A DNA stretch of 64,000 nt, taken from NCBI RefSeq assembly GCF_000378505.1, contig NZ_KB899995.1:1-64000 (forward strand), given 5' to 3'. This stretch comes from Modicisalibacter luteus DSM 23508. GTDB taxonomy: Bacteria; Pseudomonadota; Gammaproteobacteria; Pseudomonadales; Halomonadaceae. Positions 1 to 64,000 of the stretch are shown here, one piece after another (positions within the stretch are counted from its first letter, which is position 1; every line of letters starts with the position of its first letter). The translations under genes were made by a program, and so were the position numbers. The notes under the pieces were generated by a model. That model saw nothing but the letters and a program-made list of their open reading frames with translations. It was not told the DNA's origin and made no database searches.

Positions 1-359
1 CCTACATCCATGCCGAGGCCTACCCTGCCGGGGAGCTCAAGCACGGGCCGCTGGCGCTGGTCGACAGCGAGATGCCGGTGATTTCGGTGGCGCCCAACGA
101 CGAGTTGCTCGAAAAGCTCAAGTCCAACCTGCAGGAAGTGCGTGCCCGCGGGGGCGAGCTGTTCGTGTTCGCTGACGAGCACGTGACGCTGGCCCAGGCC
201 GAGGGCATCCGCGTGCTGCGCCTGCCGCATGTCGACGAGGCGCTGGCCCCGATTCTCTACACCTTGCCCCTGCAGCTGCTGTCCTATCACGTCGCCGTGC
301 TCAAGGGCACCGACGTCGACCAGCCCCGCAACCTGGCCAAATCGGTCACCGTCGAATAA
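1..359 (+). CDS. glmS: Glutamine-fructose-6-phosphate aminotransferase, C-terminal part
   Basis: Only the last 118 or so codons are in the window; the reading frame starts at base 3. The enzyme makes glucosamine-6-phosphate from fructose-6-phosphate and glutamine, the first step towards UDP-GlcNAc for peptidoglycan and LPS. The visible part is the end of the second SIS (sugar isomerase) domain. It has the family-typical segment [15 protein letters not shown] and ends with the usual motif [13 protein letters not shown], whose last residues carry the sugar-binding C-tail of GlmS. The 5' part, including the glutaminase domain, is outside the window. A long perfect inverted repeat follows the stop codon. 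Confidence 0.95.
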
Positions 360-376
360 GTGGCGTAACGCCATGC

Positions 377-428
377 TCGTTCAACCTCGGCTGTGGTGGT
401 TGTTACATCATCAGCCGAGGTTGAACGA
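377..428. repeat. 17-bp perfect inverted repeat after glmS
   Basis: Arms 377-393 and 412-428 are exact reverse complements (17 bp) with an 18-nt loop. It lies between the glmS stop and the 3' end of the convergent RecQ-like gene. There is no T-run on either side, so it is not a classical intrinsic terminator. It could be a Rho-dependent mRNA end stabiliser or a shared terminator for the two converging genes. Confidence 0.6.
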
Positions 429-506
429 CGGGAGGTCATCCTAAGCCAAGCGCTGAAAGGGGCTCGCCTAGGTGCGTAATTCGACTATCGCTCACCATGC
501 CTTCTT

Positions 507-2510
507 TTACTGATCGCCTGTGAGATGAACCGAGACCCACTGGCGTACCTCGGCGTAGGGGTAGGCTTCCAGCCGGGAGAAACCTTTGCTCTGGCGCGCC
601 TTCAAGCGCGTGAATAGCGGGGCGGTGATTCCGCAGAGATAACGCGTCAACAGATCGACGCCGGGTACCTGGCCCTCGAACGCCGCCTGATAGCGTTCGA
701 TGATTTGATCACATAGCTCGACAAACGACTGTGACTCGAGAGGCGGCAGCGGTGCGGGCGATGGTAACCGGGCGACATGACCGTGGCACACCGAGCAATG
801 GCCGCAGCGCTCGGGAGCCTGCATATCGCCGAAATAGCGCGCCAGGCGATGACTCAGGCAGGTATCACTTTCGAACAGCGCCAGCATGGCATTGAGTCGG
901 GCGATCTCGCTCTCTTCCTTCGATTTGAAGTAGCCATGAAGATCATCGCTCAGTGCATCGATATCAAGCGGCGTCGGCGTGACCGCGTAGACCTCGGTCA
1001 TTCGCTTGCTTTCGAGCACGACCCAGCCCTTATCGTTGAAGTATTCCAATGCGCTGACTACGCGGCTGCGCTCGGCGTTGACGCCAGACTCGAGGCCACG
1101 TCGATAGAGAGCGTCAAAATCAAGACTGCACCAGGTCCTGGCACGGTTCGAAGTCTCGACGATCAGTTGGACGAAGCGTTGTCGCTCGCCCTCGAACATT
1201 GCTATCAAAGCCTCTGGGTCGCGCAGGTACTTGAAGCGGTACTCGGCGAAGTAGCTGAAGCGCGGGGCAATCACGCCGCGCAGTTCGAGCTGAACCAGCA
1301 GCGTCTTGAGTGGCAGCGGACGAATGTTGCTGTGCTGGGACAGCGCGGTGAGCATCAGTTCCCAGCGACACTCGCCTGAGCCGTCCTGCACCGCGGCGAT
1401 TTCCTCAAGTACGCGACGAATACCGTCGCGCTCCGGGGTGTCGCCGTAGACGAAATTCTCCAGCACATTGAGCGCATCGCGATTGGCCAGCACCAAGCAG
1501 TCGGAGGGCCGACCGTCACGCCCGGCGCGGCCAATCTCCTGGCTGTAGTTCTCGACCGACTTGGGCAGATCGAAATGCACCACGTTGCGAATGTCGGCCT
1601 TGTCGATGCCCATACCGAAAGCGATGGTAGCAACGATGCAGGCCACCTCGCCGGCCATGAATTGGTGCTGGATCGTATCGCGCGTCTCCGCGGGCAAGCC
1701 GGCGTGATAGGCACAAGCGTTAAGGCCATGGTGGGTGAGCATGGTAGCGAGCTGCTCGGCGCTCTGCTGCTGGGTGACGTAGACGATGCTTGGCTGTTCC
1801 TGTCCTTCCTGCAGACGCGGACTGAGCCACTCTACCAGGCGATGTTGCTTGTCGTCGCTCGCCACCGGTTCGATCAGCAGATTGAGGTTGGCGCGATAGA
1901 AGCCGGTCATGATTACGTCGTCGGCAGCGATGGCGAAGCGGGTCTGCATGTCGGCGATGACCTGCGGCGTGGCGGTGGCAGTCAGCAGCAGTGCCTGAGG
2001 TATTGCGAACTGCCGTTGATAATCCGGCAACTTGAGGTAGTCGGGGCGGAAATTGTGGCCCCACTCCGAGATGCAGTGCGCCTCGTCGATCACCATCAGC
2101 GAGATCGGCACCTGGGCGATGAACTCGCGAAAGCGCTCGTTCTTGAGCCGCTCGACCGAGATCATTAGTACCTTGATCTCACCGCGCCTCACGCCTGCCA
2201 TCACCGCGCTGGCTTCCTCGCGACTCTGTGCCGAGTCGATACTGGCGGCGGCCACGCCACGGCTGTTGAGGAAAGACAGCTGATCCTGCATCAGCGCCAG
2301 CAGCGGCGAGACAACCAGCGTGAGGTGGGGCAGCAACAGCGCCGGTAACTGATAACATAGTGACTTGCCCGACCCGGTGGGGAAGATCGCCGCTGCCGAA
2401 CGGCCCGCGACTACTGCCGAAATGACCGCTTCCTGGCCGGGGCGCAGCCGGTCGTAGCCGAATATGCGCTGGAGCGTGGAAGAAATGGCGCTTTGATAGT
2501 CGGTTGCCAT
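507..2510 (-). CDS. RecQ-family ATP-dependent DNA helicase
   Basis: A superfamily 2 3'-5' DNA helicase of the RecQ family, expected to unwind forked or damaged DNA. With the start at 2510 (ATG preceded by an AAGG about 8 nt upstream) it has 667 residues. Visible motifs are Walker A PTGSGKS (44-50), DEAH (142-145) followed by the RecQ-typical CISEWGHNFRPDY, and motif VI IGRAGRDG. A zinc-binding cysteine cluster (ERCGHCSVCHG) lies near the C-terminus. No clear HRDC domain follows, and the C-terminal tail is unusual, so it may be a RecQ paralogue rather than the orthologue of E. coli RecQ. An in-frame upstream ATG at 2591 adds 27 residues without family similarity. It converges on glmS and is divergent from the DUF72 gene. 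Confidence 0.9.
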   Translation of the reverse strand: MATDYQSAISSTLQRIFGYDRLRPGQEAVISAVVAGRSAAAIFPTGSGKSLCYQLPALLLPHLTLVVSPLLALMQDQLSFLNSRGVAAASIDSAQSREEASAVMAGVRRGEIKVLMISVERLKNERFREFIAQVPISLMVIDEAHCISEWGHNFRPDYLKLPDYQRQFAIPQALLLTATATPQVIADMQTRFAIAADDVIMTGFYRANLNLLIEPVASDDKQHRLVEWLSPRLQEGQEQPSIVYVTQQQSAEQLATMLTHHGLNACAYHAGLPAETRDTIQHQFMAGEVACIVATIAFGMGIDKADIRNVVHFDLPKSVENYSQEIGRAGRDGRPSDCLVLANRDALNVLENFVYGDTPERDGIRRVLEEIAAVQDGSGECRWELMLTALSQHSNIRPLPLKTLLVQLELRGVIAPRFSYFAEYRFKYLRDPEALIAMFEGERQRFVQLIVETSNRARTWCSLDFDALYRRGLESGVNAERSRVVSALEYFNDKGWVVLESKRMTEVYAVTPTPLDIDALSDDLHGYFKSKEESEIARLNAMLALFESDTCLSHRLARYFGDMQAPERCGHCSVCHGHVARLPSPAPLPPLESQSFVELCDQIIERYQAAFEGQVPGVDLLTRYLCGITAPLFTRLKARQSKGFSRLEAYPYAEVRQWVSVHLTGDQ

Positions 2511-2654
2511 GGGTTGCCTTGCGTTGTCGAGCGATAAGGTAGAGGTGTCGATGCTGACGCTACTGTGAAGTCTGTCTAGCCCAATCCGCACTTGTCAGGG
2601 ACGGACAGGTTATATAAACACGTCTGGATCAATACCGGGGTGCGGGAGCAGAGC

Positions 2655-3512
2655 ATGGCCAAACTCTTTCTTGGATTGCCGATGTGGGCCAATGCCGAAT
2701 GGCGTGGCGGGTTATACGCCCGCCACGCCCCGGCGGAGGCGTTTCTCGAGGACTATGCTCAAGTCTTCTCCAGCGTCGAAGGCAATACTACGTTCTACAG
2801 TGGTGCCCCGCGCCCGGAGACGGTCGAGGCCTGGGCACGTCAGGCACCCGTCGACTTTCGCTTCTGTTTCAAGCTGCCGGCCAGTCTGACTCATGAGCAT
2901 CGCCTGGTCGGTATCGAAAACGATCTCGAGGCGTTCATGGATCGCCTGTCCCCATTACATGACCGACTTGGCCCGATGATGATCCAGTTACCTCGGGATT
3001 TCGGCCCTGATGAGTTGCCGCAATTGGAAAATCTATTGGCGCGTTGGCCACAATCCATTCCTTGTGCCGTCGAGGTCCGTGCCAGTGAATTTTTCCACAA
3101 GGGGACGGCCGAACAGCAACTCAACCGCCTGTTGATAAGTCATAATGTGGACCGTGTCATGCTGGATGTCAGGCCGTTGTTTTCAACGTCAGCGGAAAAC
3201 GATCCACGCCTCTACCGTGCCCAGCAGGAAAAGCCAAGACGTCCATTACACGTACTTTCCACGGCATCGAACCCGATCGTTCGCTTCATTGGCCACTTCG
3301 ATTGGCCGATCAACGAGCAGTATTTCGAACCGTGGATTGACCGTCTCATCCTGTGGATAAAACAGGGGAAAACCCCTTTTCTTTTTGTGCATACTCCGGA
3401 CAACCGGCAGGCCCCGCAATTGGCCCGCCATCTCTACTTGCGTCTGATAGCGGCTACTGGCCTACCCGACCTGAACGAATTTCCCGGCGCACGCCAGAAC
3501 ACCCTCTTCTAG
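2655..3512 (+). CDS. DUF72 domain-containing protein
   Basis: A 285-residue protein of the DUF72 (YecE-like) family, a TIM-barrel fold of unknown biochemical function. It starts LFLGLPMWANAEWRGGLY and has the family segments on a Glu-Gly-Asn-Thr-Thr-Phe-Tyr strand (EGNTTFY) and FCFKLPASLTHEHRL, with a late segment FLFVHTPDN. The ATG at 2655 is chosen because GGGAG lies just upstream; an in-frame TTG at 2592 would add 21 unconserved residues. The gene is divergent from the RecQ-like helicase with about 145 bp between the starts. I assign only the family, not a function. Confidence 0.85.
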   Translation: MAKLFLGLPMWANAEWRGGLYARHAPAEAFLEDYAQVFSSVEGNTTFYSGAPRPETVEAWARQAPVDFRFCFKLPASLTHEHRLVGIENDLEAFMDRLSPLHDRLGPMMIQLPRDFGPDELPQLENLLARWPQSIPCAVEVRASEFFHKGTAEQQLNRLLISHNVDRVMLDVRPLFSTSAENDPRLYRAQQEKPRRPLHVLSTASNPIVRFIGHFDWPINEQYFEPWIDRLILWIKQGKTPFLFVHTPDNRQAPQLARHLYLRLIAATGLPDLNEFPGARQNTLF

Positions 3513-3944
3513 CCTATCGATGCTAACGACATCGAGGCTGGTCATTAACGCAACATTCCGATAGTTTTGTCGGCCTCTTGCGTTTACTTGGCGATTCTTG
3601 CTGGGATGGTGGTGTACTTCCTCCTTTTTCGGTAGCCGGTAGACGCGATGCACCGTGTCAGGCCGTGTCCATACCCGGACCCGCATGAAGCGGTGCGACG
3701 CGGCGGTGATCCTGCCTGCGGCAGGCAGTCCGACGGGCAAGTCGGGGCAAACGGGTCGACTCCATGCAAGGAGCGCCGCTCAATTTTGCCTTTCGCCCAT
3801 GATTTACCGATGACCTCGGGCTGCAGGATCCTGTCATGCCTTGTCTGTCTCGCGCGATCCGTGAAACAGAAGACGTGACCCAACAAAGACAAGCCGTCAT
3901 TGCATCCGATCGATCGATGACGTCACGTACTCTCAGGGTGAACT
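3513..3944 (+). other. 432-nt gene-free leader before the NSS transporter
   Basis: No credible gene is seen. The start holds a bulged hairpin (3511-3522 with 3530-3539) that may end DUF72 transcription. Further on are a G+C-rich hairpin (a CTGCCTG/CAGGCAG pair near 3714-3730), a CCGAC/GTCGG hairpin, and, 20-40 nt before the next start codon, a palindromic CGATCGATCGAT (3907-3918) directly followed by TGACGTCA (3918-3925). This could be an untranslated leader or a regulator site. I do not recognise any named riboswitch in it. Confidence 0.4.
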
Positions 3945-5285
3945 ATGTCTAAACAGCTCCACGCGCACTGGTCCTCTCGACTGGCCTTCATTCTTGCAGT
4001 AACAGGGTCTGCGGTCGGTCTGGGCAATATCTGGAAATTTCCGTACATGGTGGGGGAGAGTGGCGGCGCCGCCTTCGTACTCATCTATCTGATTTGTATC
4101 GCCTTCATCGGCTTGCCGATCCTGGTTGCCGAGTGGTTGATCGGCCGTCGAGGCCAGAAGAACCCGATCAACGCCATGGCCGAGCAGGCACGACTCAACG
4201 GTCGCAGTGGTCTTTGGACCGTGGTCGGTATCAGCGGGGTGCTGGGGGCCTTCCTGATCCTGTCGTTCTATAGCGTGATCGGTGGCTGGTCGCTGTCCTA
4301 CACGCTTGGCTCGGTCACCGGTAACTTCAGCGGCCAGAATGCCGATGGCATCGGCGCGCTGTTCGAAGGCATGCTGGGCAATCCGGGCATAATGCTGGCC
4401 TGGCATTCGGCATTCATGCTGCTGGTCATCGGTATTGTCGCCCGCGGTGTCACCAAAGGTCTGGAAGGTGCGGTGCGCACCATGATGCCGGCACTGGCGG
4501 TGTTGTTGCTGATCCTGGTCGGATATGGCATGACCACAGGGCACTTCGGCGAGGCGTTGGCCTATCTGTTCAATCCGGACTGGAGCAAGCTGACTGGCGG
4601 TACCGTGCTGGCCGCGCTGGGCCACGCCTTCTTCACCCTGTCGCTGGGGATGGGCATCATGATGGCCTACGGTTCCTACCTCGGCGAGGACGTCAGCCTG
4701 CTCAAGACTGCGCGTACCGTAGTGATCATGGATACCGTCATCGCACTGGGCGCCGGGTTGGCAATCTTTCCCATCGTGTTCGCCAATGGTCTCGATCTGG
4801 CGTCCGGCCCGGGTCTGATCTTCGTGACGCTGCCGCTGGCGTTCGGCAACATGGCCGGCGGCACGATTCTGGGGCTGATGTTCTTCCTGTTGCTGACCTT
4901 CGCTGCACTGACCTCGGCCATTTCGCTGCTGGAACCGGTGGTCGAGTTCGTCGAGGAGCGGTCACCGCTGGGCCGTGTCGGATCTGCGTTGGTAGCGGGT
5001 GTGGCTGCCTGGGCGCTGGGTATCGCCGCGCTGCTTTCATTCAACGTCTGGAGCGACCCGCTGGTCTTCGGCCTCAACACATTCGACCTGCTCGATACGG
5101 TGACTAGCAAGTTCATGCTGCCACTGACCGGCCTCGGGGCGATTGTCTTCACCGCCTGGTGTCTGGATCGTGACAGCGTGCACCGCGAGTTGGGACTCTC
5201 GGGTACCGGAGCCACGCTGTGGTCCATCACCGCCCGGTTCATCGCCCCGATCGGCGTAATCGTGGTGTTCGTCGGCAGCCTTTGA
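3945..5285 (+). CDS. Sodium-dependent neurotransmitter symporter (NSS/SNF) family transporter
   Basis: A secondary transporter of the NSS family (LeuT fold), which moves an amino acid or related amine into the cell with Na+. At 446 residues it matches the 11-helix bacterial subgroup. The N-terminus carries the family signature AVGLGNIWKFPYMVGESGG, the broken first helix that binds substrate and sodium. About 11 hydrophobic segments follow, including a helix with SLGMGIMMAYGSY, which contributes to the sodium site. The ATG at 3945 has a purine-rich CAGGGTGA ahead of it. The substrate cannot be read from the sequence. It is a single gene ended by the hairpin at 5296-5321. Confidence 0.9.
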   Translation: MSKQLHAHWSSRLAFILAVTGSAVGLGNIWKFPYMVGESGGAAFVLIYLICIAFIGLPILVAEWLIGRRGQKNPINAMAEQARLNGRSGLWTVVGISGVLGAFLILSFYSVIGGWSLSYTLGSVTGNFSGQNADGIGALFEGMLGNPGIMLAWHSAFMLLVIGIVARGVTKGLEGAVRTMMPALAVLLLILVGYGMTTGHFGEALAYLFNPDWSKLTGGTVLAALGHAFFTLSLGMGIMMAYGSYLGEDVSLLKTARTVVIMDTVIALGAGLAIFPIVFANGLDLASGPGLIFVTLPLAFGNMAGGTILGLMFFLLLTFAALTSAISLLEPVVEFVEERSPLGRVGSALVAGVAAWALGIAALLSFNVWSDPLVFGLNTFDLLDTVTSKFMLPLTGLGAIVFTAWCLDRDSVHRELGLSGTGATLWSITARFIAPIGVIVVFVGSL

Positions 5286-5295
5286 CCGATGCTAT

Positions 5296-5321
5296 AACGC
5301 CCTGGGAAACACCAGGGCGTT
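5296..5321. terminator. Probable bidirectional terminator
   Basis: A 10-bp perfect stem (5296-5305 with 5312-5321) and 6-nt loop lie between the convergent NSS transporter and the small gene on the minus strand. The T content after the stem is modest on both strands. Confidence 0.6.
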
Positions 5322-5322
5322 G

Positions 5323-5523
5323 TTATCCCGGGGCATCGTCGTTCAGGTCGGCGATGTCCTGTTCCAGGCGCTTGAATTCATTGTGCAGTTCTATGCCACG
5401 ACGGGCTCTCAAGTGACGCACGGCAGCATGCTTTTTACGCGCTTCGTGTTCAGCGACTTGCATGGACATGAAGATGTCGAGGAGTTCGTGTTTCACGGAG
5501 GCCAGCGGTTCGGCGTTACGCAT
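5323..5523 (-). CDS. Small charged hypothetical protein
   Basis: A 66-residue, strongly charged, probably helical cytosolic protein. The ATG at 5523 has a good AGGAGA ribosome-binding site about 8 nt upstream; the longer reading frame to 5565 lacks one. The central part is rich in Lys/Arg (ARKKHAAVRHLRARRG) and is followed by a heptad-like acidic tail ending DIADLNDDAPG. It is loosely reminiscent of the small PA3496-type proteins, but the likeness is too weak for a name. It is divergent from the HexR-like regulator gene. Confidence 0.6.
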   Translation of the reverse strand: MRNAEPLASVKHELLDIFMSMQVAEHEARKKHAAVRHLRARRGIELHNEFKRLEQDIADLNDDAPG

Positions 5524-5696
5524 GATCAACTCTCCTGTTCTACGAAGAGGTGTCGTTGACGACACGTCATTACTTACTATAACTCAGTTGACAAAAGCAT
5601 TACGTTGACGCCAAGCCGCGCAAAATTTCCCTCTATTTGCCCATTTTAGGCATACTGCAGTTGCGCCATGCCATTCCAAAGCCTCGGGAGCGAATT

Positions 5697-6551
5697 GTGA
5701 GCCGTGCCTTGTTCGATGAAATGAGACGCCGCATGGAGCACTTTCGTCGCTCCGAGCAGAAAGTGGCGCGCTTCGTACTGCGAAACCCCGAAGAAGTTAT
5801 CCACATGCGGATCGTCGACCTGGCCACCGAGGCCAAGGTCAGCGAACCCACGGTAGTGCGTTTCTGTCGCGCGCTGGGCTGCGGTGGTTTTCAGGACTTC
5901 AAGCTCCGCCTCGCCCAGATGCTGGCCAGCGGTAGTCAGTTCGCCCAGTTCTCGATGAACGACAGCGACAGTGTGGCCGAGTTCTCCCACAGCATTTTCG
6001 ATTCCACCGTGGGCACGTTGCTATCAGTGCGAGATCGGATGGATATCGAGTCGCTGAGCAAAGCGATCAATGCCCTGGCCATGGCCAACCGCGTCGAATT
6101 CTACGGCTTCGGCGCGTCCGGTGCCGTTGCCTTCGATGCCCAGCACAAGTTCTTTCGCCTGCAGATATCGACGTCGGCCTATGCCGATCCGCACATGCAG
6201 AACATGTCCGCGGCGACGCTGAAGGAAGGCGATGTGGTGGTCGCGATTTCGCAGACCGGACGTACTCGGGCGCTGGTGGATAGCGTGCGCATGGCACGCG
6301 ATGCCGAAGCGACCGTAATCGGCCTGTGCCCGAGCGGTTCACCGCTGGCTGCCGAGGTGACACTGCCGCTGTATATCGACGTGCATGAAGATACCGAGAT
6401 CTACACACCGATGAGTTCGCGCGTTGCCCATCTGGTGCTGATCGACGTACTGGCAGTAGGCGTGGCCAAGACACGAGGGCCCAAGTTGGCAGAGCAGTTG
6501 AAGGCGGTGAAACGGAGTCTTAATCCGCTGCGCTTTCCCGAGTCGGAGTAG
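5697..6551 (+). CDS. hexR: HexR-like MurR/RpiR family transcriptional regulator
   Basis: A 284-residue regulator with an N-terminal RpiR-type helix-turn-helix (VARFVLRNP ... VSEPTVVRFCRALG) and a C-terminal SIS domain that binds a phosphosugar (FYGFGASGAVAFDAQHKFFR; ISQTGRTRALVD). The pattern closely follows HexR, the repressor/activator of glucose and central carbon genes that responds to 2-keto-3-deoxy-6-phosphogluconate. The GTG at 5697 is preferred because GGGAG lies 7 nt upstream and the length then equals typical HexR; a TTG at 5637 would add 20 residues. Unlike in many relatives, no zwf, pgl, eda or edd gene is adjacent. A weak hairpin overlaps the stop codon (6549-6555 with 6568-6574). 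Confidence 0.8.
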   Translation: MSRALFDEMRRRMEHFRRSEQKVARFVLRNPEEVIHMRIVDLATEAKVSEPTVVRFCRALGCGGFQDFKLRLAQMLASGSQFAQFSMNDSDSVAEFSHSIFDSTVGTLLSVRDRMDIESLSKAINALAMANRVEFYGFGASGAVAFDAQHKFFRLQISTSAYADPHMQNMSAATLKEGDVVVAISQTGRTRALVDSVRMARDAEATVIGLCPSGSPLAAEVTLPLYIDVHEDTEIYTPMSSRVAHLVLIDVLAVGVAKTRGPKLAEQLKAVKRSLNPLRFPESE

Positions 6552-6656
6552 ACTGGCTGCGCTCGCTCAGTCTAATGAGTGAATAATCGGCTCCAGCGTC
6601 GCCAGTGGTGGATATGGTAAGCTGAGTGTCCACTTCGACACGCCGACTGCCGTTCC

Positions 6657-8879
6657 ATGGACGATGTTTCTCCGGGCGACGTTTCGTCGCTTCTCGACGA
6701 TCTCAATCCCGCCCAGCGCGAGGCCGTTAGTGCGCCGCTGGGCAACATGCTGGTACTGGCCGGCGCCGGCTCGGGCAAGACCCGTGTGCTGGTGCATCGC
6801 ATCGCCTGGCTGATGCAGGTCGAGCGGCTCTCACCCTATGCCATTCTCGCGGTAACCTTCACCAACAAGGCGGCTCGCGAGATGCGTACGCGCCTCGAGG
6901 CATTGCTTGGTCTGTCGCTGCGCAACATTTGGGTTGGCACCTTCCATTCCATCGCTCACCGGCTGCTGCGCACGCACTGGCAGGACGCCCGACTGCCCCA
7001 GCACTTCCAGATCATCGACAGCGATGACCAGTTGCGCCTGATCAAGCGCCTGATCAAGGATTACAACATCGACGACGAGCGTTTTCCGCCGCGTCAGGTG
7101 ATGTATTTCATTTCCAGCTGCAAGGAAGAAGGGTTGCGCCCGCATCAGGTGCAAACCCATGGCGACGCCTATATGGGCCAGATGGTCGAGCTCTACGAGC
7201 GTTATCAGCTGACCTGCGAGCGCGGCGGGCTGGTCGACTTCGGTGAGTTGCTGCTGCGTAGCCTCGAGCTGCTGCGCGACAATCCGCGACTGCTGGCTCA
7301 CTACCGTGAACGCTTTGCCCACCTGCTGGTCGACGAATTTCAGGATACCAATACGCTGCAGTACGCCTGGCTCAAGCTGCTCGCCGGTGACAGTGCCGGG
7401 CTGACCGTGGTCGGCGACGACGACCAGTCGATCTACGGCTGGCGAGGGGCCCGGGTCGAGAATATCCGCCGCTTCGAGCAGGAGTTCCCCGAGACGCGCA
7501 CGGTGCGCCTGGAGCAGAATTATCGCTCGACCAGCGCCATCCTCGACGCTGCCAACGCCTTGATCAGCCATAATGCGGGGCGCATGGGCAAGGAGCTGTG
7601 GACGGCCGGGGCCAAGGGTGAGCCGATTTCCGTCTATGCAGGCTTCAATGATCTGGATGAATCTCGCTTCATCGTGGATACCATCAAGGAGAAGGTCGAC
7701 GAGGGCTTCAATTGCCGCGAAATCGCCATTCTCTATCGCTCCAACGCTCAGTCGAGGGTCATCGAGGAAACCCTGATCCGCCAGGGCATGCCGTACCGCA
7801 TCTACGGTGGCCAGCGTTTCTACGAGCGTCTGGAGATCAAGAATGCGCTGGCCTACCTGCGTCTGCTACTCAATCGTGAGGACGACGCCTCGCTGGAGCG
7901 AGTGATTAACGTCCCGGCTCGCGGTATCGGAACGCGGACCGTGGAGATCCTGCGCGAACGCGCACGCGACCAAGGCATCTCATTGTGGCAGGCGCTGCAT
8001 GACAGCGTCAGCGACGGCACCTGCAAGGGGCGTGCGGGCAATGCCCTGACCGCCTTCGCCAACCTTATCGAGCGGCTCGATAACGATACTGCTGGCATGG
8101 CCCTGCACGAGATCATTGATCATGCCAATGAGATGTCCGGGCTGGTCGAGCATCACCGCAGCGAAAAAGGCGAGAAGGGTCAGGCGCGGGTCGAGAACTT
8201 GGAAGAGCTGGTCACTGCTGCGCGTGCCTTCACTCAAGGCAACGTGTTCGATCTGCCAGAAGCCGGCGAGGGCATGGCGGCCCTGGAGGCGTTCCTGGCC
8301 GAGGCAGCGCTTAACGCCGGCGATCACGAGGCCGACGAATTCGAGGATGGCGTACAACTGATGACGCTGCACTCTGCCAAGGGTCTGGAATTCCCCGTCG
8401 TATTCATCGCTGGGGTCGAGGAAGGTCTGTTCCCGCATAAGATGTCGATGGAGGAACCCGGTCGACTCGAGGAGGAACGCCGGCTGTGCTATGTCGGCGT
8501 TACCCGCGCTATGCGTAAGCTATACCTGACCTATGCAGAGCTGCGCCGCCTGCACGGCAAGGAAACTTTCCAGCGACCGTCGCGCTTCCTGCGCGAACTC
8601 CCCGAAGAGCTGCTGGAAGAGGTGCGCCTGCGAGGGCAGGTGTCACGGCCGGTCACGGCAACACGCCCCGGGCGAGGGCTTTCGCAGCAGACTTCAGTTT
8701 CGCCGGGCGGTGACCTGCCGTCGTTATCGCTGGGACAGCGGGTCAGTCATCCGCTGTTCGGTGAGGGCATTATCCTCAACGCGGAAGGCGAAGGGGAGCG
8801 GGCCCGGGTCCAGGTCAGTTTCGAAGGCGAGGGTGACAAGTGGCTGGTGCTGGGTTTCGCCAAACTGACCCCGCTATGA
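6657..8879 (+). CDS. uvrD: DNA helicase II UvrD
   Basis: A superfamily 1A 3'-5' DNA helicase acting in methyl-directed mismatch repair and nucleotide excision repair. It has 740 residues, close to E. coli UvrD (720). Motifs seen are the Q-motif LNPAQREAV, Walker A GAGSGKT (36-42), motif Ia AVTFTNKAAREM, Walker B VDEFQDTN, motif III GDDDQSIYGWRGA and motif V LMTLHSAKGLEFPVVF. Motif VI is CYVGVTRA. The C-terminus holds a Tudor-like fold (LGQRVSHPLFGEGII) that in UvrD family proteins contacts RNA polymerase. No LexA box was found in the 100 bp upstream. The downstream psiE-like gene starts 10 nt after the stop. Confidence 0.95.
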   Translation: MDDVSPGDVSSLLDDLNPAQREAVSAPLGNMLVLAGAGSGKTRVLVHRIAWLMQVERLSPYAILAVTFTNKAAREMRTRLEALLGLSLRNIWVGTFHSIAHRLLRTHWQDARLPQHFQIIDSDDQLRLIKRLIKDYNIDDERFPPRQVMYFISSCKEEGLRPHQVQTHGDAYMGQMVELYERYQLTCERGGLVDFGELLLRSLELLRDNPRLLAHYRERFAHLLVDEFQDTNTLQYAWLKLLAGDSAGLTVVGDDDQSIYGWRGARVENIRRFEQEFPETRTVRLEQNYRSTSAILDAANALISHNAGRMGKELWTAGAKGEPISVYAGFNDLDESRFIVDTIKEKVDEGFNCREIAILYRSNAQSRVIEETLIRQGMPYRIYGGQRFYERLEIKNALAYLRLLLNREDDASLERVINVPARGIGTRTVEILRERARDQGISLWQALHDSVSDGTCKGRAGNALTAFANLIERLDNDTAGMALHEIIDHANEMSGLVEHHRSEKGEKGQARVENLEELVTAARAFTQGNVFDLPEAGEGMAALEAFLAEAALNAGDHEADEFEDGVQLMTLHSAKGLEFPVVFIAGVEEGLFPHKMSMEEPGRLEEERRLCYVGVTRAMRKLYLTYAELRRLHGKETFQRPSRFLRELPEELLEEVRLRGQVSRPVTATRPGRGLSQQTSVSPGGDLPSLSLGQRVSHPLFGEGIILNAEGEGERARVQVSFEGEGDKWLVLGFAKLTPL

Positions 8880-8889
8880 GGTGCCCGGT

Positions 8890-9357
8890 ATGAAGAAATG
8901 GTTCCCCGAATTACTCGAGAACTGGTCACAGCTCTCCGGCTATCAGCGCTTCGAGCGCCTGGTGTCGCTGGTGCTGACCGTTGCCATCAGCGGTGTGGTG
9001 ATGGTGGCGATCTATTATCTGGTCCTCCATGTTTTCGATCTGCTGTTCGTGCAGACCCGTGACCCCTTCAACTACCGGGTCTTCCAGGCGGTTTTCGACA
9101 TGATCCTTACCGTGCTGATTGCCATGGAGTTCAACAATTCCATCGTGCGTACCATGAGCGAGCGCGGCGGCTTCATCCATGTCGAGATTGTGGTGTTGAT
9201 CGCGATCATGGCCGTGGTGCGCAAGTTCATGGTCATGGATCTCGATGCCATCGAGCCGGTGAAGATATTTGCCCTGGCTGCAGGCGTGCTTGGCCTGGGG
9301 GTCTGCTATTGGCTGGTACGCCATGGCAATCGTCGGCAGGACAGCGACAAAAAATAG
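8890..9357 (+). CDS. PsiE-like phosphate-starvation-inducible family membrane protein
   Basis: A 155-residue inner-membrane protein of the PsiE family with four hydrophobic helices (about residues 24-46, 60-85, 95-112, 120-140) and a charged cytosolic tail. Family features include FERLVSLVLT near the start and the acidic-positive segment ERGGFIHVEIVVLIAIMAVVRKFMV. PsiE was named for induction under phosphate limitation in E. coli; its activity is unknown. The ATG at 8890 is preferred over the GTG at 8881 because GAGGTG sits at the right distance. It is very likely co-transcribed with uvrD. No Pho box was found near it. Confidence 0.75.
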   Translation: MKKWFPELLENWSQLSGYQRFERLVSLVLTVAISGVVMVAIYYLVLHVFDLLFVQTRDPFNYRVFQAVFDMILTVLIAMEFNNSIVRTMSERGGFIHVEIVVLIAIMAVVRKFMVMDLDAIEPVKIFALAAGVLGLGVCYWLVRHGNRRQDSDKK

Positions 9358-9522
9358 TCTTGAGCCATAAGACGCGCCTTGTCGGCCAATTCAGCCTTCG
9401 AGCATACTGTCCGGCTTGATTGTAAGCCCGGCGATGCCGTTACCCGGCCGTTGCCAGGTGTTTTGTTGGACACATGCTTTCCGTTTCGGAACACAATAAC
9501 GCTTGTCAGGAGTCACGTTCGC

Positions 9523-10608
9523 ATGCAACGCCGCAAGTTCCTTTCCGTTCTCGGTGCCGGTGCGGCCGGTGCTGTCGCCGCGCCCTTCGTTTCCACGGCC
9601 CGTGCCCAGGACACCATTCGCTGGAAAATGGTCACCTCTTGGCCAAAGAATTTCCCCGCTCTGGGCACCGGCGCCAACGACTTCGCCAAGCGCATCGGCG
9701 AGTTGTCCGGTGGCCGCATGCAGGTCGATGTGTACGGGGCCGGTGAACTGGTCCCGGCGCTCGAGGTTTTCGATGCCGTCTCCAGTGGCACCGCGCAGAT
9801 GGGGCACTCCGCCTCCTACTACTGGCGTGGCAAGGTTCCGGCGGCCCAGTTTTTCACCGCGGTGCCATTCGGCATGAACACCACCGAGACCAATTCCTGG
9901 CTCTACCAGGGCGAAGGCATGGCGCTGTGGGACGAGCTTTATGCCCAGCACAACCTCAAGCCGTTCGCCGTCGGTAATACCGGCACCCAGATGGCGGGCT
10001 GGTTCAAGAAGGAAATCAGCTCCTTGGAAGATATGCAGGGGCTCAAGATCCGTCTGCCCGGCCTGGCGGGTGAGGTCATGAACCGTATCGGCGCCACGGC
10101 GGTCAACATGCCGGGCTCGGAGATCTTCACCTCGATGCAGACCGGGGTACTCGATGCTGCCGACTGGGTTGGGCCTTACAACGATCTGGCTTTCGGCCTG
10201 CACCAAGTCGCCGATTACTACTACACCACGGCATGGAACGAGCCCAGCGCGATTCTAGAAGGGACCGTCAATCTGGATGCCTGGAACTCGCTGCCCGACG
10301 ACCTCAAGGCGGTAGTGGCCGAAGCGGCCCGTTCGGCGAATCTGGCAATGATCGACGAATTCACCTACCGCAATGCCGAAGCTCTCAAGGCGTTGGTCGA
10401 CGAACATGGTGTTCAGCTCAAGCAACTGCCGGATGACGTCGTCAAGGCGCTGGCAGAGGCCTCGCAGGCGGTACTCGACGAACAGGCCAGCAACGATCCC
10501 GCTTCGAAGAAGATCTACGATTCGTATCGCCAGTTCCAGCAGTTCGTCAAACCCTACACTGACGTGGGCGAGTTCGCGTACCTCAAGAATCGTGAAATGG
10601 TGAGGTAA
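9523..10608 (+). CDS. TRAP transporter periplasmic substrate-binding protein (DctP family)
   Basis: A 361-residue extracytoplasmic binding protein of tripartite ATP-independent transporters, resembling the alpha-keto acid binder TakP. The N-terminus MQRRKFLSVLGAGAAGAV has a twin-arginine motif and ends in an Ala-rich cleavage site (TARAQ), so Tat export is likely. The mature part starts IRWKMVTSWPKNFPAL and has the family segments YGAGELVPALEVFDAV and the ligand-site Arg in KIRLPGLAGEV. The ATG at 9523 has AGGAG about 10 nt upstream. No dctQ or dctM membrane subunit lies in the window, so its partner must be elsewhere. Confidence 0.88.
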   Translation: MQRRKFLSVLGAGAAGAVAAPFVSTARAQDTIRWKMVTSWPKNFPALGTGANDFAKRIGELSGGRMQVDVYGAGELVPALEVFDAVSSGTAQMGHSASYYWRGKVPAAQFFTAVPFGMNTTETNSWLYQGEGMALWDELYAQHNLKPFAVGNTGTQMAGWFKKEISSLEDMQGLKIRLPGLAGEVMNRIGATAVNMPGSEIFTSMQTGVLDAADWVGPYNDLAFGLHQVADYYYTTAWNEPSAILEGTVNLDAWNSLPDDLKAVVAEAARSANLAMIDEFTYRNAEALKALVDEHGVQLKQLPDDVVKALAEASQAVLDEQASNDPASKKIYDSYRQFQQFVKPYTDVGEFAYLKNREMVR

Positions 10609-10611
10609 AAC

Positions 10612-10651
10612 AACCGGTACACGTCGCGGAAAGCGAAGGCGTTTACCGGTT
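10612..10651. terminator. Possible shared terminator hairpin
   Basis: Perfect 8-bp arms (10612-10619 and 10644-10651) enclose a 24-nt loop that has a smaller TCGC/GCGA stem. It lies between two convergent genes and reaches into the stop codon of the minus-strand thioesterase. There is no T-run, so confidence is low. Confidence 0.35.
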
Positions 10652-11047
10652 CGGGACGGCGCGGATGCGTCCGTTGTCGTCCAGTGCCACCATCACGAAA
10701 CGCGCCTCGGTGACCTTGTAAAGTTCATCGGGGCTGCGTTCGTGAGGCGGGCGGATCCATACCTCGACATCGATCTTGATCGAGCTGCGACCGACGTCGC
10801 GAACGGCCGTGAAGACGTTGACCACGGATCCCACGCGCACCGGGCACAGAAAATCCATGGCTTCGATGGCCACCGTGGCGGTGCGCCCATGTGCCAGGCG
10901 TCCCGCGCAAAGTTCGGCTGCCTGGTCCATCTGGTTGACCAGCCATCCCCCGGCGATATCGCCATAGATATTGGTGTCCTGGCCGGTTGCAAGCAGCTTG
11001 AGGGTCAGGTCGCCCTGAGGGGCAGGTACGTCGTCGAGGTCGGTCAT
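10643..11047 (-). CDS. yciA: Acyl-CoA thioesterase, YciA type
   Basis: A 134-residue hotdog-fold thioesterase that hydrolyses acyl-CoA to free CoA and acid in the cytosol. It has the YciA-like pattern QGDLTLKLLA ... DTNIYGDIAGGWLVNQMD, including the catalytic Asp in GDIAGGW, then VAIEAMDFLCPVRVGSVV and EVWIRP. The tail KVTEARFVMVALDDNGR is typical of the family. It is divergent from pstS, with about 115 bp between start codons. Confidence 0.85.
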   Translation of the reverse strand: MTDLDDVPAPQGDLTLKLLATGQDTNIYGDIAGGWLVNQMDQAAELCAGRLAHGRTATVAIEAMDFLCPVRVGSVVNVFTAVRDVGRSSIKIDVEVWIRPPHERSPDELYKVTEARFVMVALDDNGRIRAVPNR

Positions 11048-11161
11048 GGTCGGCTCGCTTTCAAACGGTTGTTATTGTCACCCTGAAGTGCGGCCATCTT
11101 AACTCTCGTCATGGTCCTCGGCCATAGGCCGACATGGCGAACCATATCCATGGAGGCATTC

Positions 11162-12124
11162 ATGGCCGAACGGCGCCGAGCCCCTAGTCTGTGGTTGCTG
11201 CTGATCTGGCTGGCAGTGTCGCTGCCTGCCCTGGGGCAGGCAGGACGCTCCGATATCATTGCCGGTAACCTGGACATTACCGGCTCGGACACCCTGGCCG
11301 AGTTGATGATGTCTTGGGGGGAACGCTTCGAGCAGCGCAACCCCGGCGTACGTGTGCAATTGCAGGCCACCGGGTCGGCAACGGCACCTCCGGCCTTGGT
11401 GCAGGGCACCAGCCGGATCGGTGCGATGTCGCGTCCAATGACCGCCTCCGAGCGTAAGGCCTTCATCGAACGCTACGGTTACGCTCCCCTGGCGGTGCCT
11501 GTCGCCATCGATGCTCTAGCCGTTTTCGTCCATCGCACGAATCCGTTACAGGCTATCAGCCTGGCCCAGCTGGATGCCTTGTTTTCGGATACTCACCGCT
11601 GCGGCGGGTACCCGAATCTTGCGCACTGGGGCGGGCTGGGACTGTCGGGACGCTGGAAGGATCTTCCTATCGAGCTGCATGGCAGAACTTCGGCGTCTGG
11701 TACCTATGCGATCTTCAAGCGCGACGTGCTGTGCCATGGCGACTTTCGGCCGCGAGTCAACAAGTACACCGGCTCATCGGCGGTCGTGGCGGCCGTGGGG
11801 GAAAGCCCGGCCGGCATCGGCTATGCGGGCATGGGCTATCTAACTCGGGCCGTGAAGCCACTGGCACTGATCAACGCCGAAGGGGAGCGTATCGAGCCTG
11901 ATACGGCAGCCGCTATCAGTGATCGCTACCCGCTGGCACGGCCACTCTATCTCTATGTCAACCTGCCGCCCGGAACGCAACTGCCGTCTCTGGAACGCGC
12001 CTTCTTCGACCTGGTGCTATCCCCCAACGGGCAAGCTCTGGTACGCGAGTCGGGCTTCGTGCCATTGCCCGAGGCGACATTGGCTAACGCCCGGCGTACG
12101 CTGGGCTTGGAAACACCAATGTAG
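11162..12124 (+). CDS. pstS: Phosphate ABC transporter substrate-binding protein
   Basis: A 320-residue periplasmic phosphate-binding protein of the PstS family. The N-terminus has a positive start and hydrophobic core (SLWLLLIWLAVSLPALGQ) that forms a signal peptide. The mature part begins with the phosphate loop LDITGSDTLAELM and contains ATGSATAPPALVQGTSRIGAMSR and the second phosphate loop GRTSASGTY. The ATG at 11162 is used because GGAGG lies just ahead; upstream in-frame ATGs at 11111 and 11150 are poorer. It lies before pstC but is separated from it by 71 bp that hold a Pho box. No recognisable Pho box precedes pstS itself. Confidence 0.88.
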   Translation: MAERRRAPSLWLLLIWLAVSLPALGQAGRSDIIAGNLDITGSDTLAELMMSWGERFEQRNPGVRVQLQATGSATAPPALVQGTSRIGAMSRPMTASERKAFIERYGYAPLAVPVAIDALAVFVHRTNPLQAISLAQLDALFSDTHRCGGYPNLAHWGGLGLSGRWKDLPIELHGRTSASGTYAIFKRDVLCHGDFRPRVNKYTGSSAVVAAVGESPAGIGYAGMGYLTRAVKPLALINAEGERIEPDTAAAISDRYPLARPLYLYVNLPPGTQLPSLERAFFDLVLSPNGQALVRESGFVPLPEATLANARRTLGLETPM

Positions 12125-12127
12125 CGC

Positions 12128-12156
12128 ATGTCATCCGACTGACATGAAACTGTCGT
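12128..12156 (+). promoter_or_regulatory. Pho box: three PhoB half-sites before pstC
   Basis: Three 7-mers spaced by 4 nt lie on an 11-bp register: ATGTCAT (12128-12134), CTGACAT (12139-12145) and CTGTCGT (12150-12156). Each differs from the PhoB half-site CTGTCAT at one position. The site starts 4 nt after the pstS stop and ends 39 nt before the pstC ATG, so it should drive pstC-pstA-pstB-phoU. Confidence 0.8.
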
Positions 12157-12195
12157 AAATTGCTGATCCATGCTTGTGCGCCGGACTCCTGAGTC

Positions 12196-14364
12196 ATGAT
12201 CGATTTTTCCACGCCTACCTTGCGTCTGCGACGCCGCTTGCGGCACTCGCGCGACCGTCTGGCGACGCTGTTGATCAGCGCCGGCGGAATCGGCGTGATT
12301 GCGGCGGTCTTGGCGATCGGGGTGTTCTTGGCACTGGAAGCCGCACCATTGTTCTCTCCGGCCCGAGTCGATTCCGAAACTTCACCGCTCCCCCCGGGCA
12401 AGAAGCAGGCTGATCGGGTGGCTTGGATGCATATCGGCAGCCCTGGGCAGGCCACGTTGCTGGATGAACGTGGCGTGGTATGGCGAGGCACGTCTGGGCA
12501 AGCGTTCATAGCAGATGCATCGCTAGCGGATGCACTATTTCAAGGGCAGACCATCACAAGCACAGCCCAGACGGCGAGCCGCTTGGCGCTAGGTCTGGAT
12601 CAGGGAGATGTCATTCTGGTGCCACGCGACGACGAGGCCCGTCCGGTGTGGTCCCAGGCGAATCGTCATACCCTGTTTTCCGGCCAGCCAGTTGCCGAAC
12701 TGGCCCTGCAAGGGGATGACAATGGTCACTGGCGGCTGGCCGGACGCAGCGAAGCGGGTAACGTGGCCGCGCTCATCGGAACCCGGGATGATGCAAGGAC
12801 GCGGCGCCACGAACTTCCACAAGACGCTTCCCATTTGGCGTTGGGCGGCGAGGGGCGGCTGGTGCTCGCCGAAGGCGCACAGCTTTCGGTCTGGTCGCTG
12901 GCGCCGTCCGTGCCGGAGATATTGGGCCAGGTACGTGGCGTTTCAGAGGGTCGCCGGATCACTGCCCTGACCTATCTGGTTGGCGGCGAGACCCTGCTGG
13001 TTGGTGACAGCGGCGGTGGCATACGGCGTTGGCTGAATGCGCGTGGCGAGACGATGCCACTACTCGCCACCGAGCCTTATCGAGGCATGGGCGATGCGCC
13101 AATAGTCTCTCTGCTGGCATTCCCTGAGCGACGCCTGGCGCTGGCCATGGATACCGAGGGGCGACTGGGTCTCTACCAGGCCGTGGCGGGACGGCGCTGG
13201 CATGGCCAGGTCCCGGATGGGCCGTCTCAAGCCGTGGACTTCAGCGCTGATGGCCGTGTTATCTGGTGGTTGGGCGACACGAACCTGACCCGATTCATTA
13301 TCGGTGACGAACATGCTGAAGTGAGTTGGAAGAGCTTATGGACGCCGGTGCACTACGAAGGGCACGACGAAGCGCTGCATCGCTGGCAGGTCGCTGCCAG
13401 TGGTGTCGAGAGCGAGCCTCGTTTCGGGCTGGCACCGCTGGCTTGGGGCACGCTCAAGGCAGCGGTCTGGGCATTAGTGTTTGCGATCCCTCTGGCGCTG
13501 GGCGCCGCCGCGCACAGCGCCGTCTACATGTCGGTGCGTCTGCGCACGCGTATCAAGCCGGCACTCGAACTGATGGAAGCATTGCCTGGTGTTGTCATTG
13601 GCTTTATTGCCGGGCTGGTGCTGGCACCCTACGTCGAAAGGCACTTGGCCGGGTCGTTGGCCTTGGTCGTCATCCTGCCGCTAGGCATGCTACTGGGCGG
13701 CGCTCTCTGGGCACGCCTGCCCCATGGCCTGCGCGCACGATTGCCACTGAGTTGGGCCGGTATCTGGCTGATACCCTGGCTGGCACTGTTGATCTGGTTA
13801 GCCATGCAGAGCGCACCAGGACTGGAAACACTGCTATTTGGCGGTGACCTGCGAACCTGGCTGGAAACTCGGCTGGGTCTCGATTACGCCAGTCGCAACG
13901 CCATGATCGTGGGGCTGGCGATGGGCTTCGCGGTGATTCCCACCATCTACGCCTTGGCCGAAGATGCCTTGTCCGGGGTTCCGCGCAGCTTGAGCGAAGG
14001 GGCCCAGGCACTGGGTGCGACCCGCTGGCAGGCGCTGTGGCGAGTGCTGCTACCGGCAGCGAGCCCGGGCATATTCTCGGCGGTCATGATCGGCGCCGGC
14101 CGCGCCGTCGGCGAGACCATGATCGTATTGATGGCGACAGGCAATACTGCCTTGATGTCGTGGAGTCCCTTCGAGGGGTTGCGCTCGGCGGCAGCCAACC
14201 TGGCTATCGAACTACCCGAGGCGGCCGTGGGCAGTACCCACTACCGGCTGCTGTTCCTGAGTGCCCTGCTGCTGTTCGTATTCACTTTCTGCGTCAATAC
14301 CTTCGCTGAAGTGGTGCGCATGCGTCTCAAGCGCCGTTATCGTCACCTGGGGGCCGGCAAATGA
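12196..14364 (+). CDS. pstC: Phosphate ABC transporter permease PstC with large periplasmic insert
   Basis: A 722-residue inner-membrane permease subunit. One helix near residues 30-52 is followed by a soluble region of about 350 residues before the permease core. That region has repeated beta-rich segments resembling propeller blades. The core starts near residue 415 (WGTLKAAVWALVFAIPLALG) and has the EAA-loop SEGAQALGATRWQALWRVLLPAASPG that docks on PstB. Such long PstC proteins are known in Pseudomonas-type bacteria; E. coli PstC is about 319 residues. The 3' end overlaps pstA by 4 bp (ATGA), which shows translational coupling. Confidence 0.9.
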   Translation: MIDFSTPTLRLRRRLRHSRDRLATLLISAGGIGVIAAVLAIGVFLALEAAPLFSPARVDSETSPLPPGKKQADRVAWMHIGSPGQATLLDERGVVWRGTSGQAFIADASLADALFQGQTITSTAQTASRLALGLDQGDVILVPRDDEARPVWSQANRHTLFSGQPVAELALQGDDNGHWRLAGRSEAGNVAALIGTRDDARTRRHELPQDASHLALGGEGRLVLAEGAQLSVWSLAPSVPEILGQVRGVSEGRRITALTYLVGGETLLVGDSGGGIRRWLNARGETMPLLATEPYRGMGDAPIVSLLAFPERRLALAMDTEGRLGLYQAVAGRRWHGQVPDGPSQAVDFSADGRVIWWLGDTNLTRFIIGDEHAEVSWKSLWTPVHYEGHDEALHRWQVAASGVESEPRFGLAPLAWGTLKAAVWALVFAIPLALGAAAHSAVYMSVRLRTRIKPALELMEALPGVVIGFIAGLVLAPYVERHLAGSLALVVILPLGMLLGGALWARLPHGLRARLPLSWAGIWLIPWLALLIWLAMQSAPGLETLLFGGDLRTWLETRLGLDYASRNAMIVGLAMGFAVIPTIYALAEDALSGVPRSLSEGAQALGATRWQALWRVLLPAASPGIFSAVMIGAGRAVGETMIVLMATGNTALMSWSPFEGLRSAAANLAIELPEAAVGSTHYRLLFLSALLLFVFTFCVNTFAEVVRMRLKRRYRHLGAGK

Positions 14365-15929
14365 GGCTATGGAGTCGGGGGAGTGAAGGTGGCTGGCCAT
14401 GGCTGGCGGCGGGCAGCGTAGCGCTGTCCCTGCTGGCTCTCCTGGCGTTGCTGGTTCTTCTCGGTAGCCGCGGGCTGGTGCATTTCTGGCCAGCGCCGGT
14501 CGAGGTCGTCACGCTGGATTCAGGGGAGCGCTTTGCCGGGCAGCGGATGCGTCAGGAGCGTGTTGCCGGCGATCCCCAGACTGACGTGCTCTACCGAACC
14601 GGCAATCGTGACCTTGATGGCAATTATTGGCGTTGGGTCGATGCTGATGTGATCGATACACGCCAGCGTCCCGACAATATGCTGGTATTGGAACGCGAGC
14701 ATTGGGGGGAATTCCTGGGGCGCCTGGTGGCGATTCGCCAGTCGGATGCTGCAACGCCGCTGCCCTTGTCGGGCGATGAGGCATGGCAGGTCCTGAGTGC
14801 TAGGCTAGAGCGCGTGGAAGCGCTACGCGATCAACATCGGCAACTGAGCGACGAGGTCATCGAGCCCGTGGCGAGACGGCTGGTGGCATTGCGCAGCGCG
14901 GGGAAAGCGGACCCGGCACAACAGGCCGCGTTGATAGAACGATGGGAGACGGCCCATCAGCGGTTGGCCGAACTCGACGCCGCCCTGTCGCGAGATACGT
15001 TGATCCTGGAGAGCGTAGAGGGGCGGCGGCTAGAACAGCCCTTGGCCGGCGTGCTGGCCGCCTGGCAACCCAATGCCATGACATGGATGGATAAACTGTT
15101 TCATTGGGCGCGTGGTGTGGGAGCCTTTCTCAGTGAGGGGCCACGGGCCGGCAATCTAGAAGGTGGAGTATGGCCGGCGATCTTCGGCACTGTGATGATG
15201 GTGCTGCTGATGTCCCTGATCGTCACGCCTTTCGGTGTCCTGGCCGCCATTTATCTCAATGAGGTCGCCCATCAGGGACCACTGATTCGCCTGGTGCGCA
15301 TTGCCGTGCGTAACCTGGCCGGAGTGCCCTCTATCGTCTATGGCGTGTTCGGCCTCGGAGTATTCGTCTACGGTATCGGTGGTCAGCTCGATAGCTGGTT
15401 CTTCAGTGATAGTCTGCCGTCGCCGACCTTCGGCACCGGAGGCCTGCTATGGGCATCACTGACCCTGGCCCTGCTAACCTTGCCGGTGGTTATCGTCGCC
15501 ACCGAGGAAGGCTTGGCACGGATTCCCGTCCAGCAGCGGGAAGGCGCTCTGGCACTGGGCGCCACCCGCTACGAGATGCTTCGCCGAGTCGTTCTGCCCA
15601 TGGCCGTTCCGGCCATGCTTACCGGGGTAATCCTGGCCGTGGCACGGGCCGCCGGCGAGGTGGCACCGCTAATGCTGGTGGGGGTGGCGCGTCTGGCGCC
15701 ACAGCTACCCCTGGACGGCGAGTTTCCCTTCCTGCATCTTGATAACAAGTTCATGCACTTGGGCTACCATGTCTACAACATCGGCTTTCAAGGGGGCGAC
15801 GTCGAGCGGGCCCTGCCGTTGGTCTATGCCACTGCGTTGTTGTTGGTCGTGGTTATCGTAGTGCTTAACCTAACTGCAATATCCTTGCGTCATCATCTGC
15901 GGGCACGGCACCGTGCCTTGGATCGTTAA
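14361..15929 (+). CDS. pstA: Phosphate ABC transporter permease PstA with N-terminal insert
   Basis: A 522-residue partner permease of PstC. The first helix (about 14-38) is followed by a periplasmic part of about 220 residues (DUF3333-like) with a charged, probably coiled stretch around [20 protein letters not shown]. The permease core starts near residue 270 ([20 protein letters not shown]). The EAA-loop is [24 protein letters not shown]. The extra domains of PstC and PstA probably face each other in the periplasm, an inference from their matching positions. It overlaps the pstC stop by 4 bp and is followed after 8 bp by pstB. Confidence 0.9.
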
Positions 15930-15937
15930 GAGGCCAT

Positions 15938-16759
15938 TTGACGTTGTCAGCCACCTTGTCCTCCCGAGTGCCACCGACATCGGCAATGACCGACTTTACC
16001 AGTGAGGCCAGTTGCTTCGAGGTCGAGGGGCTTTCCCTGGCGTATGACGGCAAGCCGGCACTACGCGACCTGACACTACGCATCCCGCGACAGCGGGTGA
16101 CTGCGTTCATCGGGCCATCAGGCTGTGGCAAGTCGACCCTACTGCGGGTACTGAATCGCCTGCACGATCTTAACGAGGATGTCAGCCGCCAGGGGCGGGT
16201 CGTTCTGGCGGGGCAGGACATCCATGCGCCGGACGTCGACGTGGCGGAGTTGCGGCGTCGGGTGGGAATGGTCTTCCAGACCCCCAACCCTTTCCCGATG
16301 TCGATCTACGACAACGTGGCTTTCGGCGTCCGCTTGCAAGGCATCAAGCGCAAGCGCGTTCTTGATGAGATCGTCGAGTGGTCGCTCGAGTCAGCAGCCT
16401 TGTGGGACGAGGTCAAGGACCGTCTGCACAGTTCGGCCTGGACCTTGTCCGGTGGCCAGCAGCAGCGTCTGGTGATCGCCCGGACCCTGGCAGTGCAGCC
16501 CGAGGTTCTACTGCTTGATGAGCCGGCATCGGCGCTCGATCCTATCTCGACACTCAAGATCGAGGAGCTGATCCGTTCGCTCAAGTCACGGCTGACCCTG
16601 GTCCTGGTGACCCACAATATGCAGCAGGCCGCGCGGGTCTCGGACTACACGGCGTTTCTGCAGGATGGCGAGCTCATTGAGTATGCCGCCACCGACAACC
16701 TGTTCACCAACCCCCGGCTACGTCGTACCGAAAATTACATTACGGGCCGCATGAGCTGA
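15938..16759 (+). CDS. pstB: Phosphate ABC transporter ATP-binding protein
   Basis: The ATPase of the Pst system, energising phosphate uptake at the inner membrane. Motifs are Walker [10 protein letters not shown] (59-67), the Q-loop [10 protein letters not shown], signature LSGGQQQR, Walker [13 protein letters not shown] and the switch His in VTHNMQQA, all as in PstB. The TTG at 15938 is proposed because AAGAGG lies 4 nt upstream and 8 nt separate it from pstA. The ATG at 15986, which would give 257 residues, has no visible ribosome-binding site but remains possible. Confidence 0.9.
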
Positions 16760-16781
16760 TATTGCGGCCGAGGAGGCAGTC

Positions 16782-17510
16782 ATGGACATCACCAACGATA
16801 TTCACAGCCAGCATATTTCCAAGCAGTTCAACCATGAACTCGAGGAACTCAAGACCCATCTGATGGCCATGGGCGGCCTGGTCGAGAAGCAGGTACAGGA
16901 TGCCATCGAAGCACTTCTCGAAGGCGACAGTCGCCTGGCCGAGCGTGTGCGTGACAATGACAAGGCCGTCAACGACATGCAGATCAAGATCGACGAGGAA
17001 GCGACCCGCGTGTTGGCCCGCCGCCAGCCGGCAGCGTCCGACCTGCGCTTGGTGCTGGCGGTGATTCGCGCCACCTCGGACCTCGAGCGCATCGGTGACG
17101 AAGCCAACAAGATCGCCCGCAATGCCCTGGCCCTAGTGGAGTCCGGACGCAACGCGCACGGCTTCATCGAGGTACGCCACATCAGTGAGCATGTTCGTCG
17201 CATGGTGCGCGACGCGCTGACCGCTTTTGCGCGTTTCGATACTGAACTGGCCGTCAAGGTGGTTCATGAGGACGACGCCGTCGACAGCGAGTACACCACC
17301 GCCATGCGTTCGCTGATGACCTTCATGATGGAGGATCCTCGTTCGATCAGCTCAATTCTCAGCGTGATGTGGATTTTGCGAGCGCTGGAGCGGATCGGCG
17401 ATCATGCCGACAACCTGGCCGAGTACGTCATTTACCTGGTCAAGGGGCTCGATGTGCGCCATACGGCGAGCGATAAGCTTGACGATCAGGTCAGCAAGCA
17501 TAAGAGTTAG
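16782..17510 (+). CDS. phoU: Phosphate signalling complex protein PhoU
   Basis: A 242-residue, all-helical cytosolic protein that links PstSCAB to PhoR and keeps the Pho regulon off when phosphate is plentiful. Two PhoU repeats are visible. Each has the metal-binding pattern, e.g. ATSDLERIGDEANKIA near residue 100 and RALERIGDHADNLAEYV near 205. The ATG at 16782 has a strong GAGGAGG site. It ends the pst operon, and cysZ follows after 25 bp. Confidence 0.95.
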   Translation: MDITNDIHSQHISKQFNHELEELKTHLMAMGGLVEKQVQDAIEALLEGDSRLAERVRDNDKAVNDMQIKIDEEATRVLARRQPAASDLRLVLAVIRATSDLERIGDEANKIARNALALVESGRNAHGFIEVRHISEHVRRMVRDALTAFARFDTELAVKVVHEDDAVDSEYTTAMRSLMTFMMEDPRSISSILSVMWILRALERIGDHADNLAEYVIYLVKGLDVRHTASDKLDDQVSKHKS

Positions 17511-17535
17511 GCCTTTTTGCAACGGAAAGGCTCAT

Positions 17536-18261
17536 ATGCTCAATGCGTTTGGCGCCATGGCGCAGGGAACCCGACTGGTATTGTCGAAGGGCCTGCGCCG
17601 CTACGTTTTCCTGCCGATTCTCGTTAACCTCGTTCTCTATGCGGGCACGGTCGTCTACCTGCTCAACAATTTTGGTGGCTGGATCGACTATTGGATGCTC
17701 AAGGTACCGGCTTGGCTGGACTGGCTCGAGTGGCTGATCTGGCCGATGCTGGTGCTGAGCCTGATCGTGGTGGTGTTCTTTACCTTCACGCTGGTCTCCA
17801 ACCTGATCGCTGCACCGTTCTACGGCTTTCTCGCCGAGAAAGTCGAGTTGCGCGTCACCGGGCAGCCGCCTAGCGACGACCGCAGCTTCACGCGCTCGGC
17901 CATCGATGCACTGGGGCGTGAACTGGTCAAGCTGGGGTACATCCTGCCGCGTATGGCGCTGTTGTTCGTGCTTGGCTTCGTGCCTGGTTTCAACCTGATC
18001 ATGCCGTTTCTATGGGCGGCGTTCTCGGCCTGGATGATGGCGGTCACCTATCTTGACTACCCGATGGACAACAATCGGGTCAGCTTCAAGGATATGCGGC
18101 GCCGCCTACGTGCCCGCTGGTGGCCGACGCTGACCTTTGGCGGCTGGGTCCTGGCGGCAACCTGGATACCGCTGGCCAACCTCATCCTCCTGCCCGGGGC
18201 GGTAGCCGGCTCGGTGCTGATGTGGCAGCAACATTATCGGCAGTTACCGGTGATACGTTAA
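17536..18261 (+). CDS. cysZ: Sulfate transporter CysZ
   Basis: A 241-residue inner-membrane protein of the CysZ/EI24 family, which mediates sulfate uptake for cysteine synthesis. It has long hydrophobic stretches at about residues 20-50, 65-95, 135-165 and 200-230. Family segments include KGLRRYVFLPILVNL, LVSNLIAAPFYGFLAEKVE and the late YLDYPMDNN. The start at 17536 has AAAGG ahead of it. That site lies in the right arm of a small hairpin (17511-17516 with 17526-17531), so translation could be dampened by RNA folding. It follows phoU by 25 bp and may be read from the pst promoter. Confidence 0.85.
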   Translation: MLNAFGAMAQGTRLVLSKGLRRYVFLPILVNLVLYAGTVVYLLNNFGGWIDYWMLKVPAWLDWLEWLIWPMLVLSLIVVVFFTFTLVSNLIAAPFYGFLAEKVELRVTGQPPSDDRSFTRSAIDALGRELVKLGYILPRMALLFVLGFVPGFNLIMPFLWAAFSAWMMAVTYLDYPMDNNRVSFKDMRRRLRARWWPTLTFGGWVLAATWIPLANLILLPGAVAGSVLMWQQHYRQLPVIR

Positions 18262-18280
18262 TCTGGCGAGCGTTTGTGTT

Positions 18281-18299
18281 GAGAATGCTTTTCATCTAG
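18281..18299 (+). promoter_or_regulatory. Possible Fur box before fhuF
   Basis: The 19-bp sequence GAGAATGCTTTTCATCTAG matches the Fur consensus at about 11-12 of 19 positions, with both central half-sites recognisable. It ends 7 bp before the proposed fhuF start, where a repressor would block transcription, and fits the iron role of that gene. Confidence 0.5.
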
Positions 18300-18305
18300 C
18301 ATGCA

Positions 18306-19094
18306 ATGGCATTTGCCGATCAGACTGCGCCCATGCTGCCCACACTCGCGGCCCTGTTTCAGGGGCCACTTGCCGCTTTTCACGACCGGGTCCTGTTATC
18401 GTCACAGGCCAGTGGCGAGGTAGTGCCCGTTCGGCGCCTGTTCACCCCGCAGGGCCTCGATGGTGTGCTGGATCGCTATGCCGACGAATTCAAGACGCCG
18501 GTCTATCGACGCCCCGATCGCCGTGCATTGATGTCGCAATGGTCGAAGTATTTCCTGGCCCAGGCGGTCTATGTGCCGGTAGGCGCCAACCTACTGCTCG
18601 ACCGACGTTTGCCGGTGGCGCTCGACACGCTGGGTGTACAGCTCGATGAGCTGGGGCTGGTGGAGCGACTGGTAATCCCCCATGAGGGAGCCGACATCGA
18701 GGTGGCACAGGGCGATGTGGAAGCGCGACTGCGCCCGCTGATGCGCAATCTGCTGAGCCCGGCCATTGCGAGCATGGCGGCGCATACCGGCATCGGCGGC
18801 AAGGCGCTATGGAGCAACGTCGGCCATTACTACGCCTATCTGATCGGCCAGCTTCAGGGGCAACCCACCCCGCCGCCCGCAGTCGATGATGGGGCTCGCC
18901 TGATGACCTTGCCGTGCTTCGCCGACGGCGAGCGAAATCCTCTCTATCAACCGGTGCGTTACATCGAGAGTAGAGAAGGTGATATCGAATCACTGCGTCG
19001 GGTCTGCTGCGTGCGTTACAAGCTCCCAGGCCTCGATTACTGCGGCAACTGCCCGCTGCCGGCGGCTTGTGCCATGCGCCGAGAGGCGGTCTGA
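18306..19094 (+). CDS. fhuF: Siderophore-iron reductase FhuF family
   Basis: A 262-residue cytosolic or membrane-associated protein that reduces ferric siderophores to release iron; E. coli FhuF has the same length. The defining 2Fe-2S motif CC-x10-C-x2-C is present at the C-terminus (VCCVRYKLPGLDYCGNC). The middle contains the usual SQWSKYFLAQAVYVPVGANLLLDRR segment. No good ribosome-binding site is seen, so the exact start (18306 or the ATG at 18333) is uncertain. A candidate Fur box lies just upstream. The last 58 bp overlap the 3' end of phoR, which runs on the other strand. Confidence 0.82.
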   Translation: MAFADQTAPMLPTLAALFQGPLAAFHDRVLLSSQASGEVVPVRRLFTPQGLDGVLDRYADEFKTPVYRRPDRRALMSQWSKYFLAQAVYVPVGANLLLDRRLPVALDTLGVQLDELGLVERLVIPHEGADIEVAQGDVEARLRPLMRNLLSPAIASMAAHTGIGGKALWSNVGHYYAYLIGQLQGQPTPPPAVDDGARLMTLPCFADGERNPLYQPVRYIESREGDIESLRRVCCVRYKLPGLDYCGNCPLPAACAMRREAV

Positions 19095-20395
19095 GCCGAC
19101 TCGCCAGTATCCTTCACCAATCGTTCGTCTGGAAAAGCGCAACGGAACAGTGCGCCTTCTCCGGGACGGGAATCGATTTCCAGTTGGGCGTCGTGACGCA
19201 GCAGTACGTGTTTGACAATGGCCAGACCCAGGCCAGTACCGCCGGTTTCTGCGCTTCGCCCCTTGTCGACACGGTAGAAGCGCTCGGTGAGGCGCGGGAT
19301 ATGTACCGGGTCGATGCCCTCACCGTCGTCCTCGACTTCTAGCGCGGCGCCATTGCGATACGCTCTCCAGCGCAGCGTGATCGTACTGTCCTCCGGCGTG
19401 TAACGCACCGCATTGAAGGCCAGGTTGGAAATGGCACTGCGGATCTCCTGCTCGACACCTGACAGGCGGGCGGTTTCCGTGACGTCGACGCGCAGGGTGT
19501 GCCTTCCTCCCGACAGGGACTCTGCATCCTGGCGCACGCTGTCGAGCAGCCCGGCGATATCGATGGGTTCGGCCTGTTCGACTTGATGGTCGGTTTCCAG
19601 GCGCGACAGCAGCAGCAGGTCGGTAACCAGGTTCTGCATACGTGAAGTCTGCTGCTGCATCTGGCTGATACCGCGCTGCCAGCGTGGCGGTAACTGATCA
19701 GCGTACTCGCCGTATGTCTCCAGATAGCCGGCGAGCACGGTCAGAGGGGTACGGAGCTCGTGGGACACGTTAGCGACGAAATCACGACGCATCTGCTCCA
19801 GGCGATGCAGACGGGTAATGTCACGAGCCATCACCAGGCGTTCATTGTCGCCATAAAGAGTGATCTGGAATTGCAGGAACAGGTCTTCGCGGATCGGCGA
19901 GGGCAGCGTGAGAGGCTCACGATAGTCACGCGCATTGAAGTACTCGATGAAACGCGGGTCACGTAGCAGGTTGGTGATGTGTTGACCGCGGTCGTGACGG
20001 GTCTGTAGGCCGAGCATGCGTTCGGCGGCGGAATTCCACCATTCCAGATCGCCACGGCTATCGAGCATGACCACGCTGTCGCGCATGGCTTCCGAGGAGT
20101 CCTGCACGCGGCGGATGATGTCGCGCAGACGCTCCTGTGTCTGGCGCTGGCCCTTCTGGTAACGGTACAGGCGGTCGAACAGGTCGCCCCACACGCCGGT
20201 GCCTGCCGGTGGCTCCTGGCCGGGATGCAGCGCCAGCCACACGTAGAGCTGGCGCAGATGGCGCAAGTGGATGAATACGAACAGCCCCAGGCCGGCTGCC
20301 AGCCCCCAGCCCGGTTCGCCCAGCACCCAGCCCAACAGTCCCAGGCCACCAACCAGATAGGCCAGTCGCCAGAGTTCGTTGGTCCAGTAGTACAT
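19037..20395 (-). CDS. phoR: Phosphate regulon sensor histidine kinase PhoR
   Basis: A 452-residue inner-membrane kinase that phosphorylates PhoB in low phosphate. The N-terminus has two close hydrophobic helices (about 10-45) and almost no periplasmic part, as in other PhoR proteins. A PAS domain follows (about 100-195), then the dimerisation H-box NVSHELRTPL with His212. The ATPase domain has the N-box ISNLAFNAVRYTP, G1 DDGEGID and G2 GTGLGLAIVKHV. It starts 10 nt after the phoB stop and is clearly in the same operon. Its 3' end overlaps the convergent fhuF gene by 58 bp. Confidence 0.95.
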   Translation of the reverse strand: MYYWTNELWRLAYLVGGLGLLGWVLGEPGWGLAAGLGLFVFIHLRHLRQLYVWLALHPGQEPPAGTGVWGDLFDRLYRYQKGQRQTQERLRDIIRRVQDSSEAMRDSVVMLDSRGDLEWWNSAAERMLGLQTRHDRGQHITNLLRDPRFIEYFNARDYREPLTLPSPIREDLFLQFQITLYGDNERLVMARDITRLHRLEQMRRDFVANVSHELRTPLTVLAGYLETYGEYADQLPPRWQRGISQMQQQTSRMQNLVTDLLLLSRLETDHQVEQAEPIDIAGLLDSVRQDAESLSGGRHTLRVDVTETARLSGVEQEIRSAISNLAFNAVRYTPEDSTITLRWRAYRNGAALEVEDDGEGIDPVHIPRLTERFYRVDKGRSAETGGTGLGLAIVKHVLLRHDAQLEIDSRPGEGALFRCAFPDERLVKDTGESAQTASRRMAQAAGSGQLPQ

Positions 20396-20405
20396 GGCGC
20401 TCCGA

Positions 20406-21095
20406 TCAGACCCTGGCCGAGAAGCGGTAGCCGGTGCCGCGCACGGTCTGGATCAACTGTTGGTGAGGATCGCCCAGCGCCTTGCGCAGGCGGCGAATAT
20501 GTACATCGACGGTACGCTCTTCGACGTAGACGTTACCGCCCCATACCTGATCGAGTAATTGCCCACGCGTATAGGCACGTTCCTGATGCGTCATGAAGAA
20601 CTGTAGCAGACGATACTCGGTGGGCCCGATCTCCAGTGCCTGACCGTGAGAGGAGACACGGTGACTGGCGGGATCGAGCAACAGGCCATCGACCTCCACG
20701 GCTTCTTCGATGCCGCGTGGCGTGGTCCGACGCAATACCGCCTTGAGGCGGGCCACCAGTTCGCGGGGCGAGAATGGCTTGGTGATGTAGTCGTCGGCGC
20801 CGGCCTCGAGGCCCTGGATCTTGTTGTCTTCCTCGCCCTTGGCGGTGAGCATGATGATCGGAAGCTCGGCAGTGGTTTCCTCGCGTTTGAGACGGCGGGC
20901 GAGTTCAATGCCGCTGGTGCCGGGCATCATCCAGTCCAGCAGTAGTAGATCGGGCTTCTCGTCGACCACCATGGCATGCGCAGCCTGCGCATTGTCCGCC
21001 TCGAGCACGCGATAGTCGGCCATTTCCAGGGCCACAGCGATCATTTCACGAATGGAGGCTTCGTCATCGACGATAAGAACGGTCTTCGAAGTCAT
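20406..21095 (-). CDS. phoB: Phosphate regulon response regulator PhoB
   Basis: A 229-residue OmpR-type response regulator. The receiver domain has the acidic pair D10/D11, the phospho-accepting Asp54 (LLLDWMMPG) and the conserved Lys in TKPFSPREL. The C-terminal winged helix (RAYTRGQLLDQVWGG, VDVHIRRLRKAL) binds Pho boxes. It activates pst and its own promoter in low phosphate. The ATG at 21095 has a GAGG 8 nt upstream. The 5' untranslated region contains a stem (21118-21125 with 21134-21141), and four good PhoB half-sites lie above it. Confidence 0.96.
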   Translation of the reverse strand: MTSKTVLIVDDEASIREMIAVALEMADYRVLEADNAQAAHAMVVDEKPDLLLLDWMMPGTSGIELARRLKREETTAELPIIMLTAKGEEDNKIQGLEAGADDYITKPFSPRELVARLKAVLRRTTPRGIEEAVEVDGLLLDPASHRVSSHGQALEIGPTEYRLLQFFMTHQERAYTRGQLLDQVWGGNVYVEERTVDVHIRRLRKALGDPHQQLIQTVRGTGYRFSARV

Positions 21096-21143
21096 TCACC
21101 TGGCCTCGAGCAGTAGACGGATGCGTTTCCTTGCGTATCCGTA

Positions 21144-21194
21144 ATGACAGGACAGTGACGATTACACCGCGACAATATGACAACAATATGACAT
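21144..21194 (-). promoter_or_regulatory. Tandem Pho boxes before phoB
   Basis: Read on the minus strand, PhoB-type 7-mers lie at 21194-21188 (ATGTCAT), 21183-21177 (TTGTCAT), 21161-21155 (TCGTCAC) and 21150-21144 (CTGTCAT, exact). All fall on one 11-bp register; the fifth register position, 21172-21166, is degenerate. The block lies between the ubiA stop and phoB and implies positive autoregulation of phoBR. Confidence 0.85.
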
Positions 21195-21196
21195 GT

Positions 21197-22087
21197 CTAC
21201 AGTGCCGGCCATAGATCCAGCACTAGCCCAGCGCACAATGTCAGCCCCGCCCAGTGATTGTTGAGAAAGGCTTGGAAACAGCGCTCCCGCGAACGGTCGC
21301 GAATCAGCCAGTGCTGGTAGACGAAGATTGCCGTCATGCCGGCCAGCCCCGCCCAATAGAAGCCTCCCAGGCGCAGCTCACCACCGACGATGGTCAATAG
21401 CAGCACCGTTATGCCCTGAAGCAAGGCGATCATCAGCCAATCCAAACGTCCGAACAGTACGGCGGTGGACTTGATACCGATCTTCAAATCGTCGTCGCGG
21501 TCGACCATGGCGTATTCGGTATCGTAGGCCACCGTCCAGGCCACGTTGGCGAAGAACAGCAGCCAGGCCTCCATGGGCACCGACTCCGTCACCGCGCCGA
21601 AGGCCATGGGAATCGCCCAGGAGAACGCCGCGCCCAGGAAGACTTGGGGCAGGTGGGTATAGCGCTTCATGAACGGATAAGTGAAAGCCAGTACCACGCC
21701 GCCGAAGGAGAGCATTACGGTGAAAAGGTTGGTAAAGCAGACCAGCACGAAGGCAGCGGCGACCAGCGCAATGAATAGCCCCTTGGCCTCGCGCTCACTG
21801 ATACGCCCGGTGGCCAGCGGGCGCGACTTGGTGCGCTTGACGTGGCCGTCGAAGTGGCGATCGGCGTAATCGTTGATCACACAGCCGGCGGCGCGCATCA
21901 GGTAAACGCCGGCGACGAAGATCAGCAGCGTGCTCCTTTCCGGCAGGCCCTCGGAGGCAATCCACAGAGCCCATAGCGTCGGCCACATCAGCAGCCACGT
22001 TCCGATCGGCCGGTCGAGGCGGGTCAGGTGCAGGAAGTCGGGCAGGCGCGCGAGTCCGCGGGGATGCGTGGCTTGGGCTTGGGTCAT
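21197..22087 (-). CDS. ubiA: 4-hydroxybenzoate octaprenyltransferase UbiA
   Basis: A 296-residue inner-membrane prenyltransferase that joins the polyprenyl chain to 4-hydroxybenzoate in ubiquinone synthesis. Eight or nine hydrophobic helices are visible. The two Asp-rich motifs that bind Mg-prenyl diphosphate are seen: NDYADRHFD near residue 75 and [12 protein letters not shown] near residue 195. The segment [13 protein letters not shown] near the start is typical. It lies 29 bp after ubiC and is followed by the Pho boxes of phoB. Confidence 0.95.
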
Positions 22088-22116
22088 GAAGGCCTCCGGA
22101 AACGGTCGCGGCCAGT

Positions 22117-22650
22117 CTAGCGTGAAGGCAGACCCAATTCATCCGCCATGCGCGCCAGGAAAAACTCCTGTACCAGCACCCGGAAGCATCCATGACGAAA
22201 CTCCGAGCGTCGCCCCCACAGGCTGGGGAGCGCGCAGGCGCTGGTCGAGGTCACGCTGATCGGACCGCGCTGCAAGTCTGGCTGGCGGAACAGCCAGGAA
22301 CCTAGCGAACGTTCGCCGAGCTGCCTCATGCGCTGACCATGTAGCGCATCCAGGGGAGCGACGGAGCGGGCCATGACCCAGGGGTGCCCACCGGCGCACA
22401 GGGCTACCTCGCGACACCAGGCGTAGCGCGCCGGGGAAATATTCAGCGCCAGTGCCTCATCGCGGTGAGGCCGGGTGAGGCGCTGTGAAATCAGGCGTAC
22501 CTGCAATTCACCCGCCGCGTCGACCAAGCGTGCCGTCAGTGAGTCGGTCGAAGCCACCCAGCGCCACCACGCGGGACTCATGGCCGGCCGCCAGGCAGCG
22601 GCAGGACGCCAGACGAACATGGATGAGGAGGTGAACGCGTGGTGATGCAC
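22117..22650 (-). CDS. ubiC: Chorismate lyase UbiC
   Basis: Converts chorismate to 4-hydroxybenzoate and pyruvate, the entry step of ubiquinone synthesis. Family segments are [20 protein letters not shown] with the active-site Arg, ERSLGSWLF, and [11 protein letters not shown]; the last residues keep the usual EFFL motif. The GTG at 22650 is proposed because GGGAG lies 6-7 nt upstream; this gives 177 residues, near the family length. An ATG at 22620 is also possible. It is divergent from the rubredoxin reductase gene with 77 bp between the starts, and pairs with ubiA. Confidence 0.85.
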
Positions 22651-22727
22651 CGTGGGCTCCCGGGCCAAACAACGGGCGGTAGTGTAACATGCGGGTTTTG
22701 CACCCATTAGCCACCTCCAGGAGCGTC

Positions 22728-23888
22728 ATGAGCGCACCATTGACCATCCTCGGCACCGGTATGGCCGGCCTGGGCCTGGCCCGTCAATTGCGCAGCCGCG
22801 ATCTCGAGCGTCCGATCACCCTGATCACCGCCGACAGCGGCGATGACTATTCCAAGCCGTTGCTGTCCACCGGTTTCGGCAAGCGCATGCCGCCCGAGCG
22901 CCTGGCGGTCCGCTCGGCCCTGGAAATCGCCGAGCAGCTCAATGCCGTGGTACGCACGCATACCTGGGTAGAGTCGATCGACACGCAGGCCGGCGAACTC
23001 GTAATCGGCGCCGAACGTCTCGCCTATGGTGAGCTGGTACTGGCCACCGGCGCGATGCCTCGGGCACCATTCGCCATTCCCGATGCGCTCGTGTCACGAG
23101 TGTTCACCATTAACGACCTTGACGACTATCGCCGTTTTCACGCTGCGCTCGCGACGTTGGGACGTCCAGCGCGGGTCGCCATCGTCGGCGCCGGTCTGGT
23201 GGGCTGCGAATTTGCCAACGATCTGCGTGCCGGTGGGCATGCGGTGGCGGTGATTGCGCCCGAAGCCACGCCTCTGGCGCGCCTGCTACCTGAGCCTTTG
23301 GGCCGGGTCTTGGGCGAGTGCCTGGCCGATATCGGCATAGCATGGCACTTGGGGCGTAACCTTCAGGCCCTGGCAGAGGAAGGCGGCGATGTTCTGCTGG
23401 CGCTCGACGACGGCCACGGGGTGGAGGCCGATCTGGTACTGGTTGCCACCGGCCTGGCGCCGCGCAGCGAACTCGCGCTCACAGCGGGGCTCGAGACCAG
23501 CGCCTCGGGTATTCACACCGATCGTTACCTGCGGACCTCCGCCTCGGCAATCTACGCGTTGGGTGACGCAGCTTGTGTCGATGGCGTCAACGCCATGTAT
23601 GTCCAGCCGTTGCAGGCCAGCGCCCGGGCATTGGCGGCGACCCTGAGCGGCAAGCCGACCCCGGTCAGCTACGGCGCGTGGCCGATCCTGGTAAAGACGC
23701 CGGCCTGTCCAGTGGTGGCCCTGCCGCCCAAGACGACTCCGGAGCGTTGGCGAATCGAGGGCGAGGGGCATGCCATGAGTGCCCTCGCCGAGGACAAGGA
23801 CGGACGTTTGATTGGTTTTGCGTTGACAGGCGATTGCGTGCGGAGGAAAGTCGAGCTGGCGCGAGCCGCGCCGGCATTGCTAGTCTAG
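22728..23888 (+). CDS. rubB: FAD-dependent rubredoxin/ferredoxin reductase
   Basis: A 386-residue flavoprotein that passes electrons from NAD(P)H to rubredoxin. Two dinucleotide folds are clear: GTGMAGLGLARQL near residue 9 for FAD, and VGAGLVGCEFANDL near residue 150 for NAD. Also seen are the TGAMPR segment and YALGDAA, which binds the flavin ribityl. The ATG at 22728 has AGGAG upstream. In Pseudomonas one or two rubredoxin genes stand next to it, between ubiC and rubB. Here only 77 bp separate the two starts and no rubredoxin is visible. The electron acceptor is therefore unknown. Confidence 0.82.
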   Translation: MSAPLTILGTGMAGLGLARQLRSRDLERPITLITADSGDDYSKPLLSTGFGKRMPPERLAVRSALEIAEQLNAVVRTHTWVESIDTQAGELVIGAERLAYGELVLATGAMPRAPFAIPDALVSRVFTINDLDDYRRFHAALATLGRPARVAIVGAGLVGCEFANDLRAGGHAVAVIAPEATPLARLLPEPLGRVLGECLADIGIAWHLGRNLQALAEEGGDVLLALDDGHGVEADLVLVATGLAPRSELALTAGLETSASGIHTDRYLRTSASAIYALGDAACVDGVNAMYVQPLQASARALAATLSGKPTPVSYGAWPILVKTPACPVVALPPKTTPERWRIEGEGHAMSALAEDKDGRLIGFALTGDCVRRKVELARAAPALLV

Positions 23889-23899
23889 TGTCGTCTTAA

Positions 23900-23945
23900 C
23901 CTTCGTGAGCGTCCTCATGCTGCGAAGGCTTAGCTTTATCCTTTT
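23900..23945 (+). terminator. Possible terminator after the rubredoxin reductase gene
   Basis: An imperfect hairpin (CCTTCG at 23900-23905 with CGAAGG at 23923-23928, plus an inner AGC/GCT pair) is followed by the T-rich stretch 23931-23945. It separates the reductase gene from the HU promoter region. Confidence 0.45.
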
Positions 23946-24012
23946 TGCCGAAGAACAAGAATTGGCGGACTGTTTCCGCCGTTGCTACAGCCAAATCAGG
24001 AGGCTCCTTCTT

Positions 24013-24288
24013 ATGCGTAAGCCAGAACTCGCCGCGGCAATTGCCGAGCGTGCCGATCTTTCCAAGGACAAGGCCAGCCAGGTCCTCAATGTCATTCTCG
24101 ATGAGATTACCGGGTCCGTGGCCAAGGGCCAGGATGTGTCGCTGATCGGTTTCGGTTCGTTCACTGTGCGTGAGCGCGCAGCACGTACCGGCAAGAACCC
24201 CCAGACTGGCGAGTCGCTGACCATTCCGGCCAGCAAGACCGTGGCCTTCAAGGCCGGCAAGGCGCTCAAGGATGCCGTGTCCAAGTAA
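24013..24288 (+). CDS. hup: DNA-binding protein HU
   Basis: A 91-residue nucleoid protein of the HU/IHF family that bends and compacts DNA. It starts MRKPELAAAIAERADLSKDKA, has the HU signature GFGSFTVRERAARTGKNPQTG (beta arms and conserved Pro that intercalates DNA), and ends AFKAGKALKDAVSK. The ATG at 24013 has a strong AGGAGG site, so longer frames are rejected. It is monocistronic, with a terminator pair just after it. Whether it is HU-alpha or HU-beta cannot be told from this sequence. Confidence 0.95.
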   Translation: MRKPELAAAIAERADLSKDKASQVLNVILDEITGSVAKGQDVSLIGFGSFTVRERAARTGKNPQTGESLTIPASKTVAFKAGKALKDAVSK

Positions 24289-24300
24289 GGTCGCTTGATG

Positions 24301-24371
24301 GCGCCGGGAGTCGGTAGAAGGATGGTTCTGACTCTCGGCGCATGCCGGTGGCTTATCACCGGCATTTCCTT
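24301..24371 (+). terminator. Tandem hairpins ending the HU gene
   Basis: A 12-bp stem with one G-T pair (24301-24312 with 24330-24341) is directly followed by a 9-bp perfect stem (24342-24350 with 24357-24365) and a T/C-rich run. The second has all features of an intrinsic terminator. Confidence 0.8.
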
Positions 24372-24458
24372 CCCTTGCCATCCATTTCATTTATCACGAA
24401 TCGGCTCACGTGGTGTTCGTGTAGGCTACGGGGCGATTCCGCCATGCTCGGAGGCCGC

Positions 24459-24818
24459 ATGAAACTTCGTTTGATGCTATGGCTGCTCGGTTTGATGCTG
24501 AAGCGTGCTCGTCGTGGAAATCGCCGCTTTCGTGAAACGCTCAGTGATCTGCAGCGGCTGGACTGGGGGATTGCTACCGAGGACCTGAGTATTGCCCGCC
24601 ACTACCGCATGTCACCATCGGCCATCAGCAGTGCGCCCGGCTTGCCAGTAGACCTCGACCTGGAGCTGCGTTTTCGTGACAGCGAGGCAGCACTGGCAAT
24701 CCTGCGTCGCCCGACCCAGCGTGCCTTTCTCGACGGCCTTATGGACGGCCGTGTTCGCCTGGTGGGAGATTCCCGTGACCTGACGCGTCTGCAGCGCCTG
24801 CTGGCGGTCATGCGTTGA
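24459..24818 (+). CDS. Conserved hypothetical protein next to HU
   Basis: A 119-residue protein. The N-terminus is hydrophobic and basic (MKLRLMLWLLGLMLKRARRG) and may be a membrane anchor or amphipathic helix. The rest is polar, with an acidic helix DLDLELRFRDSEAALAIL and the C-terminus VGDSRDLTRLQRLLAVMR. The layout recalls small SCP2-like lipid-binding proteins, but this is only an impression. GGAGG lies ahead of the ATG at 24459. A gene of similar size and position lies near HU in Pseudomonas. Confidence 0.65.
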   Translation: MKLRLMLWLLGLMLKRARRGNRRFRETLSDLQRLDWGIATEDLSIARHYRMSPSAISSAPGLPVDLDLELRFRDSEAALAILRRPTQRAFLDGLMDGRVRLVGDSRDLTRLQRLLAVMR

Positions 24819-24928
24819 GACGGAGCGTAGAAGTAACCGTTCTCGTTCTGCGATTGCTGTAGTTATACTAAAGTCGTAACATCCCGGAAGGGATCCCATC
24901 GCCAGTTACAAGGCCCTGACCACCACGC

Positions 24929-27142
24929 ATGTTGCCTCGCCTGATCGATCAGCCGCTGAGACGTCTCTGGACCCTGGATACTTTCGCCTATAGCTTGCGA
25001 GTATTCATCGCCCTGTCGGGCGCCATGCTGGTCAATTGGCATTTGGGCGACGTTTCCCTGCTGATCCCGCTGATTCTGGGGATCATTGCCTGTGCCCTGG
25101 CCGAGACCGACGACAACTGGCAGGGGCGCCTGAAGGCGTTGGGCGTGACCCTGGCCTGCTTCATCATCGCCTCGCTGTCCGTGGAACTGCTGTTCGGTCA
25201 TCCCTGGGCGTTCGCACTCGGATTGGCGGTGTCTGCGTTCGGCATGACCATGCTCGGCGCGGTGGGGCAGCGCTACGGCACGATTGCCTACGCCACGTTG
25301 ATCCTGGCGATCTATACAATGATTGCCATCGAGCGCCATGAAGGGGTGGCCTTCGACGAGCTCTGGCGCGAGCCATTGTTGTTGGTCACCGGCGCGGCCT
25401 GGTACGGGATAATCTCGGTCGTCTGGAGTGCATTGTTCTCGCGACAGCCGCTCAAGCTGAGCATGGCATTGCTGTTTCGTGAATTGGGCAAATATCTGCA
25501 GCTCAAGGCAATGCTATTCGAACCGGTACGCGGCGTCGATATCGAGGCCCGGCGCCTGGCGCTGGCCGAGCAGAACGGCAAGGTGGTCAATGCGCTCAAC
25601 CAGGCCAAGGAGATGATCTTTCGTCGCCTGGAGGGGCAGCGCAGCGCACACAAGCTCAATCGTTACTTACGGCTGTACTTCATCGCCCAGGACATCCACG
25701 AACGGGCCAGTTCCTCCCATTACCCCTACGGCAAGCTGGCGGAGACGTTCTTTCACCACGACGTGCTGTTCCGCTGCCAGCGCCTGCTCGAGCAGCAGGG
25801 CCATGCCTGCCGATCCCTGGCGCGGGCGCTGTTAATGCGACAGGCATTCGAACATGGCCAGAGCGAACAGGCACTCAATGACCTGCACGCCTCGCTAGGT
25901 TACCTGCGAGCCCAGCAGCGTCCCGAATGGCGCGGCCTGCTACGTTCGCTGGAGGCGTTGGCCGACAACTTGGCAACCCTGGAACAGCAGCTTTCCCGGG
26001 CCCAAACCCCTGACGTGCGTTCCGAGCAGGAGGACAACAGCCTGTATGATCGGTCACCGCAGGGGCTGCGCGACATCCGGGATCGCCTGCAGTCGCACCT
26101 GACGCCCTCGTCGCCGATCTTTCGCCACGCCGTGCGCTTGGCGGTAACGCTGGTGGTCGGCTATGGCGTGCTGCTGCTCGTGCACCCCAAGCAGGGCTAC
26201 TGGATCCTGCTGACCAGTCTGTTTGTGTGCCGGCCCAACTTTGGCGCCACGCGGCGCTTTTTGTGGCAACGTGTGCTGGGCACGGTGATTGGTCTGGTCG
26301 CCGGTTGGGCGCTGATTACGCTGTTCCCGAGCCAGTGGGTGCAATTGTTGATCGCCGTCGCGGCGGGGGTGGTGTTCTTTGCCAACCGGGCCCGACATTA
26401 CGTGATTGCCACTGCGGCCATCACGCTGCTGGTGCTGTGCTGTTTCAATCAAGTGGGCAATGGCTTCGGGCTGATCTGGCCGAGGCTGTTCGACACTTTG
26501 GTGGGCGGCTTGATTGCCGGTCTGACGGTCATGCTGGTCCTGCCTGACTGGCAGGGACGGCGTCTGCATCGCCAGGGGGCATCGGCTCTCGAGGCCAGCA
26601 GCCGCTACCTGCGCGAGATCCTCAGCCAGTACGTCGATGGCAAGCAGGACGATCTCGATTATCGCCTGGCGCGTCGCAACGCGCACAATGCCGACGCCGC
26701 GCTGTCGACCCTGCTGGCCAACGTGCGTCTCGAACCGGGCCACTTTCGCAAGGACGCCGAGGTCGGCTTCCGGTTTTTAGGCAATTCCCATACGCTGCTC
26801 AGCTACCTGTCGGCGCTCGGCGCCCACCGCGGCGAGACCCGGGCACTGGCTGACGATACCGAGCTGCGGGCCCTGGCTGAAGCCATCGTCGACGATATCG
26901 AGGCGATCGCCGACCGGCTGAGAAAGCGCACCGTTATGCCGGCCCTCGAATCGGCTGAGGCGCGTGCGATGGCGCTGGAGGCCATGGCGGCTGAAGAGCC
27001 CAGCGATGAACGCCGCTTGGTACAGACACAACTGGCCCTGATCAGCCGTCAGCTGCTGCCGCTACGCGATACCGCCGCCAGACTGGCAGCACAAGAAGCC
27101 AACATCAGCCCGGCGGCTTTGTTACCGCAAGCACAAAGCTAG
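24929..27142 (+). CDS. yccS: YccS/FUSC-family inner-membrane transporter
   Basis: A 737-residue membrane protein of the YccS (FUSC, fusaric acid resistance-like) family. Two blocks of about six helices, residues 20-170 and 400-530, are joined by a long soluble helical part (about 180-395). A second soluble tail follows residue 535. The repeated permease block contains the segment HPKQGYWILLTSLFVCRPNFGATR, typical of FUSC proteins. It may export aromatic acids, but no substrate is proven for YccS. The ATG at 24929 lacks a strong ribosome-binding site. It converges on recG, leaving 12 bp between stops. Confidence 0.85.
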   Translation: MLPRLIDQPLRRLWTLDTFAYSLRVFIALSGAMLVNWHLGDVSLLIPLILGIIACALAETDDNWQGRLKALGVTLACFIIASLSVELLFGHPWAFALGLAVSAFGMTMLGAVGQRYGTIAYATLILAIYTMIAIERHEGVAFDELWREPLLLVTGAAWYGIISVVWSALFSRQPLKLSMALLFRELGKYLQLKAMLFEPVRGVDIEARRLALAEQNGKVVNALNQAKEMIFRRLEGQRSAHKLNRYLRLYFIAQDIHERASSSHYPYGKLAETFFHHDVLFRCQRLLEQQGHACRSLARALLMRQAFEHGQSEQALNDLHASLGYLRAQQRPEWRGLLRSLEALADNLATLEQQLSRAQTPDVRSEQEDNSLYDRSPQGLRDIRDRLQSHLTPSSPIFRHAVRLAVTLVVGYGVLLLVHPKQGYWILLTSLFVCRPNFGATRRFLWQRVLGTVIGLVAGWALITLFPSQWVQLLIAVAAGVVFFANRARHYVIATAAITLLVLCCFNQVGNGFGLIWPRLFDTLVGGLIAGLTVMLVLPDWQGRRLHRQGASALEASSRYLREILSQYVDGKQDDLDYRLARRNAHNADAALSTLLANVRLEPGHFRKDAEVGFRFLGNSHTLLSYLSALGAHRGETRALADDTELRALAEAIVDDIEAIADRLRKRTVMPALESAEARAMALEAMAAEEPSDERRLVQTQLALISRQLLPLRDTAARLAAQEANISPAALLPQAQS

Positions 27143-27154
27143 CCATGTTCAGCC

Positions 27155-29242
27155 TTATACTTGGCCGTAGCGCCCCGCCTCCTCACCCAGCCAGCGTTGA
27201 ATCAGCCCCTTGCTGGCGTCCGGTGCCTCTTCCAATAGCGCACGGGCCAGCGGACTGACACGGTCAAGCAGGTCACGATCACGCTCCAGATCGGCAATCT
27301 TCATTTGGGCCAGGCCGGTTTGGCGAGTGCCCAGCACTTCACCGGGACCGCGCAGTTCGAGATCCTTCTCGGCGATGCGGAAGCCATCGGTGGTTTCGCG
27401 CATCACGCCCAGGCGTTCACGGGAGTGAGCCGACAAGGGTGGATGATAGAGCAACACACAGAAGCTTTCGGTACCGCCGCGCCCGACCCGGCCACGTAGC
27501 TGATGGAGCTGTGACAGGCCCAGCCGTTCCGGGTTCTCGATGATCATCAGGCTGGCGTTGGGTACGTCCACTCCGACCTCGATCACCGTAGTGGCGACCA
27601 GCAGATCGAGTTCACCGCTCTTGAAGGCATCCATGACCTCGGCCTTCTCGGCAGCCTTCATGCGCCCGTGCACCAGGCCGACGGCGAGTTCCGGCAGGGC
27701 TTCGGTCAGGGCGTCACGGGTCGCTTCGGCGGCCTGGCATTGCAGGGCCTCGGATTCTTCGATCAGCGTACATACCCAATAGGCCTGGCGCCCCTCGGCG
27801 CAGGCATTGCGAATGCGCGATACCACCTCGGGGCGGCGCTCGTCGGGCACCGCGACGGTCTGTACCGGGGTGCGGCCCGGTGGCAGCTCATCAATCACCG
27901 ACAGGTCTAGGTCGGCATAGGCACTCATCGCTAGGGTGCGCGGGATGGGCGTGGCAGTCATGATCAACTGATGCGGAGTGAGTCCACCCGCCTCGCCTTT
28001 CTGGCGCAAAGCCAGGCGCTGATGCACACCAAAGCGATGCTGCTCGTCGACGATGGCCAGGCCCAGGCGTTTGAAGTGTACGTCGCTCTGGAACAGCGCA
28101 TGGGTGCCCACCACCACCTGGGCGCGTCCGTCGGCGATGGCCGCCTTGGTATCCAGGCGTGCCTTGCCCTTGAGCTTGCCGGCTAGCCAGGCCACGTCGA
28201 TGCCCAGCGGGGTGAACCAGTCGCGGAAGTTGCGGAAGTGCTGCTCGGCGAGGATTTCGGTGGGCGCCATCACCGCCGCCTGGTAATTGCCGGCGATGGC
28301 CTGCAGGGCGGCCATCGCCGCGACCACCGTCTTGCCCGAGCCGACATCACCTTGGACCAGGCGCAGCATGGGAACCGAGGTTTCCAGATCGCGGGCAATC
28401 TCGTCGAGCACACGGCGCTGGGCACCGGTCAGCGAGAACGGCAACTGGGTGACAAAGCGTGCCTGCAAGCCGCGTCCCGACGGCAGCGCAGGCGCGCCGT
28501 CAGTCTGAATGCGTAGGCGCACCTGGCGCAGGCTCAACTGATGAGCCAGCAGTTCCTCCAGGGCCAGGCGACGCTGGGTGGGATGCGTGCCGGCCGCCAT
28601 GCGTTCGATATCGGCGTCCGGCGGCGGTTCGTGCAGATAGCGCAGGCATTCATGCAGGCCGGGCAGGCGGAAGCGTTCGCGCAGCGGCTCGGGAATGCCG
28701 TCCGGCAGCGTCTCGGGCGCCTCGTCGAGCGCCTTCAATGCCTGACGGATCAGCCCGCGCAGGCGCGGCTGGGCGAGACCTTCAGTGGTCGGATAGATGG
28801 GCGTCAGGTGTTCATCGACCGGGACATCGCCCTGACCGAGCAGGCGGTACTCGGGATGGTAGATTTCGAGCCCGGTAGCCCCGGCGCGGGCTTCACCGAA
28901 GCAGCGCACATGGGCGCCACGCGTGAACTGCTTGTGCTGCGCCGGGGAGAAGTGGAAGAAGCGCAGGCTGAGAATGCCCGAACCGTCCTTGAGGCGGACC
29001 AGCAAGCTGCGGCGACGCCCCTTGACGATGTCGGCAGCGGAGACTTCGCCATCGATGACGGCTTCCTGGCCGGCGCGCAGCGTGGCGATCGGTGTAATGC
29101 GTGTGCGATCCTGGTAACGCAATGGCAGATGGAACAGCAGGTCGGCGACCCGTTCGATGCGCATTCGGGCCAGCTTGGCAGCCAGTGCCTCACCGACGCC
29201 GGCCAGGCCGGTGACCGGCTGTGACAGCAGCGTGTCTGTCAT
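27155..29242 (-). CDS. recG: ATP-dependent DNA helicase RecG
   Basis: A 695-residue branch-migration helicase that regresses stalled forks and processes recombination intermediates. It has the N-terminal wedge (OB fold, about residues 50-150), then Walker A GDVGSGKT, DEQHRFGV, and the C-terminal lobe with QLRGRVGRG and the late TRAG-like segment. The ATG at 29242 overlaps the oxyR stop by 4 bp, so the two genes form an operon. An in-frame ATG at 29275 would extend it into oxyR. The same oxyR-recG pair is found in Pseudomonas. Confidence 0.95.
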   Translation of the reverse strand: MTDTLLSQPVTGLAGVGEALAAKLARMRIERVADLLFHLPLRYQDRTRITPIATLRAGQEAVIDGEVSAADIVKGRRRSLLVRLKDGSGILSLRFFHFSPAQHKQFTRGAHVRCFGEARAGATGLEIYHPEYRLLGQGDVPVDEHLTPIYPTTEGLAQPRLRGLIRQALKALDEAPETLPDGIPEPLRERFRLPGLHECLRYLHEPPPDADIERMAAGTHPTQRRLALEELLAHQLSLRQVRLRIQTDGAPALPSGRGLQARFVTQLPFSLTGAQRRVLDEIARDLETSVPMLRLVQGDVGSGKTVVAAMAALQAIAGNYQAAVMAPTEILAEQHFRNFRDWFTPLGIDVAWLAGKLKGKARLDTKAAIADGRAQVVVGTHALFQSDVHFKRLGLAIVDEQHRFGVHQRLALRQKGEAGGLTPHQLIMTATPIPRTLAMSAYADLDLSVIDELPPGRTPVQTVAVPDERRPEVVSRIRNACAEGRQAYWVCTLIEESEALQCQAAEATRDALTEALPELAVGLVHGRMKAAEKAEVMDAFKSGELDLLVATTVIEVGVDVPNASLMIIENPERLGLSQLHQLRGRVGRGGTESFCVLLYHPPLSAHSRERLGVMRETTDGFRIAEKDLELRGPGEVLGTRQTGLAQMKIADLERDRDLLDRVSPLARALLEEAPDASKGLIQRWLGEEAGRYGQV

Positions 29243-30165
29243 GCCGGGGCGGGTACTGACCGTTCCTGGCGGCATTGGTCGATGGCACTGATCAGGGCGT
29301 CGATGGCCTTGGGCCGTGGATAGCTGGCCCGCCAGGCGATTGCCACGGCACGGCTTGGCGCCTCGGGTGTGAATGGGCGGCTTTCGAGCATGCCGGACTC
29401 GTAATGACCGGTACCGATCGCCGAATGCGGCAGCACGGTGATGCCCAGCTTGGAAGCGACCATGTGCCGGATGGTCTCCAACGATCCGCCCTCGGCGGTC
29501 AGCGTGTTGGTCGGGCTGTTGAGATGTGCGTTGATGGCCGGGCAGGCCTCGAGGATCTGGTCACGGAAGCAGTGGCCCTCGCCGAGCAGCAGCAGGCGCT
29601 CGTCGAGCAGGTCATCCTTGTCGATGGTGGTCTTGGCCGTCCAGGGATGATCGCTGGGCATCAGCACCTCGAAGGGTTCCTCGTAGAGCTGGCGCGTGAC
29701 CACATCGGCCTCGGTGAAGGGCAGTGCCACGATGATTGCATCGAGCTCGCCACTACGCAGCTTGCGGCGCAGCTCGGCGGTGAAGTTCTCTTCGATGTAC
29801 AGCGGCATGCGCGGCGCCGACTGGGCCAGCTCGGGAATCAGGTGCGGGAACAGGTAGGGGCCGATGGTATAGATAGCGCCGATACGCAACGGGCTGGATA
29901 GTTGGTCCTTGCCCTCATTGGCCAGTTCGCGGATCACGCTGGCCTGCTCGAGCACACGCTGGGCCTGCTCGACGACTTTTTCCCCCAAGGGGGTCACCTG
30001 AACGGTCGACTTGGAACGCTCGAACAGGGCCACACCAAGCTCCTCCTCGAGCTTCTTGACCGCTACCGACAGCGTCGGCTGCGAAACGAAGCAGCGCTCG
30101 GCGGCTCGCCCGAAATGACGTTCCTGTGCCAAGGTTACGATGTACCTGAGTTCTGTTAGAGTCAT
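29239..30165 (-). CDS. oxyR: Hydrogen-peroxide sensing regulator OxyR
   Basis: A 308-residue LysR-type regulator. The N-terminal winged helix-turn-helix (HFGRAAERCFVSQPTLSVAVKKLE) binds DNA. The redox Cys pair sits at residues 199 and 208 (GHCFRDQILEAC), the same numbers as in E. coli OxyR, so peroxide sensing through a disulfide is expected. Target genes would include catalase and alkyl hydroperoxide reductase. It is transcribed ahead of recG and divergently from the SDR-like gene; 68 bp lie between the start codons. Confidence 0.95.
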   Translation of the reverse strand: MTLTELRYIVTLAQERHFGRAAERCFVSQPTLSVAVKKLEEELGVALFERSKSTVQVTPLGEKVVEQAQRVLEQASVIRELANEGKDQLSSPLRIGAIYTIGPYLFPHLIPELAQSAPRMPLYIEENFTAELRRKLRSGELDAIIVALPFTEADVVTRQLYEEPFEVLMPSDHPWTAKTTIDKDDLLDERLLLLGEGHCFRDQILEACPAINAHLNSPTNTLTAEGGSLETIRHMVASKLGITVLPHSAIGTGHYESGMLESRPFTPEAPSRAVAIAWRASYPRPKAIDALISAIDQCRQERSVPAPA

Positions 30166-30233
30166 GGTTGGGCCCGCAAGGGCTTCCTGTCACAAATATG
30201 GATATGTTCGTTTTACCAAGGAGCCAGGTAAAG

Positions 30234-31112
30234 GTGAAGAACACAACATTGATCCTCGGCTGTGGCGACATCGGAACGTCGCTCGGCCGGCAGCTCGTCG
30301 ACGCCGGCCATCGCGTGATCGGCGTGCGTCGCAATCCCAAACCCCTCGCCAACACCGGCATCGAGCCACTGGCGCTGGATTTTACCGATCCTGCCGGGCT
30401 GTCGACGCTGCCTGATGCAGATATCGTCGTCTATGTGGCCAGTGCCGATCGCTTCGACGAGCAGTCCTATCAGGCAGCCTATGTCGATGGCCTGAAGGCC
30501 GTGCTCGATGAATTAGGCGGACGCAAGCACAAGCCTACCCGGGTCTTCTTCGTGTCGTCGACCAGCGTTTATGCCCAGCAGGACGGCGAAATCGTCGATG
30601 AAAACTCCGAAACCAAGTCACGCGGCTTCTCGGGCCAACTGATGCGCAAGGCAGAGCAGGCGCTCATCAAGCATAAACTGCCGGGCACAGCCGTGCGATT
30701 TTCGGGTATCTACGGCCCGGGGCGCGACCGACTGATCTGTCAGGTCCGCGAGGGACGCATGGCAGCGTCCAACCCGCCGATGTATTCCAATCGCATCCAT
30801 CGCGACGACTGCGTGGGCATCCTGGCGCACTTCATCAATATGGCGCTGAACGGCAAGCCGCTGGATGACATTTATCTGGCCAGCGACTGCGAACCGGTGC
30901 CCTTGCATGACGTGATGGCCTGGCTGGCCAAGCGCCTCAAGGTCGAGTCCATCGAGACCATCCAGTCGCCGTTGCGTCGTCGATCCAGCAAGCGTTGCGA
31001 CAACACCCGGCTGTGCAAGACGGGCTACCGTTTTCGCTACCCGACCTATCGCGAGGGCTACGCCCACGTGCTTTCCTGCGAGCGTTCCACACCCGAGCCG
31101 GAAAAGGCCTGA
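30234..31112 (+). CDS. NAD(P)-binding sugar-epimerase-like protein (YeeZ type)
   Basis: A 292-residue Rossmann-fold protein of the extended short-chain dehydrogenase superfamily. The nucleotide-binding loop is ILGCGDIGTSLGRQL at the start. A second segment, FVSSTSVYAQQDG, carries the Ser/Tyr pair seen in NDP-sugar epimerases, but the classical YxxxK is not clear, so the catalytic role is open. The GTG at 30234 is chosen because AAGGAG lies about 10 nt upstream; in-frame ATGs before it lack support. It is divergent from oxyR. Confidence 0.75.
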   Translation: MKNTTLILGCGDIGTSLGRQLVDAGHRVIGVRRNPKPLANTGIEPLALDFTDPAGLSTLPDADIVVYVASADRFDEQSYQAAYVDGLKAVLDELGGRKHKPTRVFFVSSTSVYAQQDGEIVDENSETKSRGFSGQLMRKAEQALIKHKLPGTAVRFSGIYGPGRDRLICQVREGRMAASNPPMYSNRIHRDDCVGILAHFINMALNGKPLDDIYLASDCEPVPLHDVMAWLAKRLKVESIETIQSPLRRRSSKRCDNTRLCKTGYRFRYPTYREGYAHVLSCERSTPEPEKA

Positions 31113-31134
31113 AGAGGCTGACCCGCAAGCGAAC

Positions 31135-31155
31135 GGCAGGTGCTGCGCACCTGCC
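31135..31155. terminator. Shared hairpin between the SDR-like gene and pagL
   Basis: A 9-bp perfect stem (31135-31143 with 31147-31155) and 3-nt loop sit between two convergent genes. Neither side has a clear T-run. Confidence 0.5.
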
Positions 31156-31163
31156 ATGCCGAG

Positions 31164-31682
31164 TCATAGCGGGTGGCGATACCCCAGCGTGACCATATCC
31201 AGACCGTTGTTGGGTTTCTTGATGTCGGCATTGGAGTAGTGCGTGAAGGCCAGTGCCACTTCGCCCCGGCCTACATGCAGGCCTGCTGCCACACGATCCT
31301 CGAACTGGAACGCGGTGGACAGGTTGCGTCCCTCATAGCGCGTATTCAAAAACAGGGCGCCACCAATGCCTGCCTCGACGAAGGGCTGCGTTGCGGTGTC
31401 GGCGAACGTGTAGCGAAACGCCGGCGTAACGATCAGAGCGGCATTGTCATCGCCCTCGTTGCCGGGCAGCAGCAGGACGCCACCGGCCAGGCGCAGGGAC
31501 AGTCCTGGCTGCCAATGAGCCAAACTGTACTCACGGTCGAGTTCGAGTTTAACGGTGGATTCGGATTCGCTGTTCTTGCCCACCGCCACATAGAGATCCG
31601 CATTGGCGAATGTCGGCATGCCCAGCATGGCGCCTAGTAGTAGGCTTCCCCACAGGGCCCGGGGGCTGACGGATTTTACCAT
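31164..31682 (-). CDS. pagL: PagL-like lipid A 3-O-deacylase
   Basis: A 172-residue outer-membrane protein. PagL removes the 3-position acyl chain of lipid A from the outer leaflet. A signal peptide ends near residue 29 (GMPTFANADL). The mature part has the PagL pattern: PFVEAGIGGALFLNTRYEGRNL, FQFEDRVAAGLHVG, and the active-site motif THYSNADIKKPNNG with His148 and Ser150. The position that is Glu in Pseudomonas PagL (Ser+12) is Asp162 here. The last residue is Leu rather than Phe. The ATG at 31682 is favoured over far-upstream starts, which lack a signal peptide. Confidence 0.82.
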   Translation of the reverse strand: MVKSVSPRALWGSLLLGAMLGMPTFANADLYVAVGKNSESESTVKLELDREYSLAHWQPGLSLRLAGGVLLLPGNEGDDNAALIVTPAFRYTFADTATQPFVEAGIGGALFLNTRYEGRNLSTAFQFEDRVAAGLHVGRGEVALAFTHYSNADIKKPNNGLDMVTLGYRHPL

Positions 31683-31761
31683 GATTCCATTCCTTTCTTC
31701 TTTGAGTTCCTGGCTTCCTGCTGTCCCCACGATGGCAGGCGCATAACGCGTCGGCAATCGC

Positions 31762-32295
31762 TCATTGGTCGGGGCCCCGCGTCTGCGCCAAGGTGACGTA
31801 GCGACGCCTTGGGCCGTCGACGGCCGAATGGACCAGGGCGGCGCGGTGATACGTCCAGGCGAGTGGCAGATGCCCGGCGGCGATATCATGTGAGGCACGC
31901 TGCCGGGCCTGGCGTAGCAACGTCACGTGGGGACGAAAGGGCCGCTGGGGTGGGATGAAACCCAGCGTAGCCAGGGATGCCCAGAGCTCCGCCTGGAAAT
32001 CCAGCAGCTGCTCGGGCACTGCCTCGCTGCCTGCCCATACGATACCGCCACGAGGAAAATGGCCGAGCCGGTCGAGGGTCCAGGTACCCTCGGGACCGGT
32101 CAACTGCTGCGTCAATGCAATAAGTTCGTCTACCTGGGGCGGCGAGACGTCACCCAGAAAGGCCAGGGTAAGGTGCAGCTTGTCGTCTGCGGTCCGCCGC
32201 CCTCCGCAGCGATGGCGGGCCTGTTCGGCCAGCCCAGCGAGGTGGGTACGCACCGAGTCATCGGGCCACAGGGCGAAGAACAGTCGCTGAAGCAT
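31762..32295 (-). CDS. thpR: RNA 2',3'-cyclic phosphodiesterase ThpR
   Basis: A 177-residue protein of the 2H phosphoesterase family, which opens 2',3'-cyclic phosphates on RNA (formerly called 2'-5' RNA ligase). Both catalytic HxTx motifs are present: HLTL near residue 41 and HVTL near residue 123. The start MLQRLFFALWPDD is typical of the family. It follows ridA by 16 bp and is probably in its operon. Confidence 0.9.
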   Translation of the reverse strand: MLQRLFFALWPDDSVRTHLAGLAEQARHRCGGRRTADDKLHLTLAFLGDVSPPQVDELIALTQQLTGPEGTWTLDRLGHFPRGGIVWAGSEAVPEQLLDFQAELWASLATLGFIPPQRPFRPHVTLLRQARQRASHDIAAGHLPLAWTYHRAALVHSAVDGPRRRYVTLAQTRGPDQ

Positions 32296-32311
32296 GAATT
32301 TCAGTGAAGCA

Positions 32312-32701
32312 TCAGTCGCCCAGCACCATTACCGCCTCGGCCTCGAACTGGCTGCCCTTGGGCAACGCCTTGACCCCAACTGCGGCGCGTGCCGGATACG
32401 GTGCCTGGAAGAACTCTTCCATGACCTGATTGACGGTGGCGAAGTCGTTGAGATCGGTCAGGTAGAGGTTGAGCTTGACGATATCCTGCAGAGAACCGGC
32501 AGCCTCTTCGCAGACGGCACGCAGATTGGTGAAGACCTGGCGGGCCTGGACGGCAATATCGCCCTCGACGAGTTCCATGGTCTGTGGGTCGAGAGGAATC
32601 TGGCCCGACAGGTAAATGGTGTTGCCGGCCTTGATGGCCTGGGAATAGGGGCCGATGGCGGCAGGGGCCTTCTCGGTGTGAATGACGGCCTTGTTGCTCA
32701 T
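32312..32701 (-). CDS. ridA: 2-iminobutanoate/2-iminopropanoate deaminase RidA
   Basis: A 129-residue trimeric enzyme that hydrolyses reactive enamines/imines formed by PLP enzymes such as threonine dehydratase. It has the RidA segments [24 protein letters not shown], the active-site Arg in [15 protein letters not shown], and a final Glu-rich strand. The ATG at 32701 has GGAG 7 nt upstream; the longer frame to 32785 would run through the spoT terminator. It stands between spoT and thpR, as it does near spoT in many gammaproteobacteria. Confidence 0.93.
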
Positions 32702-32756
32702 GGGTAGCTCCTTGCGTTGTCGTTGTTCCGGTTGGGACCGGGTTCCGGTATCGATG

Positions 32757-32797
32757 AAAAACACTCGCCCTGCCGTGAGGGGCACGGCAGGGCGAGT
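32757..32797 (-). terminator. Intrinsic terminator of the gmk-rpoZ-spoT operon
   Basis: A 15-bp perfect GC-rich stem (32763-32777 with 32783-32797) with a 5-nt loop is followed on the minus strand by five T residues (32761-32757). It lies 8 bp after the spoT stop. Confidence 0.92.
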
Positions 32798-32804
32798 CAG
32801 GGTT

Positions 32805-34940
32805 TCAGTTGCGGACGCGGTGGATCTTGCCGACGTGGGGCAGGTTGCGAATCCGCTTGATGATGCGGGCCAAGTGTACGCGATCGCGTACCGCTAGGAT
32901 CAGGTTGACGATCGACAGGCGAGCGTCGCGTTCCTCGATGCCGATGCGCTCGATATTGGCATCGGCGTCGGTGACCAGGCTGGCCAGTTCGGCAACCAGG
33001 CCGCGGCGTGTTTCCATCTCGATGCGCAGCGCCACCGGGAAATCACCACTGATATCCGCGGACCACTCCAGGGTAAACAGCTTGTCGGGATCGTCGCGCT
33101 TCAACTCGTCCAGGTTACGGCAATCGAGGCGATGCACGACAATGCCTTTGCCCACCGACAGGTGGCCGACCACTGAGTCGCCGGGAAGCGGGTGGCAGCA
33201 GCGCGCGAAACTGATCACCATGCCTTCGGTGCCGCTGATCACCACCGGGCCTTTTATCGGGCCGCTGATGTCGCCGGGGAGCTGTTCGCTGGCCTGACTC
33301 TCGGTCAGGCGCCGGGCCACGGCATAGGCCATGCGCGTTCCCAGGCCGATGGATTCCAGAAGATCGTCGGCGTGCTTGAGTTCGAACTCCTCGATCACAC
33401 GAGGCAGGCGCTCGCTGGGCAACTCCTCGAGACTGGTCTCGTAGTCCGCCAAGGCCTTGTTGAGCAGGCGGCGACCAAGCTGGATCGACTCGGTGCGTTG
33501 CTGATGCTTGAGTGCATGGCGAATCGCCGAGCGCGCCTTGGCAGTGATCACGAAATTCAGCCAGGCCAGGTTGGGCCGGGCGCCGGGAGCAGTAATGATT
33601 TCCAGGGTCTGGCCGCTTTCCAGGCGGGTCGACAACGGCGCCAGGTGGCGGTCGATGCGACAAGCGATACAACTGTTGCCAATGTCGGTATGCACCGTAT
33701 AGGCGAAGTCCACCGCCGTGGCCCCTTGCGGCAGCTCCATGATGTCGCCCTTGGGCGTGAACACGTAGATGTCGTCGGGAAAAAGGTCGTTCTTGACGTG
33801 CTCGATGAACTCCAGCGGGTTGCCGGCATGGCGCTGCATCTCGAGCAGGCCCCGCACCCATTCGCGGGCGCGTGCATGGCTGCCGGCAGCGATGGGACGC
33901 TCGGTCTGACCGGCCTTGTAGAGCCAGTGGGCGGCGATGCCGTTATTGGCCATCGCCTCCATCTCACGGGTGCGGATCTGCACCTCGATGGGCATGCCGT
34001 TGGCGCCGAACAGCGTGGTGTGCAAGCTCTGGTAGCCGTTGGCCTTGGGGATGGCAATGTAGTCCTTGAAACGCCCCGGGACCGGCTTGTAGAGGTTGTG
34101 TACCGCACCGAGGATGCGATAGCAGGTGTCGACGTCGTCGGTGATGATGCGAAACCCGAACACGTCCATGATCTCGGCGAACGGCTTGCGCTGGTCGCTC
34201 ATCTTGCGATAGATCGACAACAGGTGCTTCTGGCGGCCGACCACCGTGCCGGGCAGGCCGTCGTCGTCGAGGCAGTTCTGCAGGCTGGTCTGTACCTGAC
34301 GGATCATCGTGCGGCGATTGCCGCGGGCCTTGGATACGGCACGCTTGATACGCTCGGCGCGCATCGGGTGGATGGCCTGGAACGACAGATCCTCGAGTTC
34401 GACACGAATGGTATTGATGCCCAGGCGGCCGGCAATGCGTGCATAGATTTCCAGCGTCTCGCGGGCGATTCGACGCTTCTTGTCGGGGCGCAGGGCACCC
34501 AGCGTGCGCATGTTGTGCAGGCGGTCGGCGAGCTTGACGATGATCACGCGAATGTCCTGAGACATCGCCATGACCATCTTCTGGAAATTCTCGGCCTGGG
34601 CGACCGCCTTGTCCTCGAAGGTGATCTGGGTCAGCTTCGAGACGCCGTCGACCAGTTCCGCCACCGGTTCGCCAAACTGTCTGGCCAGGGCAACCTTGGA
34701 CACGCCGGTGTCCTCGATCACGTCGTGCAGCATGGCGGCCATCAGGCTCTGATGGTCCATGTGCATGTTGGCGAGAATATTGGAAACGGCGAGCGGGTGG
34801 GTGACGTAGGGTTCGCCGGAGCGACGGCGCTGGCCGTCGTGGGCTTGCTCGGCGTAATAGAAGGCGCGCTTGACCTGCTGGATCTCGTCTTGGGGAAGGT
34901 AGCCGGCCAAGCGGTCGGCAAGGTCATCGATGGTGAACAT
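32805..34940 (-). CDS. spoT: Bifunctional (p)ppGpp synthetase/hydrolase SpoT
   Basis: A 711-residue enzyme that makes and degrades the stringent-response alarmone. The hydrolase HD domain is intact: His48, His72-Asp73 (MLHDVIEDT), and later [12 protein letters not shown]. The synthetase domain has [24 protein letters not shown] and EVQIRT. TGS ([14 protein letters not shown]), a Cys-His middle domain (RCCHPLPGD) and a C-terminal ACT domain follow. It is the last gene of gmk-rpoZ-spoT, 132 bp after rpoZ; that spacer holds a 7-bp GC hairpin (35012-35018 with 35024-35030). Confidence 0.96.
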
Positions 34941-35072
34941 TCAGCGCGCCTATCCAGAAACCTCGGGTCGTATCATTACGTTATCCTGCAACCGTACGGC
35001 CCGCGCCGCAACCCCGGCAACAGGCCGGGGACGGCAGGTACCGTTATCGTGTCGGAGTCGCACGCGCGCGTC

Positions 35073-35333
35073 TTACGCTTCGTTGTCCGAAATATGGGGC
35101 GGTTCGGGGCGCGAACGCACCGGCGCTTCGATGGGCTCGTCGAGAACGTTCTCGTCGATCTTGCCGGCTGCGATCTCGCGCAGTGCCATGACCGTGGGCT
35201 TGTCATTTTCCCACGGTAGCAACGCATCGCGGGAACCGCGCGCCAGCTGGCGTGCACGCTGGGTTGAAATCATCACCAGCTTGAAGCGGTTTTCGACGTG
35301 ATCAAGGCAATCTTCAACGGTAACTCGCGCCAT
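35073..35333 (-). CDS. rpoZ: RNA polymerase omega subunit
   Basis: An 86-residue subunit that helps assembly of RNA polymerase and contributes to the ppGpp site at the beta-prime/omega interface. It begins [20 protein letters not shown] and has the core segment RARQLARGS and [15 protein letters not shown], as in the family. The acidic tail is longer than in E. coli rpoZ only by a few residues. It lies 101 bp after gmk and 132 bp before spoT. Confidence 0.96.
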
Positions 35334-35434
35334 GGGAAATATCCTGATTTGCTGTGCAAACGTGAAACGGCAACGTGATCGGCATCCGTCCGAGGGGGAC
35401 AGATACGCATGATCGCGGGGTAGGACATGGCAGT

Positions 35435-36067
35435 CTACTCGACGCCTTCGATGCGTGACAAGAGCGCCTGGATGAGTGGGCCCTGACGTTCGCGGACACG
35501 TTCGAGCCGCGAACGCTCTGACAGCACCAGGCCAGCCAGTTGGGCGAGCGCATCTTCGAAGTCGTCGTTGACGATGATGTGTTCATACTCGTCGAAATGC
35601 GACATCTCGCTGATGGCGTCGCGCATGCGTCGATCGATCACCGACGCATCGTCGGTGCCACGGGCCGACAGGCGCTCGCGCAGGGCTTCGCGCGACGGCG
35701 GCAGGATGAACACCGAGACCACGCCATTCATCTGCTCGCGGACCTGACGAGCCCCCTGCCAATCAATCTCCAGAATCACGTCGGTGCCCGCAGCAAGCAG
35801 GGCCTGAACCGCCGGGCGCGAGGTGCCGTAGTGGTTGTCGAAGACCTGGGCGTGTTCGAAGAAATCGCCGCGCTCGATCATGCGCTTGAAGGTGGCTTCG
35901 TCGACGAAGTGGTAGTTGACGCCGTCGACCTCGCCGGGGCGCATGGCGCGGGTGGTATGCGATACCGAGACCTGGATGTCTTCGACGCGGTTGAGCAGGG
36001 CGCGAACCAGGCTGGTCTTGCCGGCGCCGGACGGCGCGGAAACGATGTAGAGGGTACCGTGGGACAT
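35435..36067 (-). CDS. gmk: Guanylate kinase
   Basis: A 210-residue enzyme phosphorylating GMP to GDP. Walker [13 protein letters not shown] lies at about residues 9-20; the GMP-binding region [22 protein letters not shown] and the [10 protein letters not shown] segment are clear. The ATG at 36067 starts [14 protein letters not shown]; the longer frame to 36172 lacks support. It heads the gmk-rpoZ-spoT operon and is divergent from an MFS gene. In many relatives gmk is followed on its 5' side by yicC; here yicC lies 23 kb away. Confidence 0.95.
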
Positions 36068-36181
36068 GAGCGGGTGTCCGATTGAGACGCTACAAGGAAA
36101 ACGCGCATTATCGCATATTGTCCCGCTCGCCCTACACTGTCGCGACAGTCTCTTGCATAAGCTCATGCACAAGGATGCGCC

Positions 36182-37390
36182 ATGTCACCGTCCTCGTCCC
36201 ATGCCGACGCAGCCTCGTCACGCCTGATCTTTTTGGGCGTTGCCTTCGCTTTTCTGCTCACCATGCTGGGCACCACGTTGCCGACACCGCTTTATCCGGT
36301 CTATCAGCAGCGCTTCGGCTTTTCCCAACTGATGATCACCATCATCTTCGCCGCCTACGCTGTCGGCGTGATCGCCGCGCTGATTACCACCGGGCGCTGG
36401 TCGGACCAGGTCGGGAGGAAGCCGTTGCTGCTCGGGGGATTACTCGCCTCGGCACTCAGCGATGTAATCTTCCTGAACAGTGATAGTCTGGTCATGCTGC
36501 TGGCCGGGCGCATGATCTCGGGCGTGTCTGCAGGCATCTTCACCGGTACGGCTACAGTAGCGGTCATCGAGCTTGCCCCCAGGGCCTGGAAACACATGGC
36601 CACTTTCATGGCGACCGCGGCCAACATGGGTGGGTTGGGGCTGGGTCCGGTGGTTGCCGGCTTTCTCGGCGAGTATGCGCCGTGGCCGCTGCACCTGGCG
36701 TTCGCCGTGCACCTCGGGCTGCTGGTGATCGCCGTGATTGCCGTGTGGCTGGCCCACGAGACGGTCGAGCGTCCCGCACATCCACGACTCCAGTTGCAGC
36801 GCCTACTTATACCCCAGGAGGTGCGTGGAGCCTTTCTGCCGGCGGCCATGGCCGGGTTTGCCGGATTCGCGGTGCTTGGCTTCTTCACTGCCACGGCGCC
36901 GGCCTTCATGAACGAGGTGTTGGGTCACGACAATCGGGCGCTGGTAGGGGTTGTCGCTGGGGTGGTGTTCTTCGCCTCGACGGTAGGCCAACTGATGGAG
37001 CGCCGTTTCCCCCAGGCGTGGCGACTGCCGACCGGCTGCGCTGTAGTGATTCTCGGTGTCGGTCTGGTCGGTGCCGGTATCGGCCTGGCCTCGCTATCGG
37101 TGTTCCTGAGCGGGGCGGTGATTGTAGGGCTGGGCCAAGGCATCGGCTTTCGCGCCGGGCTGGGTATGGTTACGGCGGCGAGCCCGAAGGATCAGCGTGG
37201 TACGGTGACCTCGACGTTCTTCTTCGTCGCCTATGTGGCTATCTCGATTCCAGTGGTGGGTATCGGCCTGACAGCGCGTGCCATCGGTTTGGCGACGACC
37301 GGAATGGGATTTGCCGTGCTGGTGGGGCTACTCTCGGCCGTGGCGCTGGTATTATTGGTGAGACGCCAGGCGCTGGCGCCATCCGCTTAA
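36182..37390 (+). CDS. Major facilitator superfamily transporter
   Basis: A 402-residue inner-membrane transporter with about 12 hydrophobic segments. The family A-motif between helices 2 and 3 is present (GRWSDQVGRKPLLLGG). The first helix starts LIFLGVAFAFLLTMLGTTLPTPLYPVYQQ, a pattern typical of drug:H+ antiporter-like MFS members. The ATG at 36182 has AAGGA upstream. The substrate cannot be inferred. It is followed by pyrC after 18 bp, so the two may be co-transcribed. Confidence 0.85.
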   Translation: MSPSSSHADAASSRLIFLGVAFAFLLTMLGTTLPTPLYPVYQQRFGFSQLMITIIFAAYAVGVIAALITTGRWSDQVGRKPLLLGGLLASALSDVIFLNSDSLVMLLAGRMISGVSAGIFTGTATVAVIELAPRAWKHMATFMATAANMGGLGLGPVVAGFLGEYAPWPLHLAFAVHLGLLVIAVIAVWLAHETVERPAHPRLQLQRLLIPQEVRGAFLPAAMAGFAGFAVLGFFTATAPAFMNEVLGHDNRALVGVVAGVVFFASTVGQLMERRFPQAWRLPTGCAVVILGVGLVGAGIGLASLSVFLSGAVIVGLGQGIGFRAGLGMVTAASPKDQRGTVTSTFFFVAYVAISIPVVGIGLTARAIGLATTGMGFAVLVGLLSAVALVLLVRRQALAPSA

Positions 37391-37408
37391 CTACCTACGG
37401 AGCCCGAT

Positions 37409-38455
37409 ATGACAGCCCCCGCCACCACGCTACGCATCCGCCGCCCCGATGACTGGCACCTGCACCTGCGCGACGGCGACCTGATGGCGACGGTGCTGCC
37501 CTACACCAGCGGGCTCTACGGCCGCGCCATCATCATGCCCAACCTGGCACCGCCAGTGACCACGGTCGCTGCGGCCCGCGACTACCGGGCACGCATTCTG
37601 GCGGCGTTGCCGGCTGGCCATGACTTCACGCCGCTGATGACCTGCTACCTCAACGAGAGCGTGACCGCGCAGGAACTCGAGACGGGTCACACTGAGGGCG
37701 TGTTTACCGCTGCCAAGCTCTACCCGGCGAATGCCACAACCAACTCCGCGCATGGCGTGCGTGACGTCAAGGCGATCTATCCGCTGTTCGAGACCATGCA
37801 GCGCCTGGGCATGCCTCTACTGATCCATGGCGAGGTGACCCACGCCGAGGTAGACATCTTCGATCGCGAGAAAGTATTCATCGACGAAGTCATGGAGCCG
37901 ATTCGTCGTCAGTTCCCCGAGCTCAAGATCGTCTTCGAGCACATTACCACCGCCGAGGCCGCCCAGTACGTGTGCGAGGGCAACGACTATCTCGCCGCGA
38001 CCATCACCCCGCAGCACCTGGCACACAACCGCAACGACATGCTGGTCGGCGGCATTCGTCCGCACCTGTACTGCCTGCCGATTCTCAAACGTGGTACCCA
38101 CCAGCAGGCGCTGCGCCAGGCCATAGCCAGCGGCAACCCACGTATCTTTCTGGGTACCGACTCGGCACCGCACGTGGTGGAAGCCAAGGAAACGAGTTGT
38201 GGCTGTGCCGGTGTCTTCAACGCGCCGTCAGCGTTGGAAGTGTATGCCAGCGTGTTCGAGGAGGAGAATGCCCTCGAGCATTTCGAGGCGTTCTGTTCGC
38301 TCAACGGCCCGCGCTTCTACGGGCTGGCGCCCAACGAGGACACCATCGAGCTGGTTCGCTCGCCGCGTCAGGTGCCAGAGATCATTGGGGATGAACATCG
38401 TCTGGTGCCGTTCCGCGCCGGCGAAACGCTGCCCTGGTCGGTCAAGACCGCGTAA
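37409..38455 (+). CDS. pyrC: Dihydroorotase, class II
   Basis: A 348-residue metalloenzyme of pyrimidine synthesis, cyclising carbamoyl aspartate to dihydroorotate. Metal ligands are visible in [11 protein letters not shown] (HxH) at the start, the carboxylated Lys in [26 protein letters not shown], and the Asp in [14 protein letters not shown]. The length matches E. coli PyrC (348). GGAG precedes the ATG at 37409. The last 14 bp overlap the 3' end of the histidine phosphatase gene on the other strand. pyrE lies about 23 kb downstream, beyond the island. Confidence 0.96.
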
Positions 38456-39026
38456 GGCGCGGCAGGTGCGCGATATCCGATAACGAGAGCGGGCGCATTT
38501 CCCACTGTGCCCGTGTCTCGGGCGCGACCCATAGCGGTTGTGCATTGGCCGTGCGCGGCCCCTCCGGCGAGCCGCAGGCCACGAATCGAATCACCCGGAT
38601 CAGCCCCGAATGCCCCACCACCAGCGGAGGTGTCGCTTCGCTCTCCAGAATCGTATTGAGAGTGACGACAATGCGCGCGGCAAATGTCTCCCAGGATTCA
38701 CCCTCCTCGGGTTCGAGCAGGTAAGGCATTGGACGAGGGGCGGGCTGGCCTTCGAAATGACCCCAGTGGCGCTCCTTCAACCCCTCGATCAACTGGTGAG
38801 GATGGCGTCCGGTAGCCAGTTCGGCGGTACGTCGGGCGCGTTCGAGCGGACTGCTTACGATTAGCGGCCAGTCGATTTCGCCGAGCAGCGCAAAGGCCCG
38901 GCGTGCCTCGTCCTCGCCCTGAGGCGTCAGCGGCACATCCTGGCTGCCGGCGATACGCCCTTCGCGATTCCAGACACTTTGGCCGTGGCGCAGGAAGACG
39001 AAGGGGCGGCGAATGAGTTCGGGCAT
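38442..39026 (-). CDS. Histidine phosphatase family protein
   Basis: A 194-residue enzyme of the phosphoglycerate mutase-like histidine phosphatase family. The catalytic motif [16 protein letters not shown] is near the start, [14 protein letters not shown] follows and the second catalytic His lies in [13 protein letters not shown]. It may hydrolyse a small phosphorylated metabolite; the substrate is unknown. The ATG at 39026 is proposed; a TTG four codons upstream is possible. It converges with pyrC and the two stops overlap by 14 bp. Confidence 0.85.
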
Positions 39027-39208
39027 GAGGATTTTCAATCACGCGATAGGTAGAAGTTCTTTTATACTTTCGTCTTATTCTGAGAGTATCTTCGCTTTTT
39101 CCGGCATGCAACGCTGCCACTCGGGCACGAACGCCTGCCGGGTCATCGTTTCGCGTCGTCGGCCCAACGGCCGACCGCATCTGAGCATTCTACGTAAGGG
39201 TCGATTTC

Positions 39209-40420
39209 ATGAACGCTGTCACTCGCGCGATGCGTGACGCTGCTGCTGCCCATCCCCGCCTGGCCGAGCTGGCCCTGGCCCTGGGTGCCTTCGGTATCGG
39301 AACCGGCGAGTTCGTGATCATGGGACTCATGAGCCGTGTCGCCAATGACCTGCATGTGGCGGTGCCCGACGTCGGCTATGCGATCAGCAGCTATGCGCTG
39401 GGCGTGGTCGTAGGGGCACCGATCATTTCTGCATTGGCTGCGCGCGTGCCTAAGCGGGCGCTGCTGATCGGTCTGATGCTGATGTTTGCTATTGGCAACC
39501 TGGCCAGTGCCTTCGCGCCGGGATTCTGGTCCTTCGTGGCGCTGCGCTTCATCGCCGGGCTACCGCATGGCGCCTATCTGGGCGTGGCGGCACTGGTTGC
39601 CGCGGCGGCGGTACCCATCGAGCAGCGCGCCCGGGCCGTGAGCCGGGTCATCCTGGGGCTTACCGTGGCGATTCTGGCCGGTGCGCCCCTGGCCACCTGG
39701 GCGGGTAACCTGCTCGGCTGGGAGATCGCCTTCGCCGGGGTGGGTATCATCGCCTTGGTAACGGCGTTGCTGATTCTGCTATGGGTGCCCTCGCAGCCTG
39801 GCGATGCCCAGGCCAGCCCCAAGCGTGAGCTGACCGCAATGATCAAGCAACGCGTGCTGTTCACCCTGGGGGTGGCCTGCATTGGCTTCGGTGGCATGTT
39901 CGCCGTGTTTAGTTACGTGGTACCCACGCTCACCGAGCAGGCCGGCATGCAGGAATCGCTGGGGCCGCTGGTGCTGGCGGTCTTCGGTATCGGCACTATC
40001 ATCGGCAACCTGGTCGGGGCGCGGGCTGCCGACAAAAACCTGCTGCGTGCGATTCCGGTGATCCTCATCTGGTGCGTCATCGTCCAGGGCGGGTTCTATT
40101 TCGCTGCCAACTCGGTGTGGCTGGGTATACTGTTCGTGGGGTTGGTGGGGACTGGCATGGCCCTCGGTCCGGCCCTGCAGACGCGCCTGATGGACGTGGC
40201 GGAAGATGCCCAGACCATGGCCGCGTCGCTCAACCATGCGGCGTTCAACTGCGCCAATGCGCTCGGCGCCTGGCTGGCCGGCGTCACGATCAAGCTCGGT
40301 TTCGCTTGGTCGACCACCGGCCTGGTAGGGGCAGTACTCGCCGTGGGTGGCCTGCTGATCTTCCTGATAGGGCTGCGTATCGAGCGGGCCAAGGCTGTGG
40401 CGTCGCCTGAAGGCGCCTAA
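39209..40420 (+). CDS. Major facilitator superfamily transporter (DHA1-like)
   Basis: A 403-residue, 12-helix transporter. It starts with ELALALGAFGIGTGEFVIMGLMSRVANDLHV, typical of the AraJ/YdhP/NepI branch of drug:H+ antiporters. The A-motif region is APIISALAARVPKRALLIGLML. The two halves are joined by a short cytosolic loop around PSQPGDAQASPKRE. GTAAGGG-like purines precede the ATG. It ends 2 bp before the stop of the convergent inositol monophosphatase gene. The substrate is not evident. Confidence 0.85.
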   Translation: MNAVTRAMRDAAAAHPRLAELALALGAFGIGTGEFVIMGLMSRVANDLHVAVPDVGYAISSYALGVVVGAPIISALAARVPKRALLIGLMLMFAIGNLASAFAPGFWSFVALRFIAGLPHGAYLGVAALVAAAAVPIEQRARAVSRVILGLTVAILAGAPLATWAGNLLGWEIAFAGVGIIALVTALLILLWVPSQPGDAQASPKRELTAMIKQRVLFTLGVACIGFGGMFAVFSYVVPTLTEQAGMQESLGPLVLAVFGIGTIIGNLVGARAADKNLLRAIPVILIWCVIVQGGFYFAANSVWLGILFVGLVGTGMALGPALQTRLMDVAEDAQTMAASLNHAAFNCANALGAWLAGVTIKLGFAWSTTGLVGAVLAVGGLLIFLIGLRIERAKAVASPEGA

Positions 40421-40421
40421 G

Positions 40422-41255
40422 TCACTCTGCCATGAACGTGAAACGCTCGCGCAACTGTTCCCAGGTTTCACGGCTATTGGCCAGCAGTAACCGACCCTGA
40501 TGAATCGTCGGTTTGTATGGCCGTCCATCGAGCAGCGCCGAATAGCCGCCGGCTTCCTGATGCACGAGCACGCCGGCGGCATGGTCCCATGGCATCAGGG
40601 CGCCGATCAGGCTGAAGTCCCCGAAGCCACTGGCCAGGGTACGATACTCGTGACAGGCGCAGCCGATGCTCATCATGCGACTGAAATCGGGAAACGTCGC
40701 CGCCAGCCGGTACTGCAAATCCTTCGGGAACAGGCGCAGTGACGTGAAACCGGTCATTTCTTCCAGGCTTTCCTTGGCCGAAACCGCCACTCGTCGCTCG
40801 GTGCCGTCCGGGCGTATATAGAATGCGCCCTGGCCACGGTGGGCCATGATCCAGTCATCCATCACTGGATCGTAGAGTAGGCCGAATACCGTCTCGCCCC
40901 GGCTGGCCACGGCCAGAATCACGCCGAACTGGGTCAGGTTCCTGGCAAAATTCCACGTTCCATCGATAGGATCGATGATTACCGCCATCTCGGCTTCGGC
41001 GATATGTTCGAGTATTGCCGCGTCGGCGGAGGTCGCCTCTTCACCGACGATTGTCGCCTCGGGAAAACGCTCGGCGACTTCACGCTGGATGAAGGCTTCA
41101 GCGCGCTGGTCGGCGATGGTCACCAAGTCCTCTGGCGATGTCTTGGTCTGGATCGACTCTGGGTCCAGGTTGCGAAAACGCGGCAGGATCTCCGCCTTGG
41201 CGGCGCGGCGGACGATGTCGATGAGCTCGGCGGTGGTGGCTGAATCTATGGTCAT
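40422..41255 (-). CDS. Inositol monophosphatase family protein
   Basis: A 277-residue metal-dependent phosphatase. Family motifs are VGEEATS (metal-binding Glu), DPIDGTWNFARNL (the DPxDGT signature), and WDHAAGVLVHQEAGG near the C-terminus. The enzyme could act on inositol phosphate, histidinol phosphate or a nucleotide-type substrate; the sequence does not decide. GGGAGAG lies 7 nt before the ATG at 41255, so the longer frame is rejected. It follows a YbfB-type MFS gene on the same strand. Confidence 0.88.
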   Translation of the reverse strand: MTIDSATTAELIDIVRRAAKAEILPRFRNLDPESIQTKTSPEDLVTIADQRAEAFIQREVAERFPEATIVGEEATSADAAILEHIAEAEMAVIIDPIDGTWNFARNLTQFGVILAVASRGETVFGLLYDPVMDDWIMAHRGQGAFYIRPDGTERRVAVSAKESLEEMTGFTSLRLFPKDLQYRLAATFPDFSRMMSIGCACHEYRTLASGFGDFSLIGALMPWDHAAGVLVHQEAGGYSALLDGRPYKPTIHQGRLLLANSRETWEQLRERFTFMAE

Positions 41256-41331
41256 GGTGTCTCTCCCTGACAGTGGCATGCCCCAATCAGCATAACGGTA
41301 ATGGCGTCGTCGGGGTAATCGGGCCAAGCGT

Positions 41332-42534
41332 TCAAGCCGCTCCAGGCGGAGGCGGCGTTATCTGTCTCAGGGCCAGCAGTAGCCCCATCCCGACGACCAT
41401 CACCACAGTCGTAATTAGCAGAGCCCCATGATAGCTACCGGTAAAGGCAACGATATAGCCGGTCATGGCCGGCGCCACCACTTGCGCAACGCCGTAGCTC
41501 AGTGTCAGGCGCGACATGGCGCGGGCCGGGTTGTTAGGGTAGCGGCTACCGATCAACGTCAGCGTCAGGCTGACGACACCTACGAAGGTGCCGCCAAAGA
41601 GCACGGCGCTAAGCAGGTTGATCAGGGTGTCGTTGCTTACCACCGGCAACACGAACGACACCGTCTGCAGTCCATAGGCAACCAGCAGCGCCATGATGGG
41701 GCCAAATGCTCTGGCTACCCGGTCCCAGAGGAAGCTGGATGGTACGGCAGCCAGCCCGACGATCACCCATACCCAGCTGCCTTCGCCAGCCAGTAAGGGC
41801 AGGTTTTCGAGGATGGCGACAATGAAGGTGGCCCCGACGACATAGCCGAACCCGCCGCAGAAATAGGCAGCAATCATCAACGCCAGCCAGCGCCTTGATG
41901 GCCCTTGAGACGCCTTGGCGGTGTTCTTGGCGGAGATGGGCGGTGGCGCAGGGAGCCAGCGCCACGCCGGCACGAAGAACACGAGGCCCAGCAGGCCCAG
42001 CCCGATCCATTGCTCGGCCCAGTTCGTCCACTCGACCATGCTCGCCAACGCCAGGCCGGACACCACGACGCCCAATCCCAGACCGGTGAAATGAAGGCCC
42101 AGTTCTTGCCGGTGATGGTGGCGAGTCAGCCAATTGAGCACCAGTCCCGAGGCCAGCAACAACCCGGCGATGCTGGAGACCCCCGCCACGAAACGCAGGA
42201 TGGCCCAGAGCACCACATTGTCGGTCAGCCCCATGCCCAGTGTGGTAACCACTCCCAACACCAGACACATGCGATAGAGCGTGAACTTGACCGACAGCCG
42301 GCCAATGCAGGACGCCAGCAGCGCGCCGCTCATGTAGCCCAGGTAATTGATTGTCGCCAGCCAGCCCCCGGCAACATCGGACAGCCCGGCGCCGTCGCGC
42401 ATGATAGGCAGCATGGGAGTGTAGGCGAAACGGGCCAGCCCGACCGTCAGGATAAGTGCACTGATCCCGGCAAGAATGACCTTGTAACGTGCCAGGTTGG
42501 ATGTGGTGGGGAGGGGCGACTCCGTAACTGCCAT
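41332..42534 (-). CDS. YbfB/YjiJ family MFS transporter
   Basis: A 400-residue, 12-helix transporter of the YbfB/YjiJ MFS branch. The first helix has ILAGISALILTVGLARFAYTPMLPIMRDGAGLS, the hallmark of that branch, followed by GWLATINYLGYMSGALLAS. A central loop (about residues 198-215) splits the halves. The function of this family is not settled. It starts 86 bp from the end of the GST gene and the inositol monophosphatase gene follows 77 bp downstream. Confidence 0.85.
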   Translation of the reverse strand: MAVTESPLPTTSNLARYKVILAGISALILTVGLARFAYTPMLPIMRDGAGLSDVAGGWLATINYLGYMSGALLASCIGRLSVKFTLYRMCLVLGVVTTLGMGLTDNVVLWAILRFVAGVSSIAGLLLASGLVLNWLTRHHHRQELGLHFTGLGLGVVVSGLALASMVEWTNWAEQWIGLGLLGLVFFVPAWRWLPAPPPISAKNTAKASQGPSRRWLALMIAAYFCGGFGYVVGATFIVAILENLPLLAGEGSWVWVIVGLAAVPSSFLWDRVARAFGPIMALLVAYGLQTVSFVLPVVSNDTLINLLSAVLFGGTFVGVVSLTLTLIGSRYPNNPARAMSRLTLSYGVAQVVAPAMTGYIVAFTGSYHGALLITTVVMVVGMGLLLALRQITPPPPGAA

Positions 42535-42619
42535 AAGGGCCTCGGTGAGTTGGATGCTTCGAGAGCTTAGCCGGTATAGAGTCGCTTAGCGCCACACTTG
42601 GCGATATTGATCTTTGATC

Positions 42620-43372
42620 TCACCCAAACGCTTCATCCAGCGCCAGATACGCCCCGCTCTGCTCTCGGATCTCCTGCCCCAACGTATCGACCTCCTTTGA
42701 CACGTCCCGGAAATGGACCCGCTCGGCCATGCTCTCCAGCCACTGGTTGACTAGCGGATAGCGCCCAAACCGGTAACCCGCTGCCTTGATCTGATGGAGC
42801 TCGCAGCTCATGGCGAGGTCGGCCAGCGTGGGGTGTTCGTCGCCTAGTGCTGTCGGCGGGTGCGCGTCGTGCTGCTGGCGCTCCAAATGCGCTTCAAGGG
42901 TGGCAAGCCCCTGGTTCAGCCCCGCCTGTAAAGACGTAATCAAGGTGCTCTGAATCTCACGCTTGAGCATCGGCAGGGTCAGGTGCAGGTTCATGATGTG
43001 GTGAAACATGTCGAAGCGGCGCAGGTTGCCCTGATACCAGGCCAGCCACTGATCGATCTGTGCCGCACGCGCCGCGTCCTGATCGCCTGGGTACCACCGC
43101 TGTGCGGCCTCTTGATCCGGGGCCGTGCGGCAGAGATACATCATGATGGCCTGGCTTTCGCCGAGTACGAGCCCTTTCCCATCGTCCCCCTGTGTTACCT
43201 CCAGCGCTGGCACGGTCTGGAATGCATTGATCTGCGCATACCAGGACATGCGTGTCTCTCCACCGGCAAAGTCGATTTCGTGGAAGCCGTAATCGATTGA
43301 TAACTCACGCAGTGTTATTTCGACTGCCCGGCAGGGCTGGGAGAGGCGATGGGCGTAGAGGGTGATGGCCAT
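42620..43372 (-). CDS. Glutathione S-transferase family protein
   Basis: A 250-residue protein with an N-terminal thioredoxin-like fold (residues 1-85) and C-terminal helical domain. The segment YAHRLSQPCRAVEITLREL resembles theta-class GSTs, with Ser as the likely thiol-activating residue. The cis-Pro loop VPALEV and the ES pair (GESQAIMMYLC), which contact glutathione, are present. The C-terminal domain has the N-capping HPTLADLAMSCEL. In the ancestral chromosome it would have been next to yicC; the island now separates them. Confidence 0.85.
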   Translation of the reverse strand: MAITLYAHRLSQPCRAVEITLRELSIDYGFHEIDFAGGETRMSWYAQINAFQTVPALEVTQGDDGKGLVLGESQAIMMYLCRTAPDQEAAQRWYPGDQDAARAAQIDQWLAWYQGNLRRFDMFHHIMNLHLTLPMLKREIQSTLITSLQAGLNQGLATLEAHLERQQHDAHPPTALGDEHPTLADLAMSCELHQIKAAGYRFGRYPLVNQWLESMAERVHFRDVSKEVDTLGQEIREQSGAYLALDEAFG

Positions 43373-43619
43373 GAGCGCTTCCTACGGTCTGTCTGAAAAT
43401 GTCTGCGCTTGATCACATTGTTAACAACCCGCTCAAGATGCGCATTTACACCATGTAGATTCCGTTCTTTCACCGATTTTGCCTTGTCTGGGCTTCGCTC
43501 GCCGATGCTTAGACAAGCCCTAAGCTGACATCAAAGGCCATTGGTGAAGGGGCAGCTTTCAGCGTAGCGCATGAGAGGAAAGGGTCGGGGTGCGTGACGG
43601 GCATCCCGAAGGAGAGTAT
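43373..43619. other. Non-coding chromosomal flank left of the island
   Basis: No gene is visible. This stretch lies between the GST start and the left island border and must have been the original sequence downstream of yicC. It holds a 7-bp inverted pair CTTGTCT/AGACAAG around 43486-43520 that could be a terminator remnant. Confidence 0.5.
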
Positions 43620-43640
43620 TCACTCAATATTCTGGATCTG
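43620..43640 (-). repeat. Left attachment site: duplicated yicC 3' end
   Basis: Bases 43627-43640 repeat 58616-58629 exactly (14 bp); over 21 bp, 18 agree. Read on the minus strand it encodes the codons for QIQNIE and a TGA stop, the same end as the intact yicC, with only synonymous changes. Similarity stops at 43641. This is the displaced original yicC tail left by site-specific integration. Confidence 0.9.
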
Positions 43641-43722
43641 AATAAGCAATAAAAATGATAAATCCCTGCAGCACAGGGGGTGGAGCTGTTTAGGTCGCCG
43701 ATGTAAACCTCAACCCGCCAAG

Positions 43723-43734
43723 CTACCCACCACA
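43723..43734. repeat. Putative integrase arm site, left
   Basis: CTACCCACCACA here recurs at 58483-58494 near the other island end, with an inverted 11-bp copy at 58431-58441. It is 83 bp from the left core site. Positions on both flanks of the core sites fit arm-type binding sites of a P4-type integrase. Confidence 0.5.
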
Positions 43735-43886
43735 TTGCTGGCATACAGTATTAACCTAACTGCAAGCAGGATATAAAAGGGCTCGGCACAACGCACACGG
43801 AGGATGCTTTCAGGTGAGACCTGTTGCGGCGCAGCTATATACGCTATAGCTTCCCTCGGACTACGATTCAGATAGGGCTTCTACTC

Positions 43887-44396
43887 ATGAAAAAGTCTCG
43901 TGCTGGCCGAATCCTTGAGCGTTATGAGGCTCTCTCTGCCAAACGTGAAGGGCAGGCTGCCGAACGAGAGGGCTGGGATACCGCATCTGAGGAATCGAGC
44001 ACCCGTATTGGGAAACTGCTTCAGCATCTCAACAGTGATGATCTTGAGAGAACCTCAGCAGGTCGCTCAGGCTGGGAAGGTAAATTTCATGTGATCGATC
44101 AGACAGAAGCTGAGCGGTTCAGGCAGCAGCAAGTCCAGCCGGCCAACGAAGCTCGCAGGAATAAGAAGCAGGCAAGAATTGATGCGATCAAGCAGGCCGT
44201 GATGCACTTTTGGACGGAAAAGCCTGCGATCAGAGCTGCATCGCCCCGTGAGGCGAGGTCTATGCTGGTTCGTTTCTGTCAGATGGCTGGCGTCGAGTTC
44301 TCGATAAACGCTAATCGAGACATGTCCGAGGCGACACAAGAACTTGCGGCAGAAGGGATCTTGCCGCGTTCATTTGGAAAACCCCGGCAGAAGTGA
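43887..44396 (+). CDS. Hypothetical protein of the island
   Basis: A 169-residue, hydrophilic protein with no signal peptide or membrane segment. The first half is rich in Arg/Glu and probably helical (RILERYEALSAKREGQAAEREG). The second half has a compact segment AVMHFWTEKPAIRAASPREARSMLVRF and ends with Pro/Arg/Lys. The ATG at 43887 has AGGG about 9 nt upstream; a TTG at 43824 would extend it by 21 residues. It is the first gene inside the left border, in line with AlpA-like and IstA-like genes. I do not recognise the family. Confidence 0.6.
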   Translation: MKKSRAGRILERYEALSAKREGQAAEREGWDTASEESSTRIGKLLQHLNSDDLERTSAGRSGWEGKFHVIDQTEAERFRQQQVQPANEARRNKKQARIDAIKQAVMHFWTEKPAIRAASPREARSMLVRFCQMAGVEFSINANRDMSEATQELAAEGILPRSFGKPRQK

Positions 44397-44458
44397 TACC
44401 TAACGACGTCGTGTATTACATTTCGTCGATCTGTACCCCTTTATAGTCAAGACACGAA

Positions 44459-44740
44459 ATGATGTCTGGGAGACTTGTGAATCCCGGAGACATCGTAGTG
44501 TCGTCATCTACCCCCCTATTCTGCCAGCCTATCCCATTGGATCGCGGCATTCGTGAGCGCGAGTGTTACGAGCTGACAGGCATTTCTCGCTCGTACCGTT
44601 GGCGTCTTGAGCAAGAAGGACGCTTCCCTCGCCGCCGGCGCACCGGTCTGCGCTGCCATTACTGGCTCCTCAGCGAGCTAATGGAGTGGCTCAAAGACCC
44701 AGAGGCCTTTGCGACAGGCGCGAGCCAGAGGGCGAGCTGA
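44459..44740 (+). CDS. AlpA-family helix-turn-helix regulator
   Basis: A 93-residue small DNA-binding protein like AlpA of cryptic prophages and P4-like satellites. The HTH part is CYELTGISRSYRWRLEQEGRFPRRRRTG, followed by HYWLLSELMEWLKDPE, the usual strand-helix end (W...SE...WL). AlpA-type proteins turn on integrase or excision genes. The double ATG at 44459-44462 has no good ribosome-binding site, so the true start could be later. It lies 42 bp before the IstA-like gene. Confidence 0.75.
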   Translation: MMSGRLVNPGDIVVSSSTPLFCQPIPLDRGIRERECYELTGISRSYRWRLEQEGRFPRRRRTGLRCHYWLLSELMEWLKDPEAFATGASQRAS

Positions 44741-44781
44741 TGTGTGGCCCCATCGCCAAGGCGAGGTGAGGGATCATACGT

Positions 44782-46173
44782 ATGCCCAAGCAGCGATTAT
44801 CTTCTGCCGATATTCGTAACGTGATCGAGCTGCGACATAGTGGCGGCTCCCTCTCCTGCCGTCGAATAGCCCAGCAGGTGGGGGTAGGTCCGTCCAGTGC
44901 GCACAAGGTACTGAAATCTGCGTACGGACCTTTCCTTGAAGCGATTCAGGCTGGCAGCGAAGTGACTGATGCCATGCTATTGCAGTGGGTTTATCCCAAC
45001 CCTTCCCATACCAAGCATACGGACTGGGCCCGAGTACACTATCAGCTCCAGAGCGGCATGACCCGCAAGTTCTGCTTCGAGCAATTGCGCAGTGAGGAAA
45101 AGGCTTTTTTCGGCTACTCGCGGTTTTGCGAGTTGTACAACGAATGGTTATCCGCACAGCCTGCTTCGTCATCGGTCCACTGCATGCCAGCCCATACCTG
45201 CATTGTGTCGGTCATCGAGTGTACGGTAGCAGATCGACGCTCCCCAAGAATGAGTTTGTTTGTGGGGCTGCTCCCAGCATCGAACTACTTATATCTCGAC
45301 GCCTATGTGCCTAATGGCAGTCCATTTGAATTGTTCGACTGCATGGCACGCCTGTTTGCACATGTCGGTGGAGTGCCGCAACAGGTGGTAATACCCCCGA
45401 TTAAAGGTATTGAGGACTATCGGCTGCTGGAACGTACTCTTGGCACGAGTGTGACCGTGAGCGTGCCTAGAAAACAGTGGAGCGGGCCGGGTAGTGACCT
45501 TGCTTCGAGTGCGTTTAACTGGGTAGCTAGTCAGCTTGCTGCGTATCGAAAATCTCAGCTCGCTTTGATGAAAGTGAAGCTTCAAGTACTAGCAGCAGAG
45601 TGGAATAGCTCAGGGCTTGACTACTATCCGGCTGAACCAATTCAGCGAGCATTGGAAAGAGTCGAACGCTGCAGGCTTAACGCCCTTATCAAGACTTCCG
45701 ATGCCTTCACGCATCGGAAGTCAGTAAAGGTCGGGCTCAGCAGTCACGTCAAGTACGGCATGGTGTTTTATTCGGTGCCATACGCACTTGTCGGTCAAGC
45801 TGTCGAGGTTGAAGCCTCAGCAGACCGTGTGCGGGTCTATAACGGACAGCGTCTGGTTGCAGACCATCCAAGACAGGCAAGCACATATTACCAGACGAAG
45901 CCTGCTCATATGAGGACGCGTGGTGCTCAGGTTGCCCGAGAGCGGTCACGAGATCGCTTCATGAGCTGGGCAATTAGAATCGGGCGTAACACCACCAAGT
46001 GGGTTCGGACAAGGATGGATCAGGCTGAGTACCCTGAGCATGCTTATGAGAGCTGTCGCCGGCTACTCAGTTTGGCCAATATCCATGGCCCTAAGAGGCT
46101 GGAGCGTGCCTGTGGGAGGCGGGGTGTCCGAACGATGGATGATATCAGGAAGATACTTAGTAGAGCTGACTAG
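44782..46173 (+). CDS. IS21 IstA-like protein lacking the DDE catalytic residues
   Basis: A 463-residue protein with the architecture of IS21-family transposase IstA: an N-terminal HTH (CRRIAQQVGVGPSSAHKVL), the segment FFGYSRFCELYNEWL, an RNase H-like core and a C-terminal beta domain (YSVPYALVGQAVEV). In active IstA the core reads about FVDYAG, VPDNLKS and KAKAEV. The matching places here are IVSVI, VIPPIKG and GSDLASS, so all three acidic residues seem replaced. The reading frame is otherwise intact and ends with the usual GPKRLERACGRRG region. No istB gene follows and no terminal inverted repeats were seen. It may be a repurposed DNA-binding protein. Confidence 0.72.
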   Translation: MPKQRLSSADIRNVIELRHSGGSLSCRRIAQQVGVGPSSAHKVLKSAYGPFLEAIQAGSEVTDAMLLQWVYPNPSHTKHTDWARVHYQLQSGMTRKFCFEQLRSEEKAFFGYSRFCELYNEWLSAQPASSSVHCMPAHTCIVSVIECTVADRRSPRMSLFVGLLPASNYLYLDAYVPNGSPFELFDCMARLFAHVGGVPQQVVIPPIKGIEDYRLLERTLGTSVTVSVPRKQWSGPGSDLASSAFNWVASQLAAYRKSQLALMKVKLQVLAAEWNSSGLDYYPAEPIQRALERVERCRLNALIKTSDAFTHRKSVKVGLSSHVKYGMVFYSVPYALVGQAVEVEASADRVRVYNGQRLVADHPRQASTYYQTKPAHMRTRGAQVARERSRDRFMSWAIRIGRNTTKWVRTRMDQAEYPEHAYESCRRLLSLANIHGPKRLERACGRRGVRTMDDIRKILSRAD

Positions 46174-46417
46174 CGTACAGCAAGGGTGCCTTTAGTTGTA
46201 GGGCGCCTGTTCGCAATGGCTGGAATCAGCCTAGGTCTTCATGGAGTGCAAATGGGCTGTCTCCCGAAATTGTACCCTGAAAAGATGTATGAACGGCGTT
46301 GAAACTAACTCCGGCACAGCTGAGTTGTAATGAGGCAAAAGCCGTGTCCACTAGGTTTTTAATAGTGTCCACAGGAAGCCGGGCCGATGCTGGAAACAAC
46401 TAGAATTGCGAGAGGCG

Positions 46418-47062
46418 ATGAAAACCTATACCACAGAGACCACTGCGACCATGGACGGTCTAACTGTATACCTGAACACGTTGAAGGGATCGGGATGCAG
46501 TATGGAAATGCTGGGTGCAGCTAAACGCCAAGTAGACGCCATGCTGACCCACCATAACAAGGTGCTGACCATCTACCTCGGCGTACACGTGAGCACGTAC
46601 ACGCCGGACAATGCGGTCATGTCCCAATATGTGCGGTCAGTTCGGAAGATGCTTACAACCAAGCCGAGCAGCAGGGCCGCCTCATGTAGACCTGCGTTTC
46701 GCCGTGTTGGATTCGCTTGGTTCCGCGAAATGGACCGCGCGAGGAAGCAGCACTACCACATGGCGATCATGCTCGACGGCAACGTGGTACGAGCTCCACA
46801 ACGTATATTCGATAGCGTCCTAAAGCCTGCAGCCGAGCGGCTGGGGGCCACCGCTTGGCTTTATGAGAGGGCCTGCCGGCTGGATCGGCAGGACAAAGAT
46901 GCCTATCTGGCATGCCTGTACCGCTTATCTTATGGGGCTAAAGAACACAGCAAATATGGTCGAAAGGCCACAGCCAACGACTACAGTACCAGCCGCATCC
47001 AGCCCAGCCCCTCGACCTCGTGGACGGGTTTCAAGAACGAGGCCTCAAAGAGCTGCACATAG
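46418..47062 (+). CDS. YagK/YfjJ (inovirus Gp2-like) domain protein
   Basis: A 214-residue protein resembling the YfjJ/inovirus Gp2 family found in P4-type prophages and islands, thought to act in replication or its control. The core shows LTIYLGVHVSTYTPD, then FAWFREMDRARKQHYHMAIMLDG, where the His-x-His strand resembles a rolling-circle (HUH-like) motif, and the tail LYRLSYGAKEHSKYG. The ATG at 46418 is used; a TTG at 46406 is possible. It is the last plus-strand gene of the satellite-like module and is followed by 680 bp without a gene. Confidence 0.65.
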   Translation: MKTYTTETTATMDGLTVYLNTLKGSGCSMEMLGAAKRQVDAMLTHHNKVLTIYLGVHVSTYTPDNAVMSQYVRSVRKMLTTKPSSRAASCRPAFRRVGFAWFREMDRARKQHYHMAIMLDGNVVRAPQRIFDSVLKPAAERLGATAWLYERACRLDRQDKDAYLACLYRLSYGAKEHSKYGRKATANDYSTSRIQPSPSTSWTGFKNEASKSCT

Positions 47063-47745
47063 GGCAGAACGGCTTACCAGCGGCAGGGCCCTCCACAACG
47101 GCTCCCTTTGACTACCCCCTATTATCCCAAACTACGTACTACCCCAGTACTTGGTGTTACCTCCTGTCGAATGGGCCCTGCTTGTGTCCAAACCTGTTGC
47201 CGCGCAGGCCAGAGGGCCCTTAAAAGGACCTTCTGGCCTGCGTGATGTGCCCCTGCCAGTAAGGGTTAATGGCCTCATTTCGTACTTTGTAACTCGCTGT
47301 GGCAGAAAAACTATCACGGTCTAGCTCGAAGGCCGGGGGTGCGAAAACGAACTATCGGACTCCAGTACGTACCAGTGCCTTTCGCGCCACTGCAGAGCGG
47401 TCGTTGCCAACTATAGACTGAGGCGGAATGGCAAGTTGTGCACGATGCGTAGGCAAAAATCCAATCGCCTTGTCAACGCAAGTTGGTGTGGCGCAGGCTG
47501 ATTGACCTGCGCTCAGGTAGGTACTTAGAGGGTAGCGGTCGCTTCAGCAGGTTAGTATTTCAGAGCCTTTAAGCTCTCTGTCCCGACACACCGGTGGCAT
47601 TCTAGTGGGAGTGCATGGCTTCGGGTGTTGTACAACGAGGCTTTGAATAAGGCGCGCGCTGCCTTGCTGGGTTGTACAACGAATTGAGCTGTCGGGTGCA
47701 AGCCAGATAGGCAGGCTTGTAGGCTGGAAGTCGCTTGAAGAGGGA
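47063..47745. other. 683-bp gene-free region between Gp2-like gene and recombinase
   Basis: No convincing gene is present on either strand; the short frames lack ribosome-binding sites. Structures seen: a 7-bp hairpin (47491-47497 with 47506-47512) and two copies of a palindromic 12-mer (see the repeat entry). It separates the convergent satellite module and the minus-strand recombinase. It may hold recombination or transfer sites. Confidence 0.4.
47627..47682. repeat. Two direct copies of GTTGTACAACGA
   Basis: Copies at 47627-47638 and 47671-47682, 44 bp apart, contain the palindrome GTTGTACAAC. A one-mismatch copy (GTTGTGCAAC) lies at 58516-58525 near the right border. They lie 64-108 bp from the end of the FimB-like recombinase gene and could be its binding sites. 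Confidence 0.45.
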
Positions 47746-48372
47746 CTAGAAGCGCAGCTTCTCGAACGGGCGCCCCGTAAGAGCCGTGTACGCGACCGTG
47801 TTCTGGATGTTGGCATGGCCCATATACTGCTGCACGGTGCGCAAGTCCGTACCGCTGTTGATCAAGTGGACGCCACAGGCATGACGTAGTGCATGGGGAT
47901 GCCACTTTACCCCGAGTACGCGCTCCGTAAGACGGTGGAACATGCGACGGAAGCCGTCTGCGCTGACTGGGGTGCCCCGCTCGTTCACGAACACGAGGCC
48001 ATGCGAGCGCTTGGTCTCTCGCTGATAGCGCTTCAATGCCCGGATCGTTTCGCCTTGGACAGGATGCGTACCATCAAGACTTCCTTTCGCTCGCGATACG
48101 CTCAGCTGATGACCACTGTCGAGGTCAATAGCTTGCCAAGTCAGGCTAACTAGCTCGGAGACGCGCAGCCCATGCTCGAAAGCCATACGAATCATCAAGG
48201 AATCACGGTGCCCATGGCGGTTGTGCTTCGCTTCCCTTATGAGCCGATGGACTTCGTCGCGCATAAGGTATTTGCGCCCCCGAGCTTCATCGTTTGCCTG
48301 TCGGCTGTTAACTGTCCGGCTTTCAGTGGCTGGACGTAGCACAACCACGTTTCCCTTAACCGCATTGCTCAT
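47746..48372 (-). CDS. Short FimB-like tyrosine recombinase
   Basis: A 208-residue site-specific recombinase that consists almost only of the catalytic domain. The residues are complete: Arg70 (GLRVSEL), Lys96, His160 and Arg163 (HPHALRHA), His186 (MGHANIQ) and Tyr195 (AYTAL). The normal N-terminal core-binding domain is absent, as in FimB/FimE invertases of the same size. It has its own candidate promoter (48432-48460). It follows hsdR on the same strand with 95 bp between them. Its target sites are unknown; only one hsdS gene is present, so shuffling of specificity genes is not evident. Confidence 0.8.
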   Translation of the reverse strand: MSNAVKGNVVVLRPATESRTVNSRQANDEARGRKYLMRDEVHRLIREAKHNRHGHRDSLMIRMAFEHGLRVSELVSLTWQAIDLDSGHQLSVSRAKGSLDGTHPVQGETIRALKRYQRETKRSHGLVFVNERGTPVSADGFRRMFHRLTERVLGVKWHPHALRHACGVHLINSGTDLRTVQQYMGHANIQNTVAYTALTGRPFEKLRF

Positions 48373-48398
48373 GGACTCATCTCATTCTCAGGCGCATC

Positions 48399-48460
48399 AC
48401 TGTCCGGATTCCAGCTAGAACCCGGACAGTTATTATACCGCGTGGTGATGAGGCCGTCAT
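48399..48460 (-). promoter_or_regulatory. Promoter and operator-like repeat for the short recombinase
   Basis: On the minus strand ATGACG (48460-48455), 17 bp, then a perfect TATAAT (48437-48432) form a sigma-70 type promoter. A perfect 9-bp inverted repeat (48422-48430 and 48399-48407) covers the expected start point and the first bases of the transcript, so a repressor or RNA hairpin may control it. Confidence 0.6.
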
Positions 48461-48467
48461 ACGATTT

Positions 48468-51400
48468 TCACTGACTCCAGCCGTTCGACAGAGCCTCGGC
48501 TTGCTTGAGTACCATCTCGACAGCTTCAGGCGCTTTGTCGGGTGGGTACTTGTAGCGTTGTAGGGTGCGCCGCACCAGAATACGCAGCTTCGCGCGCACA
48601 CTTTCACGTACCTGCCAGTCGACGGTGGTGGACTTGCGCAGCTTCTCAGTGATTTCGACGGCGATCTTCTTTAGAGTCTCGTCGCCGAGCTCACGCACTG
48701 CGCTTTCGTTGTTGGCCAGCGCATCGTAGAAGGCGACCTCGTCCGGGGTAAGGCCCAGTGCCGCGTCGCGTTCCAGCTCCGCTTGGAACTGCTTGGCCAT
48801 CTGGATCAATTCTTCGATCACCTGTGCGGTCTCGATACCTCGATTGTTATACTTACGCAGCGTCTCCTGCAGACGGTCCGCGTATTTCTTCTCTTGTACA
48901 ACGTTGCTGCGAGTCTTGGCCTTGATATCGTCTTTCAGCAGTTTTTCCAGTAATTCGACCGCGAAATTCCTGTAGGGCATCTGGCGGACATCCTCGAGAA
49001 ACTCGTCGGAGAGCAGGCCGATGTTGGGCTTGTCGAGACCGCACAGAGCGAACACATCGGAGACGCCTTCGGAAACCAACGCATTGTCTAGAATCTGCTT
49101 AAGCGCCGAGTTCTTCTCGTCCTCGGTAAGCTTGCTGTCGACGCTAGTGACCTTGGTAATCGCGGTTTTAACCGCTGATAGGAAGGCGATTTCCTTGTGC
49201 AGGTCACGGGCTTCGTCGAGGGTGCCACACAGCGAGTAGGCCTTGTTCATGGCTAGCACGGTGTCGAGGAAGCGTCTTTTGCCGTCTTCCAGTCCCATGA
49301 TGTAGTTGGCTGCCGGTATCAGCAGCTTGTTGGGATTGTCTGCAAAGCCGCTGTAATCGAAGCCTTCGCTGTTGGGGCCTTTGGCAAACATGCCGTGGAT
49401 GACGTCGAGCTTTTCCAACAGCACGGCGTAAGCTTCTTCGGCGCTATGCGTGGGAGCGCCTTTGCCTTTGGCGTCGGTGTAAGTTTTCAGCGCCTGCTTT
49501 AACTCGTTGGCGATGCCGATGTAGTCCACCACCAAGCCGCCGGGCTTGTTCTTGAACACGCGGTTCACCCGGGCAATGGCTTGCATTAAGTTGTGGCCCT
49601 TCATGGGCTTGTCGATGTACATGGTGTGACAGCAAGGAGCGTCGAAGCCGGTCAGCCACATATCCCGCACGATCACCAACTTGAACGGATCGTTGGCATC
49701 CTTGAAGCGTTTTTCCAGCCGCTTCTTGGTTTGCTTGTTATAGATATGCGGCTGCAGCAGCGGCTTGTCCGACGCTGAGCCGGTCATCACGATTTTGATC
49801 ACGCCCTTTTCTGGGTCGGGGTCGTGCCACCCGGGCCTGAGCGTGACAATTTCGTTGTACAAGTAGGCGCAAATATCGCGGCTCATGGCCACGATCATGG
49901 CTTTGCCTTCGATGGTCGCGTTGCGCATCTCGAAGTGCTTGACCAGATCAGCAGCGACTTCCCCCAAGCGCGGCCCGGCACCGACGAGCTTTTCCAGTTG
50001 GCTCCACTTACCCTTAGCGCGCTCGCGCGTGCCGACGTCTTCCTCGTCCTCAAAGACCTCTTCGACCTGATCCGACAGCGAGGCAATCTCGCCTCTGTTG
50101 ATATCGAGCTTAGCCAAGCGTGACTCGTAGTAAATCGGCACCGTCGCCCCGTCATCGACGGCATCCTGAATGTCGTAGACCGAGACGTAGTCGCCGAACA
50201 CCGCACGGGTGTTCTTGTCTTCGCTGGCGATGGGCGTGCCGGTAAAGCCAATGAACGATGCGTTCGGCACAGCGTCGCGCATGTGCTTGGCATAGCCGAA
50301 CTTGTAGCTGCCGTCCTTTTTGAGCGTGGCCTTCAAACCATACTGGCTACGGTGGGCTTCGTCGGAAATCACCACGATGTTGTGGCGGTCATTGAGGATG
50401 GGATGCCCAACCTCTCCCTCCAGCAGCGCAAACTTTTGCACCGTAGTGAAAATAATACCGCCAGACTCGCGCTCGGCGAGCATTTGGCGCAGCTCGTCTC
50501 GGTCGTGAGCTTGCACGGGTGTCTGCTTCAGTAGTTCTTTGGCGTTGCTGAAGGTGGTAAAAAGCTGCCCGTCAAGGTCGTTTCGGTCGGTGACTATAAT
50601 CAGCGTCGGGTTGTGCATCTCCGGCTGCTGCAGCAGCTTTCCGGCGTAGCAGCACATGGAAATACTCTTGCCGGAGCCTTGGGTATGCCAGACGACGCCC
50701 GCTTTTTTACTGCCTGCCACCAGTACATCGTCGTAGGCCGCGCGCTTCTCGCCCTGTGTGTTTACTGCCGGTGCCTGAGCCGCGATCACCGTGGCGCGCA
50801 CGGCTTCGCGTACGGCATGAAACTGGTGGTACCCGGCAACCTTTTTGATCAGCCGATCAGCATCGGTCTCAAACAGCACGAAGTAGCGGATGTAATCTAG
50901 CAGCAGTGTGCGATCGAAAAAACCGCGCACCATGGTCTCTAGCTGCCACTCCAGCAGCGGCTTATCGTCTTCGTGCTTGATGGTGCGCCACGGCATGTAG
51001 CGTTCTTGGCTGGCGGTCAGCGAACCCATACGTGCGTTGAAGCCGTCGCTGATCACGATGGCTTCGTTGTACACGAAAAGCTCACTGACCTCGTCTTTGT
51101 AGGTTTGAATTTGGTTGTAGGCATCCCAGATGTCCACGTTCTCAGCGTTGGGGCTCTTGAGCTCCAGCACCGCGATAGGCAGGCCGTTGATGAAGCACAC
51201 TACGTCAGGGCGTCGCAGTTGTTTGGTGCCTTCAATGGTGAACTGATTGACTGCGCGGAAGCGGTTTTCACCAATATGGGTGAAGTCGATTAAAAATGCC
51301 CGGTCGCGAACTTCGTCGTCGCCGTTCTTGTACTTCACCGGCACGCCATCGAGCAGCAATTGGTGGAAGGCGCGGTTGCTAATGGTGAGGTCGAGGCTTT

Positions 51401-51623
51401 CTGGCTTACGTACCTGCGCCACTACCTGATCAATTACATCTGAAGATAGATGGGGATTTATGCGGAAGATAGCCGCTTCCAGATCTGCCAGTAGCAGTAC
51501 TTGCCGATAATCGTTGCGCTCCGGTGCTAAGCCGTCGGGAGCAATGTCTGGGCCGTGGCCGATCTCCCAGCCTCCTTCGGCAAACCACTCAAGACAGAAC
51601 TGCTCAAGTATATCTTCGTTCAT
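48468..51623 (-). CDS. hsdR: Type I restriction enzyme, motor/nuclease subunit HsdR
   Basis: A 1051-residue subunit that translocates and cuts unmodified DNA when bound to HsdM/HsdS. The PD-(D/E)xK nuclease is N-terminal, with Asp140 and the ELK of residues 154-156 (AVLELKSP). The helicase motor has Walker A HTQGSGKS (313-320) and DEAH (421-424), then GFTGTPI and ARVNRVF. All key residues look intact, so the enzyme should be active. It ends the operon hsdM-hsdS-ATP-binding gene-hsdR; 3 bp separate it from the preceding gene. Confidence 0.95.
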
Positions 51624-51626
51624 CTG

Positions 51627-53840
51627 TTACTCCCTTGAGCCACGACTTGGTGCCCGTGTCATGTATGCCTGCATTTTATGTGTCGGGACTTGGGGAAAAG
51701 CCTGAACAAGCAGATAATTTTGCAACATCTTCTTGAGATACTGGTTGCGTAAGGTGTCTGGTTCTCGTTGTACCAGCTGGGCTAGGCAGACGCGCGTAAT
51801 GTAATGACCGTTACACAGTTCTAGGATTATTTGCTCGAACTCTTCAGGTGCTACACGCTTCTTGCGGCGGGGTAAGTTGGCAACGGCTTCCAGTGTTTCC
51901 CGAAAACTTGGAGATAACTGCTCTAGGTCGTGGATCATGGGCGCCGAAAGAATCGGGGTGACGAATCGTCCATACTCATCGTAGTGCCCATCTCCGGAGC
52001 TCCCCTCGTTATCTACGGAGCTCCCCTCGTTATCTACGGAGCTCCCCTCGTTATCTACGGAGCTCCCCTCGTTATCTACGGAGCTCTCCTCGTTACCTAC
52101 GGAGCTCTCCTCGTTATCTACGGAGCTCTCCTCGTTACCTACGGAGCTCTCCTCGTTACCTACGGAGCTCTGCTCGCTATCTACGGAGCTCTGCTCGCTA
52201 TCTACGGAGCTCTCTCTGCTATCAAATAGCTCAACATCTGGTTGATTAATAAGGAAAATATCGCTTTCGCCTTCATCGAGGCTGCTACCGGATACCGTGA
52301 CTTCTACGGTACCGCCAAATACCTGCTCAGGTGTCGGTAGGCTCTCCCCCGGTAAATGGTAGACGGTGCCTCGGCCATGACCGCTTGGTCTCAGGAAGTC
52401 CAGTCTCGCCAGCTGCTGCAGCGTTGCAGTCACATCACGAGCATGCTGGGTGGTGATTTCGCAGATCCTTGTATGTGTAATCACTTGCTCGGTGGCTGCC
52501 GTAGCTAGAATCAGCCTTTCAAGCTTGGAAAGATGCAGAAATGCTTCGCCAAACATCTCAGTCAGCTGGTTCAATATTCCTTCTGGGAATAATTCCAGCA
52601 TCCTCAACTCCAGAAGAGTCTGCTGGGGTTCTAGCTTCTGGTAGAGCGCAGGGCGCCGCCAATGGCGCCAATCCCAACCACTGTAGATCTTGGGCAGCCC
52701 TGAGCCTGCCCGCTCACCGAGACCTATCAGCAGGAACATCTGGTGCATTATCCTGTTGCGGCAGTCCGATAGGCCGCCTTGCACAGCATCTTCCAGTGGA
52801 ATACGCATGTCGCCGGGATTACGGAATCCGAACATGTCTGGGCGCTTGACCACCAATATCGGTACACTTCCCATGTAATCAGCATGCACTAGCGTATTGA
52901 CCAGTGCTTCGCGAATCGCCTCGTGTACAGGGGTATCTTCCCTGCGCTGCCCTTCTGAAAGCTTAAATGGCACCTTAAGATCTTCTGTCAGCTTGCGATA
53001 GACGCGCCGATAAAAGTCAAATAAGTTACCGGACCAACTACCATCCGGTACCAGCCGGTCCACCCAACGAAGTTCTGCTTTGGCTTCGGGCCGTTCTTGA
53101 TAATCCACGAAATAATGGGGTACGGCCTCTTGGATAGCTTCCCAGCGTCCAAACATAAGTAGGCCTGCTAATGTCAGCCCTTCTTCGTTTGTCGACCTGT
53201 CACGCCGCCAGCCGCGTAGCTTTTTTAGGAATTCTCGGTCATCAAGCTCAAGATAAGGGTGGCCCGGCTTCGCATCCTTAAGCATCTGGCGATAGACACG
53301 AAAGCTATCCTGCTCGATATCCTCCCAGCCGAAACCATGCAAGATGCGTGCATCGCGTTCGTCCTCGGCTTGTTCAGCCAACATCCGGCGTACCACCTCA
53401 CTGCTCTGTAACTGATCGGTGCTGTTAAGGCGCCGGTAGGTGCCGGTCAGTGGGTTGCCCTTAAGGAAGACGGGTTTATGCTTGCGTGTCGCAGCCGGTA
53501 TATGGACCTGCACCAGTGTCTTACCGTCGATCTCGACTTTTCTTACGCACTGGTTATGTAAAATATTAATGCTAGCCTTTTGAGGGTTATTGAGCCCTGT
53601 CCACAACTCATCAATCACTTTTTGTGGGTCGGCAACACCGGCCAGCTCGAAGCGATTCCCCGATTTCTCAAGGATGCCGAGGAGAATGTCGCCACCCTGC
53701 GTATTGGCGAAGGCGCTATAAGTCTCCCAGAAGTCTTTCGGTAACGCACCTTTGCCATCGCGGCCTTGGGCGAGTTTACACTCGATATCCTCGCTTTCGC
53801 GTAGAGCCGCGATGTCCTCTAGCGAACCAAGCTCAAGCAT
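51627..53840 (-). CDS. AlbA_2/GHKL ATP-binding protein within the hsd operon
   Basis: A 737-residue protein with an N-terminal AlbA_2-type domain (RESEDIECKLAQGRDGKGALP ... AFANTQGGDILLGI, about residues 10-130), also called divergent AAA-4 or Schlafen-like. A GHKL-type ATPase follows around residues 300-400 (EAIREALVNTLVHADYMG; FRNPGDM). Winged-helix regions lie near 430-490. A linker of ten 7-residue repeats (SSVDNEE-type) spans about 538-615, then a helical tail. Such proteins recur inside type I restriction operons, but their role is not known. It overlaps hsdS by 8 bp and hsdR by none (3-bp gap). Confidence 0.82.
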   Translation of the reverse strand: MLELGSLEDIAALRESEDIECKLAQGRDGKGALPKDFWETYSAFANTQGGDILLGILEKSGNRFELAGVADPQKVIDELWTGLNNPQKASINILHNQCVRKVEIDGKTLVQVHIPAATRKHKPVFLKGNPLTGTYRRLNSTDQLQSSEVVRRMLAEQAEDERDARILHGFGWEDIEQDSFRVYRQMLKDAKPGHPYLELDDREFLKKLRGWRRDRSTNEEGLTLAGLLMFGRWEAIQEAVPHYFVDYQERPEAKAELRWVDRLVPDGSWSGNLFDFYRRVYRKLTEDLKVPFKLSEGQRREDTPVHEAIREALVNTLVHADYMGSVPILVVKRPDMFGFRNPGDMRIPLEDAVQGGLSDCRNRIMHQMFLLIGLGERAGSGLPKIYSGWDWRHWRRPALYQKLEPQQTLLELRMLELFPEGILNQLTEMFGEAFLHLSKLERLILATAATEQVITHTRICEITTQHARDVTATLQQLARLDFLRPSGHGRGTVYHLPGESLPTPEQVFGGTVEVTVSGSSLDEGESDIFLINQPDVELFDSRESSVDSEQSSVDSEQSSVGNEESSVGNEESSVDNEESSVGNEESSVDNEGSSVDNEGSSVDNEGSSVDNEGSSGDGHYDEYGRFVTPILSAPMIHDLEQLSPSFRETLEAVANLPRRKKRVAPEEFEQIILELCNGHYITRVCLAQLVQREPDTLRNQYLKKMLQNYLLVQAFPQVPTHKMQAYMTRAPSRGSRE
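51996..52226. repeat. 21-bp tandem repeat array inside the ATP-binding gene
   Basis: Ten units of exactly 21 bp run from 51996 to 52205, plus a degenerate eleventh to 52226. Each begins GGAGCTC and ends (A/C)TCTAC or similar. Because 21 is a multiple of 3, copy changes alter protein length by 7 residues without a frameshift. Units at one end (52017-52079) are identical, which points to recent expansion. Confidence 0.95.
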
Positions 53841-55263
53841 TGGCTACCTCCGCGATCTTAGTCTCAGCGGAGGGGGCTTCTAGCTCCCCCGAGAGCAATT
53901 CGGGAAGCAGGGTATCGCGTAGCGATGCAAGCGAACGAGCCTCTTGGATTTTCTGGTCGATCAAAGAGAACAAAGGGCTTACTTGCCTTTCATAGGCTTC
54001 TGCCAGTGCTTTCGAGGGCATAGAAAATTGGTAGTCTGGCACAGCGTTTTTATCCAGATGCAGTACGGTTGTTCCCGTAGTGTACGCTCTGGTGTGGGAC
54101 TGGAAACCATCCGTCCCAGCTAAGCCATACAAATATGGTTTTAACTTCTCCTCAAACGGACGGATTACAGCGACGTCCAGTGAGACAACCAAGTGTTCGT
54201 ATCTACTATCACTGACTACCAGTGCCGGCTTTCCAATAACATCAGCGGCTTGTGTTACGTCGGTGTAGGCAATAATGAGGTCCCCGGCAAAGACCTCCTG
54301 CTTAGGTTTGTACTTACCTGTGTATTCTTTCAGTCCATCAAGCCTATACCCACCGCCTCGATTGAAGGACTTGAGTGTAACAAGCGCAGTATTTGATGAT
54401 GAAAGCTCGGCGCTTTTGTACGACTTTCCTTTGATGACTTCCGCTATTTTCCCAATAGAAGTTACTTCCCATCCCTCAGGTATCTCGCCTAGCTCGCTCT
54501 CCTGCATCGCAGAGGGGAACAGCGCGGCGGTGGCGCGCAGCTCAGCGAAGCGTTCAGACTGCTCGGTGCGTAGCAAGGCCAACTGATCCGCAGTTTTGCC
54601 TGATATCGCCTCCATGGCGGCTAGTAACGCGTCCATGTCGCTGCCACCTGCTTCCAACACCGAGACCTTGGCCTTGACCGGATCGAAGTCGACGAACCAG
54701 CTTTTGAAGAGGGCTTGGGCCATCTGCTGAAGCGTGTTGTTGATGCGGTGGTTGAGCTGAATTTTTTTATCTATGCTACCCAATATGCTGGCCATGAATT
54801 CCTGATGGCCTATTGGGGGTTGCGGAAGCACTAGGTTGCTTAGGGCCCTTCCAGACAAGTGCTTAATCGTTGTTCCGGTAAAGTAAGGTTCGAGTAAGCC
54901 ATGTTGACCAGCATAAAGAAACCAGTAATACAAGTAGCGGTTATTAAAAGATGGTTTAGCCCGGACACGATGCAGTGCTTTCTGGATTTTCATTTCTGGA
55001 AGCTCACCTTCCCATATTGCACAGCGCCCCGGTTCGCCTCCTTCACACACTATTAGATCACCGGGTTTAATTCCGTAGCGCTCATGTTCATGCTCCTCAA
55101 ATTTCATCTGAGCAAGATCAGATAAATCAAATTCTCCCCAGCGGACATTGCTATTGCCGAGGTAAGGTTGTTCAACGCCTTTGTTTTTCTGCTTGTCCAG
55201 CATCTTCCCCAAGCAAGAGTCAACGTGATCGCCCAAGCGGACTTTCGGCCAATTAAACTCCAT
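53833..55263 (-). CDS. hsdS: Type I restriction enzyme specificity subunit HsdS
   Basis: A 476-residue subunit that recognises a bipartite DNA target. Two target recognition domains are visible, about residues 1-155 and 250-415. They are separated by a conserved helical spacer (IDKKIQLNHRINNTLQQMAQALFKSWFVDFDP) and followed by a second one (LFSLIDQKIQEARSLASLRDTLLPELLSGEL). The ATG at 55263 overlaps the hsdM end by 11 bp; the end overlaps the ATP-binding gene by 8 bp. The DNA sequence recognised cannot be predicted here. Confidence 0.93.
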   Translation of the reverse strand: MEFNWPKVRLGDHVDSCLGKMLDKQKNKGVEQPYLGNSNVRWGEFDLSDLAQMKFEEHEHERYGIKPGDLIVCEGGEPGRCAIWEGELPEMKIQKALHRVRAKPSFNNRYLYYWFLYAGQHGLLEPYFTGTTIKHLSGRALSNLVLPQPPIGHQEFMASILGSIDKKIQLNHRINNTLQQMAQALFKSWFVDFDPVKAKVSVLEAGGSDMDALLAAMEAISGKTADQLALLRTEQSERFAELRATAALFPSAMQESELGEIPEGWEVTSIGKIAEVIKGKSYKSAELSSSNTALVTLKSFNRGGGYRLDGLKEYTGKYKPKQEVFAGDLIIAYTDVTQAADVIGKPALVVSDSRYEHLVVSLDVAVIRPFEEKLKPYLYGLAGTDGFQSHTRAYTTGTTVLHLDKNAVPDYQFSMPSKALAEAYERQVSPLFSLIDQKIQEARSLASLRDTLLPELLSGELEAPSAETKIAEVANA

Positions 55264-56974
55264 ACCCCAGCCCCCCAAGGTTGCGCTTGATCTCCGCTTC
55301 CAACTGGTCGCTTTCATCAAACTGCTCGCGTAACTGCCCGGTCAGCTGGGCCATTTTATCGGCGAAGGGCACGCCATCGTCTTCAAGTTCCGCTGCACCG
55401 ACGTAGCGCCCCGGTGTCAGCACAAAGTCGTGCTTTTGGATATCAGCGAGGGTGGCGGATTTGCAGAACCCGGCAATGTCCTCGTAGCCCTCGTCACGCT
55501 GCCACGCGTGGAAGGTATCCGCGACCTTGGCAACATCATCGGCTGTAAAATCGCGAATGACGCGGTCCTTCATGTAACCCAACTGGCGGGCGTCGATGAA
55601 TAGCACCTCGCCTTTACGCGCGCGCTTTTTAACCCCGTTCGGCGATAACCCGCCTGTTTTGTCCTTGGTCAGTAGCCAGATGCAGGCAGGGATCTGCGTG
55701 TTGGTGAACAGCTGACCCGGTAGCGCGACCATGCACTCAACCAAGTCCTCTTCCACCAGCCGCTTTCGAATTTCGCCTTCATTGTTGGTGTTCGAGCTCA
55801 TGGAGCCGTTGGCCAATAGCAGTGCCATGCTGCCCGCTGGGCCGAGGTGATAAAGCATGTGCTGTAGCCACGCGAAGTTGGCGTTGTTCTTCGGTGGCGT
55901 GCCGTACTTCCACCGGGCGTCCTCGGTGAGTGATTCGCTCCACCAGTCCTTCATGTTGAACGGCGGGTTGGCCATCACGAAGTCGGCACGCAGGTCGGGG
56001 TGCTGGTCGTTGAGGAAGGTGTCAGCCGGTTTTTTGCCAAACGCGAAGTCTATGCCGCGTATGGCCATGTTCATGGCCGCCAAGCGCCACGTGGTGGGGT
56101 TGGACTCCTGCCCGTAAACAGAGATATTTTTCTTCTGCTCGCTGGGATCGTAGTGCCACTCTTTGGCGTGCCCTTCGATGAACTTGTCATTGGAAACAAA
56201 GAAGCCGCCTGAGCCCATGGCGGGGTCGTAGACGCGCCCGCTGTAGGGCTCCAGCATTTCCACGATCAGCGAGACGATGCTTTTCGGCGTGTAGTATTGC
56301 CCGCCCTGCTTGCCCTCCGCTAAGGCGAACTGACCGAGGAAGTATTCGTATACGTGACCGAGGATGTCCTTGCTCTGCAGGCTGAGCTTCTCGCCCTTGA
56401 ACTCGGGGGCCGCGAATGACGTGTCGGAAAACGAGTTGATCAGGCCAATGAGCTTGTCGTTATCGACCTCGTACTGGCTGACACGGGTGAGCACGCCTTT
56501 CAGTTTGGAGGCGTTCTCTCGCTCGATGGCGTCCAGTGCGTTGTCGATCAGCCACGACACCGAGCGCAGCTTGACGTCATTGCCGTTGACGTCTTGCCAC
56601 AGTACGGAGCCGGTGGGCAGCGCCGCCTTAGACTTCAGCGTGCTCCAGCGCGCCTCCTTCGGCACCCAGAACACGTTGGCTTCCCGGTAGTAGTCGAGCA
56701 CTTCCAGCTCTTCGTCCAGCGCTTGCTGGTACTCATCGTCACTGTTGACGTCTTCCCGAGGCAGATAGTAGATGTTGTCATCGCTGTCCTTCTGGAACAG
56801 CTCGCGTAGCTCACGCTGGCGTTCCTCGAAGGCGTCAGATACGTACTTCAGGAAGATCAACCCCAGCACTACGTGCTTGTAGTTCGCTGCATCAAGGTTG
56901 GCTCGAAGCTTGTCGGCGGCTTTCCAGAGCTTGTCGTCGAGTTCCTTCAGGAATTGCTGCTCGGCGTGATCCAT
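55253..56974 (-). CDS. hsdM: Type I restriction enzyme methyltransferase subunit HsdM
   Basis: A 573-residue adenine N6-methyltransferase. The N-terminal helical HsdM domain is followed by the catalytic domain with motif I DPAMGSGGFF (250-259), which binds S-adenosylmethionine, and motif IV NPPF (336-339), the active site. It protects host DNA and pairs with HsdS and HsdR. GAGAGAGAG precedes the ATG. It is the first gene of the operon; a convincing promoter could not be picked out in the 110 bp upstream. Confidence 0.95.
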   Translation of the reverse strand: MDHAEQQFLKELDDKLWKAADKLRANLDAANYKHVVLGLIFLKYVSDAFEERQRELRELFQKDSDDNIYYLPREDVNSDDEYQQALDEELEVLDYYREANVFWVPKEARWSTLKSKAALPTGSVLWQDVNGNDVKLRSVSWLIDNALDAIERENASKLKGVLTRVSQYEVDNDKLIGLINSFSDTSFAAPEFKGEKLSLQSKDILGHVYEYFLGQFALAEGKQGGQYYTPKSIVSLIVEMLEPYSGRVYDPAMGSGGFFVSNDKFIEGHAKEWHYDPSEQKKNISVYGQESNPTTWRLAAMNMAIRGIDFAFGKKPADTFLNDQHPDLRADFVMANPPFNMKDWWSESLTEDARWKYGTPPKNNANFAWLQHMLYHLGPAGSMALLLANGSMSSNTNNEGEIRKRLVEEDLVECMVALPGQLFTNTQIPACIWLLTKDKTGGLSPNGVKKRARKGEVLFIDARQLGYMKDRVIRDFTADDVAKVADTFHAWQRDEGYEDIAGFCKSATLADIQKHDFVLTPGRYVGAAELEDDGVPFADKMAQLTGQLREQFDESDQLEAEIKRNLGGLGYGV

Positions 56975-57085
56975 CTCTCTCTCTCGATTCGCGGTGCTTG
57001 TCCTGCGTGGGTAAGCGTGTTCGGTTATGGCGTAGCAGGGTATCGCTGTTCTAGCGCACGTGTAACTATCGGTTTGCGCAAAGCT

Positions 57086-57109
57086 GCCTCGGCAGGTGGC
57101 TGCCGAGGC
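57086..57109 (-). terminator. Hairpin between integrase and hsdM
   Basis: A perfect 9-bp GC-rich stem (57086-57094 with 57101-57109) and 6-nt loop lie 81 bp after the integrase stop and about 110 bp before hsdM. T content after the stem is low, so it may be a weak terminator that insulates the hsd operon. Confidence 0.5.
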
Positions 57110-57189
57110 CCTGTTTAGTTGCGTAAGGCGGCCAAAACGGGCTCTGAAGGATCGAAAGCACTTTGCCCATACCCAAGAGGGGCCTCTCG

Positions 57190-58416
57190 TTAAGAAGCCT
57201 TCTGAACGCGCTCCGGGCGTGCGTCGGGTTCTGTCACGATCAATGGCCAGAACGCATCAATTAATAAACGCTGGGCCTGCCGCCGTTGCTCCACATAGTC
57301 GTGTCGATCGTACGTATTGATTTTGTGGTTGATGTAACGCTCAGCGATGTGTGGCTCCACCTCCAACTCGGCCAGCTTGGTTCGGCACGTGCGCCGGAGA
57401 TCGTGCACTGTGAATGGCTTGAGCGGATGATTCAGGCTCTTGAGCGCGACGTTGAGCGTATCAGGCGACATGTGCCCGAACCGCTTGGTCTTTCGATGCG
57501 CGGGGAAGACGTAATTCGAACCACAGCCGTGCACTTTTAGCTCTTTCATCAACTCGATGACCTTCGGCTCCAGAGGAATGGTGATCGGATGCCGTGTTTT
57601 AGTATTGCCACGATCCAGTTGCCAAATGCCTGTCTCCAAATCGAAAGCCGTCCATTGGGCTGACAAGAGCTCCATCTTGCGGACTCCCAGCACCAGCAGT
57701 AAAGCAATGGCAATATGGTTAGGCCGAGAGAAAGAGAGGCCTGCTTGCCGAATCGACTGTTTCAGCGTTTGGATCTCATCGTCCAGCAGTACTCGGTCCC
57801 GAGGGATCTCTTTGCCACCAGCGTCACTCTCCTTGAAAGGAAAGGCAGGGTTGAACGCCGTGAGGCCCAGCTTGATGGCGTGGTTGAAGAGCGTCTTGAT
57901 AAGCCACAGCGCGTCGTTGGCGACAGTCGGCCTTTGAGGGCTCTCAAAGGCAATCTTATGCAAGACCCTCTGTACTTGGTTCGGTTTTACCTCACTGACG
58001 CTGATGGACCCCAGTTCAGGTTGAATCTCTCTCTTGTAAAGAGATAGCTCCTTTCGATGCGAAGCTACCCGCCGGCAGCGAATCGCATAGTAGTTATCCC
58101 ATACGCTATCGAGAGTGTTCATCTGCGTACGGTTCTTCTCATCCCGTTCATCCTTGGGATCTTGCCCATGCGCGAGCAACTTGCGCCACTCAGCTGCGCG
58201 TTCGCGCGCATCCGAAAGTGGCAAGTCGGGATACTTGCCAAGAGTAACTTCGCGCCGTTTCCCGCTGACAGGGCTCTTGTAGCGCATCATCCAGCGGGTA
58301 AAGCCCGTTTCGGTGATCTCAAAAAAAAGGTTACCCCCGTCGGCTGCGCGACAAGGGACTCCCTTGCGCTCCAGTGACTTCAAGGTGGATGAGTTGAGTT
58401 GGTTGATAGCTGCCAC
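57190..58416 (-). CDS. P4-type tyrosine integrase
   Basis: A 408-residue integrase. The N-terminal arm-binding domain (DUF4102-like: KGVPCRAADGGNLFFEITETG) is followed by the core-binding domain and a catalytic domain. Catalytic residues are Arg246 (GVRKMELL), Lys273, His338 and Arg341 (HDLRRT), His364, and Tyr374 (YDRHDY). All are present, so the enzyme should work. It lies about 190 bp from the right border, and the duplicated yicC tail shows the target. The putative arm sites are just upstream of its start. Confidence 0.93.
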   Translation of the reverse strand: MAAINQLNSSTLKSLERKGVPCRAADGGNLFFEITETGFTRWMMRYKSPVSGKRREVTLGKYPDLPLSDARERAAEWRKLLAHGQDPKDERDEKNRTQMNTLDSVWDNYYAIRCRRVASHRKELSLYKREIQPELGSISVSEVKPNQVQRVLHKIAFESPQRPTVANDALWLIKTLFNHAIKLGLTAFNPAFPFKESDAGGKEIPRDRVLLDDEIQTLKQSIRQAGLSFSRPNHIAIALLLVLGVRKMELLSAQWTAFDLETGIWQLDRGNTKTRHPITIPLEPKVIELMKELKVHGCGSNYVFPAHRKTKRFGHMSPDTLNVALKSLNHPLKPFTVHDLRRTCRTKLAELEVEPHIAERYINHKINTYDRHDYVEQRRQAQRLLIDAFWPLIVTEPDARPERVQKAS

Positions 58417-58608
58417 TAGCGGTTCTCGGCGTGGTGGGTAGGAGGTGCCCTTTTGAAGGGACGCGAACTATAGCCCACCTTTCTACCCACCACAATATGA
58501 GTGACACGTGAGTACGTTGTGCAACATTGCGAAACGAGAAGCTGATAAAAGTTCAGCAAAATCAATGTAGAAGATTACGGCGGTAAATCTTCGAGCCAAC
58601 CTGAGTCA
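58417..58608. other. Right island end with integrase arm sites
   Basis: A 192-bp AT-richer non-coding stretch between the integrase start and the yicC stop. It holds the perfect 11-bp inverted pair GTGGTGGGTAG (58431-58441) and CTACCCACCAC (58483-58493); the latter recurs near the left border. These probably serve the integrase and its promoter. Confidence 0.55.
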
Positions 58609-58629
58609 TTATTCGATATTCTGGATCTG
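58609..58629 (-). repeat. Right attachment site: end of yicC supplied by the island
   Basis: The last six codons and stop of yicC. Bases 58616-58629 are identical to 43627-43640. The three differences in the other 7 bp are synonymous, so the island's end replaces the lost yicC codons without changing the protein. Confidence 0.9.
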
Positions 58630-59472
58630 CTCGCGCATCTGCTCGATCAGCACCTTGAGCTCCACCGCGCAGCGGGTACTTTCGGCAACCACGGATTTGG
58701 ACGACAGCGTGTTGGCCTCGCGGTTGAGTTCCTGCATGAGGAAATCGAGGCGACGACCAACCGGGCCTTTCTGCTTGAGCTGACGCTCGACCTCGGTGAC
58801 GTGGGTCTCGAGGCGGTCGAGTTCTTCATCGACATCGGCCTTCTGGGCGAGCAGTGCGATTTCGGCTTCCAGGCGCTGGGGCTCGAGCTCCGCCTTGAGT
58901 GTTTCGAGGCGCTCGAGTAGCTGGCTGCGCTGGCGGGCCAGAATGTCGGGCAAGAGAGCACGAACTTCGGCGACCTGAATGCGCACGCCGCCGAGGCGTT
59001 GGCGGATCAATTCGGCCAGGCGTTCGCCTTCGCGGGCCCGGCCGGCGATCAGGTCGTCCAAGGCCACGTCGAACAGCGCCATGGCCTCGCGCTGAACGAT
59101 GTCCAGATCGATACCGTAAGTTTCCACCACGCCAGGATGATCAAGCAGCTCCAGTGCGTTGGGCATGGCTGCGTCGGGAAGTTCGGCGCGGACCTCGTGC
59201 AGGGCACGGGCCAATTCGGCCAGGCGTTCACGATTGACGCGCAACGATTCGCCGGTAGCCGCCGGCTCGAAGCGCAGGTGGCATTCCACCTTGCCGCGGG
59301 CCAGGCGGTTTCTCAGCGCTTCGCGAAAGGCGGACTCCAGATCGCGCAGGCTATCCGGCAGACGAAAGTGCGGTTCCAGGTAACGCTGGTTCACCGAGCG
59401 CAGTTCCAGTTGCAGGCTGCCCCAGTCGGCGTCGCGGGTCTGCCGGGTGAAGGCGGTCATGCTATGGGTCAT
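58609..59472 (-). CDS. yicC: YicC family endoribonuclease
   Basis: A 287-residue protein of the YicC family, a metal-dependent endoribonuclease in RNA decay. It starts MTHSMTAFTRQTRDADWGSLQLELRSVNQRYLEPHFRLP, typical for the family, and has the C-terminal DUF1732 part (RRLDFLMQELNREANTLSSKS) ending in EQMREQIQNIE. The ATG at 59472 has AGGA 8 nt upstream; the longer frame to 59691 overlaps the rph promoter region. Its last codons are the island attachment site. It is divergent from rph. Confidence 0.94.
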   Translation of the reverse strand: MTHSMTAFTRQTRDADWGSLQLELRSVNQRYLEPHFRLPDSLRDLESAFREALRNRLARGKVECHLRFEPAATGESLRVNRERLAELARALHEVRAELPDAAMPNALELLDHPGVVETYGIDLDIVQREAMALFDVALDDLIAGRAREGERLAELIRQRLGGVRIQVAEVRALLPDILARQRSQLLERLETLKAELEPQRLEAEIALLAQKADVDEELDRLETHVTEVERQLKQKGPVGRRLDFLMQELNREANTLSSKSVVAESTRCAVELKVLIEQMREQIQNIE

Positions 59473-59674
59473 ATAGGATTCCTCGAACCGGTGTGCTCTC
59501 GCGCGCTGAGCGTTCAGCCAGCGCTTAGGCTGAAGGCGGTGCGCCCAGTGATAAAAACTCCAGTGTAACGGATTTGTCGCGTAACGAGCGCCAGCGGTAA
59601 CCAGGTTCGTCCGCGTGATAAGGCAGGAGTGTGTAGAATGGCGTCCTTTCAGTGATGCGATTGCGAGAGATAAT

Positions 59675-60412
59675 ATGCCCACGGACTTCAAGCGCCCCAG
59701 CGGACGGCGGCCCGATCAGCTGCGAGAGATCACGCTGACCCGCGAATACACCCGGCATGCCGAGGGCTCGGTGTTGGTCGCGTTCGGTGATACCAAGGTG
59801 TTGTGTAACGCCAGCGTCGAGCCCGGCGTGCCGCGCTGGCTGCGTGGCAAGGGGCAGGGCTGGATCACCGCCGAGTACGGCATGCTGCCGCGTGCCACGC
59901 ACACTCGCGGCGGCCGCGAAGCGACCCGCGGAAAGCAGGGTGGCCGCACACTGGAAATCCAGCGTCTGATCGGCCGCTCGCTGCGCGCCGCGGTGGATCT
60001 CAAGAAGCTGGGCGAGTTCACCATCACCGTCGACTGCGACGTGATCCAGGCCGATGGTGGCACGCGCACAGCCTCGATCACTGGCGGCTGCGTGGCGTTG
60101 GTTGATGCCATCCGCTATCTGCAGCGCAAGAAGCTGATCAAGTCCGACCCGTTCAAGGAGCTGGTCAGCTCGGTATCGGTGGGCGTGTTCAAGCAGACCC
60201 CGGTGGTCGATCTCGACTATCCCGAGGACAGTGGCGCAGACACCGACATGAATGTGGTGATGACCGAGGGCGGTGGCCTGATCGAGGTGCAGGGTACGGC
60301 GGAAGCGATGGCGTTCTCACGAGCCGAGCTCGACGCCATGCTCGATTTAGCAGAAAAGGCCGGTGCGGATCTGTTTGCCCATCAGCGCGAGGTGTTGGGC
60401 CTGCGCGAGTAA
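59675..60412 (+). CDS. rph: Ribonuclease PH
   Basis: A 245-residue phosphorolytic 3'-5' exoribonuclease that trims tRNA 3' ends. Family motifs: [40 protein letters not shown], and the phosphate/active-site region [25 protein letters not shown]. The tail keeps the usual acidic residues ([17 protein letters not shown]). The ATG at 59675 is the conserved start. It is followed by a good terminator. Confidence 0.96.
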
Positions 60413-60426
60413 GCAGCGGACACGAC

Positions 60427-60458
60427 AACGCCGGCCCCAGGCCGGCGTTACTCGTTTT
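60427..60458 (+). terminator. Intrinsic terminator after rph
   Basis: A 10-bp perfect stem (60427-60436 with 60440-60449) with a 3-nt loop, then ACTCGTTTT. It also lies between rph and the convergent Crc-like gene. Confidence 0.75.
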
Positions 60459-60496
60459 GCGACGATGAACCTGATTCTTATCGATCGAGGTTGTCG

Positions 60497-61264
60497 TTAT
60501 AGGTCGAGATCGTATTCGATGATCAGCGGCGCATACTCGGAGAAGGTCGCTTCACGGTCGATCCAGGCGTCGACTACATGGCGGCGGAAGTTGGGTCCGA
60601 CGATCTGATAGTCGATGCGCCAGCCTTCCTGGCGGCTGCGCGGCACGTCCTGGTCGAGTTTCGGCCACCAGGTGTATTCGCCGGCGTCGCGATTGACCTC
60701 ACGGAAGGTGTCGATGAAGCCGGTGGGGCCGAACATCTGATCCATCCAGGCGCGCTCTTCCGGCTTGAAGCCGGGCGTGGTCTGGTTGTCGGCCCAGTTG
60801 GCCAGGTCCACCGTCTTATGAGCAATATGCCAAGTGCCGCAAATGATATATTCCCGGCGCTTGCGGGCCATCTTGCTCAAGTACTCCTGATACTGGGCCA
60901 TGAAGGCCTGCTTGGCGGCGTAGTCGCTGCCATCGGGCATCAGGAAGCTGGCGATGCTGAATCGGTCGTAGTCGGCCTGCAGAAAGCGCGCTTCGTTGTC
61001 GCACTCAGGGAAACCCAGGCCGTACATGATGGCCTTGGGAATCTTGCGGCAATACAGGCCTACGCCCGAGAAATTGTCCTGCTCGGCATCGAGGAAGTAA
61101 CCCTCGTAGCCTTCGGGGTAGAGGATGCTATCGTCAAGGTCGAAGCTTTTGGCCTTCAGGTTCTGCACGCAGACGACGTCGGCATCCTGGTCGGCCAGCC
61201 AGTCGAGAAAGCCCCGCTCGACGGCTTCGCGAATCCCGTTAACATTGATGCTGGCGATTTTCAT
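60497..61264 (-). CDS. crc: Crc-like exonuclease III homologue with lost catalytic residues
   Basis: A 255-residue protein of the exonuclease III/AP endonuclease fold that resembles Crc of Pseudomonas, which with Hfq controls catabolite repression and does not cut DNA. Asn7 (INVNG) and Asp218 remain. The catalytic Glu is Asn35 (VCVQN), the Asp/Asn pair of the GDxN motif is Thr144/His146 (ICGTWH), and the C-terminal His is Tyr244 (SEYAPL). Nuclease activity is thus unlikely. The neighbourhood (rph, yicC, pyrE) is the same as for crc in Pseudomonas. Whether it works like Crc outside Pseudomonas is not known. It is divergent from pyrE. Confidence 0.75.
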   Translation of the reverse strand: MKIASINVNGIREAVERGFLDWLADQDADVVCVQNLKAKSFDLDDSILYPEGYEGYFLDAEQDNFSGVGLYCRKIPKAIMYGLGFPECDNEARFLQADYDRFSIASFLMPDGSDYAAKQAFMAQYQEYLSKMARKRREYIICGTWHIAHKTVDLANWADNQTTPGFKPEERAWMDQMFGPTGFIDTFREVNRDAGEYTWWPKLDQDVPRSRQEGWRIDYQIVGPNFRRHVVDAWIDREATFSEYAPLIIEYDLDL

Positions 61265-61356
61265 ACATGGTCCCTTTTTCGTCGCGCGTGTATCATACCC
61301 GAGCTTTCGACGTTTGGGTAAATGGCCCTAGTTAATAAATATGATAGGGAGGCAAT

Positions 61357-62040
61357 GTGGCCGGTCACATGCAAGCATATCAGCGTGAGTTCATCGCCTT
61401 CGCCATCGAGCAGGGCGTGCTCAAATTCGGCGAATTCACCCTGAAATCCGGTCGTGTCAGTCCCTATTTCTTTAATGCCGGCCTGTTCCGCACCGGCTCG
61501 GCCCTTGCTCGCCTGGGGCGTTTCTATGCCCAGGCAATCGCCGATAGCGGCATCCAGGCCGACGTCCTGTTCGGACCAGCCTATAAGGGAATCTCGCTGG
61601 CCGCGAGTACTGCCGTGGCGTTGGCCGATCATTACGACCGTGACATGCCGTTCGCTTTCAATCGCAAGGAGGCCAAGGATCACGGCGAAGGGGGCAACAT
61701 TGTCGGCGCCGATCTCAACGGCAAGGTGCTGATCATCGATGACGTGATCACCGCCGGGACCGCGATCGGTGAGGTCATGCAGCTCATCGATGCGGCTGGC
61801 GCACAGGCGGCAGGCGTAGTCATCGCCCTCGACCGTCAGGAGCGTGGGCAAGCTGACGGCGAAATAAAGAGCCAAAGCGCCATCCAGGAAGTCGAGGCCC
61901 GCTATGGCATGCCGGTGATCAGCATCGTCACCCTCGACCAGGTTCTCGAGTATCTCGAGACCCAGGCCAGCGATGAGCACAAGCCCTACGCCCCGGCCAT
62001 TCGCGACTACCGGGCGCGCTACGGTGTCGTCAGCGCGTAG
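61357..62040 (+). CDS. pyrE: Orotate phosphoribosyltransferase
   Basis: A 227-residue enzyme joining orotate to PRPP to give orotidine monophosphate. It has [16 protein letters not shown] near the start, [12 protein letters not shown], and the PRPP-binding motif [16 protein letters not shown]. The GTG at 61357 is used because AGGGAGG lies 4 nt before it; an ATG at 61369 has worse spacing. It is divergent from the Crc-like gene with 92 bp between the starts. Confidence 0.95.
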
Positions 62041-62067
62041 AAGAACGTATCCAAGAGAATGTCCGCA

Positions 62068-62619
62068 ATGAAAGCAGTTTTCCTTCTGGCTGGTGTGGCC
62101 AGCCTGACCCTGACGGCCTCCCTGGCACAGGCCTCTGGCCTTGACGTGAACATTAATAACGAAGCGGCCCGGTTCGCGGCCAGCGGCGAGCTCAAGCCAG
62201 GCATCGAACTGGGCGGCAGCCTGCTCAGCAGCGATGACAACGGCGATCTCACCGCCGCCAGCGTCCAGGTGCTGGGTACCGAAACCGCCCGCACCTATGA
62301 AGTCGGCGCGGGGCCGCGCTGGAGCCATTACGACAGCGACCATGGCAAGGGCGGTGGTCTGGGGCTGGGCGGTTACGGCTATGTTTCCCTGCCCGCCGTG
62401 CCCAAGCTGTCAGTAGGCGGCTATGGCTTCTACACGCCGGGAGCGCTGACCTATCAGGATTTCGATCATGGATCGGAAATCGGGGTCCGGGCTCGCTACC
62501 GCGTGGCTCAAAACGCGCAGGCTTATATCGGCTATCGCCGGATCGGCGCCGAGTTCGACAATAGCGATAGCGAGACACTGGATAGTGGACCGCTGGTCGG
62601 CGTTAACCTGTTGTTCTGA
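62068..62619 (+). CDS. yfaZ: YfaZ family outer-membrane protein
   Basis: A 183-residue protein with a signal peptide ([22 protein letters not shown]) and alternating beta-strands, [14 protein letters not shown] and [14 protein letters not shown] among them, ending with LVGVNLLF. The terminal Phe is typical of outer-membrane barrels. The family has no known function. The ATG at 62068 is used for a better signal peptide and spacing from AAGAGA; an ATG at 62059 is also possible. It follows pyrE by 27 bp. Confidence 0.8.
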
Positions 62620-62639
62620 TCTGGCCAACGGCCACCCCC

Positions 62640-62670
62640 ATCGGGCCCCGGCTGGGGCCCGATTGCGTTT
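62640..62670 (+). terminator. Probable terminator after yfaZ
   Basis: A perfect 10-bp GC-rich stem (62640-62649 with 62654-62663), a 4-nt loop and then TGCGTTT. It lies 20 bp after the yfaZ stop and 14 bp before trmL, so it could reduce read-through. Confidence 0.6.
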
Positions 62671-62683
62671 GACGGAGACTCCC

Positions 62684-63202
62684 ATGCTCGACGTCGTGTT
62701 GTACCAGCCCGAGATCCCGCCCAATACCGGCAATTTGATCCGGCTGTGCGCCAATACCGGGTTCCGCCTGCATTTGATCGAGCCGTTGGGCTTCATCCTC
62801 GATGACAAGCGCCTGCGGCGCGCCGGACTCGACTACCACGAATGGGCCCGAGTGACGGTGCATGCCGATTGGGAGGCCTTCGTTCGCGATGTCGCTCCCG
62901 AGCGGATCTTCGCCGTTTCCACCCGAGGACGGACCGGCTACCATGAGCCGGCATATCGGCCCGGCGATGCGTTGGTGTTCGGCCCGGAAACCCGCGGCCT
63001 GCCTCAGGCCATGCTCGATGCACTCCCGGCCGAGCAGCGTCTGCGTATTCCCATGTTGCCTGACAGCCGCAGCCTCAATCTCTCCAATGCGTGTGCCATT
63101 CTCGTTTTCGAGGCGTGGCGCCAGCTGGGATTCGCCGGGGCTGGCCATCCGGGTGCTCTGGACGTATCCACTCCCTTCGGTGCCCAGCAGGGCCACGAGT
63201 AA
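62684..63202 (+). CDS. trmL: tRNA (cytidine(34)-2'-O)-methyltransferase TrmL
   Basis: A 172-residue SPOUT-type methyltransferase that modifies the wobble base of tRNA-Leu isoacceptors. It begins [26 protein letters not shown] and has the knot segments [10 protein letters not shown] and [27 protein letters not shown], where S-adenosylmethionine binds. GGAG lies 7 nt before the ATG at 62684. It is 5 bp ahead of rep and probably co-transcribed with it. Confidence 0.95.
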
Positions 63203-63207
63203 CGCTT

Positions 63208-64000
63208 ATGTCGATCCAGCAACGCCTTGCCAAGCTCAATCCGCGCCAGCAGGAAGCGGTGCGCTACATCGATGGCCCGTGTCTGGTGCTGGCCGGTGCC
63301 GGCTCGGGCAAGACCAGCGTGATTACCACCAAGATTGCCTACTTGATCCAGGAATGTGGGATGAGCGCGCGCAAGATCGCTGCGGTCACCTTCACCAACA
63401 AGGCGGCCCGCGAGATGAAGGAGCGCGTGGGCAAGTTGCTCAAGGGCAAGGAAGGGTACGGCCTGACGGTGTCGACCTTCCACACGCTGGGCCTGACGAT
63501 CATCCGTGGCGAACTCAAGACGCTGGGTTACAAGGCGGGATTTTCGCTGTTCGACCCTGAAGACGCCAAGGCGTTGCTGCGTGACCTGATGCAAAAGGAT
63601 GCTCAGGTCGACGCCGATCAGATCAATCGTGTGCAGGGCCAGATCTCGACCTGGAAGAACGATCTGGTGCTGCCCGGCCAGGCGCTGTCACAGGCGGCGG
63701 ACGAAGACGAGCAATACGCGGCGCGCCTTTACGAGGCCTACAATCGCCACCTCAAGGCGTATAACGCCGTCGACTTCGACGACCTGATCCTGCTGCCTGT
63801 GGTACTTCTGCAGCGTGACGCCGAGGCGCTGGCGCGCTGGCGGCGCAAGTTCCAGTACATGCTGGTCGATGAGTATCAGGACACCAACGTCAGCCAGTAC
63901 CTGCTGGTGCGCCTGCTGATGGCCGAGCGTGCGACCTTCACCGTGGTCGGTGATGACGATCAGTCGATTTATGCCTGGCGTGGCGCACGACCGGAGAACC
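63208..64000 (+). CDS. rep: ATP-dependent DNA helicase Rep, N-terminal part
   Basis: The first 264 codons of a superfamily 1A helicase; the rest lies beyond the window. It starts MSIQQRLAKLNPRQQEAVRY, typical of Rep, and shows Walker A GAGSGKT (30-36), AVTFTNKAAREM, Walker B VDEYQDTN and the first part of motif III GDDDQSIYAWRGA. Rep helps fork progress through bound proteins. It is a paralogue of the uvrD gene found 56 kb upstream in this same window. Confidence 0.93.
   Translation, partial: MSIQQRLAKLNPRQQEAVRYIDGPCLVLAGAGSGKTSVITTKIAYLIQECGMSARKIAAVTFTNKAAREMKERVGKLLKGKEGYGLTVSTFHTLGLTIIRGELKTLGYKAGFSLFDPEDAKALLRDLMQKDAQVDADQINRVQGQISTWKNDLVLPGQALSQAADEDEQYAARLYEAYNRHLKAYNAVDFDDLILLPVVLLQRDAEALARWRRKFQYMLVDEYQDTNVSQYLLVRLLMAERATFTVVGDDDQSIYAWRGARPEN

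Follow-up and report, generated by a model that had tools for sequence, protein, structure and literature searches.

Insertion of a 15.0-kb island at the end of yicC

The locus raises the question of why the last codons of yicC occur twice in a 64-kb stretch of DNA (hereafter the window). A sequence-only reading of the window had placed an integrated island between the two copies, and its coordinates and identity values were borne out: the 21-bp yicC 3′ end lies at 43620-43640 and again at 58609-58629, with 18/21 bases identical and an exact core of 14 bp, and delimits an island of 15.0 kb. On the minus strand both copies encode QIQNIE followed by a stop, the tail being AATATTGAGTGA in the left copy and AATATCGAATAA in the copy on yicC. 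They differ in an Ile codon, a Glu codon and the stop, exactly at positions -4, -1 and stop. With the right copy as query, no third place with up to 5 mismatches was found on either strand of the window, and ARAGORN detected no tRNA or tmRNA in its 64 kb. The G+C content per kb is 50-58% across 43-59 kb and mostly 59-67% in the flanks. The features of the borders are as follows.

43539..43619, minus strand: host sequence following native yicC, a GGGATGC...GCAYCCC hairpin, aligned to the empty sites and now stranded beside GST
43620..43640, minus strand: left att site, the original host yicC tail, displaced; the sequence 3′ of it agrees with the native yicC ends of G001, G022 and G027
58609..58629, minus strand: right att site, the tail that yicC has at present, of which the distal ATC GAA TAA is attributed to the element
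58609..59472, minus strand: yicC (YicC endoribonuclease family), frame intact, 97% identical to the yicC of G001

Fifty eight genomes were searched for yicC, 55 of which had it, and 30 loci (including that of the window) were examined with 1.5-kb flanks. GST and the left-junction sequence adjoin the yicC end in three of the 30 loci, those of G001 (L002), G027 (L015) and G022 (L023). Each of these relatives has one exact tail copy, and no integrase match was found on their yicC contigs. When the island is deleted from the window, the remainder aligns with all three empty sites through yicC, the tail, the CTTCGGGATGCC...GCAYCCCG hairpin and GST; the spacer of L002 is ~65 bp longer and holds part of the hairpin segment a second time. 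Hence the claim of site-specific insertion at the yicC 3′ end is supported, since GST and yicC are adjacent, with one copy of the tail, where the island is lacking. Moreover, the sequence 3′ of the left copy is the native one, and that 3′ of the present yicC stop is not. The left copy is the host's original yicC end, the tail now on yicC having arrived with the island.

The region is almost certainly an integrative island that entered by tyrosine-integrase recombination at the last yicC codons, a reading that draws on the duplication, the empty sites, the linkage of the integrase to yicC and the mosaic of host and element sequence in relatives. It has the marks of yicC-specific integrative islands: it sits at the 3′ end of yicC, the attachment site is duplicated and the yicC frame is unbroken. 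In the proposed mechanism, the island's own attachment site would have recombined with the last codons of yicC, with strand exchange within or at the edge of CAGATCCAGAATAT. Exchange at that point would leave the host's sequence in yicC as far as approximately the Asn codon, after which yicC would have received the last two codons, stop and downstream DNA of the element. The last codons of the host, its stop and its hairpin would have been pushed 15 kb away, beside GST, with the yicC frame and the protein end QIQNIE preserved.

Linkage of the integrase to yicC

57190..58416, minus strand: yicC-linked tyrosine integrase, full length, with an arm-binding domain (Arm-DNA-bind_3, Phage_int_M, Phage_integrase)

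The expectation of a complete integrase adjoining the right copy proved correct, the three domains being present in a full-length protein that starts 192 bp from the yicC stop. It retains the residues invariant among ten homologues, a set that the window sequence itself helped to define. The seven best non-self matches of the integrase in 58 relatives (41-46% identity) all adjoin yicC. None of the next 22 matches (L039-L060; 26-32% identity, save one fragment of 120 residues at 46%) has yicC within 1.5 kb. In a class-wide draw of 369 genomes, seven integrases passed a threshold of 1e-45, with yicC held by the window, G028, L062 and L064. Counting against the linkage, the integrases of L061, L063 and L065 (E <1e-45) have no yicC within 1.5 kb. 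The L061 integrase lies behind an ABC-transporter-like ORF that also ends AATATTGAATAA.

A collection of 84,980 species contains at least 505 stretches that encode relatives of the integrase. The best 80 of these were taken, and 80/80 lie just behind yicC, with yicC just upstream and in the same orientation in 79; the contig of L142 begins 435 bp before the integrase gene and retains the last yicC codons. We also searched 201 genomes of the family, inferred to be Halomonadaceae, and found a yicC-type integrase in 43, the window's included. yicC was present in 30/30 loci examined from these 43 genomes. The full-length integrases of other family genomes are at most 46% identical to that of the window, with one fragment at 47%. 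In a quick tree of 52 integrases, 44 yicC-linked rows and the window's integrase form one group (support 90) apart from seven others; the yicC-linked rows were 43 of the 80 named loci, picked by hand, plus L037, while five of the 12 outside rows first chosen (L043, L045, L048, L049 and L057) were left out. The integrase thus belongs to a yicC-linked group, as defined by this tree, to which the published yicC integrases are external. Within it, the window's integrase groups with L109 and L037 (support 97). It forms a long branch, with 45% identity to the nearest row, and its exact place in the tree is therefore unsure.

Candidate integrase arm sites

The two ends of the island share a short motif outside the att sites.

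43714..43733, plus strand: candidate left integrase arm sites, CCCGCC-N6-CCCACC, overlapping CTACCCACCAC
58431..58441, minus strand: third exact copy of CTACCCACCAC, inverted
58474..58493, plus strand: candidate right integrase arm sites, CCCACC-N6-CCCACC, overlapping CTACCCACCAC

The three exact copies of CTACCCACCAC (43723, 58431 inverted and 58483) all lie within 180 bp of the cores, against 0.017 expected in 64 kb under a first-order model. The pattern CCC[AG]CC-N6-CCC[AG]CC, set after the ends had been seen, has just two matches when both strands of the window are searched, one per end (43714, 58474). A scan for such pairs covered the 300 nt behind yicC in 80 sequences, namely 79 loci and the window, among which near-copies inflate the counts. 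An exact 7-mer pair spaced by 10-13 bp was found in 64/80 sequences, the window not among them (50 shuffles: mean 3.0, maximum 8). In a recount of the 79 loci, a 12-bp pair at 95-135 nt was present in 52 and a 10-bp pair at that distance in five; seven had their pair at another place, and 15 had no pair. In the window the pair consists of 6-mers and lies at 117 nt; when 6-mers are counted, 63/80 sequences, including the window, have the 12-bp pair. The shuffle control applies to the 10-13-bp 7-mer scan alone.

Given the Arm-DNA-bind_3 domain of the integrase, the 12-bp-spaced CCCACC pairs would be its arm sites. It is an even question whether yicC integrases recognise their arm sites by a code particular to each lineage, one that would co-evolve with the integrase around an unchanging gene-tail core; the island of the window would then be a deep separate branch in which the architecture was kept. 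That architecture would consist of a 12-bp-spaced pair (of GGTGGGY, GGGGAGT, GGGTAGT or GGTGACA type) at a nearly constant distance, ~103-130 nt, beyond the stop of yicC, and mirrored at the far end.

Genes carried by the island

The remaining genes of the island are, from left to right:

43824..44396, plus strand: 190-aa protein of no recognised family, whose true start may be an internal ATG
44459..44740, plus strand: AlpA-like protein, candidate excision factor (PF05930, 4e-12; PHROG 2790, excisionase and transcriptional regulator)
44782..46173, plus strand: relative of IS21-like transposases (PF22483; NF033546 below cut-off)
46406..47062, plus strand: YagK/YfjJ (inovirus Gp2-like), possible replication protein (PF11726)
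47746..48372, minus strand: short XerC/invertase-like tyrosine recombinase, catalytic domain only (PF00589; NCBIfam matches all below cut-off)
48468..51623, minus strand: HsdR, type I restriction subunit (TIGR00348 above cut-off; PADLOC REase_I)
51627..53840, minus strand: Schlafen/AlbA_2 protein (PF04326), with a 21-nt tandem repeat at 51990-52214 (TRF)
53833..55320, minus strand: HsdS, type I specificity subunit (PADLOC Specificity_I, 1e-100)
55253..56974, minus strand: HsdM, type I methyltransferase (PADLOC MTase_I, 2e-176; TIGR00497 below cut-off)

The minus-strand series from hsdR to hsdM is followed by the integrase gene. By their domain matches hsdM, hsdS and hsdR are all present at full length as a type I restriction-modification system, and this operon is presumably defence cargo. 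To its left, a stretch of 683 bp (47063-47745), between the YagK/YfjJ gene and the XerC-like recombinase gene, contains no called gene (small ORFs were outside the scan) and has an inverted repeat at 47203-47242. A palindrome, GTTGTACAAC, lies near the XerC-like recombinase. Phase variation of hsdS through this recombinase was considered and found unsupported, as a scan of 47000-57200 gave no hsdS inverted repeat above 81% complementarity. No IstB partner of the IS21-like transposase was recognised, nor was a relaxase or other mobilization family in the island proteins scanned. The YagK/YfjJ protein is 29-34% identical to proteins of small Psychrobacter plasmids annotated as inovirus-type Gp2. 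The 190-aa protein had no Pfam, PADLOC, NCBIfam or PHROG match; it was likewise without a match in the plasmid collection or in viral contigs, and gave one weak partial match among 150 other family genomes. A search for the same island elsewhere was negative in these collections. The window's integrase matches plasmid and phage records at below 60% throughout, with 29-37% in the 10 listed of 1653 matching plasmid records and 28-29% in the eight listed of 543 matching phage records.

The AlpA-like protein may act as the excision factor, and the island may still be mobile. It is possible, though doubtful, that an island which inserted once site-specifically is now an immobile, decaying remnant. 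The lone IS21-like gene, the short XerC-like recombinase and the stretch without a called gene would suit such a history, and G033 and G035, with their integrase fragments next to yicC, show that islands of this kind do decay. However, the integrase is full length and keeps the invariant residues (itself being among the sequences that define them), the core is exact, candidate arm-site pairs stand at both ends and the AlpA-like gene is intact. Another reading is of a phage satellite packaged by a helper phage, as opposed to an island moved by conjugation. We consider this improbable: the AlpA and YagK/YfjJ families, the P4-type integrase and the want of a recognised mobilization gene point towards it, but six proteins scanned against PHROGs contained no capsid or packaging family, and the identity of the integrase to the listed phage matches is low.

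What the element supplies to yicC

Returning to the integrative island, we compared yicC ends in 63 locus pairs whose integrases are more than 90% identical and whose yicC genes are less than 85% identical; pairs and loci are not independent. Excluded were L095 and L106, in which no integrase ORF was picked up, L098, L114 and L137, whose contigs begin within yicC, and L142, in which tblastn missed yicC. Third-base identity upstream was mostly 0.25-0.68, the exceptions being a Met codon (1.0) and several Gln/Glu codons (0.76-1.0). It rose from 0.49 at Asn (-7) through 0.78 at Ile (-4) to 0.94 at the final Glu codon (-1), and was 0.95-1.0 at the stop. Upstream of the junction, Gln wobble bases are 0.84-1.0 identical, and this low natural variation at some codons weakens the mosaic. 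We also inspected six integrase clusters (>95% identity, at least two loci each). The wobble base varied in all six at -22, in two at -19, in none at -16, in five at -13, in two at -10, in three at -7, in two at -4 and in one at -1; the stop varied in 0/6.

Taken together, the mosaic and the cluster variation point to exchange around the last three codons, with the element giving roughly I-E-stop and the downstream DNA. Near-identical integrases in divergent hosts show that the element supplies about the last two codons and the stop, as opposed to the whole of QIQNIE. The two copies in the window, which differ at just these places, fit such a supply. The earlier proposal that the island re-supplies the yicC end therefore holds for approximately the last two codons and the stop, and fails for the whole 21 bp. 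Its further suggestion, that the donor tail evolved in another host, was too strong. The tail does travel with the element lineage. However, G009, a congener without the island (yicC 95%), has a 21-mer tail identical to that of the element and no integrase nearby, which counts against our explanation. In G009 an MFS gene lies directly behind yicC; blastn gave no match to GST at that place, and the contig has no integrase match.

Second tail copies in other family genomes

A degenerate tail pattern occurs in two copies in 13/201 family genomes, and the reversed control in 0/201. Two exact copies were found in 9/43 integrase-positive genomes and in 4/158 others (Fisher, p 1.6e-4). Among the matches listed, the copies of integrase-positive genomes with both on one contig are spaced by 15.0 (window), 28.8, 31.6, 33.5, 38.7, 38.7, 49.9 and 50.5 kb, the window's island being the smallest of the eight; in G475 the two lie on separate contigs. 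The 34/43 integrase-positive genomes without a second exact copy count against the explanation, and diverged copies, contig breaks or decay could lie behind them. The yicC end of G006 departs from the pattern, and one exact copy lies 38 kb away from it. That the second copy arose by chance or as a fragment of a duplication, in a region of ordinary chromosomal diversity, as its mere 21 bp with 18/21 alike might suggest, has next to no probability in view of the three empty sites, the integrase linkage (80/80 of the best 80 of at least 505) and the reversed control, and it was rejected.

The islands of the 42 further integrase-positive genomes and of Halomonas records L067, L069 and L071 share target, orientation and closeness of the integrase with that of the window, in the loci examined. 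Cargo is another matter: by tblastn against the 80 named loci, with flanks of at most 10 kb on each side, HsdM matched in eight, HsdR in four, AlbA_2 in three, HsdS in two, and YfjJ and the transposase in one each, all at 20-38% identity. Beyond the integrase, these six proteins gave the only matches of the window's island there.

Relation to known yicC islands

Excerpts of PMC8978831 describe yicC islands of Shewanella and Pseudoalteromonas (GISpuPO1, GISspANA3 and GIPspSM9913) with measured excision, 21-bp attachment sites for GISpuPO1 and GISspANA3, a related island, GI21, with an integrase, an AlpA-type Xis and type I restriction genes, and Int21 homologues in Halomonas. By that description, the window's island resembles them in its integrase beside the yicC end, its AlpA-family gene, its type I genes (as in GI21) and its 21-bp sites. 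It differs in that AlpA stands at the end opposite the integrase, that AlbA_2 and not AAA_5 lies between hsdS and hsdR, and that no HipAB was recognised. Type I restriction defence cassettes are also reported in yicC islands in excerpts of PMC12016545, and those of PMC9035990 report an element related to SGI1 from Halomonas meridiana, as well as an island at yicC from Aeromonas.

The Vibrio islands MGIVflInd1, MGIVchUSA1, MGIVchMoz6 and MGIVmi1, in the portions of PMC5704250 and PMC8409611 available, likewise have a tyrosine integrase and the yicC 3′ end as target. They are mobilized via SXT/R391 ICEs or IncC plasmids, whereas no mobilization gene was recognised in the window's island. The SGI1-like elements IEEcoMOD1, IESenUSA1 and IEPplInd1, as excerpted from PMC8409611, share the yicC 3′ end as target and carry mpsA, traG, traN and sgaC. 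In contrast, apart from HsdR the window's island contains no ORF as large as TraG or TraN, and no TraG/TraN-family match was found in the ten proteins scanned; it thus does not show the conserved traG and traN of SGI1-like elements.

Since yicC islands with type I genes have been published for Shewanella, and integrase homologues for Halomonas, in the parts of the literature cited, the window's island is of a known kind. The idea that a halophile island would extend the family is accordingly not new, given the Halomonas homologues in the excerpts of PMC8978831 and such integrases in 43/201 family genomes. It is well supported that the island belongs, as a divergent member, to a widespread class of yicC islands known before, and it opens no new class. 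What the locus adds, through natural empty sites and a mosaic across species, is the part of the gene that such an island replaces, approximately two codons and the stop, together with the usage of this site in the family and, in the island ends, candidate arm sites for the integrase. These may be of use in annotation and in the design of integration vectors for halophiles.

Short integrase fragments adjoin yicC in two other genera (G033:C18:133187-133423 and G035:C1:2097551-2097658), and we interpret these as remnants of decayed islands. In a further genome, G495, a pair of yicC-type tails is separated by only 1.5 kb (G495:C14:202416-203963) and no integrase match was found at 1e-45; this pair is perhaps a nearly deleted island. 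The island-free congener G009 (contig C38, locus L003) carries an MFS gene immediately 3′ of yicC, with no match to GST found behind yicC, and its yicC tail is a 21-mer identical to that of the element. This yicC end is possibly the scar of a lost island.

At locus L061 (1315-1330), the gene upstream of a related integrase is not yicC but an ABC-transporter-like gene, which likewise terminates in AATATTGAATAA. The same ending on a different gene suggests that the core usable by the integrase may be only about 9-12 bp.

The palindrome GTTGTACAAC occurs three times (window 47627-47636, 47671-47680 and 45132-45141), two copies, spaced 44 bp apart, adjoining the short XerC-like recombinase gene. 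Allowing up to one mismatch, there are 7 matches against 0.7 expected. The AlbA_2 gene, flanked by hsdS and hsdR, contains 10.7 tandem copies of a 21-nt unit (window 51990-52214) encoding SSVDNEE/SSVGNEE-like heptads, and this repeat could vary in length.
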